Of a stretch of 43,173 nucleotides of DNA, positions 1 through 43,173 are shown in pieces. Each line of letters opens with the position of its first letter. Positions within the stretch are counted from its first letter, which is position 1. Source of the stretch: Methanobrevibacter sp. (lineage in GTDB: Archaea; Methanobacteriota; Methanobacteria; Methanobacteriales; Methanobacteriaceae); assembly GCF_017410345.1 (NCBI RefSeq), contig NZ_JAFQQZ010000005.1:1-43173 (forward strand), read 5' to 3'. The position numbers were made by a program, and so were the translations under genes. The notes below the pieces were generated by a model. The model ran no database searches. It was not told the DNA's origin and saw nothing but the letters and a program-made list of their open reading frames with translations.

Positions 1-28
1 AAATTAAAATTTAAAAAATTAATGAAAA

Positions 29-1402
29 TTATTTGTTATTTGATAATATGTAATCAATAACCCTTTCTTTCTTCTTGATGGAATTATCAGCTGCCTTTTG
101 AACCTTGTCCTTCATGATTTCAAAGTCTTCAGGAGTGGTATCCCCAACCAATTTCTTGATTTTGGTATATGCAGCTTCCCTAAATAGAGGCACTAGCTTT
201 TCTACTGATCCATCTTCCTTAACGAGTCTTGGAGTGCCTTCATCATCCACCTTACCAATTTCTGTAATGTATACTCCAACATCGGAAACTACCTTTTTAA
301 CATCCTCGGCAATTTCAGGAGGGACTATAAGCATAAGGGAATCAGTGGAAACACCAAGAGGGTCAATGTCTAAGTCTTCCAACATCTTAAGCACATTTGG
401 AGCAACAGTAGACTTAATCTTGTCATGATAGAACTCCAATCCTACACCAGTGGTTTCACAAATCTCATGAGCATCTCCACGGAGCCCACCGTTTGTCACA
501 TCAGTCATCGCATGGACATCCTTGACAAGGTCTGCTTCAAACAATGCTTTGGAAGCCTTTACAAAACTGATGTTCATTGTGTCCCATACAACATCAAAGT
601 AACCGTTATAAAGTGCGGTTGTAGTTATTGTTCCTCCACCGGCACCTTCAGTCTGTAAGATAATGTCCCCAACGCTTGCTCCTTTTCTTGCAGTTGGAGG
701 GTATTGTGAAACACCTACGCTTCCAACACAGCTTACCAATCTGTCACCGAGAACCATGTCTCCACCTACACGCAATGTGCTTCCTGCAACAAGAGGAACG
801 TCAATGAGCTCAGAGACTGCACAGACACCTGCAGTATAGTCAAAGAGCTTGCCGATATCACCATCATCGGCAAGGTGCAAGTCGCTTAGGATAGCCACTG
901 GATCTGCTCCCATTACACAGACATCTCTTAAGGTTGCACGGGTTACATGGAATCCTCCTAAAAATGGATATTCACTTAGTCTTGAGTGGATACCATCTAC
1001 AGCAGTGGTTATGTAAACATTGTCTCCAGGGGCAGGAACCTTTACCACTCCACCGTCATCCTGAGCATTAGGGTCGACTACAGATTCAGTGTTTGTACTT
1101 TTGACGATTTCTGCAATCTTTCTGTGTACAAAGAAGTCACCTGCACCACGGGAACCTACACCCATCTTTCCCATGCCGACATTAGCCTTTGGCACAGTGA
1201 TGATGTCCCTCAAGAACTCATCTTCAGTGTTGTTAAGCTCCATGGTTATCTTGACTTCATCAATGACGCTTTCGGCCATCAATATGGAATGTTCCTCTGA
1301 AACATCCTTGAATTCTCTTATTCTTTCTGCAAGGATTGACTTAAGCTCATCTTCATCTTCACCTTTGGTAAGTCTTCCTCTTACAAAACCTTCTATATCC
1401 AT
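29..1402 (-). CDS. AIR synthase-related protein (PurM/SelD/HypE superfamily)
   Basis: 457 residues. The N-terminal half has the glycine-rich nucleotide-binding features of the PurM superfamily: GMGKMGVGSRGAGDF near residue 77, an acidic DPNAQDDGG segment near 112, and a long conserved stretch with RATLRDVCVMGADP near 155. The C-terminal half has TDVTNGGLRGD near residue 302, the usual GGL-D motif of the second domain. Members of this superfamily are ATP-dependent enzymes acting through acyl- or seleno-phosphate type intermediates. The HypE C-terminal cysteine motif (PRxC) and the SelD N-terminal Cys/Sec are both absent, so it should not be named HypE or SelD. About 70-90 residues at each end extend beyond the core. 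The ATG at 1402 follows a GGTG ribosome site. The true substrate is unknown. Confidence 0.8.
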   Translation of the reverse strand: MDIEGFVRGRLTKGEDEDELKSILAERIREFKDVSEEHSILMAESVIDEVKITMELNNTEDEFLRDIITVPKANVGMGKMGVGSRGAGDFFVHRKIAEIVKSTNTESVVDPNAQDDGGVVKVPAPGDNVYITTAVDGIHSRLSEYPFLGGFHVTRATLRDVCVMGADPVAILSDLHLADDGDIGKLFDYTAGVCAVSELIDVPLVAGSTLRVGGDMVLGDRLVSCVGSVGVSQYPPTARKGASVGDIILQTEGAGGGTITTTALYNGYFDVVWDTMNISFVKASKALFEADLVKDVHAMTDVTNGGLRGDAHEICETTGVGLEFYHDKIKSTVAPNVLKMLEDLDIDPLGVSTDSLMLIVPPEIAEDVKKVVSDVGVYITEIGKVDDEGTPRLVKEDGSVEKLVPLFREAAYTKIKKLVGDTTPEDFEIMKDKVQKAADNSIKKKERVIDYILSNNK

Positions 1403-1464
1403 TTTTACACCATTTTAGATAATATTTAATTTAATTAATGATTTTAATATAAAACAATTTTTAA

Positions 1465-1722
1465 TTATGAATTGAAATTAACAAAATTTATGCATTCATT
1501 CGGGCAAGCTGCAACACAGACCTTACAGTCTCTGCAAATGTAATCCTCCTTTAGTGATGATTTGCCATCAACAATGAGAAAGCTGTTGTTTGGACAGACT
1601 GAAACGCATCTCTGGCAAGCTTTGCAATTCTCTCTATTGATTTCAATATGAGACTCTGCTGCATTATTTTCTTTCTTTTTTTCTTCAGATTTATCTCTCT
1701 TAAAAAATGAAAATATTCCCAT
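1465..1722 (-). CDS. Small 2x[4Fe-4S] ferredoxin-type protein
   Basis: 85 residues. After a lysine- and glutamate-rich N-terminal third there are two complete CxxCxxCxxxCP cluster motifs: CKACQRCVSVCP and CRDCKVCVAACP. This is the pattern of a bacterial-type 2[4Fe-4S] electron carrier. The N-terminus MGIFSFFKRDKSEEKK looks like a short hydrophobic/basic tether rather than a signal peptide. It lies 60 nt downstream of nothing obvious on the same strand and upstream of the AIR synthase-related gene, so co-transcription with that gene is possible. The partner enzyme cannot be named from sequence. Confidence 0.85.
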   Translation of the reverse strand: MGIFSFFKRDKSEEKKKENNAAESHIEINRENCKACQRCVSVCPNNSFLIVDGKSSLKEDYICRDCKVCVAACPNECINFVNFNS

Positions 1723-1864
1723 AAACTTACTTTATCAAAACAAATTAATAAGTTTTTATTTATGAATTTAAAATTTAAAAAAAAAGTAAAAAAATAGTGT
1801 AAAAATTAAATAAAAAATAAAAATATAGAAAAAATTAAAAATCCAATTCAGATTGATAGATTAT

Positions 1865-3253
1865 TTATTTCTTACACTTGTAAATAAAGTATCCGCTTAT
1901 GATTGCTGTACCGATTACAGAAATCATATTAGCTATATTTGAATCCAATCCAAGTCCTTCAGGGGCTTGCAGAATATAAGCTATAGCAATTGCTGTACAA
2001 AGAATAGCTGGAGCAAATGTAATGATGAAATGCTTCCTATTATCCATCAGATAAACAGTGGCTGACAATAAGACTGCAACTGCTGTAATGAGTTGTGCCC
2101 AAGCGAAATATCTCCAAATCAATGTAAAGTCTACAAAGGTTATTAGGAATGATAATATGAATAAAGGCAATGCTATTTGAAGTCTTGAAGTAAATCTCTT
2201 TTGATTCAATTTAAATTCATCTGCAATTGTTATTCTCGCACTACGAAGAGCGGTATCCCCAGTGGTAATCGGACAGATCACTACACCTATCACTGCAAAA
2301 ATAAGCCCAATAGGTCCAACTAAAGTTTGAGCCATTTCACTAACACCAACTCCTGGTGTAGCACCATATATTGTCGCCAATTGAGGTTGCCCATGGAAGA
2401 AAGACATAGCAATAGCTGCCCAAATCAAAGCAAGGATTCCTTCTACAACCATAGCACCGTAGAATACTAAACGCATATCCTTTTCATTTTCCATACATCT
2501 TGCAACAATAGGTGATTGGGATGAATGGAACCCAGAAATTGCACCACACGCAATGGTTACAAACAAGTAAGGGAATATTGATTTTGTAGTTAAATAAAGT
2601 CCACCGGTTGTAAATTCAGGAATTGTGTAATTTGGATTGAATAGCAATGCAACAATAAGAACAATAGCCATTATTAAAAACAAGAATCCAAAAATCGGAT
2701 AGATTTTTCCAATGATCTTATCAACTGGGAATAATGTAGCTATTAGGAAATATGCAAAAATAACGATTAACCAAATGAATGTGTCAACATGAGTTAAGTT
2801 TGAAAGTAGATCTGCAGAACCTGTTGCAAATACAGCTGCCACAAGAATGCCAGTGACGATTATTACAAAAGCAATGAATTTACGAACTGTCTCTCCCAAA
2901 TATTCGCTGATAATTGCTGGCATGGAAAAACCATCTTTTCTAACAGACATAACCCCTGAGAAGAAGTCATGAACTCCACCTACAAAAATGGTTCCGAGTA
3001 CAATCCATAAAAAAGCAGCGGGGCCGAATAAAGCACCTTGAATGGCTCCAAATATAGGACCTAAACCTGCAATATTCAGAAAATGGATTAGCAATAGCTT
3101 ATACTTGTTCATAGGAACATAATCCACCCCATTATTTAATCTGTAAGCAGGTGTCTCGGCGGTTTCATCCACTCCAACAATATGTTCTAAAAAATGACCA
3201 TATATTACATAAGATAAAATTAATGCAAATAAACAAATAAAAAATGAAATCAT
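1865..3253 (-). CDS. cstA: CstA-family carbon starvation / pyruvate-peptide transporter
   Basis: 462 residues, strongly hydrophobic throughout, with about a dozen membrane segments. CstA hallmarks include a first TM followed by RLNNGVDYVPMNKYKLLLIHFLNIAGLGPIFG, a segment GGVHDFFSGVMSVRKDG and ISGFHSSQSPIVARCMENE. CstA-family proteins import peptides or pyruvate during nutrient limitation. The protein is much shorter than E. coli CstA (about 700 residues) but close to many archaeal and clostridial members, so I do not read it as truncated. No Shine-Dalgarno site is visible before the ATG, and a TATA box lies 27 nt upstream, so the mRNA may be leaderless. The substrate is inferred from the family only. 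Confidence 0.88.
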   Translation of the reverse strand: MISFFICLFALILSYVIYGHFLEHIVGVDETAETPAYRLNNGVDYVPMNKYKLLLIHFLNIAGLGPIFGAIQGALFGPAAFLWIVLGTIFVGGVHDFFSGVMSVRKDGFSMPAIISEYLGETVRKFIAFVIIVTGILVAAVFATGSADLLSNLTHVDTFIWLIVIFAYFLIATLFPVDKIIGKIYPIFGFLFLIMAIVLIVALLFNPNYTIPEFTTGGLYLTTKSIFPYLFVTIACGAISGFHSSQSPIVARCMENEKDMRLVFYGAMVVEGILALIWAAIAMSFFHGQPQLATIYGATPGVGVSEMAQTLVGPIGLIFAVIGVVICPITTGDTALRSARITIADEFKLNQKRFTSRLQIALPLFILSFLITFVDFTLIWRYFAWAQLITAVAVLLSATVYLMDNRKHFIITFAPAILCTAIAIAYILQAPEGLGLDSNIANMISVIGTAIISGYFIYKCKK

Positions 3254-3275
3254 AATAATATTTTTTTTAAGAGAA

Positions 3276-3285
3276 TATTTAAATA
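3276..3285 (-). promoter_or_regulatory. TATA box of cstA, predicting a leaderless mRNA
   Basis: TATTTAAATA centred near 3280.5. The cstA ATG begins at 3253, 27 nt downstream, which is the normal TATA-to-start-site distance in archaea. Transcription would therefore begin at or within a few bases of the start codon, which fits the absence of a ribosome-binding site. Inferred from spacing only. Confidence 0.45.
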
Positions 3286-3356
3286 ATTATTGATAAAATC
3301 AGCGAAAAGATAAAATAAAAAATAAAAAAAGAAAAAATAGTTTAAAATTATTTAAA

Positions 3357-4355
3357 CTATTTAAGAGCTTCCTCTACAGCAACTGCCACAGCAACTGTCG
3401 CACCTACCATAGGGTTGTTACCCATACCTATGAGTCCCATCATTTCCACGTGGGCAGGTACAGAACTTGAACCGGCAAATTGAGCATCTGAATGCATTCT
3501 TCCTAAAGTGTCTGTCATACCATAGGAAGCAGGACCTGCTGCCATATTGTCTGGGTGCAAGGTTCTTCCGGTTCCTCCACCTGAAGCAACAGAGAAGTAT
3601 TTCTTGCCTTCAAGGACACATTCCTTCTTATATGTTCCAGCTACAGGGTGTTGGAATCTTGTAGGATTGGTTGAGTTACCTGTAATTGAAACATCAACAC
3701 CTTCAAGGTGCATGATAGCTACACCTTCCCTTACATCATCGGCACCGTAGCATCTTACTTTTGCTCTTTCACCATCGGAATATGCTTTTTCTCTAACTAC
3801 CTTAACTTCTCCTGTAAAGTAGTCGAATTCAGTTTGAACATAAGTAAAACCATTGATTCTTGAAATGATGAGTGCCGCATCTTTACCTAAACCATTCAAG
3901 ATGACTCTTAAAGGTTCCTTTCTGACCTTGTTTGCAGAGTTTGCAATACCGATTGCACCTTCTGCTGCAGCAAAGCTTTCGTGACCTGCCAAGAATGCAA
4001 AGCACTCTGTTTCATCACTTAATAACATTGAAGCGAGGTTACCGTGACCAAGACCTACCTTTCTGTCATCTGCCACACTTCCTGGAATGCAGAATGCCTG
4101 CAATGCCTCACCGATTGCAGTTGCAGCCTCACTTGCCTTTTTGCAGTCCTTTTTAATAGCTATTGCAGCTCCAAGAGTGTATGCCCAGCAAGCATTTTCA
4201 AAGCATATTGGCTGTACACTTTTTACAATATCATATGGATTGAAACCTTTCTCCAAACAAATGTCTCTTGCTTCTTCAAGGTCTTTCATGCCATACTTTT
4301 CTAAAACAGGAACAATTTGATCTATTCTTCTTTCATAACTTTCAAATAAACTCAT
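3357..4355 (-). CDS. GGGtGRT family protein
   Basis: 332 residues. The family signature GGGTGRT is at residues 259-265, followed by the highly conserved run LHPDNMAAGPASYGMTDTLG and a C-terminus rich in Gly and Met (MMGLIGMGNNPMVG). I recognise it as the GGGtGRT protein family, whose biochemical role is not established. Other conserved-looking features are H104 in GLGHGN, a GHESFAAAEGA segment, and cysteines at 33, 51, 56, 71 and 89. It lies 11 nt downstream of the NifU-like scaffold gene, with its AGGAGGA ribosome site overlapping that gene's stop, so the two are almost certainly co-translated. I infer a role linked to iron-sulfur or redox chemistry from that pairing, not from this protein itself. 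Confidence 0.85.
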   Translation of the reverse strand: MSLFESYERRIDQIVPVLEKYGMKDLEEARDICLEKGFNPYDIVKSVQPICFENACWAYTLGAAIAIKKDCKKASEAATAIGEALQAFCIPGSVADDRKVGLGHGNLASMLLSDETECFAFLAGHESFAAAEGAIGIANSANKVRKEPLRVILNGLGKDAALIISRINGFTYVQTEFDYFTGEVKVVREKAYSDGERAKVRCYGADDVREGVAIMHLEGVDVSITGNSTNPTRFQHPVAGTYKKECVLEGKKYFSVASGGGTGRTLHPDNMAAGPASYGMTDTLGRMHSDAQFAGSSSVPAHVEMMGLIGMGNNPMVGATVAVAVAVEEALK

Positions 4356-4366
4356 AATTATTCCTC

Positions 4367-5059
4367 CTATTCCTTCCTTGGGTCAATCTTCTTTACAGCA
4401 TCTTCAAATCTGCCGTATTGACCGCTTGCCTTTTCAATAGCTTCCATTGGCTCTACACCCTCTTTTATAAGGTCAAGCATTACACCCATATTGATGTACT
4501 TGTATCCGATGATCTCATCATCCTCATCAAGACCTATTTCAGTGATGTAGCCTTCTGTAAGTTCCAAGTACCTTGGACCTTTCACTTTTGTAGAATAGAT
4601 TGTTCCAACTTGGGACCTATGACCTTTTCCTAAGTCTTCAAGTCCAGCTCCAATCGGGAGTCCTCCTTCTGAGAATGCAGATTGGGTTCTTCCGTAAACA
4701 ATTTGCAAGAACAGTTCACGCATGGCTGTGTTGATTGCATCACAGACAAGGTCTGTATTCAATGCCTCAAGGATTGTCTTGCCGACAAGAATTTCACCAG
4801 CCATAGCTGCAGAATGAGTCATACCTGAACATCCAAGGGTTTCCACCAATGCCTCTTCGATGATTCCTTCCTTAACGTTTAAAGTCAATTTGCAGCATCC
4901 TTGTTGAGGCGCACACCATCCGATACCATGGGTGAGTCCAGAAATGTCACTTATTTCCTTGGATTTTACCCAACGACCCTCTTCAGGTATTGGTGCAGGA
5001 CCATGATCCGCTCCCTTATGAACAGGACACATATTTTCAATTTCCTTTGAGTAAATCAT
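4367..5059 (-). CDS. NifU/IscU-like iron-sulfur cluster assembly scaffold protein
   Basis: 230 residues from the ATG at 5059. A GTG at 5071 is also in frame, but the GTGGAGAT ribosome site lies between the two, so the ATG is preferred. The core resembles the IscU/NifU N-terminal fold: GWCAPQQGCCKLTL near residue 47, LGCSGMTHSAAMAGEILVGK near residue 75, and C106. These cysteines sit where scaffold proteins bind the nascent cluster, although the spacing is not that of classical IscU. The C-terminal third (residues about 150-230) is a family-specific extension. It is translationally coupled to the downstream GGGtGRT gene. No cysteine desulfurase is encoded nearby, which is common in methanogens. 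Confidence 0.8.
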   Translation of the reverse strand: MIYSKEIENMCPVHKGADHGPAPIPEEGRWVKSKEISDISGLTHGIGWCAPQQGCCKLTLNVKEGIIEEALVETLGCSGMTHSAAMAGEILVGKTILEALNTDLVCDAINTAMRELFLQIVYGRTQSAFSEGGLPIGAGLEDLGKGHRSQVGTIYSTKVKGPRYLELTEGYITEIGLDEDDEIIGYKYINMGVMLDLIKEGVEPMEAIEKASGQYGRFEDAVKKIDPRKE

Positions 5060-5259
5060 TTCAATCTCCACTTAAAAATCTTAGAATTTTTTTAAAATTA
5101 TTAAAAAAGATTTTAGAAAATAATTTAATAATTTTATAATCTTTATATAATTATATTTGTCTTATTCAGTATATAATATTTGATTTTTAAGTGTAAAAAA
5201 TAGAAAAAAAGGAAAAATGGAAGTAAAAAAAATAAAAAAAAGAAGTTGAATAAAAAATT

Positions 5260-5853
5260 TTATTCCAAATCAACAAAATTCTTTAGTATCTTCAATCCAG
5301 GAACTCCACTTTTTTCAGGGTGGAACTGGGTTGCAAATACATTGTCCTTTGAAACAGATGCAGTCAAGTCAGTACCATAGTCAACTACTGCAGACAAATT
5401 CTCATCATCATCAAGGACCGCATGATATGAGTGGACAAAATAGAAATCCTTGCCATCTACACCATCTAAAATAGGACATTCTTTCACTTGCTTCAATTGA
5501 TTCCATCCCATATGAGGGATTTTTCTCCCTTCAGGAATCTTTTCAACATGACCTTTGAAAATGTCAAGCCCTTTCACTCCAGGGGTTTCATCACTAGTTG
5601 TCAACAATACTTGAAGACCTAAGCAAATACCTAAAAATGGCTTTCCATCATCAATATGCTCGTATATTACATCCTTGTATGGGCCAATGTTTTCCATAGC
5701 TGTTCCAAAAGCACCTACTCCTGGAAGAACAAGATGCTTTGCATTGGCAATCTCACTTGGATCGCTTGTTATGATTGCTTCAGCACCTATCTTTTTAAAA
5801 CTGTTGGAAATGCTTCTCAAGTTTCCACTTTTATAATCAATAATTGTAATCAT
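5260..5853 (-). CDS. hisH: Imidazole glycerol phosphate synthase, glutaminase subunit HisH
   Basis: 197 residues, the normal HisH length. A class I glutamine amidotransferase with PGVGAFG near residue 44, the nucleophile C77 in FLGICLG, and the catalytic His and Glu in TQFHPEKSG (H178, E180). HisH releases ammonia from glutamine, and HisF uses it to form imidazole glycerol phosphate and AICAR in histidine synthesis. hisF is not in this window, so the two subunits are not adjacent here. Start ATG with an AGGTAAT ribosome site. It stands alone between two A/T-rich gaps. Confidence 0.95.
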   Translation of the reverse strand: MITIIDYKSGNLRSISNSFKKIGAEAIITSDPSEIANAKHLVLPGVGAFGTAMENIGPYKDVIYEHIDDGKPFLGICLGLQVLLTTSDETPGVKGLDIFKGHVEKIPEGRKIPHMGWNQLKQVKECPILDGVDGKDFYFVHSYHAVLDDDENLSAVVDYGTDLTASVSKDNVFATQFHPEKSGVPGLKILKNFVDLE

Positions 5854-5982
5854 AAAATTACCTGCAAATTTTAAAATTTTATCAAATTTAAGTTTAATAT
5901 ATTAAACTATTTTTAGTAAAAATTTTTCTATAATCTAAATTAAAATAACGATTAATTAAAATGATAGTTGTATAATTAAATA

Positions 5983-7095
5983 TTAATTTTCTTCAAGCTC
6001 CCATTCAATAACTGAACGTATCATCATACCAAAGTCAGAATCAACTATCTCATCTACACCTAATGTCTTAGAATGAGCATCTAATTCAGCAATCACATGT
6101 GAGTAGCCCAATTCATTAAGTGGTTGGACAAGTCTTGGACCGTCTGTAACTGCAATGGTTTCACAGTCCAATTCCTCTACATACAGTGCATGTGGAACAC
6201 CAGCTACAATGACCAAGTCAGGATTGATTTCCTTAAGGTATTCCTCTGCCTTTCTTGGAGTGATTGGATATTCGTCAAGTCCACCAGTAATGCATTCAAT
6301 GTCGATTCCAGTTTCATTGAGTTCTTTTGTAATGTTTACTGCATGCTGTCTGATTCTTGGAAGACCTATGTTTTCATCCAAGTTTGCAATGAAATGAAGA
6401 TTTTCAATATCCTTATTGGAATCAGCATCATCAAACAGCTTGGAGAAATCACAATTCAAGATGTCTGCAAATAGGTATGAAGTTTCCTTTTTGGCATTCA
6501 AGACAAATGCAACATTCTTTCCTTCTTGAATTGCCTTTACAATAATCTTAGCAACCTTTTCCTTGCTGTCACCGAAATTAGGTTTTATATATTTTCCTTG
6601 TGCCATACCACGGGTCTTTTCCACAACTGTCGCAAGCCTTAGCATTTCATTCTGCCTATCTGCTTCCTCTTGTGGGATTACACCGCATTCAACTGCAGCA
6701 TTTAAAACGGCAATAGCTCCTTCTGTATTGTCTCCTTCACCGAATCCTCCATGGGATTCTACAGGAATGACAACCGCATCAAGACCTAACTTTTCAATAG
6801 GTTCTTTGAGGTCTTCACCAATGATCATACTTGCACATGTTCCAACAATACCAATCAATTTTGGATTGAAAGTGTCATAAGCTTCCTGCAATGTTTCCTC
6901 AAGCTTGTCTGCAGCTCCTAAAATAAAATCGTTTTCAGCCATAGCTGTTGTTACAACTCTTACTCCATCACTTTCAAGGAGCCTTCCTGTTCTAAAGCAA
7001 CAGCCATGAGGACCGTGCATAATAATTACATCAGCATTTAAGTCCCTTAAAGTGTAAAGGGAAGCAGCTATTGGACTTGGACGTGGATGCATCAT
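5983..7095 (-). CDS. cfbD: Ni-sirohydrochlorin a,c-diamide reductive cyclase, catalytic subunit CfbD
   Basis: 370 residues from the ATG at 7095; the AGGTGAT ribosome site sits 4 nt before this codon, and the in-frame GTG at 7104 lies inside it. The protein is a NifD-like single-domain protein: [35 protein letters not shown] (residues about 28-41) and [13 protein letters not shown] (about 107). Cysteines in these segments are expected to hold the Fe-S cluster. CfbD with its NifH-like partner CfbC carries out the six-electron reduction and cyclisation step of coenzyme F430 synthesis, the nickel cofactor of methyl-CoM reductase. This is the strongest marker that the organism is a methanogen. It begins 11 nt after the YchF-like gene stops, so the two share a transcript. 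CfbC is not in the window. Confidence 0.92.
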
Positions 7096-7106
7096 TTCTA
7101 TCACCT

Positions 7107-8294
7107 TTAACGAGTTACAATCTTAATAATGTCTCTATCCTGAAGTTCATAATCACTTGCAATTCTCATATTCTTTCTTGCATCTACTGCATGCATGAAC
7201 TTGTCACCGATATCTGTGTGGATGATATATGCAAATTCACGAGGAGTGGATCCTTTAGGTACCAAGAAGGCATCAGGGAGAACATTTCCCTTTTGGTCTG
7301 TAAGCTTGTGCTCATCTCCAACCGGATAGACAACAATCATGTTCAATAGCTCAAATACTGCAGTGTTCAATGCTTGCTGAATGCCAGTGCTGCCATAAAC
7401 ATCAAGGATATTGGTTTGAATGTATTCCAATGCCTTGATTTGATTTGCATTCAATTTGTCTTTTTCAAGAATTTCAAAGCTTGAATCTCCAGAGATGTAT
7501 GAGATCAATCCTGCTCTTGTAGCGTTCATAAGCGCAAGCTCGGATTCTGCAGATGTTGCAATTACACGAGGATACTTTTCTTTCATTCTTTCAATGTTTT
7601 CCCTTGCAGTAGGCAAATCTGCCTTGTTTGCAATTACTATGGATGGCTTTGCTATGTTTAGGAGATTTCTTACAAATTCAATAAGGTCTTCCTCTTCCCA
7701 TTTGCTGTAATTAGGATCTACAGTTCTTAATGCTTCAATTACATCTTCAATTAAAATACCGGTACCGGATAATTGCTCAAAAATGACTTTGGAAAAGTCC
7801 AAATGCTCAGCTTCAACCTTACGGATAAGTCTTACCCAGTTCTTGCTGACGATTCCATACATCCACATGACGATTTCATGCTCTAAAAACTCGATGTCAT
7901 CTAATGGATCGTGTGACCCTGGGTCGACTGGATTTCCTTCAGCATCAGTGCTTCCTGATGCATCAATCACATGAATGAATACTTTTGCTTGCATCAAGTC
8001 ATCCAAGAACTTGTTTCCCAGACCTTTACCTTCGTGAGCTCCTGGAACAAGTCCTGCCACATCAATGAGTTCTATTGGAATCAATCTTGTACCGTCAATG
8101 CATTGGGAGTTGTGTGGGTTGCATGTGACATTCATTTCCTTACATGGACATTCGCTGATAACATGAGCAACAGCCTTGTTTGCATCTATGGTTGTAAATG
8201 GATAGTTTGCCATTTCCACCTGTGATGCAGTGGCTGAATTAAAAAATGAGGATTTTCCTACATTCGGTTTACCTGTAACTGCAATTTGAAGCAT
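7107..8294 (-). CDS. ychF: YchF/OLA1-like redox-regulated ATPase (OBG family GTPase)
   Basis: 395 residues, matching archaeal and bacterial YchF. The P-loop is GKPNVGKSS at residues 8-16, then the G3 DVAGL, the G4 ANKAD, and a C-terminal TGS domain with [23 protein letters not shown]-family YchF/OLA1 proteins hydrolyse ATP in several lineages and associate with ribosomes and the proteasome. Archaeal features include the insert with [17 protein letters not shown] between G1 and G3. It precedes cfbD in one transcript, a pairing that does not indicate a shared pathway. Confidence 0.93.
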
Positions 8295-8570
8295 AATATC
8301 ATTCCTAATTATTTTAAAAAGTAAATAGATAAATTTTAATTTGATAATTTTTGATTATTAATAAATTCATTATACATATTTCAATGTATATATAATACTT
8401 TATTATATCTATTTTACAAAGTATAAAAAATTATTTAAAAAATAGTTTTATCATAATAGAACAATATTAAGAAATATGAAAAAATAGTATAGGATGTAAT
8501 AAAAAAATTATAAAAATAAATAAAAAAAGAATAGCTGAATAGCTATTAAAATTAAAATTTTACAGTTCAA

Positions 8571-9362
8571 TTAACCTATGTATCTGAGGTCATCTTGAGG
8601 CTGTTGCGCTTGCGGTTGACCCATTGCCCTTTGGAGCATTTCCTGTTCCATTTGTTGAGCTTGGTTGATCATTTCACGAATCTCTTCAGCTTTTGCCTCT
8701 AGCTCTTCAGTGCTTACTTCAAGCTTGACTAAAATAGCTAATTTTTGTAAAATTGCTTCAGCCGCTTCAGCATCAATGAAATATCCTGGAGTCTTACCCA
8801 TTAAGCAAGCTCCTTTCATGCCTCTAAGTCTGCCTAAACCTAAGAATAAACCAGAAGCACCAACGATACCACCATCAGCAGATCTGATTTCAATGTCTGC
8901 TTCCTTGAGCATTTCGATGCGCTCTTCATCAGTGGCAGCACCTAAAACACGGCCTTCTGTACCCTCTACAGGTTGGCCGGTAGCAAGACCACCTAAAGTG
9001 AACAATTCCTTAGCGCCTAATGATTCAACGAAATCAAGTACAGATCCGCAAAGCTCATATTGACCTTCAGGTGACAATCCTTGACAATTTCCCACTAAAA
9101 ATATGAAATCCCTTTCATCTGCACCAGCAGACTTCAAGTAGTACATCTCATTCTTCATGTCTTCAATGACTCCACCTTCACCAACGAGAACTTGTGGAGG
9201 GAAGTATGGAGAATAGATCTCTACAAATTTAGTGGCATCCAATTCGTCAATGACATGGTCAATTGCTAATTTTCCTACATGACCGATTCCAGGAAGCGCT
9301 TCAATAAATATAGGATTATCTAATTTAACTTCTTCTAATACCTTAAATTGAGTTGTTCTCAT
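8571..9362 (-). CDS. PAC2-family proteasome assembly chaperone-like protein
   Basis: 263 residues from the ATG at 9362. The upstream ATG at 9383 is in frame, but GGTGAT lies just before the internal ATG, which gives the usual MRTTQFKVL start. PAC2-family features: [25 protein letters not shown] at the N-terminus, [32 protein letters not shown], and a C-terminal coiled segment (residues about 215-260) ending in glutamine- and proline-rich sequence. Archaeal members include PbaA/PbaB, which help 20S proteasome assembly. It follows aIF2-alpha and Nop10 on the same strand, a conserved archaeal neighbourhood, with about 115 nt between Nop10 and this gene. Confidence 0.87.
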
Positions 9363-9477
9363 AAGATCACCCTTCAAGAACATTTGATAAATAATTTAAT
9401 AATCGTAATCTAAAAATGAGAAGAAATAGAATAATCGTTTTTAAACTAACAGTATATTGCTAATTGAAAAACTCTCA

Positions 9478-9648
9478 TTATTCCTTATTAAGCATCTCTT
9501 TTTTCAATTGCCTGCGATATTTGCCATACTTGTCCTCAACTGAAAATTTAGGCGGGTAGATTACTTTTAGCTCTCCACCGCAATTCGGACATTGAGATTT
9601 AAGTGTGTAAATATTGCAAACAGGACACTTTTTCATTTTCATTTTCAT
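9478..9648 (-). CDS. nop10: H/ACA ribonucleoprotein component Nop10
   Basis: A 56-residue protein, easily missed because it is short. It reads MKMKMKKCPVCNIYTL, then a second zinc-binding pair CPNCGG, then YPPKFSVEDKYGKYRR and KKEMLNKE. The two CxxC pairs and the PPKFSxEDKYGKYR block are diagnostic of Nop10. Nop10 joins Cbf5, Gar1 and L7Ae in H/ACA particles that make pseudouridines in rRNA. It starts 11 nt after the aIF2-alpha stop, the arrangement seen across archaea. A GTGA site lies 5 nt before the first of three in-frame ATGs, so 9648 is chosen. Confidence 0.95.
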   Translation of the reverse strand: MKMKMKKCPVCNIYTLKSQCPNCGGELKVIYPPKFSVEDKYGKYRRQLKKEMLNKE

Positions 9649-9659
9649 CTGATTCACTA

Positions 9660-10442
9660 TTAATTTTCAATTTCACGTAAGAATTCTCCGGTACCATCTG
9701 CTTCCTCTACAATGGCAATAGCCTTTTCAGCTGCCTCTTTCAATTGCTTTTCAGCATCCAAATAATCTGTAGAAGTTACAGTGATCCTGTAACGAGGAGC
9801 TCCAACACATTGAACTTCAATATTTTCAGCTTCCGCTGCCATAAGGGCTTCTCTGATAACGTCCACCCCATCTGGGTTGTAGTTCTTGATATCTACATAA
9901 CCGCTGATGTGAACTTCAGGTGGCTGGATGTTCTTAACAGCAACATCGGTTATGGCATCAGCCCATTCCTGACTGATTCCCTCTTCAGTAAGGGTTTCTG
10001 CCCCTTCTTCAGAAGCGCTTTCAAATGCGCCATAGATATCTCCGAAGATATCCATAAGCTCGTAACCCACTTCATCATAAGCGGTATCCAAGTCCTTATC
10101 CAAAGATTTTGCAGCCAATTCCAGGAATTTTTCAGCCTTTTGCTCAATCTTCCATTGTTGGATCTTCTTAGTCCTTTGGTCTTCCCTGATTCTTTTCAAG
10201 GAAGCATCCACATGACCTTTTTTAGGATTAACTCTTAAAACACGAGCAACAATCTTTTGATTTTCTCTTACATGATCTCGAATATTCTTTACCCAACCAG
10301 AAGAAACTTCAGAAATATGAATAAAAGCTTCTTTGCCTGCGTATTCTTCCAAGTTAGCAAATGCGCCATAGTTAACGACTTTGTAGACGGTTCCTACAAT
10401 AAGCTCTCCTTCATCTGGCCATTCTTGACTTTTTCTTACCAA
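9660..10442 (-). CDS. Translation initiation factor aIF2 subunit alpha
   Basis: 260 residues. An N-terminal S1 domain (residues about 10-85: [27 protein letters not shown]...) is followed by a helical domain and a C-terminal alpha-beta domain (about 175-260), the aIF2-alpha order. It binds aIF2-gamma and helps deliver initiator tRNA. The start is TTG at 10442: no ATG is available near the family's usual N-terminus, and GGTG lies 6 nt upstream. It follows S27e by about 130 nt and precedes Nop10 by 11 nt, all on one strand. Confidence 0.93.
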
Positions 10443-10570
10443 TTAAAACACCGAAATAAAAACAGTTTAGATAAGTAATGAATACTTATCTTTATTCTAA
10501 GATCACATAATAATTGGATAATTTAAAATTGCAAATGCAATTAAATCAACAATTATTAATAATTTTAAGC

Positions 10571-10750
10571 TTAATCTAAAACTTCATCGATGTGAGCCAT
10601 GATTTTAGCTTTTCCACCACGGGATTTAACGATGGTTTTACCGCAGATGATACATTTTACATCAGAAGCTGCACGATCGAAAATGATTTGTTCGTTGTCA
10701 CAGTCTAAACATTTGACTCTTAAAAAGTTTCCTCTTCCATTACTTGCCAT
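10571..10750 (-). CDS. rps27e: 30S ribosomal protein S27e
   Basis: 59 residues from the ATG at 10750 ([17 protein letters not shown]). A GTG at 10759 is in frame but is part of the AGGTGAT ribosome site, so it is not the start. The C4 zinc motif is KCLDC...KCIICG, with [15 protein letters not shown] at the end, typical of archaeal S27e. It starts 9 nt after the L44e stop. Confidence 0.95.
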
Positions 10751-10759
10751 ACAAATCAC

Positions 10760-11038
10760 CTAGTTAGATACCCATTCAGGTTTTCCTACTCTGAAGGATT
10801 TTCTGATGTGGGATTTTCCACATTCTTTACATTTGTATCTTAAATCTAATTTCTTAACCGGCTTGTTACCACCTGGTAATGGTCTTGGATAACCTCTGTA
10901 CCCTGCGGTAACTCTTCTGAATTGTCTTTGTCCCCATTTTAATTCACTAGCTTTTCTCTTTTTGGAAGTGTGCACTTCATGAATAGTGTGTCTTTTACAA
11001 TGTGGACAGTAAGTTCTTTTTTCCTTAGGCATTTTCAT
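10760..11038 (-). CDS. rpl44e: 50S ribosomal protein L44e
   Basis: 92 residues from the ATG at 11038; a GTG at 11047 is inside the AGGTGA ribosome site. The protein has the L44e zinc ribbon CPHCKRH near the N-terminus and KCKECGKSH near the C-terminus, joined by [20 protein letters not shown] and [12 protein letters not shown]. It is the first gene of the L44e-S27e-aIF2-alpha-Nop10 block and has a leader of roughly 170 nt with repeated motifs (see 11146-11242). Confidence 0.95.
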
Positions 11039-11530
11039 TTTCTTCACCTTTAATAATTTTCTCTGTTAAAAGACTTTTAGAACTTAATTAACAGATTTTT
11101 TTCAATAATATATCTAATTACAACAAACCACTTGGAACTGTTTAGGTTTCCATTTAGCATGAGGATGAATTATAACATACTGATAAGAACATCTTTCAGT
11201 TTCCTACAAGCATGAGAGCATCTACAGATTCTTATATAAAATATTTTTATCTTTCTACATTGAATATTTTCCCTATCCATACATAGGATAAACTAAATCG
11301 AAGTTTTAAAAACTATAAAAAAAGATTTAACAAAGCGTAAATCTTGTAATCTAATAATTAAAAAAATATTTTAAAATAAGAAAATATCATATTATTATAG
11401 ATACATTATTTATATATGATTATTATCCATATATAAATCTTTGTAATATTTATATAATTTTTATATAAAAAGAGTTGATGAATAGAAATTTAAAAATTTT
11501 ATTCTATTCCTGAATGGCAGACATAAAAAT
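11039..11530 (-). other. Intergenic region GINS to L44e, promoter and long leader of the L44e operon
   Basis: 492 nt without a gene. The part nearest L44e (11039 to about 11211) should be its leader. A likely TATA box TTATATAAAAT is at 11232-11242 on the minus-strand transcript side. The rest, 11245-11530, is A/T-rich with several further TATA-like runs and a small TATCC/GGATA inverted repeat near 11274-11290. I find no tRNA and no protein-coding frame with a ribosome site. Confidence 0.6.
11146..11216 (-). repeat. Two-copy 18-nt motif in the L44e operon leader
   Basis: On the transcribed strand the motif CTCATGCTNNNNGGAAAC occurs at 11216-11199 (spacer TGTA) and at 11163-11146 (spacer AAAT), 53 nt apart. 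Fourteen of 18 positions are identical in otherwise unrelated A/T-rich sequence. The predicted transcription start (about 26 nt from the TATA box centre near 11237) falls at or just inside the first copy. A GGAA/TTCC pairing flanks the second copy. Role unknown; it could be an operator or an RNA site. Confidence 0.5.
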
Positions 11531-12910
11531 TTAATATTTCACTAAGCTTGCCTTCTTGTTATCAATGAGAATTTGGGCGGTAATATTTGGCAAGATGACA
11601 ACATCATTTGCTACGAAAGGACCATAGACCTTTCCGTCAATTCCTACCATTTCACCTACGTCTTCACTAATTACAACAGTGGCATTTTCTATTTCATCTC
11701 TGGCAAATAATCCTCCCATTGTCCTATCAACTGGTTTTTTAGGAGCATTATCTACTTTAATATCATCAATTGGTTTAGCGAAACCATCAGCAGGTTCTAG
11801 TTTTTCTTCCTTTGCATCCAGTCCGGTTGAAAATCCTAATTGGGATTGGTCGGATCCCATTTTAGGTGAGCTCTCTTCCTTAATATCCGGTTTTTGAACC
11901 TCTTCAGGTTTAGGCTTTTTAGGCTTAGCAAAGATCATATTGAAGTCATCTTCGCTTGGAGCAGCATAACTGGATTCTGCAGCTATTGAATCATAGAAGT
12001 CATCATCATAATTAGGTTCCAATTTATCCAAATCCACGAATTGACTATCCGGATTTTTGAAGATATCATCCAAACTACTTGAAGATCCTGAATCTTTAGA
12101 TTCCGCTTCAATGGATTGAATCTCTTCCTCTTGAGCATCAGCTTGAACTTCCTCTTTTGGCTCTTCGAAGACTGGTGTTTCTTCTATCTCCTCTTCAATC
12201 TCTTGAGTTTTCTCTTCACTGCCTTGACCAGGATACATCTGATTGGCTACCTGCTTGTCAATATTTTCATATTTCTCATCGGTAACTATCTTGGCATCCT
12301 TAATCTGATTCAATCTATTCAAGACTTCATCCTCTTCGCCGAGAGCTGTGGAGATTTCATCTTCCAAGTCTTCAGAAATTTCAGTTTCATCTTCGACAGA
12401 ACTGCTGGATTCATATGAATCCTCTACAAAACTGGTTTCCTCATCCTCATCGAAGTCCTCTTCATCTTCCTCATAACTCACATCAACGGAACCATCTTCA
12501 CTGTATTCATCTAGAGAAATTCTATATCTGTGATTCTTAAGGGCATCCATAAGTGAGAAATATAGGGTTTCCTCCTCATCTGTAAGATTAAGTGGAGTTG
12601 TATCCAGTAAGTCAAATTGAGGATTGTCCTTCTTAAACAAAAGAAAAGATCTGTAGATATTGTTGTTGGCAGCTTTAGTGATCTTGGATTCCCTAAGCTC
12701 ACAGATTTCAGTTGCAATCCTTTGAGCATTATTCAATAACAATTGCTCATTTCCAAAAGGATCGCTAGCTACAGAACGCTCTAAGTCTTTAATGTAATCA
12801 CGCAATTGCTTATAGAAATCATTATCCACTCTAGCTAGAGAGGACTTATTACGTTCTTCCTTTTGAACCCTGCGTAATACTTGAAAAAAGTCGCCTTGCA
12901 TAAGAATCAT
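11531..12910 (-). CDS. GINS replication complex protein (Gins51 type) with long acidic linker
   Basis: 459 residues. Residues 1-130 are helical like the GINS A domain (FFQVLRRVQKEERNKSSLARVDNDFYKQLRDYIKDLE). The last 55 residues form the small B domain (VVISEDVGEMVGIDGKVYGPFVANDVVILP...AQILI), which is at the C-terminus as in Gins51. GINS activates the MCM helicase with Cdc45/RecJ. Residues about 135-400 are a low-complexity acidic linker, so the protein is more than twice the usual length. A second ATG, three codons in (12901), gives MQGDFFQ and may be the real start; neither has a strong ribosome site. It lies downstream of PCNA on the same strand. Confidence 0.83.
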   Translation of the reverse strand: MILMQGDFFQVLRRVQKEERNKSSLARVDNDFYKQLRDYIKDLERSVASDPFGNEQLLLNNAQRIATEICELRESKITKAANNNIYRSFLLFKKDNPQFDLLDTTPLNLTDEEETLYFSLMDALKNHRYRISLDEYSEDGSVDVSYEEDEEDFDEDEETSFVEDSYESSSSVEDETEISEDLEDEISTALGEEDEVLNRLNQIKDAKIVTDEKYENIDKQVANQMYPGQGSEEKTQEIEEEIEETPVFEEPKEEVQADAQEEEIQSIEAESKDSGSSSSLDDIFKNPDSQFVDLDKLEPNYDDDFYDSIAAESSYAAPSEDDFNMIFAKPKKPKPEEVQKPDIKEESSPKMGSDQSQLGFSTGLDAKEEKLEPADGFAKPIDDIKVDNAPKKPVDRTMGGLFARDEIENATVVISEDVGEMVGIDGKVYGPFVANDVVILPNITAQILIDNKKASLVKY

Positions 12911-13079
12911 TGATTTTAAATAAAGTCGCCAAAACTTAAGAAACTAAAAATTTTAGTTAATGCTAATCGTCTAATAAAGTTATAATGTATAAAAAGAATG
13001 GTGTAAATAGCTTTATTGCTATTAAAAAAAATAAATAAATAAATTAATTTGAAAAAATTAATTTATTCCAGCTAAAGAT

Positions 13080-13814
13080 TTAGTCTTCAGATTCTATTCT
13101 TGGAGCGAGAAGGAAACTGAGTTCCCCGTCTTCAGACACCATCTTGAGACTGAGGGTCAATGGCATGTCATTTCCAAGACAGATGGTTGCAATTTCAGAG
13201 AATTTGTCCGCCTTAAGCATTTCTCTGATCTTTTCTAAAGAGAAAATGGATTTAGCTTTGGTATCTATTTTTTCACCATGTAAATATTCGATGTTTGCAT
13301 CTCCAAACTCACCTTCAGCAGATGCATAGAAGTTTTCCTGATCCACCATTAAAGTGATTTTGTCAGAGAAGATATCCATGTCTTGAATTGAGTCCTTCAA
13401 GAGAGTGAAAGGAATCTCGAATTCTGTAGGATAATCCAATGAAGGAGGTGCAGGAGAATCGTATTCTATATCGATTAATCTGATCTTGAAGGTTCTTGTG
13501 GCTTCACCAACAAAGGTGAGAATAAGATTTCCTTCATCCAATGACATCAATACGCGGTCATTGGCTTTGGAACGTTTCAATACTTTCATTAACTCATCAG
13601 TGTCAACATTGATCTTTTCCGGTTCATCGCAAATGAACTCATCGAATAAACTGGATTTGAGTTCAAGATGAACAAAGGTAATGTGACTACGGTCTAAGGC
13701 ATCTAAACGAAAACCTTCACTGTCAGTTTGGATTTGCACTTCATCAACAATTGATGAAATAGCATCAAAACTGGTTTTTAAAATACTTGAATCACTTAAC
13801 TCAGCTTTAAACAT
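13080..13814 (-). CDS. pcn: DNA polymerase sliding clamp PCNA
   Basis: 244 residues, the standard archaeal PCNA length. It begins [26 protein letters not shown] and contains the conserved [13 protein letters not shown] segment near residue 43, [21 protein letters not shown] at the interdomain connector, and a C-terminal [17 protein letters not shown] forms a homotrimeric ring that tethers polymerases, ligase and FEN1. It sits between the acidic membrane protein and GINS. The ATG has a GTTGAT-type site upstream. Confidence 0.96.
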
Positions 13815-14131
13815 TAAAAATCAACTCTTGATTTAATTTTAAGCATTGATTATTTATTTTATAAAAATAATGCATAATTTATTTTTTTTAAATCTGTAAA
13901 ATTTAATAAAATTTGTATATTTTATTATAATATTATATAAGTATTTAATCATTTATAAATCTAATCAAAACTTAAAAATTTTTAGAAATTTTCAACAAAT
14001 AAATGATAAAAAAATAGAAAAATTTAGGGAAAGATTGAGCACATAGACTAAATGAATGAAAAATAGAAATGATGAAATATAAAAATCAAAGAAAAAATCT
14101 GCAAAGAAAAAAAATGAAAAGCTAAGAAAAA
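13815..14131. other. A/T-rich intergenic region, PCNA promoter side
   Basis: 317 nt. Contains TATA-like sequence (for example near 13930-13945, ATTATAATATTATATAAG on the plus strand) suitable for a PCNA promoter on the minus strand, then A/T-rich sequence leading to the end of the acidic membrane protein gene. No coding frame or RNA structure that I can support. Confidence 0.5.
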
Positions 14132-15802
14132 CTATTGTTTTCTTAAACTATTGTCAAAATTGGTACCTTCAATTATTCTTCTTTTTTTCTCTTCCAATTC
14201 TCGAGCCTTTCTTTCCTTTTCAGCCAATTCCTCTTCAGTTAAAGGCTGTTCTTCAAATTTTGAAAGATCAACGGATTTTTTGAATTCAGGTTTAGGGCGG
14301 GATTCTTCTACATCATCAAAATCATCATCAAAATCATATTTTGAATATTTGTCTTCCAATCCATCGTCTTTTTCTGCTTCAACATCAGAATCAGAGAAAT
14401 TTTCCTCGATAACGACTTCCTCTTCAATCGGTTCTTCAATTGGCTCTTCAAAAACTTCCTCAACAATGACTTCCTCTTCAATTTCCTCATGAATAGGCTC
14501 GTCGACAATTTCCTCAACAACACCTTCTTCTTCAGCTAAATTGGAATCGTCATAAGGAATATCCTCTTCATCAACTGAAACCAAATCGAATTCCTCTTCA
14601 TCATCCTCATCGAAATCATATTTTGAATATTTGTCTTCCAAATCGGAACCCTCAGATTGCTTGTTCAATCTGGAATGAATGGGAATAATCTCATCAACTT
14701 CATCGTCGTTGTCATCTGAAAGTTCTGCTGAATCGGCATTTTCATGCTCTTTAAAAGAAGTTTGATTTTTTTGAGACCTTAGGTTTGAATCGGAATATAA
14801 GGAATTGATCTCTTCCTCAGAAAGTTTCTCTTCACTTTCCTTCTCAAATAAATCTTTAGAGGAATCAACAGATTTGTCATCATCGCCGTCGTCGGAAAAA
14901 TTAGAATCTTTATTTCTTTTGAACATGCCAAAAATGGCATCAAAGTCCTCACGAGTAAGACCGTCCTCGCTTATTTCATCATAATCGATACTTTTAATGC
15001 TGTTGAAGGTATCGATAATCAACGAAGACTTTGAAGAAGAGAAGAACTTCAATAAGGAAAATCCGATAATAATAAGTCCGATAATAATCAGGAATATGGC
15101 AAGTCCTGCGGTTTCACCTGATAAAACGTTGTCCACAACCCTATCGGAACTTGAGAAATAATAGCTTATTCCAATAATCAGAATTGCCAAACCTGCAATG
15201 AAACCGGCAATGGTCAAAAGTGTGGATGAATCAAAAATATCGAAAGATCTCTCCGGAATAGCTGGAGATTTATTCTTATCGTTTATCAATACGCCTTGAG
15301 CAGAAGATTTGCCAATTTTCTCTTCCACATCCTCATCTGCTAATACAATATCACTGTCTTTTGGAGCGACAAATGAATCTTCATCAGAATCGATTTCATC
15401 ATCAAATGAATCGCTGAAATCATCTTCAGCTTCATCTATAGAATCAGTATTTTCTTTCAAATCAGCGCCAGCTGATTCGCTAACATTTGCTTCAGTTGAA
15501 TCGTCCAAATCAGGATTGAGGATTACTCCTCCTTCAATAGACTCATCATCAAAAGCATCAGATTCTTCTAAATCCCTATATTCATTATGAATAGGTATGA
15601 TCTCATCAACATCATCTTCAAAATCATTGGAAGTTTCATAAGATTCGTCATCTTCAAACTCCAATTCCTTAAAGACTTCAGAGATGGACTTGGATTTAGT
15701 AAATCTAGTTTCTTTATTAGAAGTGGAATCTTTAGCTCCGGGAGCTGATTCATCGTTTCCCTTGGAAACGTCTTCCAAATTACTATTTTTTGAATTAGTC
15801 AT
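14132..15802 (-). CDS. Acidic low-complexity protein with two central membrane segments, function unknown
   Basis: 556 residues, not recognised. Two hydrophobic segments at residues about 194-216 and 232-254 are separated by a short loop (SSSDRVVDNVLSGET), so both long tails should lie on the same side. Both tails are very acidic, rich in D, E and S. Internal repeats: EIIPIH at residues 67-72 and 371-376, and LEDKYSKYDF at 388-397 and 482-491. The C-terminus (523-545) is a charged helix LTEEELAEKERKARELEEKKRR. A good AGGAGAT ribosome site precedes ATG 15802. It lies between TFS and PCNA within an otherwise information-processing cluster, so a link of the replication or transcription machinery to the membrane is conceivable but unproven. 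Confidence 0.8.
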   Translation of the reverse strand: MTNSKNSNLEDVSKGNDESAPGAKDSTSNKETRFTKSKSISEVFKELEFEDDESYETSNDFEDDVDEIIPIHNEYRDLEESDAFDDESIEGGVILNPDLDDSTEANVSESAGADLKENTDSIDEAEDDFSDSFDDEIDSDEDSFVAPKDSDIVLADEDVEEKIGKSSAQGVLINDKNKSPAIPERSFDIFDSSTLLTIAGFIAGLAILIIGISYYFSSSDRVVDNVLSGETAGLAIFLIIIGLIIIGFSLLKFFSSSKSSLIIDTFNSIKSIDYDEISEDGLTREDFDAIFGMFKRNKDSNFSDDGDDDKSVDSSKDLFEKESEEKLSEEEINSLYSDSNLRSQKNQTSFKEHENADSAELSDDNDDEVDEIIPIHSRLNKQSEGSDLEDKYSKYDFDEDDEEEFDLVSVDEEDIPYDDSNLAEEEGVVEEIVDEPIHEEIEEEVIVEEVFEEPIEEPIEEEVVIEENFSDSDVEAEKDDGLEDKYSKYDFDDDFDDVEESRPKPEFKKSVDLSKFEEQPLTEEELAEKERKARELEEKKRRIIEGTNFDNSLRKQ

Positions 15803-15967
15803 TTTATCTCCTTACTTAAAAATACTAAGGATACTCACTCATCATAATTTACACACCATAATACCCTTAGTAAAATCGCTATAAATACGATTAAATGAAT
15901 AATAAATATAAATATTAATTTAAAACCAAACCAAATAAATTAAAACAAATTGAAAAATGATTAGAGA

Positions 15968-16345
15968 TTAATCATATCCTCTCCATTTATGCCCGCATTT
16001 TTCACAAGTGAAGAAACGGGTTGGCGCCTCATCTGCACTGCGGGTCTGAAGCAATTCATAGGAAGCACGGTCATGTCCGCATTTAGGACAGATTTCACGT
16101 ACAGTGGATTTCATACCGGTTTCATCTCCTCTCATGATGACGGTATCTTCGGTCTCCACCTTTTTCTCAACGGAATACTCTTCCTTTACCTCATCAGACA
16201 AATCCTTCTTATACCCACAGGAATTGCATTTCAAATATTTCTTAGTTACTTCTTCCTGGTCTTCACCATCTTCTTTCTTGTCCTCTTCAATGATAACTTC
16301 TTCAAAAGGAAGCATCATACCTCCACAATCTGGACAAAATTCCAT
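15968..16345 (-). CDS. tfs: Transcription factor S (TFIIS/RpoM-like cleavage factor)
   Basis: 125 residues. N-terminal zinc ribbon MEFCPDCGG...CNSCG and C-terminal ribbon ICPKCGHD...CEKCGHKWRGYD. The C-terminal ribbon carries the acidic loop RSADEAPTRFF, whose D and E enter the polymerase active site to stimulate RNA cleavage and rescue stalled polymerase. It is about 20 residues longer than many archaeal TFS because of an acidic insert EEDKKEDGEDQEEV in the N-terminal ribbon. Start ATG has a GGAGATG ribosome site. The adjacency to PCNA is conserved in archaea. Confidence 0.93.
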   Translation of the reverse strand: MEFCPDCGGMMLPFEEVIIEEDKKEDGEDQEEVTKKYLKCNSCGYKKDLSDEVKEEYSVEKKVETEDTVIMRGDETGMKSTVREICPKCGHDRASYELLQTRSADEAPTRFFTCEKCGHKWRGYD

Positions 16346-16843
16346 AAATTCATCTCCAATAAATATTAGTCTTGAAAAACCGAAATTAAAAAATTTTTAA
16401 ATCAAATAGAACAAAGCGAAAATGATTATAATCTCCAATAATTATAATCGAAAACATTTACCTTACATACAACAATTCAACTTAATTAAAATCATAAAAT
16501 TTAAGTTTTTCAAATTTCGTAAATGATTAATTATTATATAATATTATATACTTATAAATTAAGTTTATTAAGTCATAGTATTTAAACTTAATTTAAAAAT
16601 AGGGTAAAAAATGCCTAAAAATTAAGAAAAATTGTAAAAATCTATTAAAAAATAATAATAATAACAAATAGCTAGTAAATTGAAAAATAGTAAAAAATTT
16701 ATAATTTTTTTAAAAGATATTATGTGAATATTGATTATTTTTTTATTAGATTTTATTATGAAAAATTTTTATAAAAAATAAAAAAATTTTGAAATTTTTT
16801 GTGAAAATTATATTGAAAAAAAAGATAAAAGAATAAGAAAAAA
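16346..16843. other. Long A/T-rich intergenic region upstream of TFS
   Basis: 498 nt between the Nudix gene and TFS, both on the minus strand. It contains TATA-like runs (for example near 16530-16553) and the 13-bp inverted repeat listed separately. No open frame with a ribosome site and no recognisable RNA gene. Confidence 0.5.
16555..16595. repeat. 13-bp inverted repeat with 15-nt spacer
   Basis: Arms TAAATTAAGTTTA (16555-16567) and TAAACTTAATTTA (16583-16595) are exact reverse complements. It lies about 210 nt upstream of the TFS start. Because arms and surroundings are almost all A/T, chance occurrence is more likely than for a mixed sequence. Confidence 0.4.
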
Positions 16844-17260
16844 TTAATTTTCTTCTAAATATTTTTTTATATCATTGAGAATTGTTTCATGATCAAATGC
16901 AAGTCTTTTTTCTTTAATGCAATCGAATGAAAATACACCGATATCCTTAGCGTCATCAGCTGCCTTTGCATCATCAAAATTGCCTTTAGCCAAATAGCAA
17001 ATTGATACTGTATGCCTTCTTGGGTCACGGTCTGGGTCTGAGTAGACATTGAATAGTTTGACTAATTTGACATCAATTGATGTTTCCTCTTTAGCTTCCC
17101 TAATTGCGGCATGTTCAGTAGTTTCACCATAATCCACAAAGCCTCCAGGCAATGCCCAATGGCCCTCAAATGGATCATTTTTCCTTTTGATGAGTATGAA
17201 TTCATTATCTTCATTGAAAATGAAAATGTCAACAGTCAATGATGGAATTTTATATTTGAT
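16844..17260 (-). CDS. Nudix hydrolase, ADP-ribose pyrophosphatase-like
   Basis: About 131-138 residues. The Nudix box is complete: G-x5-E-x7-RE-A-x-EE-x-G/S-I as GGFVDYGETTEHAAIREAKEE. Family members hydrolyse nucleoside diphosphate derivatives, and this group often acts on ADP-ribose. The only canonical start is TTG at 17239, but no ribosome site precedes it. A GGGGTGAT site lies further upstream and is correctly spaced for an ATC codon at 17260, giving IKYKIPSLTVDIF; relatives commonly start MxYKxP. I therefore extend the gene to 17260 and flag a non-standard start or a base error. It interrupts the usual TFS-Rpo11 spacing. Confidence 0.8.
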   Translation of the reverse strand: MKYKIPSLTVDIFIFNEDNEFILIKRKNDPFEGHWALPGGFVDYGETTEHAAIREAKEETSIDVKLVKLFNVYSDPDRDPRRHTVSICYLAKGNFDDAKAADDAKDIGVFSFDCIKEKRLAFDHETILNDIKKYLEEN

Positions 17261-17383
17261 CTTATCACCCCTAAACAGATTAAATAGCTAAAAATTAATT
17301 TAAAATCTATAAAAAAAGAATATTGAAACTAAATAAAAAAAGACAAAAATAATTAAAAAAAGAATTGAAGAAAAATAAAAAAT

Positions 17384-17656
17384 TTAAATGTCTTCAAGCA
17401 ATTCTTTGAATTCAGCGGTTTCTTCTTTTAATCTTTGAGCTGCTCTTAAAAGAGAGTCTCTTGGTCTTTTTGTTCTTTTGGTTTTGATGGTCATGATAGG
17501 TTCACCGGTAAGTGGGTGGTCAATACCATAAACCGCATATTCCACATCACTATCTTCCATGAGATATTTTCTTAAAACATTACAAAGAGAGTGGTTTTCT
17601 CCGTGAATAATCATTTCGAGTTCTAATTTGGTATCTTTTACAACTTCAATTTCCAT
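17384..17656 (-). CDS. rpoL: DNA-directed RNA polymerase subunit Rpo11 (L)
   Basis: 90 residues, standard length. The core LEMIIHGENHSLCNVLRKYLMED and YGIDHPLTGEPIMTIKT are the conserved Rpo11/RPB11 blocks, followed by a C-terminal helix. Rpo11 pairs with Rpo3 to nucleate polymerase assembly. It lies about 118 nt downstream of csl4 on the same strand, the usual archaeal arrangement. AAGGAAA precedes the ATG. Confidence 0.95.
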   Translation of the reverse strand: MEIEVVKDTKLELEMIIHGENHSLCNVLRKYLMEDSDVEYAVYGIDHPLTGEPIMTIKTKRTKRPRDSLLRAAQRLKEETAEFKELLEDI

Positions 17657-17774
17657 GTTATCTTTTCCTTAAAAATTAAATGAGCAATCAACAATAAAAT
17701 TTACAAATTTGAATTAATTGAATTTAATAATTAAATTAATATAAAAAATTTAAAAATTATAAGAATTAATGAAA

Positions 17775-18341
17775 TTAATAATCATAATTCTTAGAAACTT
17801 TTCTTTTTTCCTTTCTATCGCATACCGGACAGTAAACTTCGGATTCATTGCAAGGATCCATAAAGGTTCTGCATCTGGTACACATAGCCTTCACAACACC
17901 GGAAGTGATGTCCTCTGTGTTCAAGTCAAGGTTGTCTCCCATAATCTTTACAACTTTCGCTTCAATCAAATCTCCGATTCTGAAAGCGTCAGTTAGCTTG
18001 TCTATATAACCAGGAGTCACTTGGGAAATGTGAATAGCTGCCAAATAAGGAAGAGCCAATTCACGTCTGGTTCCTTTCTTAGCATAAATGCTTATTAAAG
18101 CTCTTTGGCCACGTACATCTTTCACTTCACCATATACAATGTCTCCAACTTTCAATAAGTTTGGACCGCCTGATTTTGATATTACAGAGATTTCCTTTTC
18201 ATCTTCATCAATCAATACGTTTCCAGGAACACCTGATTTCACACTGCCATCATCTTCGTATGCTCCTTGGCCTGGCAGGAACTGTTCACTTACACTTAAA
18301 AAGTCACCAGGCATTACAAAATCTCCAGATTCCATTTTCAT
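17775..18341 (-). CDS. csl4: Exosome RNA-binding protein Csl4
   Basis: 188 residues. N-terminal domain with PGDFLSVSEQFLPGQGAYEDDG, a central S1 domain (about 65-145) containing VGDIVYGEVKDVRGQRALISI and AAIHISQV, and a C-terminal zinc ribbon CTRCRTFMD...CPVCDRKEKRKVS. Csl4 forms the cap of the archaeal exosome with Rrp4 and recruits RNA. The ATG at 18341 has a GAGGTG ribosome site 5 nt upstream. The leader has three repeated modules, described at 18408-18519. Confidence 0.94.
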   Translation of the reverse strand: MKMESGDFVMPGDFLSVSEQFLPGQGAYEDDGSVKSGVPGNVLIDEDEKEISVISKSGGPNLLKVGDIVYGEVKDVRGQRALISIYAKKGTRRELALPYLAAIHISQVTPGYIDKLTDAFRIGDLIEAKVVKIMGDNLDLNTEDITSGVVKAMCTRCRTFMDPCNESEVYCPVCDRKEKRKVSKNYDY

Positions 18342-18702
18342 CTAAACACCTCATAATAGGCAATACGCCAAATTTCAACTGGGGCAATTAAGCCAATTCT
18401 ACATTTTATAATTCAGTTTATAAAATAAGGACAATCATCCGAGTAACTCCATAACTCCGTTTACAGAATTAGGATAATCCATCCAAAATAAATCCCATAA
18501 TTCCATTTATAGGATTTATTCAAATTATGAAATTAAATTTGTATAAATTTTCATCCATAAAATTATTAATTAACTATATGTAAATTATTTATGTTTTTTA
18601 GTAATATATAAAAAATTCGGTTTTTGTAACTAGTTTTAAAACCATAAAACAAATTAAAGTGATGATTTAAAAAATAATAAAAATGTGAATGATATTTTAA
18701 AG
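18342..18702 (-). promoter_or_regulatory. Promoter and long structured leader of csl4-rpoL
   Basis: 361 nt gap. A TATA-like TTTATAC on the minus strand is centred near 18545, predicting a start near 18519 and a leader of about 178 nt. Within the leader are three repeat modules (18408-18519) and two short GGC/GCC hairpins (18359-18369 and 18383-18394). The remaining part up to Dph2 (18560-18702) is plain A/T-rich sequence. Confidence 0.5.
18408..18519 (-). repeat. Three imperfect tandem repeats (about 43-46 nt) in the csl4 leader
   Basis: On the plus strand, copies begin at 18408 (ATAATTCAGTTTATA), 18451 (ATAACTCCGTTTACA) and 18497 (ATAATTCCATTTATA), spaced 43 and 46 nt. The first two copies of the transcript share a longer block: RTCCT, TAAAYGGARTTATGG and GGATGRTT. 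The copy nearest the promoter is enclosed by a 9-bp inverted repeat AATAAATCC/GGATTTATT (18487-18495 and 18512-18520). The arrangement is seen directly; its role is not known. Confidence 0.6.
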
Positions 18703-19710
18703 TTATTGGTAGTACCTGTCTTCAAACAATATCTCATCCAATTGATATTTCTCCCATTCCCTCTTGTTCAAGACAATCTCAAGCTCCTTAGGGGTTATGA
18801 CTGGCTTTTTATACATCTGGGAATCGTCAATGGCTATCCTCGGGCATGCTGTCACCACAAATCCTTCAAGTTCCATATATGGGAGAAGAACATCAGGGTT
18901 AACATGGTCCATGAGAAGAATATACGCCTCCATACCTTCATCTTCAAGGAGCTTTTTTATCTCTTTAGCCAATTTCATCCTGTATTGACCTTCCTTTGAA
19001 GATACAATTATTCCCCATTTTGTAACTTCACGTGCCTTCACTATTCTTGCAAATCTGATTCTCAAGATTCTGTCTGCATAGGCACTCATTTCACGGATGT
19101 CACCACTATAAGGGTCAATTGCCAATACTGGAGCCTTGGTGAATAGGTATATTCCCAAAGGATGGAAATTGCCGCTTCCAATGAACAGGTAAACCTCAGC
19201 ACCTAAATTCTTTACTGAAGCGAAATTGCAGCCTAAGACCTGCCCCTTTCTTGTGCTTCTTGATGATCCTATGACAACTTCCTTGCCGTTGTCTTCCAAA
19301 AAGTCCACAATCTCATCAAGCAAGTGCAAGTGCTGGGCTGTTGTTGCAATAGCTATCTTGGAATAGTCCTTCAACTCTTCCAAAGCCTCTTCCAGATAGT
19401 CCTTGATCTTGACATTGGCCTTGGCTTCAATGAACATTGTAGGAATGCCGTATTTCAGTGGAAGTGGAGTGTGTCCGTAGTGAACAATGAAATCCACTAT
19501 TCCCTTCATTTTCCTGTCGGAAACATCACATGCCCCAAAGCAAGGGTCTGCAGATACGATTACAGTAGCGTCTGTCTGCTTTTCAATCTCTCTTGCAAGA
19601 GCTACCGCCTGCATCTTAAGTCCCTCTGGAAACTGCAAGCCCACATTTCTAACATTCAAAGAGTTTATCTTCCTTATAACCCTTTTGAGTTCCATATCAT
19701 ATAATGCCAT
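18703..19710 (-). CDS. dph2: Diphthamide biosynthesis enzyme Dph2
   Basis: 335 residues, matching archaeal Dph2. Three conserved cysteines that ligate the [4Fe-4S] cluster are visible: in [19 protein letters not shown] and [11 protein letters not shown]. The enzyme cleaves S-adenosylmethionine non-classically to transfer a 3-amino-3-carboxypropyl group to a histidine of elongation factor aEF2, the first step of diphthamide formation. ATG 19710 has a GTTGAT site. It is upstream of csl4 on the same strand, but separated by the 361-nt leader. Confidence 0.94.
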
Positions 19711-19855
19711 TTTATCAACTAAGAATGAAAAATAATTTAAAAAAAAATAAGATTAAATCTTTGGACTTAACCTTAAAAATAGAATCTAATAAATTAAAAA
19801 AATAAAAAGTTAGTCCATAGAACTAACTATTAACTAACTAATTGAAAAAGCAAAT

Positions 19856-20422
19856 CTATAACAATGAATCAGCTACAACCTTGCCGTCAACAACATCCAA
19901 TTTCACAAGGGTCTTGATGTCTTCGCCGGTAGCCTCTTCAACGATGCCTTTTCCTTCTCCTTTTTCAACTACCACTACGGTGTCAACCAAGTTGACTCCA
20001 ATGGCTTTCAATTCATTGATTACAGCAGTAAGAGTTCCTCCAGTACTTACCACATCGTCAACCAAGAGGATATTGTCCCCTTCATTCAAGTCATTGATGT
20101 ATAATTTGGAAGTTGCATATCCGGTGGATTTTACGATTTCATGTTCACCAGGCAATCCGTATTGTCTCTTACGAATGACTACAAAAGGAATTCCGGTTTC
20201 CAAGGACAAGGCGGTTGCAATGTGGATACCCATCGCTTCAACACCTACAATCTTATCTATTTTGGATAGGTCCATGATTTCATCCAATACCTGTGCGATT
20301 TCCCTTAGGACATTTGGATCCATTGCAGGTATTCCGTCACTGATACCGTGAACGAAGTAGTCATAATCTCCTTTCTTAACAACTGGTGCCTCTCTTAATG
20401 ATTCTACTAATTTCTCAAGCAT
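19856..20422 (-). CDS. hpt: Hypoxanthine phosphoribosyltransferase (archaeal type)
   Basis: 188 residues. Type I PRTase PRPP loop ILLVDDVVSTGGTL near residue 115; the substrate segment VGVEAMGIHIATALSLETGIPFVVIRKRQYGLPGEHE precedes it. It resembles the archaeal purine PRTase group annotated as Hpt, which salvages hypoxanthine or guanine, more than bacterial Apt, but the base specificity is not certain from motifs. GAGGG precedes ATG 20422. Divergent from ffh. Confidence 0.87.
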   Translation of the reverse strand: MLEKLVESLREAPVVKKGDYDYFVHGISDGIPAMDPNVLREIAQVLDEIMDLSKIDKIVGVEAMGIHIATALSLETGIPFVVIRKRQYGLPGEHEIVKSTGYATSKLYINDLNEGDNILLVDDVVSTGGTLTAVINELKAIGVNLVDTVVVVEKGEGKGIVEEATGEDIKTLVKLDVVDGKVVADSLL

Positions 20423-20738
20423 TTTATAACCCTCATACTACTATAATTATTATCTTTCTTAATGAAATTCAATTCAAATTTTAAAAAATTTAAAATCAAA
20501 ATCAAATTTTCTTCTATATCAATAATTTTATAACAAAAGATAAATAAACTTTTATATAATATTATTTATACATTAAAGTTAATAAGATAAACTATTATTT
20601 GTTAAAAATAATGAAATAAAAAACAAATATCTTAATAAAATAAACTAAATCAAAAATTAAAAAGAAAATAATTTTAAAAAAATTTACTAAAAGAATAATT
20701 TTTAATCCATTATAGAAAAAATATCGGAGAATGGGCCA
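20423..20738. promoter_or_regulatory. Divergent promoter region between hpt and ffh
   Basis: 316 nt, A/T rich. TATA-like CTTTTATATAATATTATTTATAC near 20550-20572 and flanking A/T runs could serve either gene. A short ATG-GGC-CAA-TGT-TAG frame overlaps the ffh start (20731-20745) but has no spacing to a ribosome site. No RNA gene seen. Confidence 0.45.
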
Positions 20739-22073
20739 ATGTTAGGAAGTTTAGGAGAAAACCTTACAAACACCATGAAAAAACTGGCTGGAATGAGTGT
20801 CATTGACAAGAAGGTTGTTAAGGAAGTAGTGAAGGACATTCAAAGGGCATTGATTCAATCTGACGTTAACATTCAGCTTGTATTGAAACTGTCCAAAACA
20901 ATCGAAGACCGTGCACTCAATGAAGAGCCTCCAAAAGGAATCACACCTAGGGAACATGTAATCACAATCATCTATGAAGAAATGGTCAACCTGCTTGGAA
21001 GCGAAGCGAAAGAGCTTGAGATCAATAAGAAGCCATTCAAGATCCTGTTCTTGGGGCTTCAAGGTAGTGGTAAAACCACCACAATCGGTAAATTATGCAG
21101 ATACCTTCAAAGAAAAGGTTTCTCTCCGGCTGTCGTATGTACAGACACATGGAGACCTGCAGCATATGAGCAGTTAAGGCAGCTCACTGAAGACATGCAG
21201 ATCCAGCTTTACGGAGACCCTGAAAACAAGGATGCGTTAGACCTTGCCGAAAAGGGATTGAAGCACTTCAAGAATCAGAAGATCATCATTTTCGATACTG
21301 CAGGTAGGCATAAGAACGAAGAGGATCTCATCGAGGAAATGAACAAATTGGACAAGATCATCGAGCCTGACGAATCCATTCTCGTCATTGACGGTACAAT
21401 CGGTCAACAGGCAGGAGAACAAGCCAAGGCATTTTCACAGGCAACCGATATCGGTTCCATCATCATCTCAAAATTGGACGGTACAGCTAAAGGGGGAGGA
21501 GCTCTCTCCGCAGTGGCTGAAACCGGCGCACCAATTAAGTTCATCGGTACCGGTGAGAGAATCGATGAGTTTGAGGCATTTGACCCTGAAAGGTTCATCT
21601 CCAGATTGTTAGGTATGGGAGACATCAGAAGCCTTATCGAAAAGGCTGAAGAGGTCATCGATGAGGATGTCGCTACAAAGACAATGAACAATATGCTCAG
21701 CGGAAAGTTCACCCTTATGGACATGCAGAACCAGTTTGAAATGATGAACAGCATGGGCCCTATGCAACAGGTCATGAATATGATTCCAGGTTTAGGAGGA
21801 AAGATACCTAAGGAAGCCACTCAAATGACCGAGGATAAGATCAATGAGTTCAAGGTGATCATGTCCTCAATGACTGAAGAGGAAATGCTCAACCCGAAGA
21901 TAATCAAGCAATCCCGTATACAAAGAATCGCAAGAGGTTCCGGTGTGGACGAGAACAGCGTAAAGGAATTGCTAAGATACTATAACAATACCAAAAAGGC
22001 AATGAAAGGTATTGGACGTAGAGGAATGGGCGGAGGAGCCATGAATAGAATCATGGGCCAATTCATGAAATAG
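20739..22073 (+). CDS. ffh: Signal recognition particle 54 kDa protein (SRP54/Ffh)
   Basis: 444 residues. N domain (1-90), G domain with G1 [14 protein letters not shown] near 105, [27 protein letters not shown] and [14 protein letters not shown], then the methionine-rich M domain (about 310-444) that binds signal sequences and 7S RNA. It targets membrane and secreted proteins to the Sec translocon. GGAGA lies 8 nt before ATG 20739. Noticeably richer in G and C than its surroundings, as expected for a highly expressed gene. Confidence 0.97.
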
Positions 22074-22096
22074 ATTATTTTAAATCTATTTCCCAT
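22070..22096 (+). terminator. Hairpin at the end of ffh
   Basis: ATAGATT (22070-22076) and AATCTAT (22083-22089) form a 7-bp stem with a 6-nt loop that includes the ffh stop codon. The following T-run is interrupted by CCC and A, so it is a weak intrinsic terminator at best. Confidence 0.35.
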
Positions 22097-22216
22097 TTTA
22101 CTTTTTAAAACTAAATTAATTTTTTAATTTTTATAAAATTTCTTTATTTTAATAAAATTTTTAAAAAAATTATCTTATTTTAATTTATTATAATTATTTT
22201 CTAAACGAGGAATTCA

Positions 22217-23473
22217 ATGAATCAGGAAACTTTAGATAAAGCACAGAAATTGATGGATTATACAGATGGAAAAATATGCAATCATTGCCTTGGACGCAAG
22301 TTTTCAGACTGTGTAGAAGGAAATGGAAATGAAGAGAGAGGAATCAGGATAAGGGAAGCCCTTGGCCTTGAAGCCTATGTTCCAAATGAAGATGATAAAT
22401 GTGCAATCTGCTATGACTTGTTTGAAGACATCGACAATAAGGTTCTTGATTTGGTGAATGAGAAGATAGAACTCCTCAAAGTGGAATTCGACACATTTGT
22501 CGTAGGATGCAAACTGCCTAAGGAGATAGTTGAAAAGGACCAGGAAATCAGCGACGAATTCGATTTTGATGTGGAGATAATCAAAAGGGAAGTGAACCGT
22601 GAAATAGGCAAGCTCCTTGAAGCAAACCTTGAGCAGAATGTTGACTTTGATGGCGAGGATGTTCTTGTGATGGTTGATTTCAGAAGAATCCTAAGGGAAG
22701 ACATTGAAAATCCAATCAAGGTAAGGCTTCAAATCAATCCGATATTCATTGAAGGAAGATACAGAAAGCTTGTAAGAGGCATCCCTCAAACCAAATGGCC
22801 ATGCACAAAATGCAAAGGCAGAGGCTGTGAGGAATGCAATTTCACAGGAAAGCAGTACCCTGAATCCGTTGAGGAACTTTTATCTGAAGTGGTATTGAAG
22901 CACACAAATGGATACGAAGCCAAGTTCCATGGTGCAGGAAGGGAAGACATTGACGTAAGGATGCTAGGTACAGGAAGGCCATTCGTTCTTGAGATAAAGG
23001 AGCCTAAGATAAGAAAGATAGACCTTGAAAAAATAGCTGAAGAGGTAACTGAAACAGCAAAGGGAAAGACCGAATACCTGAACCTCAAGTTTACGGAAAG
23101 AAAGAGAAAGGCTGAAATCAAGGTATCCTCTCCAGACACATATAAAGTCTATAGGGCACTTGTAAAATGTGAAGACGACATCAAGGAAGAGGATTTGGAA
23201 AAGCTTCAATCCCTCCATATGATTCAGCAAAGAACTCCTATAAGAGTCTCCCACAGAAGGGCAGACAAGATCAGAGAAAAGGAAGTCAAGAACATTGAAA
23301 CTGAATTCATTGATTCAAAAACATTTGAAATGATCATCAAGACAGAGGGCGGATTGTACATCAAGGAGCTCATCTCAAGCGATGAGGGAAGGTCCAATCC
23401 AAGTGTTACTGAAGTTCTTGGCACACAAGCAATCTGTGCAGAATTGGATGTGATTGAAGTTGGAATCAAATGA
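22217..23473 (+). CDS. pus10: tRNA pseudouridine synthase Pus10
   Basis: 418 residues. An N-terminal zinc-binding part with CNHCLGRKF and CAICYDLF, a second cysteine cluster CTKCKGRGCEECNFTG near residue 194, and the catalytic block GREDIDVRMLGTGRPFVLEI near residue 242, where the first D of DIDVRMLG is the expected nucleophile. Pus10 makes pseudouridine 54 and 55 in the T-loop of archaeal tRNAs. A C-terminal part with RTPIRVSHRRADKIREKEV is also typical. GAGGAATT precedes ATG 22217. Confidence 0.95.
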   Translation: MNQETLDKAQKLMDYTDGKICNHCLGRKFSDCVEGNGNEERGIRIREALGLEAYVPNEDDKCAICYDLFEDIDNKVLDLVNEKIELLKVEFDTFVVGCKLPKEIVEKDQEISDEFDFDVEIIKREVNREIGKLLEANLEQNVDFDGEDVLVMVDFRRILREDIENPIKVRLQINPIFIEGRYRKLVRGIPQTKWPCTKCKGRGCEECNFTGKQYPESVEELLSEVVLKHTNGYEAKFHGAGREDIDVRMLGTGRPFVLEIKEPKIRKIDLEKIAEEVTETAKGKTEYLNLKFTERKRKAEIKVSSPDTYKVYRALVKCEDDIKEEDLEKLQSLHMIQQRTPIRVSHRRADKIREKEVKNIETEFIDSKTFEMIIKTEGGLYIKELISSDEGRSNPSVTEVLGTQAICAELDVIEVGIK

Positions 23474-23922
23474 TTTCAACAATACTGCAATTTTTAAAAT
23501 TAAATTATAATCATTTCATTAAACTATTTTTTTACTTATAAAATACTTATAAAAGCATAACATTTATTAACATCTTAAAATATATAGTTTATTACTATCA
23601 AAAATAGAAGATTGGATTATTGCTGAAATCCAGTCGCTAAAATTTATGATGTTTTATAATATTTTTGATATTTTTTTCTTTCAACATATAAAATTTAGAT
23701 ATGTTCTAATCAATTAAACCTACGGTTAGGGCTAAGTCTAAATGAGACTTATATGTTGGCTTTTACAATGAATAGCTAAACCGAAGGGCTTAAGTCATAA
23801 TTTTCAACTTCAACAACTTTAAGAAGTTCCAATTATGCAGCTACTAGCTATTTAAAAAGATATAAAATGATGGGTTTTATATTTTTACTACACAATTAAT
23901 TAAATATTAAAGAGGTATAAAA
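23474..23922 (+). promoter_or_regulatory. Intergenic region Pus10 to L21e
   Basis: 449 nt. The first 100 nt are A/T rich with TATA-like sequences (23538-23556 and 23581-23587). The middle is the candidate RNA listed separately. The last 40 nt hold TATAAAA (23861-23867) at a distance suiting an L21e start near 23890, and an AGAGGT ribosome site before the L21e ATG. Confidence 0.45.
23609..23886 (+). ncRNA. Candidate structured non-coding RNA upstream of L21e
   Basis: No protein frame is present, and base composition is less A/T-biased than in neighbouring gaps. Hairpins: 23611-23618 with 23627-23634 (8 bp with one G-U); 23723-23729 with 23776-23783 (CGGTTAG/CTAAACCG, one bulge), enclosing AAGTCT/AGACTT (23734-23739 and 23745-23750); 23796-23802 with 23831-23837 plus 23806-23811 with 23823-23828 (13 bp around a small internal loop); 23860-23867 with 23875-23882 followed by TTTTT, terminator-like. 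A TATATAG box at 23581 predicts a start near 23609, at the foot of the first hairpin. It does not resemble RNase P, SRP RNA or tRNA as I know them. It may instead be part of the L21e leader, and the last hairpin overlaps a TATAAAA that may be the L21e promoter. Confidence 0.45.
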
Positions 23923-24213
23923 ATGCAAAGATCCAGAGGATTTAAAAGTAGAAGTAGAAAAAAATTGACCAAAAGAGTAAGACCTGGTCGTTCCAACCCA
24001 ATCACCAGAAGAATTCAACAATTCGAAAACGGTGATATGGTTCACATTATCATCGACCCAAGTATCCAAAAAGGCCAACCTCATTCCAGATTCCATGGAA
24101 AAACCGCTAAAGTAGTGGACAAAAAAGGTAAAGCTTACATACTTGCATTAAAAGATGGTAATAAAGCAAAAGAATTAATCGTTACTCCAGAACACTTAAA
24201 ATTACAAGAGTGA
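23923..24213 (+). CDS. rpl21e: 50S ribosomal protein L21e
   Basis: 96 residues. [23 protein letters not shown] at the start (read in parts) and the [20 protein letters not shown] and [16 protein letters not shown] blocks are diagnostic of archaeal L21e. AGAGGT precedes ATG. The stop overlaps or nearly abuts the Rpo4 gene, the standard archaeal pair. Confidence 0.96.
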
Positions 24214-24218
24214 GTACA

Positions 24219-24563
24219 ATGATTGGGAAAAAAACATTAGAAACAGAACCAATACCTGCAGCTAAAGTAAAGGAAATTCTTGAAGAGTTCTCCGAAAAGC
24301 ATGAGCTCAGCTATGAGCAAAACTTGACTTTGGCTCATGTAACTAATCTAAACAAACTTTCCCTTGAAGAAACCGAAAAGTTAATCGAAGAGCTTGAAGC
24401 TTATGTCGACCACAAACAGGCTGTTCGCGTAGCAGACATTGTGCCACAGGACATGGCTGACTTAAGATTAATTTTCGCTAAAGAAAGAAACGCTCCTTCA
24501 AACGATGAAATGAAGGAAATTCTTGAAATCTTAGAAAAATACGATATTAAAGAAGATGAATAA
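24219..24563 (+). CDS. rpoF: DNA-directed RNA polymerase subunit Rpo4 (F)
   Basis: 114 residues from the ATG at 24219 (MIGKKTLETEPIPAAKVKEIL), the usual N-terminus in Methanobacteriales. A GTG at 24210 is in frame and overlaps the L21e stop by 4 nt, so it remains a possible start. The helical body with RVADIVPQDMADLRLIFAKER and a C-terminal EILEILEKYDI is typical. Rpo4 pairs with Rpo7 to form the stalk of the polymerase, which binds nascent RNA. Confidence 0.93.
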   Translation: MIGKKTLETEPIPAAKVKEILEEFSEKHELSYEQNLTLAHVTNLNKLSLEETEKLIEELEAYVDHKQAVRVADIVPQDMADLRLIFAKERNAPSNDEMKEILEILEKYDIKEDE

Positions 24564-24973
24564 ATAATCTTTTTTATATCCATTCTATTTTTCTATTTTT
24601 TATTCTTCAATGCTAGATTACTTTTTTAACAATTTTTAACTACTTTTCTAAACTTTTTTTAAAACTTTTTTTATAGATTTATTTACTGTTTTTAACTAAC
24701 TTTTCTAAACTTTTTTATGAATTTACTGTTTTCACAATTTTTTCCATTTTTAAAAATTCCACAAAAATACAATAATTTCCACTATTTTTAACAAGAAATA
24801 ATAAAATTATAAATATTAATAAAGTGAAAATATAATAATATTATATTCAAAATAAATAATATTTTAAAAAAGTAATATTATAAATTAAAAAATAATAGTG
24901 AAATCGTAAACAATCGGCAAAAAAGTATATTGCTGGAACTAATAAACATTGATAATAAAAATGAGGTGAAAAT
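24564..24973 (+). other. U-rich intergenic region with imperfect tandem repeats
   Basis: 410 nt. The part just after rpoF is T-rich on the coding strand and probably gives termination. Two copies of TTTTTAACTA(A)CTTTTCTAAAC followed by T6 lie at 24633-24660 and 24689-24716, 56 nt apart; TTTACTGTTTT also occurs at 24682 and 24722. The rest leads to a TATA-rich promoter for DUF655 (24830-24870). No gene. Confidence 0.5.
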
Positions 24974-25711
24974 ATGGATAATCCAAACATTGATAATCCG
25001 AATCCAAAGAAAGAGGAGTACGTAATTATTTTAGATTATCTTAAATTTGGGTATGTAAATCCAGAAAGGCCAACTGCTCACGGCAAACCTATTGCACAGG
25101 CTATTGGAGTAGACAAATTCACATTAATCGAAGTTACACCTAAGGAAGGCATTGATTTAGATATTCATGACAAAGTCTATATAGGATCTGGAAAAAGAGA
25201 CAAAATTAATAGAGTGAAAGGATTATTAGACTTTGAAAACCTGACTGCAACAAGCAGAATCGAATTGGAGTATGCAATCAAGGAAATCATCTTGGCTCAT
25301 GAGGACATTTATGTAAAGTTCTTCAATGAAATCGATTCCCTTAACATCAAGATGCATAAGTTGGAGCTTATTCCGGGAATTGGCAAGAAACACACTCAAA
25401 TGATCTTGGAAGAGCGTAAGAAAGAACCTTTCAAAAGCTTTGAAGATTTAAAGGAAAGAGTTCCTCTTCTTGGAGATCCTGTGGATATGCTCGCAAAGAG
25501 AGTAAGACTTGAGCTTGACACTACCACAGTCAAAAGAGGAAAGAACAAATATTACATGTTTACCCAAATTCCTTCCAGACACCCTTCCAACAAAAAGAAA
25601 AGATACGGCAAAGGCCGAGGAAGAGGCAGAAACAATAGGAACAAAGGTAGAAAACCTAACAACAGAGGCAAAAAGCCTCAAAATAAAGCTCAAACTGAAA
25701 ACAAAGAATAA
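24974..25711 (+). CDS. DUF655 family putative nucleic acid-binding protein
   Basis: 245 residues. A beta-rich N-terminal domain (EEYVIILDYLKFGYVNPERP, IGSGKRDKINRVKG) is followed by a helix-hairpin-helix, LELIPGIGKKHTQMIL near residue 136, and a basic Arg/Gly/Asn/Lys-rich C-terminal tail (about 205-245). It matches the archaeal DUF655 family, which is always linked to RsmA/KsgA and Rpo4. The HhH and basic tail imply RNA or DNA binding; a role in rRNA or tRNA maturation is inferred only from its neighbours. GAGGTGAAA precedes ATG. Confidence 0.9.
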   Translation: MDNPNIDNPNPKKEEYVIILDYLKFGYVNPERPTAHGKPIAQAIGVDKFTLIEVTPKEGIDLDIHDKVYIGSGKRDKINRVKGLLDFENLTATSRIELEYAIKEIILAHEDIYVKFFNEIDSLNIKMHKLELIPGIGKKHTQMILEERKKEPFKSFEDLKERVPLLGDPVDMLAKRVRLELDTTTVKRGKNKYYMFTQIPSRHPSNKKKRYGKGRGRGRNNRNKGRKPNNRGKKPQNKAQTENKE

Positions 25712-25717
25712 ATTTCT

Positions 25718-25757
25718 ATGAGTAAAACTCTTTAGTTAGAGTTTAAACTCATTTTTC
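25718..25757 (+). terminator. Terminator after DUF655
   Basis: Nested stem: ATGAGT pairs with ACTCAT and, inside it, AAACTCT with AGAGTTT, around a TTAGTT loop, giving about 13 bp with a small internal loop. TTTTT follows at once. The rsmA gene begins about 90 nt further on, so termination may be partial. Confidence 0.55.
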
Positions 25758-25845
25758 TATTTTTTTAATTTTTAATTTTTCAAAACATTCTTAAAAGGAA
25801 AAAACAATAAGAATTACTATTTTTAATGGCTAAAAAGGTGATTGA

Positions 25846-26715
25846 TTGACTGAAAAAATATCCTTAGCTAAAGAAACAAAGCAAATCTTACAGGAAAACG
25901 GGATTATTTTAAACAAGAATTTAGGTCAAAATTACCTTATAGATGATTTTAAATGGAAAAAGATCATCGAATATGCAAAGCTTACAAAGGAAGATACTGT
26001 CCTTGAAATAGGCCCTGGAATAGGAACACTTACCATTGAACTTGCAAAAAAAGCAAAGAAAGTAATAGCTATCGAACAGGACACAACTATCTTTAACATC
26101 TTAAAGGAACGCTTGGAAAAAGAGCAAATCGATAATGTAGAGCTAATAAATGGAGATGCTGTAAAAGTGGATTTCCCACAGTTCAACAAAATCGTTTCAA
26201 ACCTTCCTTATCAGATATCCTCACCAATCAGCTTCAAGTTCCTAAATCATGACTTTGACCTTGCTGTATTGATGTATCAGAAGGAATTTGCAGATAGAAT
26301 GAATGGAAAGGTAGGAACAAAACAATATTCCAGACTTTCAGCAATGCTATACTTTAAAGCTGATGTTAAGTTCCTGACAAAAGTCTCTCCAGAATCATTC
26401 ATTCCAAGCCCAAAGGTTGATTCATCAGTTGTTGAGTTAAGGCCAAAAGAAAACAAGATCGCAGATGATGACTTTAAAATCTATTCAAAGGTGGTTAAGG
26501 CATTATTCCAGCACAGAAACAAAAAGGCAAGAAATGCATTGATTGATTCAAGACACATTATTGGCTTTAAGGACAAAAAGGAATTAAAAGAAATTTTAAA
26601 CAATTTAGAAGACGAAAATCCGAGAATAAAAGAGTTATTGCTTGAGAGAACAATCAATCTATCTCCAGAAAGCATTATGGAACTATCCATTCTATTAAAA
26701 GAGCATATTAACTGA
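25846..26715 (+). CDS. rsmA: 16S rRNA adenine dimethyltransferase RsmA/KsgA
   Basis: 289 residues. NLGQNYLIDD near residue 24, SAM-binding ENIGPGIGTLT-like sequence VLEIGPGIGTLTIELAKK, and the catalytic NLPYQISSPISF near residue 121 are all present. The enzyme dimethylates two adjacent adenines near the 3' end of 16S rRNA. Start is TTG at 25846; AAGGTGAT lies 3-4 nt before it, and no ATG is nearby. It follows DUF655 and precedes the HemK2-like gene, an order conserved in archaea. Confidence 0.95.
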   Translation: MTEKISLAKETKQILQENGIILNKNLGQNYLIDDFKWKKIIEYAKLTKEDTVLEIGPGIGTLTIELAKKAKKVIAIEQDTTIFNILKERLEKEQIDNVELINGDAVKVDFPQFNKIVSNLPYQISSPISFKFLNHDFDLAVLMYQKEFADRMNGKVGTKQYSRLSAMLYFKADVKFLTKVSPESFIPSPKVDSSVVELRPKENKIADDDFKIYSKVVKALFQHRNKKARNALIDSRHIIGFKDKKELKEILNNLEDENPRIKELLLERTINLSPESIMELSILLKEHIN

Positions 26716-26776
26716 GGATAAAAAACTGAAATAACTGAATGCTAAAAATAAAAAATGAAATTACTGAGGGTTAAGA

Positions 26777-27367
26777 ATGAAAATAGGAAAATTTGAAATA
26801 GAAACAGATGATTTGGTTTACAACCCTTCAGATGACACTTTCCTTTTAGCTGAAAACCTTGAAATCAAAGAAGGCATGAGTGTTCTTGAAATAGGAACCG
26901 GATCAGGGCTTGTTTCCATGTATGCAAGTCTCTTAACAGATGATGTGACTGCAACTGACATCAACTACAATGCTCTTGAGCTTGCAGAGAAAAACTTCAA
27001 GCTAAACAATATAGACAATATAAAACTTAAGTTTGGAGACCTGTTCGAACCTGTGAAAAATGAAAAGTTTGATGTAATTTTATTTAATACTCCATATCTC
27101 CCTACTGATTCAGATGACATTATCAATGACGATTTAAATTATGCATTTGACGGCGGATTAGATGGAAGAAAAGTCATAGATAGGTTCATAGAAGAAGCGC
27201 CAAATCATTTAAATGACAAAGGAATTATTCAGATGATACAGTCCTCATTATCTGACAATGATAAGACCTTGAATATGTTTGATAGAAATGGATTCATAGC
27301 TGAAATAGCTCAAAGCGAGAGGTTCTTCTTCGAAGAGATTGTTTTAATCAATGCTTATAAGATTTAA
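26777..27367 (+). CDS. HemK2/PrmC-like class I SAM methyltransferase
   Basis: 196 residues. SAM-binding motif VLEIGTGSGLVSMYASLL, acidic motif VTATDINYNALELAEKN, and active-site motif FNTPYLPT, an NPPY variant (NTPY) seen in HemK2-type proteins. Members methylate release factor aRF1 on glutamine (Mtq2/HemK2) or other targets. The single-domain length fits HemK2 rather than bacterial PrmC, which has an N-terminal domain. GAGGG precedes ATG. Same strand as rsmA, 61 nt downstream. Confidence 0.85.
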   Translation: MKIGKFEIETDDLVYNPSDDTFLLAENLEIKEGMSVLEIGTGSGLVSMYASLLTDDVTATDINYNALELAEKNFKLNNIDNIKLKFGDLFEPVKNEKFDVILFNTPYLPTDSDDIINDDLNYAFDGGLDGRKVIDRFIEEAPNHLNDKGIIQMIQSSLSDNDKTLNMFDRNGFIAEIAQSERFFFEEIVLINAYKI

Positions 27368-27433
27368 TACGATTGCCCAATATATGAATCAAAACTAATC
27401 TAGCAAAATATAAAAATCAAGTGAGAGGTTTTA

Positions 27434-28216
27434 ATGAATATTGAAGAAAAAAATTCAAAACAAATAGAAGAGTACCTCAAATCAAAAGGTGCAGTAGTTG
27501 TAGGGTTTGCTAGTTTAGAAGGTATAAAAAATGTTCCTGAGGAATATCCAAACAGCATTTTGATTGGAATTCCAATAGAAAAGGAAGCATTGAAAACCAT
27601 TTACACTGATGACCAGTCACTTTATGTTGAAAGCATGAAAGAGTTGGGACTGAAATTAAATGATATAATCCTTGATGGTGAGGAATACATCAAAAACACC
27701 ATGAATTATAATGCACTGGCCATTTCAAGGGAAAGAGTTGCTGGAGAATTAAAGGATCTTGCAAGCAAAATACCTCATAAAACAACAGGAACACGTTCAG
27801 GAATCGGGTGGATTGGAAGATGTGCATTGCTCATTAGTCCAAAATATGGAGCGGCACTTAGACTCTCTACACTCCTTACAGATATGCCTATTAAGGTGGG
27901 AATACCTATTGACGACTCACTGTGTGATGACTGTACAGACTGCCAAGATGCCTGTCCAGTTGATGCAATAAATGAAGTGAAATGGGACTCCAGAAAGGAA
28001 AGAGAAGAATACTTCGATGCAGAAAAGTGCTTTGAATTCATAAAAGAAGAGATGAAAAGGACACATGGAAAGAGTTTATGCGCTAAATGTGGTCTAGCTT
28101 GCCCTTACACTAAAGAGTATTTAGGAATAGAAACAGATAGAGATTTAATAAAAGAAATCTATCCATTAAAAAAAAAAAAAAAACTATTTTTAAGAAATAA
28201 TATTAAAAAAGAATAA
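27434..28216 (+). CDS. Epoxyqueuosine reductase-like [4Fe-4S] protein
   Basis: 260 residues. A QueG-like body (GTRSGIGWIGRCALLISPKYGAALRL) is followed by two cluster motifs, CDDCTDCQDACPVDAI and CAKCGLACPYTKEY. QueG proper uses cobalamin and carries C-terminal HEAT repeats; those repeats are absent and the protein is about a third shorter. Archaea make archaeosine, not queuosine, so the true substrate is unknown. The C-terminal lysines are encoded by a run of 16 A (28168-28183). AGAGGTT precedes ATG. Confidence 0.78.
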   Translation: MNIEEKNSKQIEEYLKSKGAVVVGFASLEGIKNVPEEYPNSILIGIPIEKEALKTIYTDDQSLYVESMKELGLKLNDIILDGEEYIKNTMNYNALAISRERVAGELKDLASKIPHKTTGTRSGIGWIGRCALLISPKYGAALRLSTLLTDMPIKVGIPIDDSLCDDCTDCQDACPVDAINEVKWDSRKEREEYFDAEKCFEFIKEEMKRTHGKSLCAKCGLACPYTKEYLGIETDRDLIKEIYPLKKKKKLFLRNNIKKE

Positions 28217-28276
28217 AAACTAAAAAATAAAAGATAGTAAAAAAAGAAAAAAATTTATTTAAATAATTAAATAGAT

Positions 28277-29140
28277 CTATTGAATTTCAGCTTCAAAGAC
28301 TAAAGCTGCAGGCCCTTTCATGAATGCTCCGAGTTCACCATCTTCTTCGTAAACTTCAAACTCAAGGTCTCCACCAGGCAAATGGAGGAGAACTTCATTG
28401 TCAAAAAGACCTAATTTTACGCCAGCAAGTGCAGTTGAAGTTGCGCCGGTACCACATGCGAGTGTGACTCCTGCTCCTCTTTCCCAGGTTCTCATTTTTC
28501 CCTCATTTTTGCTCAAAACTTCAACAAAATGAACATTGATCTTTTCTGGGAAAACTTCGTGGCATTCAATAGCTGGACCGTATTTGTCAATATCAATAGC
28601 ATCCACATCATCGACAAACAGAATCGCATGAGGGTTCCCCACATTGACACAAGTTGCTTTGAATGTAGTGTCAATCACTTCAAGGTCACCATCTACAAAC
28701 TCTTGCTCTTCTGCAATCATTGGAATTTCAGGAACTTTGAAAGTGGATTTACCCATATTAACCTTAAAGAGAACAGGTTCGCCATCTTCAACTGTGATTT
28801 CAATGGTTTTTATGCCTGATTTGGTTTCAACAGTCATTGTTTCCTTTTCCACAATCTTGTTTCTGTAGACAAAATCTCCAAAGCAGCGGATACCATTTCC
28901 ACACATTTCCGCTTCAGATCCATCCGGGTTAAACATTCTGTATCCGATGTCAGCCACTTCAGATGGGACAACAAACAATACGCCGTCTCCACCTACACCA
29001 AAGTTTCTGTGGCATAATTGTCTGCATGCTTCCGCCTTATCTGCTTCAGGGATTTTTTCCCCTTTACTTTCATCAATTATAGGGAAATCATTACCGATAC
29101 CATGCATTTTAGCAAATTTCAATCCTTTTAAATTTACCAT
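28277..29140 (-). CDS. dapF: Diaminopimelate epimerase DapF
   Basis: 287 residues. The two catalytic cysteines lie in MCGNGIRCFGDF and LACGTGATSTA, and MHGIGNDFPIID is at the N-terminus. It interconverts LL- and meso-diaminopimelate, the substrate for LysA. AGGTGAAA precedes ATG 29140. Downstream of lysA by 41 nt in the same transcript. Confidence 0.96.
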   Translation of the reverse strand: MVNLKGLKFAKMHGIGNDFPIIDESKGEKIPEADKAEACRQLCHRNFGVGGDGVLFVVPSEVADIGYRMFNPDGSEAEMCGNGIRCFGDFVYRNKIVEKETMTVETKSGIKTIEITVEDGEPVLFKVNMGKSTFKVPEIPMIAEEQEFVDGDLEVIDTTFKATCVNVGNPHAILFVDDVDAIDIDKYGPAIECHEVFPEKINVHFVEVLSKNEGKMRTWERGAGVTLACGTGATSTALAGVKLGLFDNEVLLHLPGGDLEFEVYEEDGELGAFMKGPAALVFEAEIQ

Positions 29141-29181
29141 ATTTTCACCTAAATAAAAATGAAATAGTTAAATTATTTTAA

Positions 29182-30465
29182 CTATTTTAAGTGTTCTGGA
29201 ACAGATTGTTTTTCAAAGATATCATCAAAGGTTTGCGCTTCACGGATTACGAAAGATTCTCCGTTTTTAACAAGAATCTCTGCTGGAAGAGGTCTGGAAT
29301 TGTAATTGGATGCCATGGTAAAACCGTATGCACCAGCATTCAATATTCCTAAAATGTCCCCTTCTTCAATGTCTGGAAGAGGTCTGTCTCTTGCAAAGAG
29401 GTCTCCGGATTCACATACGTTTCCTGCAACATCTACAGTTTGGGTTGGCTCTTCGTTCATTTTGTTAGCAACTACAATGTGATGATATGACTCATACATA
29501 GCAGGTCTGAGCAAAGTGTTGAATCCAGCATCTACACCGATGAATTTTCTGTAGCTTTCCTTTACGCTGTTTACTTCAACCAATATTACAGAAGCATCCC
29601 CTACAATGTATCTTCCAGGTTCAAGGTATAAGGTAGGTTCTCCCATATCAAACTCGTCAAGTTTTTCTTTGAACAATTTTACGTTTTCTTCAGCGAAATG
29701 CTCTAAATCCAATAATTCCTCATCTGGAGTGTATGGAATTCCTACTCCACCCCCGAAGTCAATGAATTCAAAGTCAATTCCAGCTTCCTGGTGAACTTTA
29801 CCAGCGATGTTCATGGTAGATTCAATAGCTAATTTGAATGGTTCAGGATCAAGGATTCCGGAACCGATGTGGGAATGCATACCTACAGGTTCAAATCCTA
29901 ATTCCTTAGCCAATTTGTAGATTTCTACAGCTTCGGTTTCCATAATACCAAATTTACTCATTTCCCCCCCTGTAATACAGTGGCCGTGGTGACCCGCACC
30001 AACCATAGGGTTTACCCTAAATGAGATTTTCTTGCCGTTAGGATCAATGCTTTCTGCAAGTCTTTTAAGTGCTGAGACAGAGTCAATGTTCAAAATAACA
30101 TCTTCACTGTTTACATAATCCATTTCATCGTTTCTGATATTGTTACCTGTGAAAAGAATTCTGTCTCCAGAGAATCCCATTTTTTTACATATGTAAACCT
30201 CTCCAGGAGATACTGCATCAATACAGCATCCTTCCTCTTCAAGGATTTTGAGAACAGCTATGTTAGTGTTTGCTTTACAAGCATAAAACACTTTGAATTT
30301 TGGATAAAATTTAGTGAAAGCATTATAGAATCTGTTATAGTTATCCCTTACTCTTTCTTCATCAATTACATAGATAGGAGTGCCATACTGTTCAACAAGA
30401 TCACAAGCATCAGCACCGCCAATATCCAAATGGCCTTTATCATTTGTTTTTATATTTAAATCCAT
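29182..30465 (-). CDS. lysA: Diaminopimelate decarboxylase LysA
   Basis: 427 residues. A fold type III PLP enzyme: the PLP lysine lies in FYACKANTN near residue 62, HSHIGSGIL and [10 protein letters not shown] follow, and [14 protein letters not shown] is the substrate motif. It makes lysine from meso-diaminopimelate. The ribosome site GGAGGAT is strong. First gene of lysA-dapF. Confidence 0.97.
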
Positions 30466-30702
30466 TTTAATCCTCCGAGAAAAAAATTTTAATCACGAAT
30501 AATTATCTGATAATAATCAAAAATAAGTTTTCAATAAATATCTATTTAAACTAATATATAAAATTATTTAAGGAACTAGATTGTCCGACTCAAAAAAATG
30601 TGACATTTTATTAATGAAATGAAATCATATAGAATAGTAGGAAATAAAACTTTTTAAAATAAAAAACTAAATACAATGATAAAAATTAGGAGAGGTGATG
30701 GA

Positions 30703-31140
30703 ATGAGCAATAAAAGAGATTGGGGATTGACTGTAAGAGGAATAGTTAGAAAAGAAGATAAGATATTGATACTCAGAAGGCATCCAAGTTCAAGAAACAA
30801 TCCTCAAAAATATGAGCTTCCAGGAGGCAAGGTGGATCCTGGCGAGTTCTTTGATGAAGCTTTGATTAGGGAATTCAAGGAAGAGACAAATCTTGATGTA
30901 AATATATTAAGCTTATTTGAGGTAGTGCAAGATGAATTCATAAGCCGCAGAACAAACAGGCCTATTAGCACTCTTCAAATTATGATGAATCTTGAAATTA
31001 TTGATGGAGAGCTTCAAATAAGCTCAGAACATGACGATTTTAAATGGGCAAGTATGGAAGAACTAAAAGAACTTTATGATGGTGATTTGGTAACTCCTAC
31101 TTTAAGAAAAACCCTAGAAAAAAGAAATTTTAAGATATGA
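30703..31140 (+). CDS. Nudix hydrolase
   Basis: 145 residues from the ATG at 30703, which sits 3 nt after AGGTGAT; an in-frame ATG at 30676 is upstream of this site. Nudix box GGKVDPGEFFDEALIREFKEE is complete. N-terminal GLTVRGIVRKEDKILILRRHPSSRNNPQKYELPGG resembles MutT/NUDT-type enzymes. Substrate unknown; house-cleaning of damaged nucleotides is possible. Convergent with the HXXEE gene. Confidence 0.85.
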   Translation: MSNKRDWGLTVRGIVRKEDKILILRRHPSSRNNPQKYELPGGKVDPGEFFDEALIREFKEETNLDVNILSLFEVVQDEFISRRTNRPISTLQIMMNLEIIDGELQISSEHDDFKWASMEELKELYDGDLVTPTLRKTLEKRNFKI

Positions 31141-31220
31141 AAAATTTTAAGATATAAAATAATAAAATAATTAAAAAAAGAAATTTTGAGGTGGAAAAAT
31201 AAAAACATTATTTTATATTT

Positions 31221-31817
31221 CTATCCTCTAACTCTTTTTATGACTTCTTTTATGCTTAATCCAAATTGCTTATACACTTGAGAACCTAAAATCATAAAAC
31301 TGATTATAAACAAAATAATACCAATTAAATAATCAAGCGGACCTGCAAGACCATATTTATTCAATTGAATTATGGAGTATATTGCAGCAATTGCCATTAT
31401 CCATGCTGTAAGCAATCCTGGAGTATATGGCTTGTCCAATTTATGAATCTTTATTCCTGCAGTATGAATAAATGCCTCAAAGATTGATAAGACAATTGTC
31501 ATGATGAAGAAAAATACAATATTGTCAAATATGTATCCGAGAGCCAAATAAGCCAATAAGAATAAAAATACGCATAAATTAGCGCTTCCCACATCAAAAT
31601 CATTTATATCCACTTTCAACTTTTTTAGCATTAGCTTATGAAAGCCTCCCGGCCAGTACTTTTCTTCAACCTCATGTAAAATGAAAAGCACACCGAAGAG
31701 ATTCATTAATTTTCTCACTATTGAAATGCTATCCCAGTTTAAAAAATCATATATTGTCATAATTGCAACCAATGCAATAAGAATATAAAGATTATATTTT
31801 TTTAGAAAATCTATCAT
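31221..31817 (-). CDS. HXXEE-domain integral membrane protein
   Basis: 198 residues with five or six membrane segments. The name-giving HxxEE motif is HEVEE at residues 48-52, followed by KYWPGGFH. The second conserved set, HTAGIKIHK (H118, H125) and KPYTPGLLTA, is also present. These His and Glu residues sit near membrane edges and could form a metal site or catalytic centre, but the family has no established function. It follows the MarR gene by 93 nt on the same strand, which suggests regulation by that protein. TGGAGGG precedes ATG. Confidence 0.83.
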   Translation of the reverse strand: MIDFLKKYNLYILIALVAIMTIYDFLNWDSISIVRKLMNLFGVLFILHEVEEKYWPGGFHKLMLKKLKVDINDFDVGSANLCVFLFLLAYLALGYIFDNIVFFFIMTIVLSIFEAFIHTAGIKIHKLDKPYTPGLLTAWIMAIAAIYSIIQLNKYGLAGPLDYLIGIILFIISFMILGSQVYKQFGLSIKEVIKRVRG

Positions 31818-31910
31818 GCTTTCCCTCCAATAAATTTTTAATATTTTAAAAAATTATTCTTTTTTTAAAATTAATCCAGTTTTTTAAATTTAATCATTTA
31901 TCCCTCTAAA

Positions 31911-32369
31911 TTAATAATAATTCCTGACGGATTCTATTGCTAAAATACCTAAAATTTCATTAAACTTCCTTTTTTCATCTTCACTTAAAACCTTGAATAA
32001 ACTGTTGCACCAATCCTCTTCAAGATGAAGTGTTTTTTCCCTGATTTCAAAACCTTTGGAAGATAGGGATATTAATCTTCTTGTCTTATTCTTTTGATCA
32101 ATGCTTCGAATAATAAATCCTTTTTTCTCTAAATTCTTTAATGTCCTTGCAACTACAGGTTCTGAAACTAAAAAAAGATTGGATAAATCCTTTTGAGTAA
32201 GCTCCCCATTTTGTTCACCTATTCTAATGATATAAGGCAACTCTGAAGGATTGACATTTGTTCCTTCCAGCTTATCTTCAAAGAATTTGGTGTGCCACTT
32301 AATGATCATGTTCAATGCAGGAAATGCAGGAACCGTGTCAAAATTTTCAAATATCTCCAATAAATCCAT
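31911..32369 (-). CDS. MarR-family transcriptional regulator
   Basis: 152 residues. A winged-helix DNA-binding region runs from about residue 55 to 112 (GELTQKDLSNLFLVSEPVVARTLKNLEKKGFIIR, then the wing RSIDQKNKTRRLISLS), flanked by dimerisation helices. MarR dimers bind palindromes and usually release DNA on binding a small phenolic-type ligand. A perfect 20-bp palindrome lies 42-61 nt upstream of its start, so autoregulation is likely. GTGAT precedes ATG. Confidence 0.9.
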   Translation of the reverse strand: MDLLEIFENFDTVPAFPALNMIIKWHTKFFEDKLEGTNVNPSELPYIIRIGEQNGELTQKDLSNLFLVSEPVVARTLKNLEKKGFIIRSIDQKNKTRRLISLSSKGFEIREKTLHLEEDWCNSLFKVLSEDEKRKFNEILGILAIESVRNYY

Positions 32370-32410
32370 AAAATCACTATAAATTATTAATTTTAGATAT
32401 GATTAAAATA

Positions 32411-32430
32411 AAACTTATCATGATAAGTTT
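32411..32430 (-). promoter_or_regulatory. Perfect 20-bp palindrome, probable MarR operator
   Basis: Half-site AAACTTATCA is followed at once by its exact reverse complement TGATAAGTTT. A TATTTAAATA box centred near 32458 predicts a start near 32432 on the minus strand, so the palindrome would cover about +2 to +21 and block polymerase entry. MarR dimers prefer palindromes of about this size. Confidence 0.7.
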
Positions 32431-32612
32431 AATTATAATTAAGTGAATAATGATATTTAAATATTTTGATAATGGGAAAATTAAAAAGCTTTTCTATAAA
32501 AAAAATAAAAAATTAGGAAACAGAATATAATAAAAATAAAAATGCATACAAAAGAGATGAAAAGAAGATTAAAAAAATAATAAAAAGAAAAAAAGAAGAG
32601 AATGTAAAATGA

Positions 32613-33761
32613 TTAGATATTAAATAGCCTTTCGGCTTTGGCCATTACATCCGCTATCTTTACATTGAATGGGCATCTGGCCTCACATTCCTCGCAGCCG
32701 GTACAATCGCTTGCATTATAGGATAAATTATTGTAATGCTCACGAATGCTATCTGGAACCTTTTCCTGATTTTTGGCAAGGTCATACAATTTGTTTACCA
32801 TAGCAATATTTATTTCTGCAGCGCATGGCTGACAATGGCCGCAATAGGTGCATTGCCCTTCAAATGAATGGTTAGGAGCATTCCTTAAAACTTCTCTAAA
32901 GTCCTTCTCTTCTTCTGTTGCATCACAGTAGCCAATAGCTTCCATAAGCTCATCAGGATTCTTTACTCCAACAAATATGCTGCAAACCCCATCTTGGGAA
33001 AGTGCATAATGAATGCATTGAATAGGACTTAATGCAACTCCAAATGGAGATGTCTCAGCAGACAAAAGGTTGCCTCCTGCAAATCCCTTCATTACTGTAA
33101 GTGCAGTTCCAGTCTCCTTGCATAAACTGTAGAGTTCTGCCCTTTGAGGGTTAAGACCTTCCATATCCTCATTGTACATTTCATCATTTCTATAATCCTC
33201 AATGTTGTCTGTAGGCTCGAACATGTCAAATGCAGGATTGATTGAAAACATCAGAAGCTCTATTTCAGGGTTCAATGCTGCAAGCCTTCCAATTTCAGGG
33301 TTATGGGTAGAAAGTCCAATGTGATCGATTGTTCCATCCCTTTTAAGCTTTCTTACATATTCAATGAACTCGCCATTCATTATCTCTTCATAATCAGCCA
33401 TTTCATCAACATAATGGATCATTCCGAAATCCAATCTGTCGATTTGAAACCTTTCCATAAAGTCTTCAAATGCAGGAACTACCTTATCCATTTCACGGGT
33501 TCTCACATACTGCTCGTTTTGCCATGTAGAACCAATATGTCCCTGAATGATCCATCTCTCGCGAGTATCCTTTATGGCTTGGCCTAAATTGGAACGTACT
33601 CCAGGCTCGCTCATCCAGCAGTCAAGGAAGTTTATTCCATTTGCTTCACAGATTCTGATCAGTTCCTCTGCATCTTCATAAGGCCTTTCAACTAAAAATT
33701 CAGCACCAAATGCCACTTCTGACACTTCTAAACCTGTGTTACCTAATTTTCTGTATTTCAT
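32613..33761 (-). CDS. Aldo/keto reductase-like protein with C-terminal 2x[4Fe-4S] domain
   Basis: 382 residues from ATG 33761; a TTG at 33776 is in frame, but GGAGAT lies between. The AKR barrel is recognisable (KYRKLGNTGLEVSEVAFG, LDFGMIHYVDE), and the C-terminus has CTYCGHCQPC and CTGCEECEARCP clusters. However, where an active enzyme has D-T-A-x-x-Y and a T/S-K motif, this protein has DCWMSE and IIQGHIG, so the catalytic Tyr and Lys appear to be replaced. The His is retained. Likely co-transcribed with the upstream YczE-like gene (38 nt). Confidence 0.85.
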   Translation of the reverse strand: MKYRKLGNTGLEVSEVAFGAEFLVERPYEDAEELIRICEANGINFLDCWMSEPGVRSNLGQAIKDTRERWIIQGHIGSTWQNEQYVRTREMDKVVPAFEDFMERFQIDRLDFGMIHYVDEMADYEEIMNGEFIEYVRKLKRDGTIDHIGLSTHNPEIGRLAALNPEIELLMFSINPAFDMFEPTDNIEDYRNDEMYNEDMEGLNPQRAELYSLCKETGTALTVMKGFAGGNLLSAETSPFGVALSPIQCIHYALSQDGVCSIFVGVKNPDELMEAIGYCDATEEEKDFREVLRNAPNHSFEGQCTYCGHCQPCAAEINIAMVNKLYDLAKNQEKVPDSIREHYNNLSYNASDCTGCEECEARCPFNVKIADVMAKAERLFNI

Positions 33762-33799
33762 GATAATAATCTCCAAACAATTAAAACGGGATTATAATA

Positions 33800-34441
33800 T
33801 TAGCTAATCAAAGCCTCAACATAGGGATTGAAATGGTTTTGAAGAACCTTTACTATAGGTCCAATGATTAGAGCTGAGATGATGGTTCCTTCACGGACTC
33901 CAGCCAGGTAGCCTAAAAATACTACAGACAAAATCGCTGCTGTAAGAACCAGACTTGTGTCAAAGAAAGGCTTAACCTTTGGAAACTCCTTCTTTAAAAC
34001 CTTTGAGATTGCCACTATTATTCCATCCGGAGGAAGATAGACGACTTCTGTCTGAACCTCCAGCATGACACCGAATGCAACAACCACACAGCTCAATAGA
34101 AGTGTGGCAAATTGGCTTAAGTAATCTGCAGGATTCAGGAAAGTGACCAGCATCATTGAAAAGTCTATGGAAAGGGAGAATATTGTTCCCACGATTATTT
34201 GAAGGTACTGTCTCCTTTCAAATCCGCTTCTAAGAAGGATTATCTGAACGGCTATGAAGAGGACATTGAAGATCAGACAGACTGTCCCAACACTCATTTT
34301 CAAAATCAAGCTTGAAACATATGGAAGGCAGATGATAGGAGATGTCCCCAGGTTTGCCTTGATAGATATTGCTGCCCCCAATGATATGAAAAACAGTGAA
34401 ATCAAATAAATGACATATCTTGAAATCTTCTTTATCTGCAT
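33800..34441 (-). CDS. YczE/YyaS/YitT-family integral membrane protein
   Basis: 213 residues, five or six membrane segments. The N-terminal segment SLGAAISIKANLGTSPIICLPYVSS and the VYLPPDGIIVAISKVLKKEFPKVKPFFD block are typical of this family, which is broad and of unknown function. It precedes the Fe-S aldo/keto reductase-like gene on the same strand by 38 nt, so the two may work together. No strong ribosome site is seen. Confidence 0.75.
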   Translation of the reverse strand: MQIKKISRYVIYLISLFFISLGAAISIKANLGTSPIICLPYVSSLILKMSVGTVCLIFNVLFIAVQIILLRSGFERRQYLQIIVGTIFSLSIDFSMMLVTFLNPADYLSQFATLLLSCVVVAFGVMLEVQTEVVYLPPDGIIVAISKVLKKEFPKVKPFFDTSLVLTAAILSVVFLGYLAGVREGTIISALIIGPIVKVLQNHFNPYVEALIS

Positions 34442-34579
34442 GATATTAGTTTTGACTTGAAGGATTAAATAATTTACTGAAATTATTAACTAATGCTGAA
34501 AATTTAGTTTAAGAATGTTTTGAATAATTTTTAATTAATTTGTAAAGTATTGAACATTTTTTAATTATTTAGTAAGGAT

Positions 34580-34587
34580 TATATAAG
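34580..34587 (+). promoter_or_regulatory. TATA box of the adhesin-like gene
   Basis: TATATAAG, predicting a start near 34609 and a leader of about 30 nt. The leader contains GGGGGAAAGGT, a 7-codon frame beginning at 34622 that overlaps the adhesin start, and GGAGG at 34625-34629 before the real ATG. Confidence 0.5.
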
Positions 34588-34638
34588 GATTATAATATAT
34601 ATCTTATTAAGGGGGAAAGGTATGGAGGGAAAATTAGA

Positions 34639-36801
34639 ATGTTGAATAAAAAGATTATATTTATGGCAATACTGCTTATCAGTTTGCTGAGCCTATCTGC
34701 AGTCAGCGCTGCAGATGATGCCGCAACCGATATTGCAAGTGCAGGTGATGATGCTATCATAGAGGAAAGCATCACCGAAGACGTTTCTAATGAAGAACCT
34801 ATATTAGAAGAAAGTGATGAGATAGCTTTAGACAGTGCTGATGATGAAACATTAGGCGTGCCAGCACCTAAACAATTCCAAGCTTTGGATAAAGCAATTA
34901 ATGGAAATGATGACTCTCTTATCACTTTAAACGAAACTTATCTTAATTATAATGATGTAATTGAACAAGGCGTTACCATTGCTAAAAATTGTACCATCGA
35001 TGGTACTGGCCATACATTAACCGGATATGGAAATGGACGTGTTTTCATAATTCCAGATTATGTTGTTGTTACATTGAAGAACATTAACTTTGAGAGGGGT
35101 ACCACAACCGGATCTGGTGGAGCAATTTACGTTAGTATGTACGGACAATGTACTATAATAGACTGTAACTTCACTGAAAATTATGCAAGCCAATATGGTG
35201 GAGCAATCGGATCCGAAAACATAGCCGGTTGTACTGCAATAAACTGTATATTCACAAACAATACTGCAGAAGAATATTCCGGAGCATTAGACTTTGGTAC
35301 TGCAATAAACTGTACATTCACAGAAAACAAGGCAAATGGAGAAAATGGAATGGCTGGAGCAATGTATGGTTATGCATACAACTGTACATTCACAGAAAAC
35401 AATGCAGCCCTATCTGGTGGAGCAATCTTCGGTGATGCATACGACTGTAACTTCACAGGCAATATAGCTGGAAAATCCGGTGGAGCAATATACGGTGGTG
35501 ATGCTACCAATTGTACATTTACCCGTAATTCAGCATGGTATGACGGTGGCGCTATCTATGAGGGTAATGCTATCAATTGTACATTCGCTAACAATTATGC
35601 AGATGCATCTGGTGGTGCTATTTGTAATGGTGATGCTACCAATTGTACATTTACCCGTAATACAGCATGGTATGGTAACGGTGGAGGTATTTATAATGGT
35701 ACTGCTGTGAACTGTAATTTCAGTAATTGTTATTCAGATAGTTGTGGCGGAGCATTAGCTTCTGGTAATGCTATCAATTGTACTTTCACTAACAACAATG
35801 CAGATGCATCTGGTGGTGCTATCTATGAGGGTAATGCAACCAATTGTATTTTCAGCGGTAATGGAGCAAGGGCCAGTGGAAGTGCAGGTGTAAACGCTGG
35901 TGATGCTATTTGTAAGGGTTCTGCAGACAGCTGTATCTTCAATGGAGATACTTGTCTTGATACAGAAATCTATTTGCCTACTTTAAATCCGGGTAATTTC
36001 ATATCCACTTACAATGATGGTAAAAAATTAGATTTCAACTTCACAGCAAACAGTGGCATGCCAATATCAACAAATATTAAAATTGATGTATATAAAGCTA
36101 CTGGAGAATTTGTTAAAACTTATAATGTTTTAAGTGGCAGTGGCTGGAAAGTTCCTCTTGGTGCAGGAACTTACGTTGCTTATTATAATGCAACAGACTT
36201 TGATATTGATAATTTTAAAGGAGTAATAGTAATAAACAAGGCAAAAACTGCTATTACAACTAAAGCAATTACTGCAACCTACAATGTAAACAAATACTTG
36301 ACTATTACATTAAAAGACAGCAATGGCAAAGCATTAAGCGGAGTCAAAGTCACTGTAACCATAGGCACTGCAAAAACATACAAAACCGACAAAAATGGTC
36401 AAATAAAAATCAATGTAGCTAACAAAGTGCCAAAAACCTACACAGTGAAAATCAAATATGCTGGAAACGCTAACTATATAGCATCCTCAAAATCTGTTAA
36501 GGTTGTAGTCAAGAAAGCTACTCCAAAGATGACTGCAAGTGCAAAAACCTTTAAAGTTAAAGTAGCAACCAAAAAGTACACAATTACTTTGAAAAACAAT
36601 AAGAACAAAGTAATGAAAAACACTAAAGTTACTATAACAATCAATAAGAAAACCTTTACTGCTAAAACCAACAGCAAAGGTGTAGCTACCTTCAAGATCA
36701 CCAACTTGAAGAAAAAAGGAAAATACACTGCAACCATCAAATACGCTGGTAGCAAATACTACAAAGCATTAAGCAAAAAAGCTACAATAACTGTAAATTA
36801 A
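34639..36801 (+). CDS. Secreted adhesin-like protein, beta-helix plus Ig-like repeats
   Basis: 720 residues. A signal peptide (KK, hydrophobic run, cleavage near AVSA-AD, residue 24) is followed by an acidic stretch (25-72) and a right-handed beta-helix of at least 12 coils (about 115-440). In each coil a Cys-x-Phe recurs at 22-nt-codon spacing: C176, 203, 225, 249, 270, 292, 314, 336, 359, 381, 403, 432, often inside an N-C-T sequon, with GGAIY on the next face. Two Ig-like repeats (about 534-625 and 626-720) share TITLKxxxxK and YxxxIKYAG blocks and are very lysine rich. Such proteins coat Methanobrevibacter cells and are thought to bind partner microbes or surfaces. No membrane anchor or sortase-type motif is visible. 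Confidence 0.88.
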   Translation: MLNKKIIFMAILLISLLSLSAVSAADDAATDIASAGDDAIIEESITEDVSNEEPILEESDEIALDSADDETLGVPAPKQFQALDKAINGNDDSLITLNETYLNYNDVIEQGVTIAKNCTIDGTGHTLTGYGNGRVFIIPDYVVVTLKNINFERGTTTGSGGAIYVSMYGQCTIIDCNFTENYASQYGGAIGSENIAGCTAINCIFTNNTAEEYSGALDFGTAINCTFTENKANGENGMAGAMYGYAYNCTFTENNAALSGGAIFGDAYDCNFTGNIAGKSGGAIYGGDATNCTFTRNSAWYDGGAIYEGNAINCTFANNYADASGGAICNGDATNCTFTRNTAWYGNGGGIYNGTAVNCNFSNCYSDSCGGALASGNAINCTFTNNNADASGGAIYEGNATNCIFSGNGARASGSAGVNAGDAICKGSADSCIFNGDTCLDTEIYLPTLNPGNFISTYNDGKKLDFNFTANSGMPISTNIKIDVYKATGEFVKTYNVLSGSGWKVPLGAGTYVAYYNATDFDIDNFKGVIVINKAKTAITTKAITATYNVNKYLTITLKDSNGKALSGVKVTVTIGTAKTYKTDKNGQIKINVANKVPKTYTVKIKYAGNANYIASSKSVKVVVKKATPKMTASAKTFKVKVATKKYTITLKNNKNKVMKNTKVTITINKKTFTAKTNSKGVATFKITNLKKKGKYTATIKYAGSKYYKALSKKATITVN
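35500..35860 (+). repeat. Near-identical DNA repeats inside the beta-helix region
   Basis: The sequence starting GATGCTACCAATTGTACATT occurs at 35500 and 35632, 132 nt apart (two coils), nearly identical over about 45 nt. GGTAATGCTATCAATTGTAC occurs at 35563 and 35764, 201 nt apart (three coils). All offsets are multiples of three. This indicates recent in-frame duplication or conversion among coils. Confidence 0.75.
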
Positions 36802-36813
36802 ATTTAAAATAAG

Positions 36814-36841
36814 AAGAGTTTATTTATTAAACTCTTTTTTC
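36814..36841 (+). terminator. Terminator after the adhesin-like gene
   Basis: AAGAGTTTA (36814-36822) and TAAACTCTT (36828-36836) form a perfect 9-bp stem with a TTTAT loop followed by T-run, an intrinsic-type terminator shortly after the stop codon. Confidence 0.75.
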
Positions 36842-36979
36842 TCTTTTTTTATTCTAATTAAAAAAATAGCTAAGTAACACTCTTTTTTGAAAAGAAAAAT
36901 TGAAAATAGCTAAATACTCTTTTTAAAAAAATTAAAAAATAATTAATTTTACTTATAAAAAAATAGAATAGGTAAATTA

Positions 36980-37792
36980 CTAATAATTATACCTATCTTC
37001 AATAATCTGACCGTCTTTTATCTGAATTGTTCTCTCTGCCAGATTGGCAATGCCATTATCGTGAGTGACAATGATCAAAGTCACATTATATCTCTCATGC
37101 ATTTCCATAAGCAGATTCAAAATCATCTCTCCAGTCTTGGAATCAAGGGAACCTGTTGGCTCATCTGCCAGAATGATGGAAGGGTTGTTCACCAGTGCCC
37201 TTGCAATGGCTACCCTTTGACGTTGGCCTCCAGACAATTTATTAGGCCTTTGCTTTTTCTTGTCCTCCAATCCTACAGCGGAAATGATCTCATCTACTCT
37301 CCTTTTCATATCCTTATTTGACATATCAGTTGCCAACAAGGGAATCTGAACATTGTCTGAAACAGACAGGTTAGGAATAAGGTTATGCAATTGGAAAACG
37401 AACCCAATTCTTTCCTTTCTGAAATCGCTTAAGTCCTTTTCCCTTACAAGGTCTATGCCGTCAATGAAAATCTTTCCTATGGTAGGCTTGTCCAAAGCAC
37501 CGAGCATATTGAGAAGTGTGGATTTTCCAGAACCTGAAGGACCAATAATGGAAACGAATTCACCTTCAAAGATATCCACATTTATGCCATTCAATGCTTT
37601 AACGGATCCGTTGTCATACTCTTTTACTACATCGAATAAGCTGATTAATGGCTCTTCATAATAATATTCATCATCATCCTCTTCGACATATGTATCGTTG
37701 TAGATGTATTCATCATCTTCAGAGACTTCAGGATAGATGTATTCATCATCACTGACAGAATGTTCAGGATAAATATATTCGTTGTCTTCCAT
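36980..37792 (-). CDS. ABC transporter ATP-binding protein (MacB/LolD type) with repeat N-terminus
   Basis: 270 residues. Walker A GPSGSGKST at 84-92, signature LSGGQRQRVAIARAL at 186-200, Walker B IILADEPTGSLDS from 206. The wording of the signature and Q-loop matches the MacB/LolD/FtsE group. Unusually, the first 50 residues are an acidic extension with EYIY at 5-8, 17-20 and 28-31 and EYYY at 42-45, absent in normal family members. It lies 8 nt downstream of the permease gene. Substrate unknown; this ABC type exports peptides, drugs or lipoproteins or acts mechanically on envelope proteins. Confidence 0.9.
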   Translation of the reverse strand: MEDNEYIYPEHSVSDDEYIYPEVSEDDEYIYNDTYVEEDDDEYYYEEPLISLFDVVKEYDNGSVKALNGINVDIFEGEFVSIIGPSGSGKSTLLNMLGALDKPTIGKIFIDGIDLVREKDLSDFRKERIGFVFQLHNLIPNLSVSDNVQIPLLATDMSNKDMKRRVDEIISAVGLEDKKKQRPNKLSGGQRQRVAIARALVNNPSIILADEPTGSLDSKTGEMILNLLMEMHERYNVTLIIVTHDNGIANLAERTIQIKDGQIIEDRYNY

Positions 37793-37800
37793 AAAATCAC

Positions 37801-38937
37801 CTATTCGTACCTCAATGCCTCTGTTGGAGCAAGTTTGGATGCCTTATATGCAGGATAGATTCCACCTATTATACCTACAATGATTGTGATTCCAAATGCA
37901 AGTATGAATGTCTTTGGAGAGTATCCCAATGCAAAGTTCTCAACATTGAACAGCCTGAGACCCACTTCAGGTATCAATATTCCAAATATTGAACCGACTA
38001 TGCCTGATATGGTTGTCAGTACCAAGGTTTCACCTAGAATCATGGTGAGAATCTTTCTTGATTTCCATCCAACTGACTTCAACACTCCAATTTCCTTTGT
38101 CCTTTCATAGACTGACATGACCATTGTGTTTATGATTCCAATGGCTCCCACAATGATTGCAAGTGCTGAAACGGCAAGGGTGGCAGTATCCAATATTCCT
38201 AAAACATTTCCTGCTATTGAAGACATCTCCTCGCTTGTTATGGCCATGAAGTCATCATAGTCCTCTTCAATCTTATCTGAAATCTCGGTGTCGTTGACAT
38301 CCTCGCCGGTTTTGACAATGACACTTGAAACCTTATCCGTATCAGTGATGTTCTGCAATGTGTCCAATGGGACAAAGATGCCGCTGTCTACAAATGAGCT
38401 GCCTGTCTCAAAGATTCCCACAACATTGAACTCCCTGTTCTGTATTGTTATGTTGTCCCCTTTGCTGACATTGTTCAGTTCAGCATACTGGGCTCCTATG
38501 ATGGCATCCCTTGAGCCATTTTCATATACATCGCCATCAACATCCTTGATGCCGACCATATAAAGCTTATCCGGATCCAGTCCAAGGATATTTGTAAAGC
38601 TCCTTCCAGAGTCCGAATCCTGCGACATCAGCCGATCCATATCCATTTCAGTTGCCGTAAGCTCGCCGGCAGCATCAATCACACCAGACCTATTCCTTAT
38701 TTCATCAACAACTTCCGTGCTTATCATTCCTGCATTGGTCCCGACAGTACTGGAATTGCTGACTGTTATCTCAGCTGCAACATCATTAAGGGAGGTTTGA
38801 ACCGAATCCTCCATTCCAGTAGTGATAAGACCTAAAGCAACAATGGTTGTAATCCCTATTGCAATTCCAATAATGGACAATGCACTTCGGGTCTTGTTCC
38901 TAAATGGGTTCTTTAAAATTAATGTGATAAATCTTAT
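37801..38937 (-). CDS. ABC transporter permease (MacB/FtsX family), non-AUG or frameshifted start
   Basis: Partner of the ATPase 8 nt downstream. Four membrane segments with a large extracellular MacB core domain after the first: first TM LSIIGIAIGITTIVALGLITTG, then the periplasmic-type domain, and three C-terminal TMs with VYERTKEIGVLKSVGWKSRKI between them. The first canonical start is TTG 38880, but the conserved cytoplasmic N-terminus IRFITLILKNPFRNKTRSA is encoded upstream in frame to ATA at 38937, preceded by AAGGGG about 8 nt away. No ATG/GTG/TTG occurs there in this frame. Either an ATA start is used, or one base was lost after ATG 38945. The protein is about 378 residues. Confidence 0.82.
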   Translation of the reverse strand: MRFITLILKNPFRNKTRSALSIIGIAIGITTIVALGLITTGMEDSVQTSLNDVAAEITVSNSSTVGTNAGMISTEVVDEIRNRSGVIDAAGELTATEMDMDRLMSQDSDSGRSFTNILGLDPDKLYMVGIKDVDGDVYENGSRDAIIGAQYAELNNVSKGDNITIQNREFNVVGIFETGSSFVDSGIFVPLDTLQNITDTDKVSSVIVKTGEDVNDTEISDKIEEDYDDFMAITSEEMSSIAGNVLGILDTATLAVSALAIIVGAIGIINTMVMSVYERTKEIGVLKSVGWKSRKILTMILGETLVLTTISGIVGSIFGILIPEVGLRLFNVENFALGYSPKTFILAFGITIIVGIIGGIYPAYKASKLAPTEALRYE

Positions 38938-39061
38938 GTTAACATCCCCTTTTAATCAATTATTATTTAAATCCATCTTAAATGTTAAACTTAACTAAAA
39001 TTTTTTAAAAACAGCTGAAAAATAAGGATAAAAAAGGGGAATATGAAAAGTTAAAAAAAAA

Positions 39062-39085
39062 GAAAAAACATCCTCAAAGGAGGAT
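39062..39085 (-). terminator. Terminator after argD
   Basis: On the transcribed strand ATCCTC and GAGGAT (39085-39080 and 39075-39070) form a 6-bp GC-containing stem with a 4-nt loop, followed by TGTTTTTTC. It lies 22 nt after the argD stop. Confidence 0.65.
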
Positions 39086-39106
39086 AATAAAAAAAGAAAA
39101 AATAAT

Positions 39107-40282
39107 TTAAAGGGAAGCGAAGACTTTGTCCAATGCTTCCACAAGGGCATCGATTTCCCCTTCCTTGACTACAAGAGGAGGAGCAAATCTCAATACATTT
39201 CCGGCAGTGCAGTTGATAAGGAATCCTTCCTCAAGCATCTTGCCGACTATGTCCGCTCCCTCGAAGTCAAGTTCCACACCAACCAAAAGGCCAGCTCCTC
39301 TCACATCTTTAATGAAATCATACTTTCCTTTCAATGGAACTAATTTTGCTAAGAAGTATTCTCCCATAGCCTTACTGTGCTCTACTATTCCTTCCTCTTC
39401 AAATGCATCGAAGACTGCATTTGCTGCAGCACCTGCAAGTGGGCTTCCTGCAAAGGTAGTACCATGGTCACCAGGTACAAATCCTCCAGCCACTTCTTCA
39501 GTAGCCAGGAATGCAGCCATTGGGAATCCTCCACCGATACCTTTTGCTACAGTCATTATGTCAGGCTCAAGGCCGAAGAGTTCATGGGCAAACAAAGCGC
39601 CGCATCTTCCAAATCCTGATTGGACCTCATCTGCAATGATAAGAACTCCCTTTTCCTTGCATAAGTCATTCAATCCTTTGTAGAATTCCGCATCTGCAAC
39701 ATGAACTCCACCTTCACCTTGTACAGGCTCGATGATGATTGCTGCAGTGTCTTCAGTTATTGCCTCTTTAATTGAATCCAAATTGCCGAATTCAACTTTC
39801 TTGAATCCTTTTGGCAAGTTTTCCACATAAGGTGCGCTGTATTCTGGGTGATCGGTTACGGATAATGTCAAGATGGTCCTTCCGTGGAAAGAGTCACCGC
39901 AGTACAATACCTCATGCTTTCCGCTGTACTTTATTGCAAGCTTGATTGCACCTTCATTGGCTTCAGCACCGGAGTTTGCAAAGAACATTCTGTCAAACTT
40001 GGTAGCATCAACCAATTTCTTGGCATAGACTGTTGCAGGTTCGTTGTAGTAAATGCTTGAAACGTGAATCAATTTGGCCGCTTGGTCTTGAATTGCCTTG
40101 ACAAGCTTAGGATGTCCGTGGCCTAAGCAGTTTACGGCAATTCCTGCCAAAAAGTCCAAATACTCTTTACCGTCAATGTCCCATACCTTGACACCTTCTC
40201 CATGGTCAAGCACTATTGGGACTCTGTTGAATGTATTAATGAAATATTTATCTTCAATATCAATGATTTCCTGTGTGTTCAT
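39107..40282 (-). CDS. argD: Acetylornithine aminotransferase ArgD
   Basis: 391 residues. Class III PLP aminotransferase: FANSGAEANEGAIKLA, EPVQGEGGVH, IADEVQSGFGRCG, and the PLP lysine in MTVAKGIGGGFPMAA. It converts N-acetylglutamate semialdehyde to N-acetylornithine in arginine synthesis and may also serve in lysine synthesis as the succinyl-DAP aminotransferase in bacteria. AAGGAG precedes ATG 40282. No other arg genes nearby. Confidence 0.93.
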   Translation of the reverse strand: MNTQEIIDIEDKYFINTFNRVPIVLDHGEGVKVWDIDGKEYLDFLAGIAVNCLGHGHPKLVKAIQDQAAKLIHVSSIYYNEPATVYAKKLVDATKFDRMFFANSGAEANEGAIKLAIKYSGKHEVLYCGDSFHGRTILTLSVTDHPEYSAPYVENLPKGFKKVEFGNLDSIKEAITEDTAAIIIEPVQGEGGVHVADAEFYKGLNDLCKEKGVLIIADEVQSGFGRCGALFAHELFGLEPDIMTVAKGIGGGFPMAAFLATEEVAGGFVPGDHGTTFAGSPLAGAAANAVFDAFEEEGIVEHSKAMGEYFLAKLVPLKGKYDFIKDVRGAGLLVGVELDFEGADIVGKMLEEGFLINCTAGNVLRFAPPLVVKEGEIDALVEALDKVFASL

Positions 40283-40501
40283 AAATAAAAACTCCTTAAT
40301 GATATGATAATTCTTATTAATTGAATAAAATAATCTAATTAAGTTGATTTTTAGATTAAATCAATTTTAACACAATTATATTTATAGTTTATAATATAAA
40401 AAAATAATTAAAGATTGATGATTTGGATTTATGAATTATAAAATAAATTTAAAATAATTAGTGATTAAGAATTATTTAAAAAAACATTTGGATTGATTTA
40501 T

Positions 40502-41545
40502 ATGGCTAAAATAATACTCGGTAAGACAGGCCTTGAAATAGAAAAGAATGGTTTTGGAGCATTGCCTATTCAAAGAGACAGCTTTGATGAGACTGCGGAG
40601 ATAGTCAGAAAGGCATATGCCAATGGAATAAACTTCTATGACACTGCAAGGGCTTATACAGACAGTGAAGAAAAGCTAAACTATGCTTTCAAAGGATTCA
40701 ACGAAGAGTATCCGAGGGAAAGCATCATAATAGCCAGCAAGACTCAAGGAGAGAACAGAAAGGACATAGAAAAGGACATCAAGGTAAGCCTTGACAATCT
40801 TGGAACAGATTACATTGACCTTTACCAAATTCACAACCCATCATTCTGTCCGACAGAAGGGGACGGAAGCGGAGCATACGATGCATTGTTCGACCTTTAC
40901 GATGAGGGAATAATAAGACATATAGGATTCACTTCACACAAATTTGAAATAGCTGAAGAGGCCATAAAATGTGGATTGTACGAAACCATCCAATTCCCAT
41001 TCTCATACCTGACAGGACCTAAGGAATTGGCTATCGTTGAGATGGCAAGGGCAAACAATCTAGGATTCATTGCAATGAAGGCAATGAGCGGAGGACTGAT
41101 TGGAAGCTCCAAGGCAGCTTATGCATATATCAATAGCTTTGAGAATGTAGTCCCTATCTGGGGAGTTCAAAGGATGTCCGAGCTTGATGAATTCCTATCT
41201 TACATGAAGGAAGAACCTCAATTAGACAAGGAATTGGAAGAGATCATCAAAAGGGAAAGAGAGGAATTGGGAGGTGACTTCTGCAGAGGCTGCGGATACT
41301 GCATGCCATGCCCTGAGGGAATTGAAGTGTTCCAATGCGCTAGAATGTCACTATGGATCAGGAGATTCCCATCTGCACCAAGCCTTACACCAGAATCCCA
41401 AGAGAAAATGAAAAAGATTGAGGACTGTACAGAGTGCAGACAATGTGTCAGCAAATGCCCATATGAATTGGACATTCCAGAATTGTTGAAGAAAAACTAT
41501 GAAGATTATAAAAAGATCCTATCCGGCGAGATAAAGGTTGATTAA
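40502..41545 (+). CDS. Aldo/keto reductase with C-terminal 2x[4Fe-4S] domain
   Basis: 347 residues from ATG 40502; a TTG at 40493 is in frame but unlikely. The AKR active site is intact: D and Y in YDTARAYTDSEE, K in IIIASKTQG, H in LYQIHNPS. The C-terminal part has cluster motifs CRGCGYCMPCPEGIEV and CTECRQCVSKCP. These Fe-S aldo/keto reductases are thought to use ferredoxin-type electrons or unusual carbonyl substrates; the substrate is unknown. Divergent from argD. Confidence 0.9.
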   Translation: MAKIILGKTGLEIEKNGFGALPIQRDSFDETAEIVRKAYANGINFYDTARAYTDSEEKLNYAFKGFNEEYPRESIIIASKTQGENRKDIEKDIKVSLDNLGTDYIDLYQIHNPSFCPTEGDGSGAYDALFDLYDEGIIRHIGFTSHKFEIAEEAIKCGLYETIQFPFSYLTGPKELAIVEMARANNLGFIAMKAMSGGLIGSSKAAYAYINSFENVVPIWGVQRMSELDEFLSYMKEEPQLDKELEEIIKREREELGGDFCRGCGYCMPCPEGIEVFQCARMSLWIRRFPSAPSLTPESQEKMKKIEDCTECRQCVSKCPYELDIPELLKKNYEDYKKILSGEIKVD

Positions 41546-41636
41546 AAATCATGACAAAATAGGATTTAAGATAAAAAATAAAAATAAAAAAAGAAGTAGA
41601 AAATCAAAAGAAAAAAAAAGAAATGAAAAAGAGAAT

Positions 41637-41909
41637 TTAAATAATAATCCCAAATGCTTCAAGCATTGCCTGCATACCTAATAGTATAATGGCCACTCCA
41701 CCGATTATCTCAATGTAATCTGCATATTTGATTGCAGCCTTTGTTCCATAGGTTCCAATCAATAACCATGCAATTACAGCTATAAGGCTTAATATAAGCA
41801 AGGTAAGTGGATCCACTCCTGCAACAGCTCCTTGAGAGGATAGGATAAGGTTCTCAATGTTACCGAAAATAAGCAATCCACTGAATGGGGCATAATCCTT
41901 TAGATTCAT
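41637..41909 (-). CDS. Small three-TM membrane protein, paralogue B
   Basis: 90 residues from ATG 41909, 1 nt after the stop of the upstream gene; AGGTG of that gene's end acts as the ribosome site. (A GTG at 41918 is in frame but lies within that site.) Three hydrophobic segments; the first contains LIFGNIENLILSSQGAV and is nearly identical to the same part of the paralogue. The C-terminal TM IEIIGGVAIILLGMQAM resembles TerC/MntP/LysE-type half repeats. Not assigned to a named family. Confidence 0.75.
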   Translation of the reverse strand: MNLKDYAPFSGLLIFGNIENLILSSQGAVAGVDPLTLLILSLIAVIAWLLIGTYGTKAAIKYADYIEIIGGVAIILLGMQAMLEAFGIII

Positions 41910-41910
41910 A

Positions 41911-42186
41911 TTATGCACCTCTTATATTGTTTATAGCTTCATAAACCGCTTGAATACCTAAAATGAATATTGCAAGACCGCCAATAAATCCGATGACATT
42001 GGCATATTGTATTGCTGCATCAGTAAGGACAGTTCCGAGTATGAACCATAGGATAACGACTAAAACACTTAATCCTCCGAGAATCTTTGGATCTGCTCCC
42101 TCAACCACACCTTGAGAAGACAATATTAAATTCTCAATGTTTCCAAAAATGATTAACGCCATAAAAGGCATGTATTGTTCCAACAT
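41911..42186 (-). CDS. Small three-TM membrane protein, paralogue A
   Basis: 91 residues. Three hydrophobic segments; first with LIIFGNIENLILSSQGVV, then GADPKILGGLSVLVVILW, and a C-terminal GFIGGLAIFILGIQAVYEA. It shares FGNIENLILSSQG, DP and the terminal glycine-rich TM with the downstream gene, so the two are tandem paralogues in one transcript and may form a heteromeric transporter. No clear ribosome site precedes ATG 42186; a TTTATAAA box lies about 39 nt upstream. Confidence 0.75.
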   Translation of the reverse strand: MLEQYMPFMALIIFGNIENLILSSQGVVEGADPKILGGLSVLVVILWFILGTVLTDAAIQYANVIGFIGGLAIFILGIQAVYEAINNIRGA

Positions 42187-42405
42187 GATTCTTATTTATA
42201 TGCTTAGTGATATTAATAACTTTATAAAAATAAGAGATGATTTTTAGAAATACTGGCTTTTTTAATTTTTAGGAAATGGCTAAAAAATTCCAAAAAATAA
42301 TTTTAAATATTAGGTGAAATAAATTATAAATAGTATTTTTTAAAAGATGTTTTTAACAAAACTAAAAAATAACTGTTCATTGAAAAGCAAATTAAAGTGA
42401 TTATA

Positions 42406-42834
42406 ATGAAAAAGGCAATTATTGAAACCGAAAAAGGAGATATCGTATTGGAATTATTCCCAAATGAAGCTCCTGGAACTGTAGCAAACTTTGAAAAATT
42501 AGCTAAAGAAGGATTTTACGATGGATTGACCTTCCACAGAGTAATTCCTAACTTTGTGATTCAAGGAGGATGTCCTATCGGAAACGGTACCGGTGGACCA
42601 GGATACACAATCAAATGTGAAACCGAAGGAAACCCTCACAAGCATGGAACCGGAGCATTATCCATGGCACATGCAGGTAAGGACACCGGTGGAAGCCAAT
42701 TCTTCATCACCCACAGTCCGCAACCACACTTAGACGGTGTTCACACAGTATTCGGACAAGTTATCGAAGGTATGGATGTTGTAAACGCTATCCGTCCTGG
42801 AGATAAAATGTTAAAAGTTACTGTTCAAGGCTAA
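42406..42834 (+). CDS. Cyclophilin-type peptidyl-prolyl cis-trans isomerase
   Basis: 142 residues from ATG 42406, preceded by AGTGAT; a GTG at 42397 is inside that site. Cyclophilin motifs: [13 protein letters not shown] with the catalytic Arg, [30 protein letters not shown] and [11 protein letters not shown]. It is the short cytoplasmic type common in methanogens. Catalyses proline isomerisation in protein folding. Confidence 0.96.
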
Positions 42835-42845
42835 AAATAAAATTA

Positions 42846-42871
42846 AAGAGTTTTAAACTCTTCTTTTTTCT
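42846..42871 (+). terminator. Terminator after the cyclophilin gene
   Basis: AAGAGTTT (42846-42853) and AAACTCTT (42855-42862) are complementary; a practical hairpin uses AAGAG/CTCTT with a 7-8 nt loop, followed by CTTTTTTC and a longer T-run. 12 nt after the stop. Confidence 0.65.
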
Positions 42872-43016
42872 TTTTTTAATAATCTAATTCACACATTTGA
42901 CTAATTTTAATGCAATAGCTTAATTAAATTAAATTCTTATTTAAAGTAATTTATTGAAATTATAGAAAAATAAATCTCATTTTAAGTAAAAAAAAAAATT
43001 ATAAAAAATAATATTT

Positions 43017-43133
43017 TTAATCATAGTCTGAATCTTCATCATCTTCAAATATACAACCGCATTCCATACATCGATAGCTTCCATCATCCATTTCAAAACA
43101 AATGGGACACCAACAAGCTGGACACACTGGCAT
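43017..43133 (-). CDS. 38-residue zinc-ribbon-like protein
   Basis: Reads MPVCPACWCPICFEM, then DDGSYRCMECGCIFEDDEDSD and YD. Cysteines are arranged CxxCxCxxC and CxxCxC, enough for one zinc ribbon, followed by an acidic tail. A strong AGGTGAT ribosome site lies 5 nt before ATG 43131-43133, which makes this a convincing gene despite its length. Function unknown; small ribbons like this may bind nucleic acid or a larger complex. The promoter lies at or beyond the window edge. Confidence 0.75.
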   Translation of the reverse strand: MPVCPACWCPICFEMDDGSYRCMECGCIFEDDEDSDYD

Positions 43134-43173
43134 AAATATCACCTGATTAATTTTTAAAATAATAATTAAAAAA

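Follow-up and report, generated by a model that had tools for sequence, protein, structure and literature searches.

What kind of RNA, if any, lies between pus10, which ends at position 23473, and rpl21e, which starts at 23923? We read and folded this intergenic gap in the window, the whole 43,173-nucleotide stretch of Methanobrevibacter sp. DNA that was analysed. A first-pass annotation, made from the sequence alone, had placed several hairpins here from 23609 onwards and had read them either as a stand-alone transcript of about 275 nt or as a very long structured leader of the eL21 gene. The RNA from 23595 to 23925 folded at −73.2 kcal/mol. Its dinucleotide shuffles gave −51.2 (SD 4.7), and none of the 100 folded as well (z = −4.7); distant homologues folded at z = −4.2 and −3.7. 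The hairpins were thus found where they had been placed, and their stems covary (see below). The element is longer than proposed; it begins near 23596 with an 11-bp helix (23596–23606/23660–23670) that surrounds the hairpin from which the annotation had started, here called P1a.

The fold has three domains, all conserved, and ends in a hairpin, P4 (Table 1). The 5' domain is a three-way junction, P1/P1a/P1b, in which P1a showed the paired exchanges GGAUU/AAUCC, GAAUU/AAUUC and AGAUU/AAUCU in the alignment. In one homologue (L013:900-1248, minus strand) the P1b arm has grown into a long hairpin relative to the window, a lineage-specific stem extension. A U7 tract (23671–23678) stands directly 3' of P1, and most close relatives have six or seven U there. 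Domain 2 (P2) is an extended hairpin that displays UAAACCUA in its loop. In P3, the unpaired UAC (23842–23844) is as invariant as the internal-loop strand that it faces (15/15 identical), and the UGAUGGG loop of P4 is likewise identical in 15/15 sequences.

Table 1. Positions of the element's parts and neighbouring features in the window, with one leader of the sister genus.
Feature	Position	Strand	Evidence
Archaeal TATA box TTTATTAAC/T, presumed promoter of leader and rpl21e-rpoF	23563–23571	+	conserved
Predicted transcription start; P1 begins here	23590–23596	+	inferred from TATA spacing
P1 5' strand, 11 bp with 23660–23670	23596–23606	+	minimum-energy fold of domain 1; 15/15 homologues
P1a hairpin, 9 bp, loop AUUGCUGA (conserved UGCUGWAAUC)	23610–23635	+	minimum-energy fold; 15/15 homologues
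P1 3' strand, then U7 tract (speculatively a pause or attenuation site)	23660–23678	+	
Domain 2: P2a 23682–23691/23749–23758; P2b 23693–23700/23736–23743; P2c 23703–23711/23724–23732	23682–23758	+	
P2c loop AAUUAAACCUAC, conserved UAAACC(C)UA motif	23712–23723	+	core invariant in 15 sequences
P3 5' strand GAAUAGCUA, partner 23845–23853	23770–23778	+	100% paired
Internal-loop strand AACCGAAGG, facing UAC 23842–23844; candidate protein-binding site	23779–23787	+	15/15 identical
P3a: GCU/AGC pairs and cap hairpin varying in sequence and length (here 23796–23802/23831–23837)	23788–23841	+	
P3 3' strand UAGCUAUUU	23845–23853	+	
P4 hairpin, 13 bp, UGAUGGG loop at 23868–23874	23856–23886	+	100% paired
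Shine-Dalgarno GAGGU of rpl21e	23912–23916	+	kept in all homologues
rpl21e, ribosomal protein eL21 (96 aa)	23923–24213	+	Pfam Ribosomal_L21e, E = 1.8e-33
rpoF (Rpb4), next operon gene	24219–24563	+	Pfam RNA_pol_Rpb4, E = 4e-11
Type B leader example, genus g9	L048:2876-3000		

A DNA search of 139 genomes of the family recovered the region from 11 congeners at 81–94% identity; a further four matched over part of it. We then used a covariance model, R1, which covers the 3' two thirds of the element (194 positions, 52 pairs). Of the 19 genus members, 15 had one R1 match each and no more, and there were no matches in genomes of other genera among 151 of the order. The four genus members that R1 missed are 62–73% complete and also have no detectable eL21 gene in their assemblies; therefore, the RNA precedes eL21 wherever eL21 was assembled in the genus. 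That is, a structure of about 300 nt was found directly 5' of rpl21e, in single copy, in all 15 congeners with DNA upstream of eL21, and every one of them runs into a Shine-Dalgarno sequence, an ATG and eL21.

In the alignment of these 15 sequences, which was fitted to R1 and is hence biased towards the model, 98.9% of 754 base-pair cells were paired, and 16 of the 52 pairs (25 cells) had changed on both sides. Shuffled partners gave 2.7 ± 1.4 such pairs (0 of 500 as high) and slid partners gave 0–3. The two-sided changes fell in domain 2 (10 of 27 pairs), P3 (3 of 9, with 100% pairing) and P4 (3 of 13). An alignment of the 12 closest relatives made from sequence only had five two-sided pairs versus 1.2 expected. 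The most informative exchanges came from the diverged homologues L013, L014 and L016, for example GU, CG and AU at the base of P3, and also in P4. Conservation by chance, or from a cause at the DNA level with no functional RNA behind it, would fit the many positions that are invariant within the close group, but it is contradicted by the paired changes, which occur in all but one of the six helices counted and across three diverged lineages, and by the shuffled and slid controls; we regard it as extremely improbable. We concluded that the hairpins are real and under evolutionary constraint, and that the evolutionary signature is unusually clear for Archaea. Conservation and covariation in relatives, the check that had been proposed for these hairpins, were both present.

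The element matched no known family. Rfam 15 at the gathering score had no match for it, nor for the type B and Methanosphaera leaders described below; a permissive Rfam scan of the window element returned nothing credible, and the ARAGORN model found no tRNA or tmRNA in it. The first-pass annotation had recognised no known family here and had suggested an Rfam search, the outcome of which agreed with it. Neither is an eL21 leader among those of the 2020 survey of Eckert and Weinberg (PMC7247131). The structured RNA is thus real, conserved and previously uncatalogued.

To which transcript does it belong? The conserved TATA box, TTTATTAAC, stands about 30 nt 5' of the first paired base, with A-rich sequence 5' of it; TTTATTAA (23563–23570) was identical in 15/15 congeners. 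It is a different box from the one previously noted 26 nt before the first hairpin, which is not the conserved one. Because of the position of the conserved box, and with the usual archaeal TATA-to-start distances, the first nucleotide would lie near 23590–23596, giving a predicted leader of about 325 nt from start to AUG; a literature search for published transcription start sites of Methanobrevibacter found none. The conserved block in the alignment is continuous from the TATA box through the Shine-Dalgarno sequence, and no second conserved promoter was found between P4 and the Shine-Dalgarno sequence in the 15 homologues. We infer that the leader and rpl21e-rpoF are transcribed as one mRNA, of which the structured RNA is most likely the 5' part. 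Nearly all of the family members that we examined have a comparable TATA box 158–385 nt 5' of eL21, and a long eL21 leader therefore appears to be a family trait.

The alternative that a stand-alone non-coding RNA is encoded by chance between pus10 and rpl21e could draw on the element's own promoter, its compact structure and, in the window, a U-run behind the 13-bp hairpin. The hairpin, which had been described as terminator-like, is conserved, but the U-run is missing from L008 by deletion and is only four U long in L009–L012. With the run absent or short in 5 of 15 homologues and a terminator scan that found none, we rejected P4 as a terminator. Moreover, in 15/15 genomes the RNA was located only directly 5' of eL21, and no conserved rpl21e promoter lies 3' of it. 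Because a second conserved promoter is missing and the presumed terminator's U-run is not conserved, we read the element as a leader and not as a free RNA, for which the chances are very slim. Its position (15/15 directly 5' of rpl21e, single copy) and covariation-supported structure (16 two-sided pairs, 98.9% paired) are those looked for in a ribosomal leader, and the conserved 3' terminator looked for in a stand-alone sRNA was absent. Of the two earlier readings, the long structured eL21 leader thus gained support and the 275-nt stand-alone transcript is disfavoured. A transcription attenuator, in which P1 with U7, or P4 with its U-run, would stop transcription early unless a factor acts, is suggested by the six to seven U or so behind P1 in most homologues. 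That tract is broken in L016 and shifted in L013 and L014, however, U-tracts are frequent in such AT-rich DNA, and the terminator scan was negative, so that attenuation seems quite unlikely.

If the element is a leader, to what does it respond? Among the genes checked, eL21 is the sole ribosomal protein encoded in the operon, and for ribosomal leaders the only regulated r-protein gene is taken to name the ligand (Eckert and Weinberg, PMC7247131). Applied to the rpl21e operon, this rule points to eL21. Because eL21 is encoded by the only r-protein gene downstream, the structure covaries and its occurrence is restricted to one lineage, as for published leaders, autogenous control by eL21 would be the most likely function. 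A leader of the rpl21e-rpoF mRNA with autogenous control by eL21 is, as a whole, the explanation that we consider probable. Under this proposal, surplus eL21, unclaimed by 23S rRNA, would bind the invariant leader loops, and bound eL21 would lower expression of its own gene. It might do so by hindering initiation at the Shine-Dalgarno sequence, which lies about 25 nt 3' of P4, or by causing the leader to be terminated early or to decay.

The same rpl21e leader might instead answer to temperature, to a small molecule or to a different RNA-binding protein, L7Ae or RpoE/RpoF being examples. Conservation of the unpaired loops AACCGAAGG, UAAACCUA and UGAUGGG is as tight as in the core of a riboswitch or a protein-binding site. 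In addition, rpoF is the next gene, and Methanococcus maripaludis co-transcribes rpl21e with rpoF but tunes them separately by an internal terminator (PMC10450193). Weighing against such a ligand, the downstream gene is an r-protein gene, as is usual for autogenous leaders; the 9/3 internal loop, on inspection, does not have the kink-turn GA.AG layout; and no Rfam riboswitch matched. We therefore judge a factor other than eL21 to be fairly unlikely.

Several candidate features of the fold were rejected. Sequestration of the Shine-Dalgarno sequence by U-rich leader segments had a best complementarity of 10 bp, which 71 of 300 shuffles equalled, and the partner segment differed between lineages. 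Kissing between the P4 loop (GGG) and the P2c loop (CCU or CCC) was possible everywhere over 3–4 bp, which is too short for a claim. A kink-turn in P3 was set aside on inspection, as the loop has no GA opposite the bulge.

Ribosomal leaders often imitate the rRNA site of their ligand, although this is not obligatory. Because 23S genes were not found in the window's genome and its relatives, we compared the leader with a haloarchaeal (Haloarcula) 23S from a plasmid record and with E. coli 23S; no convincing imitation of the eL21 site was found in either. The E. coli helix AAUAGCU...AGCUAUU resembles P3 and stands just 5' of the sequence that we take to be helix 38. A P3-like helix was absent from the corresponding place in Haloarcula 23S, so imitation of the eL21 rRNA site by the leader is unproven. 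The sequence AAACCGAAG is present in Haloarcula 23S at about nt 238–246, presumably in domain I. This match is also unproven, because rpL21 binds domains II and V (PMC3707915). Archaeal 23S in the viral collection amounted to a 3' end fragment or nothing; one IMG/VR contig (L081:1-200) carries a 3' fragment of archaeal/eukaryotic-type 23S-like rRNA fused to unrelated sequence.

Other eL21 leaders were found in relatives. In a sister genus (g9), 58 of 67 genomes have a different, shorter and nearly invariant leader, type B, as a single copy; in one g9 genome it lies on two contigs. All 30 copies examined (loci L098–L127) were directly 5' of eL21. Type B forms a nested hairpin, CUAUGUUA/UAACAUAG with CUAGUAU/AUACUAG, plus a GUAGCUGA bulge. 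It shares with the window type the eL21 gene, single copy, structure and an AUGGG loop; it differs in that its hairpin is short and nested and its UGGG loop could pair with CCCA 5' of the Shine-Dalgarno sequence, a possible pseudoknot, and the two types show no obvious homology.

In Methanosphaera, the eL21 leader contained 3–5 copies of AAACCUA, compared with 0.04–0.18 in shuffles (0 of 1000 as high). These repeats were seen 5' of eL21 in L069:2640-3000, L065, L064 and L063; some copies are in hairpin loops, and in two species they are spaced at about 26–30 nt near the start codon. Runs of at least three spaced copies were rare elsewhere in those genomes. Most leaders of the window type also have AAACCUA, in the loop of P2c. 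In the M. filiformis group, the eL21 leaders of L066 and L067 have a hairpin, UAGCUAUU...AAUAGCUA, that consists of the two strands of P3 in reversed order, and a degenerate form of it lies 5' of eL21 in L055. Control of eL21 by its own product might extend throughout the Methanobacteriaceae, through long leaders repeatedly rebuilt for the same protein in at least three unrelated architectures (the window type, the sister-genus pseudoknot type and the Methanosphaera AAACCUA repeats), with loop-borne AAACCUA as the recognised element in the window type and Methanosphaera; we offer this only tentatively and hold it to be rather doubtful.

Among described systems, the eL15 leader of Euryarchaeota (PMC7247131) is likewise a predicted structured leader of a single archaeal/eukaryotic-type L-protein gene with covariation. 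Its protein is another one, and the conserved nucleotides of its motif resemble a bulged-G module (PMC7247131), whereas the eL21 leader has AACCGAAGG/UAC, UAAACCUA and UGAUGGG as its conserved loops and is confined to one genus. The archaeal S15 and L4 leaders (PMC7247131) are also lineage-restricted r-leader candidates, but they precede other genes, and the S15 leaders have a plausible rRNA imitation (PMC7247131), which is unproven for the eL21 leader. In L7Ae/kink-turn autoregulation in archaea (PMC5539422), a ribosomal protein is likewise proposed to control translation, through its binding to a structured RNA; the gene there is another one, and the internal loop of the eL21 leader has, on inspection, no kink-turn consensus.

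The class to which this RNA probably belongs, ribosomal leaders, is already known. Within the literature and databases searched, the novelty lies in the protein, in the architecture and in the turnover seen between genera. If confirmed, the eL21 leader would provide a defined, testable RNA–protein pair in rumen and gut methanogens, and, since sister genera have replaced it by other architectures, one could observe directly how regulatory RNAs turn over while the protein stays fixed.
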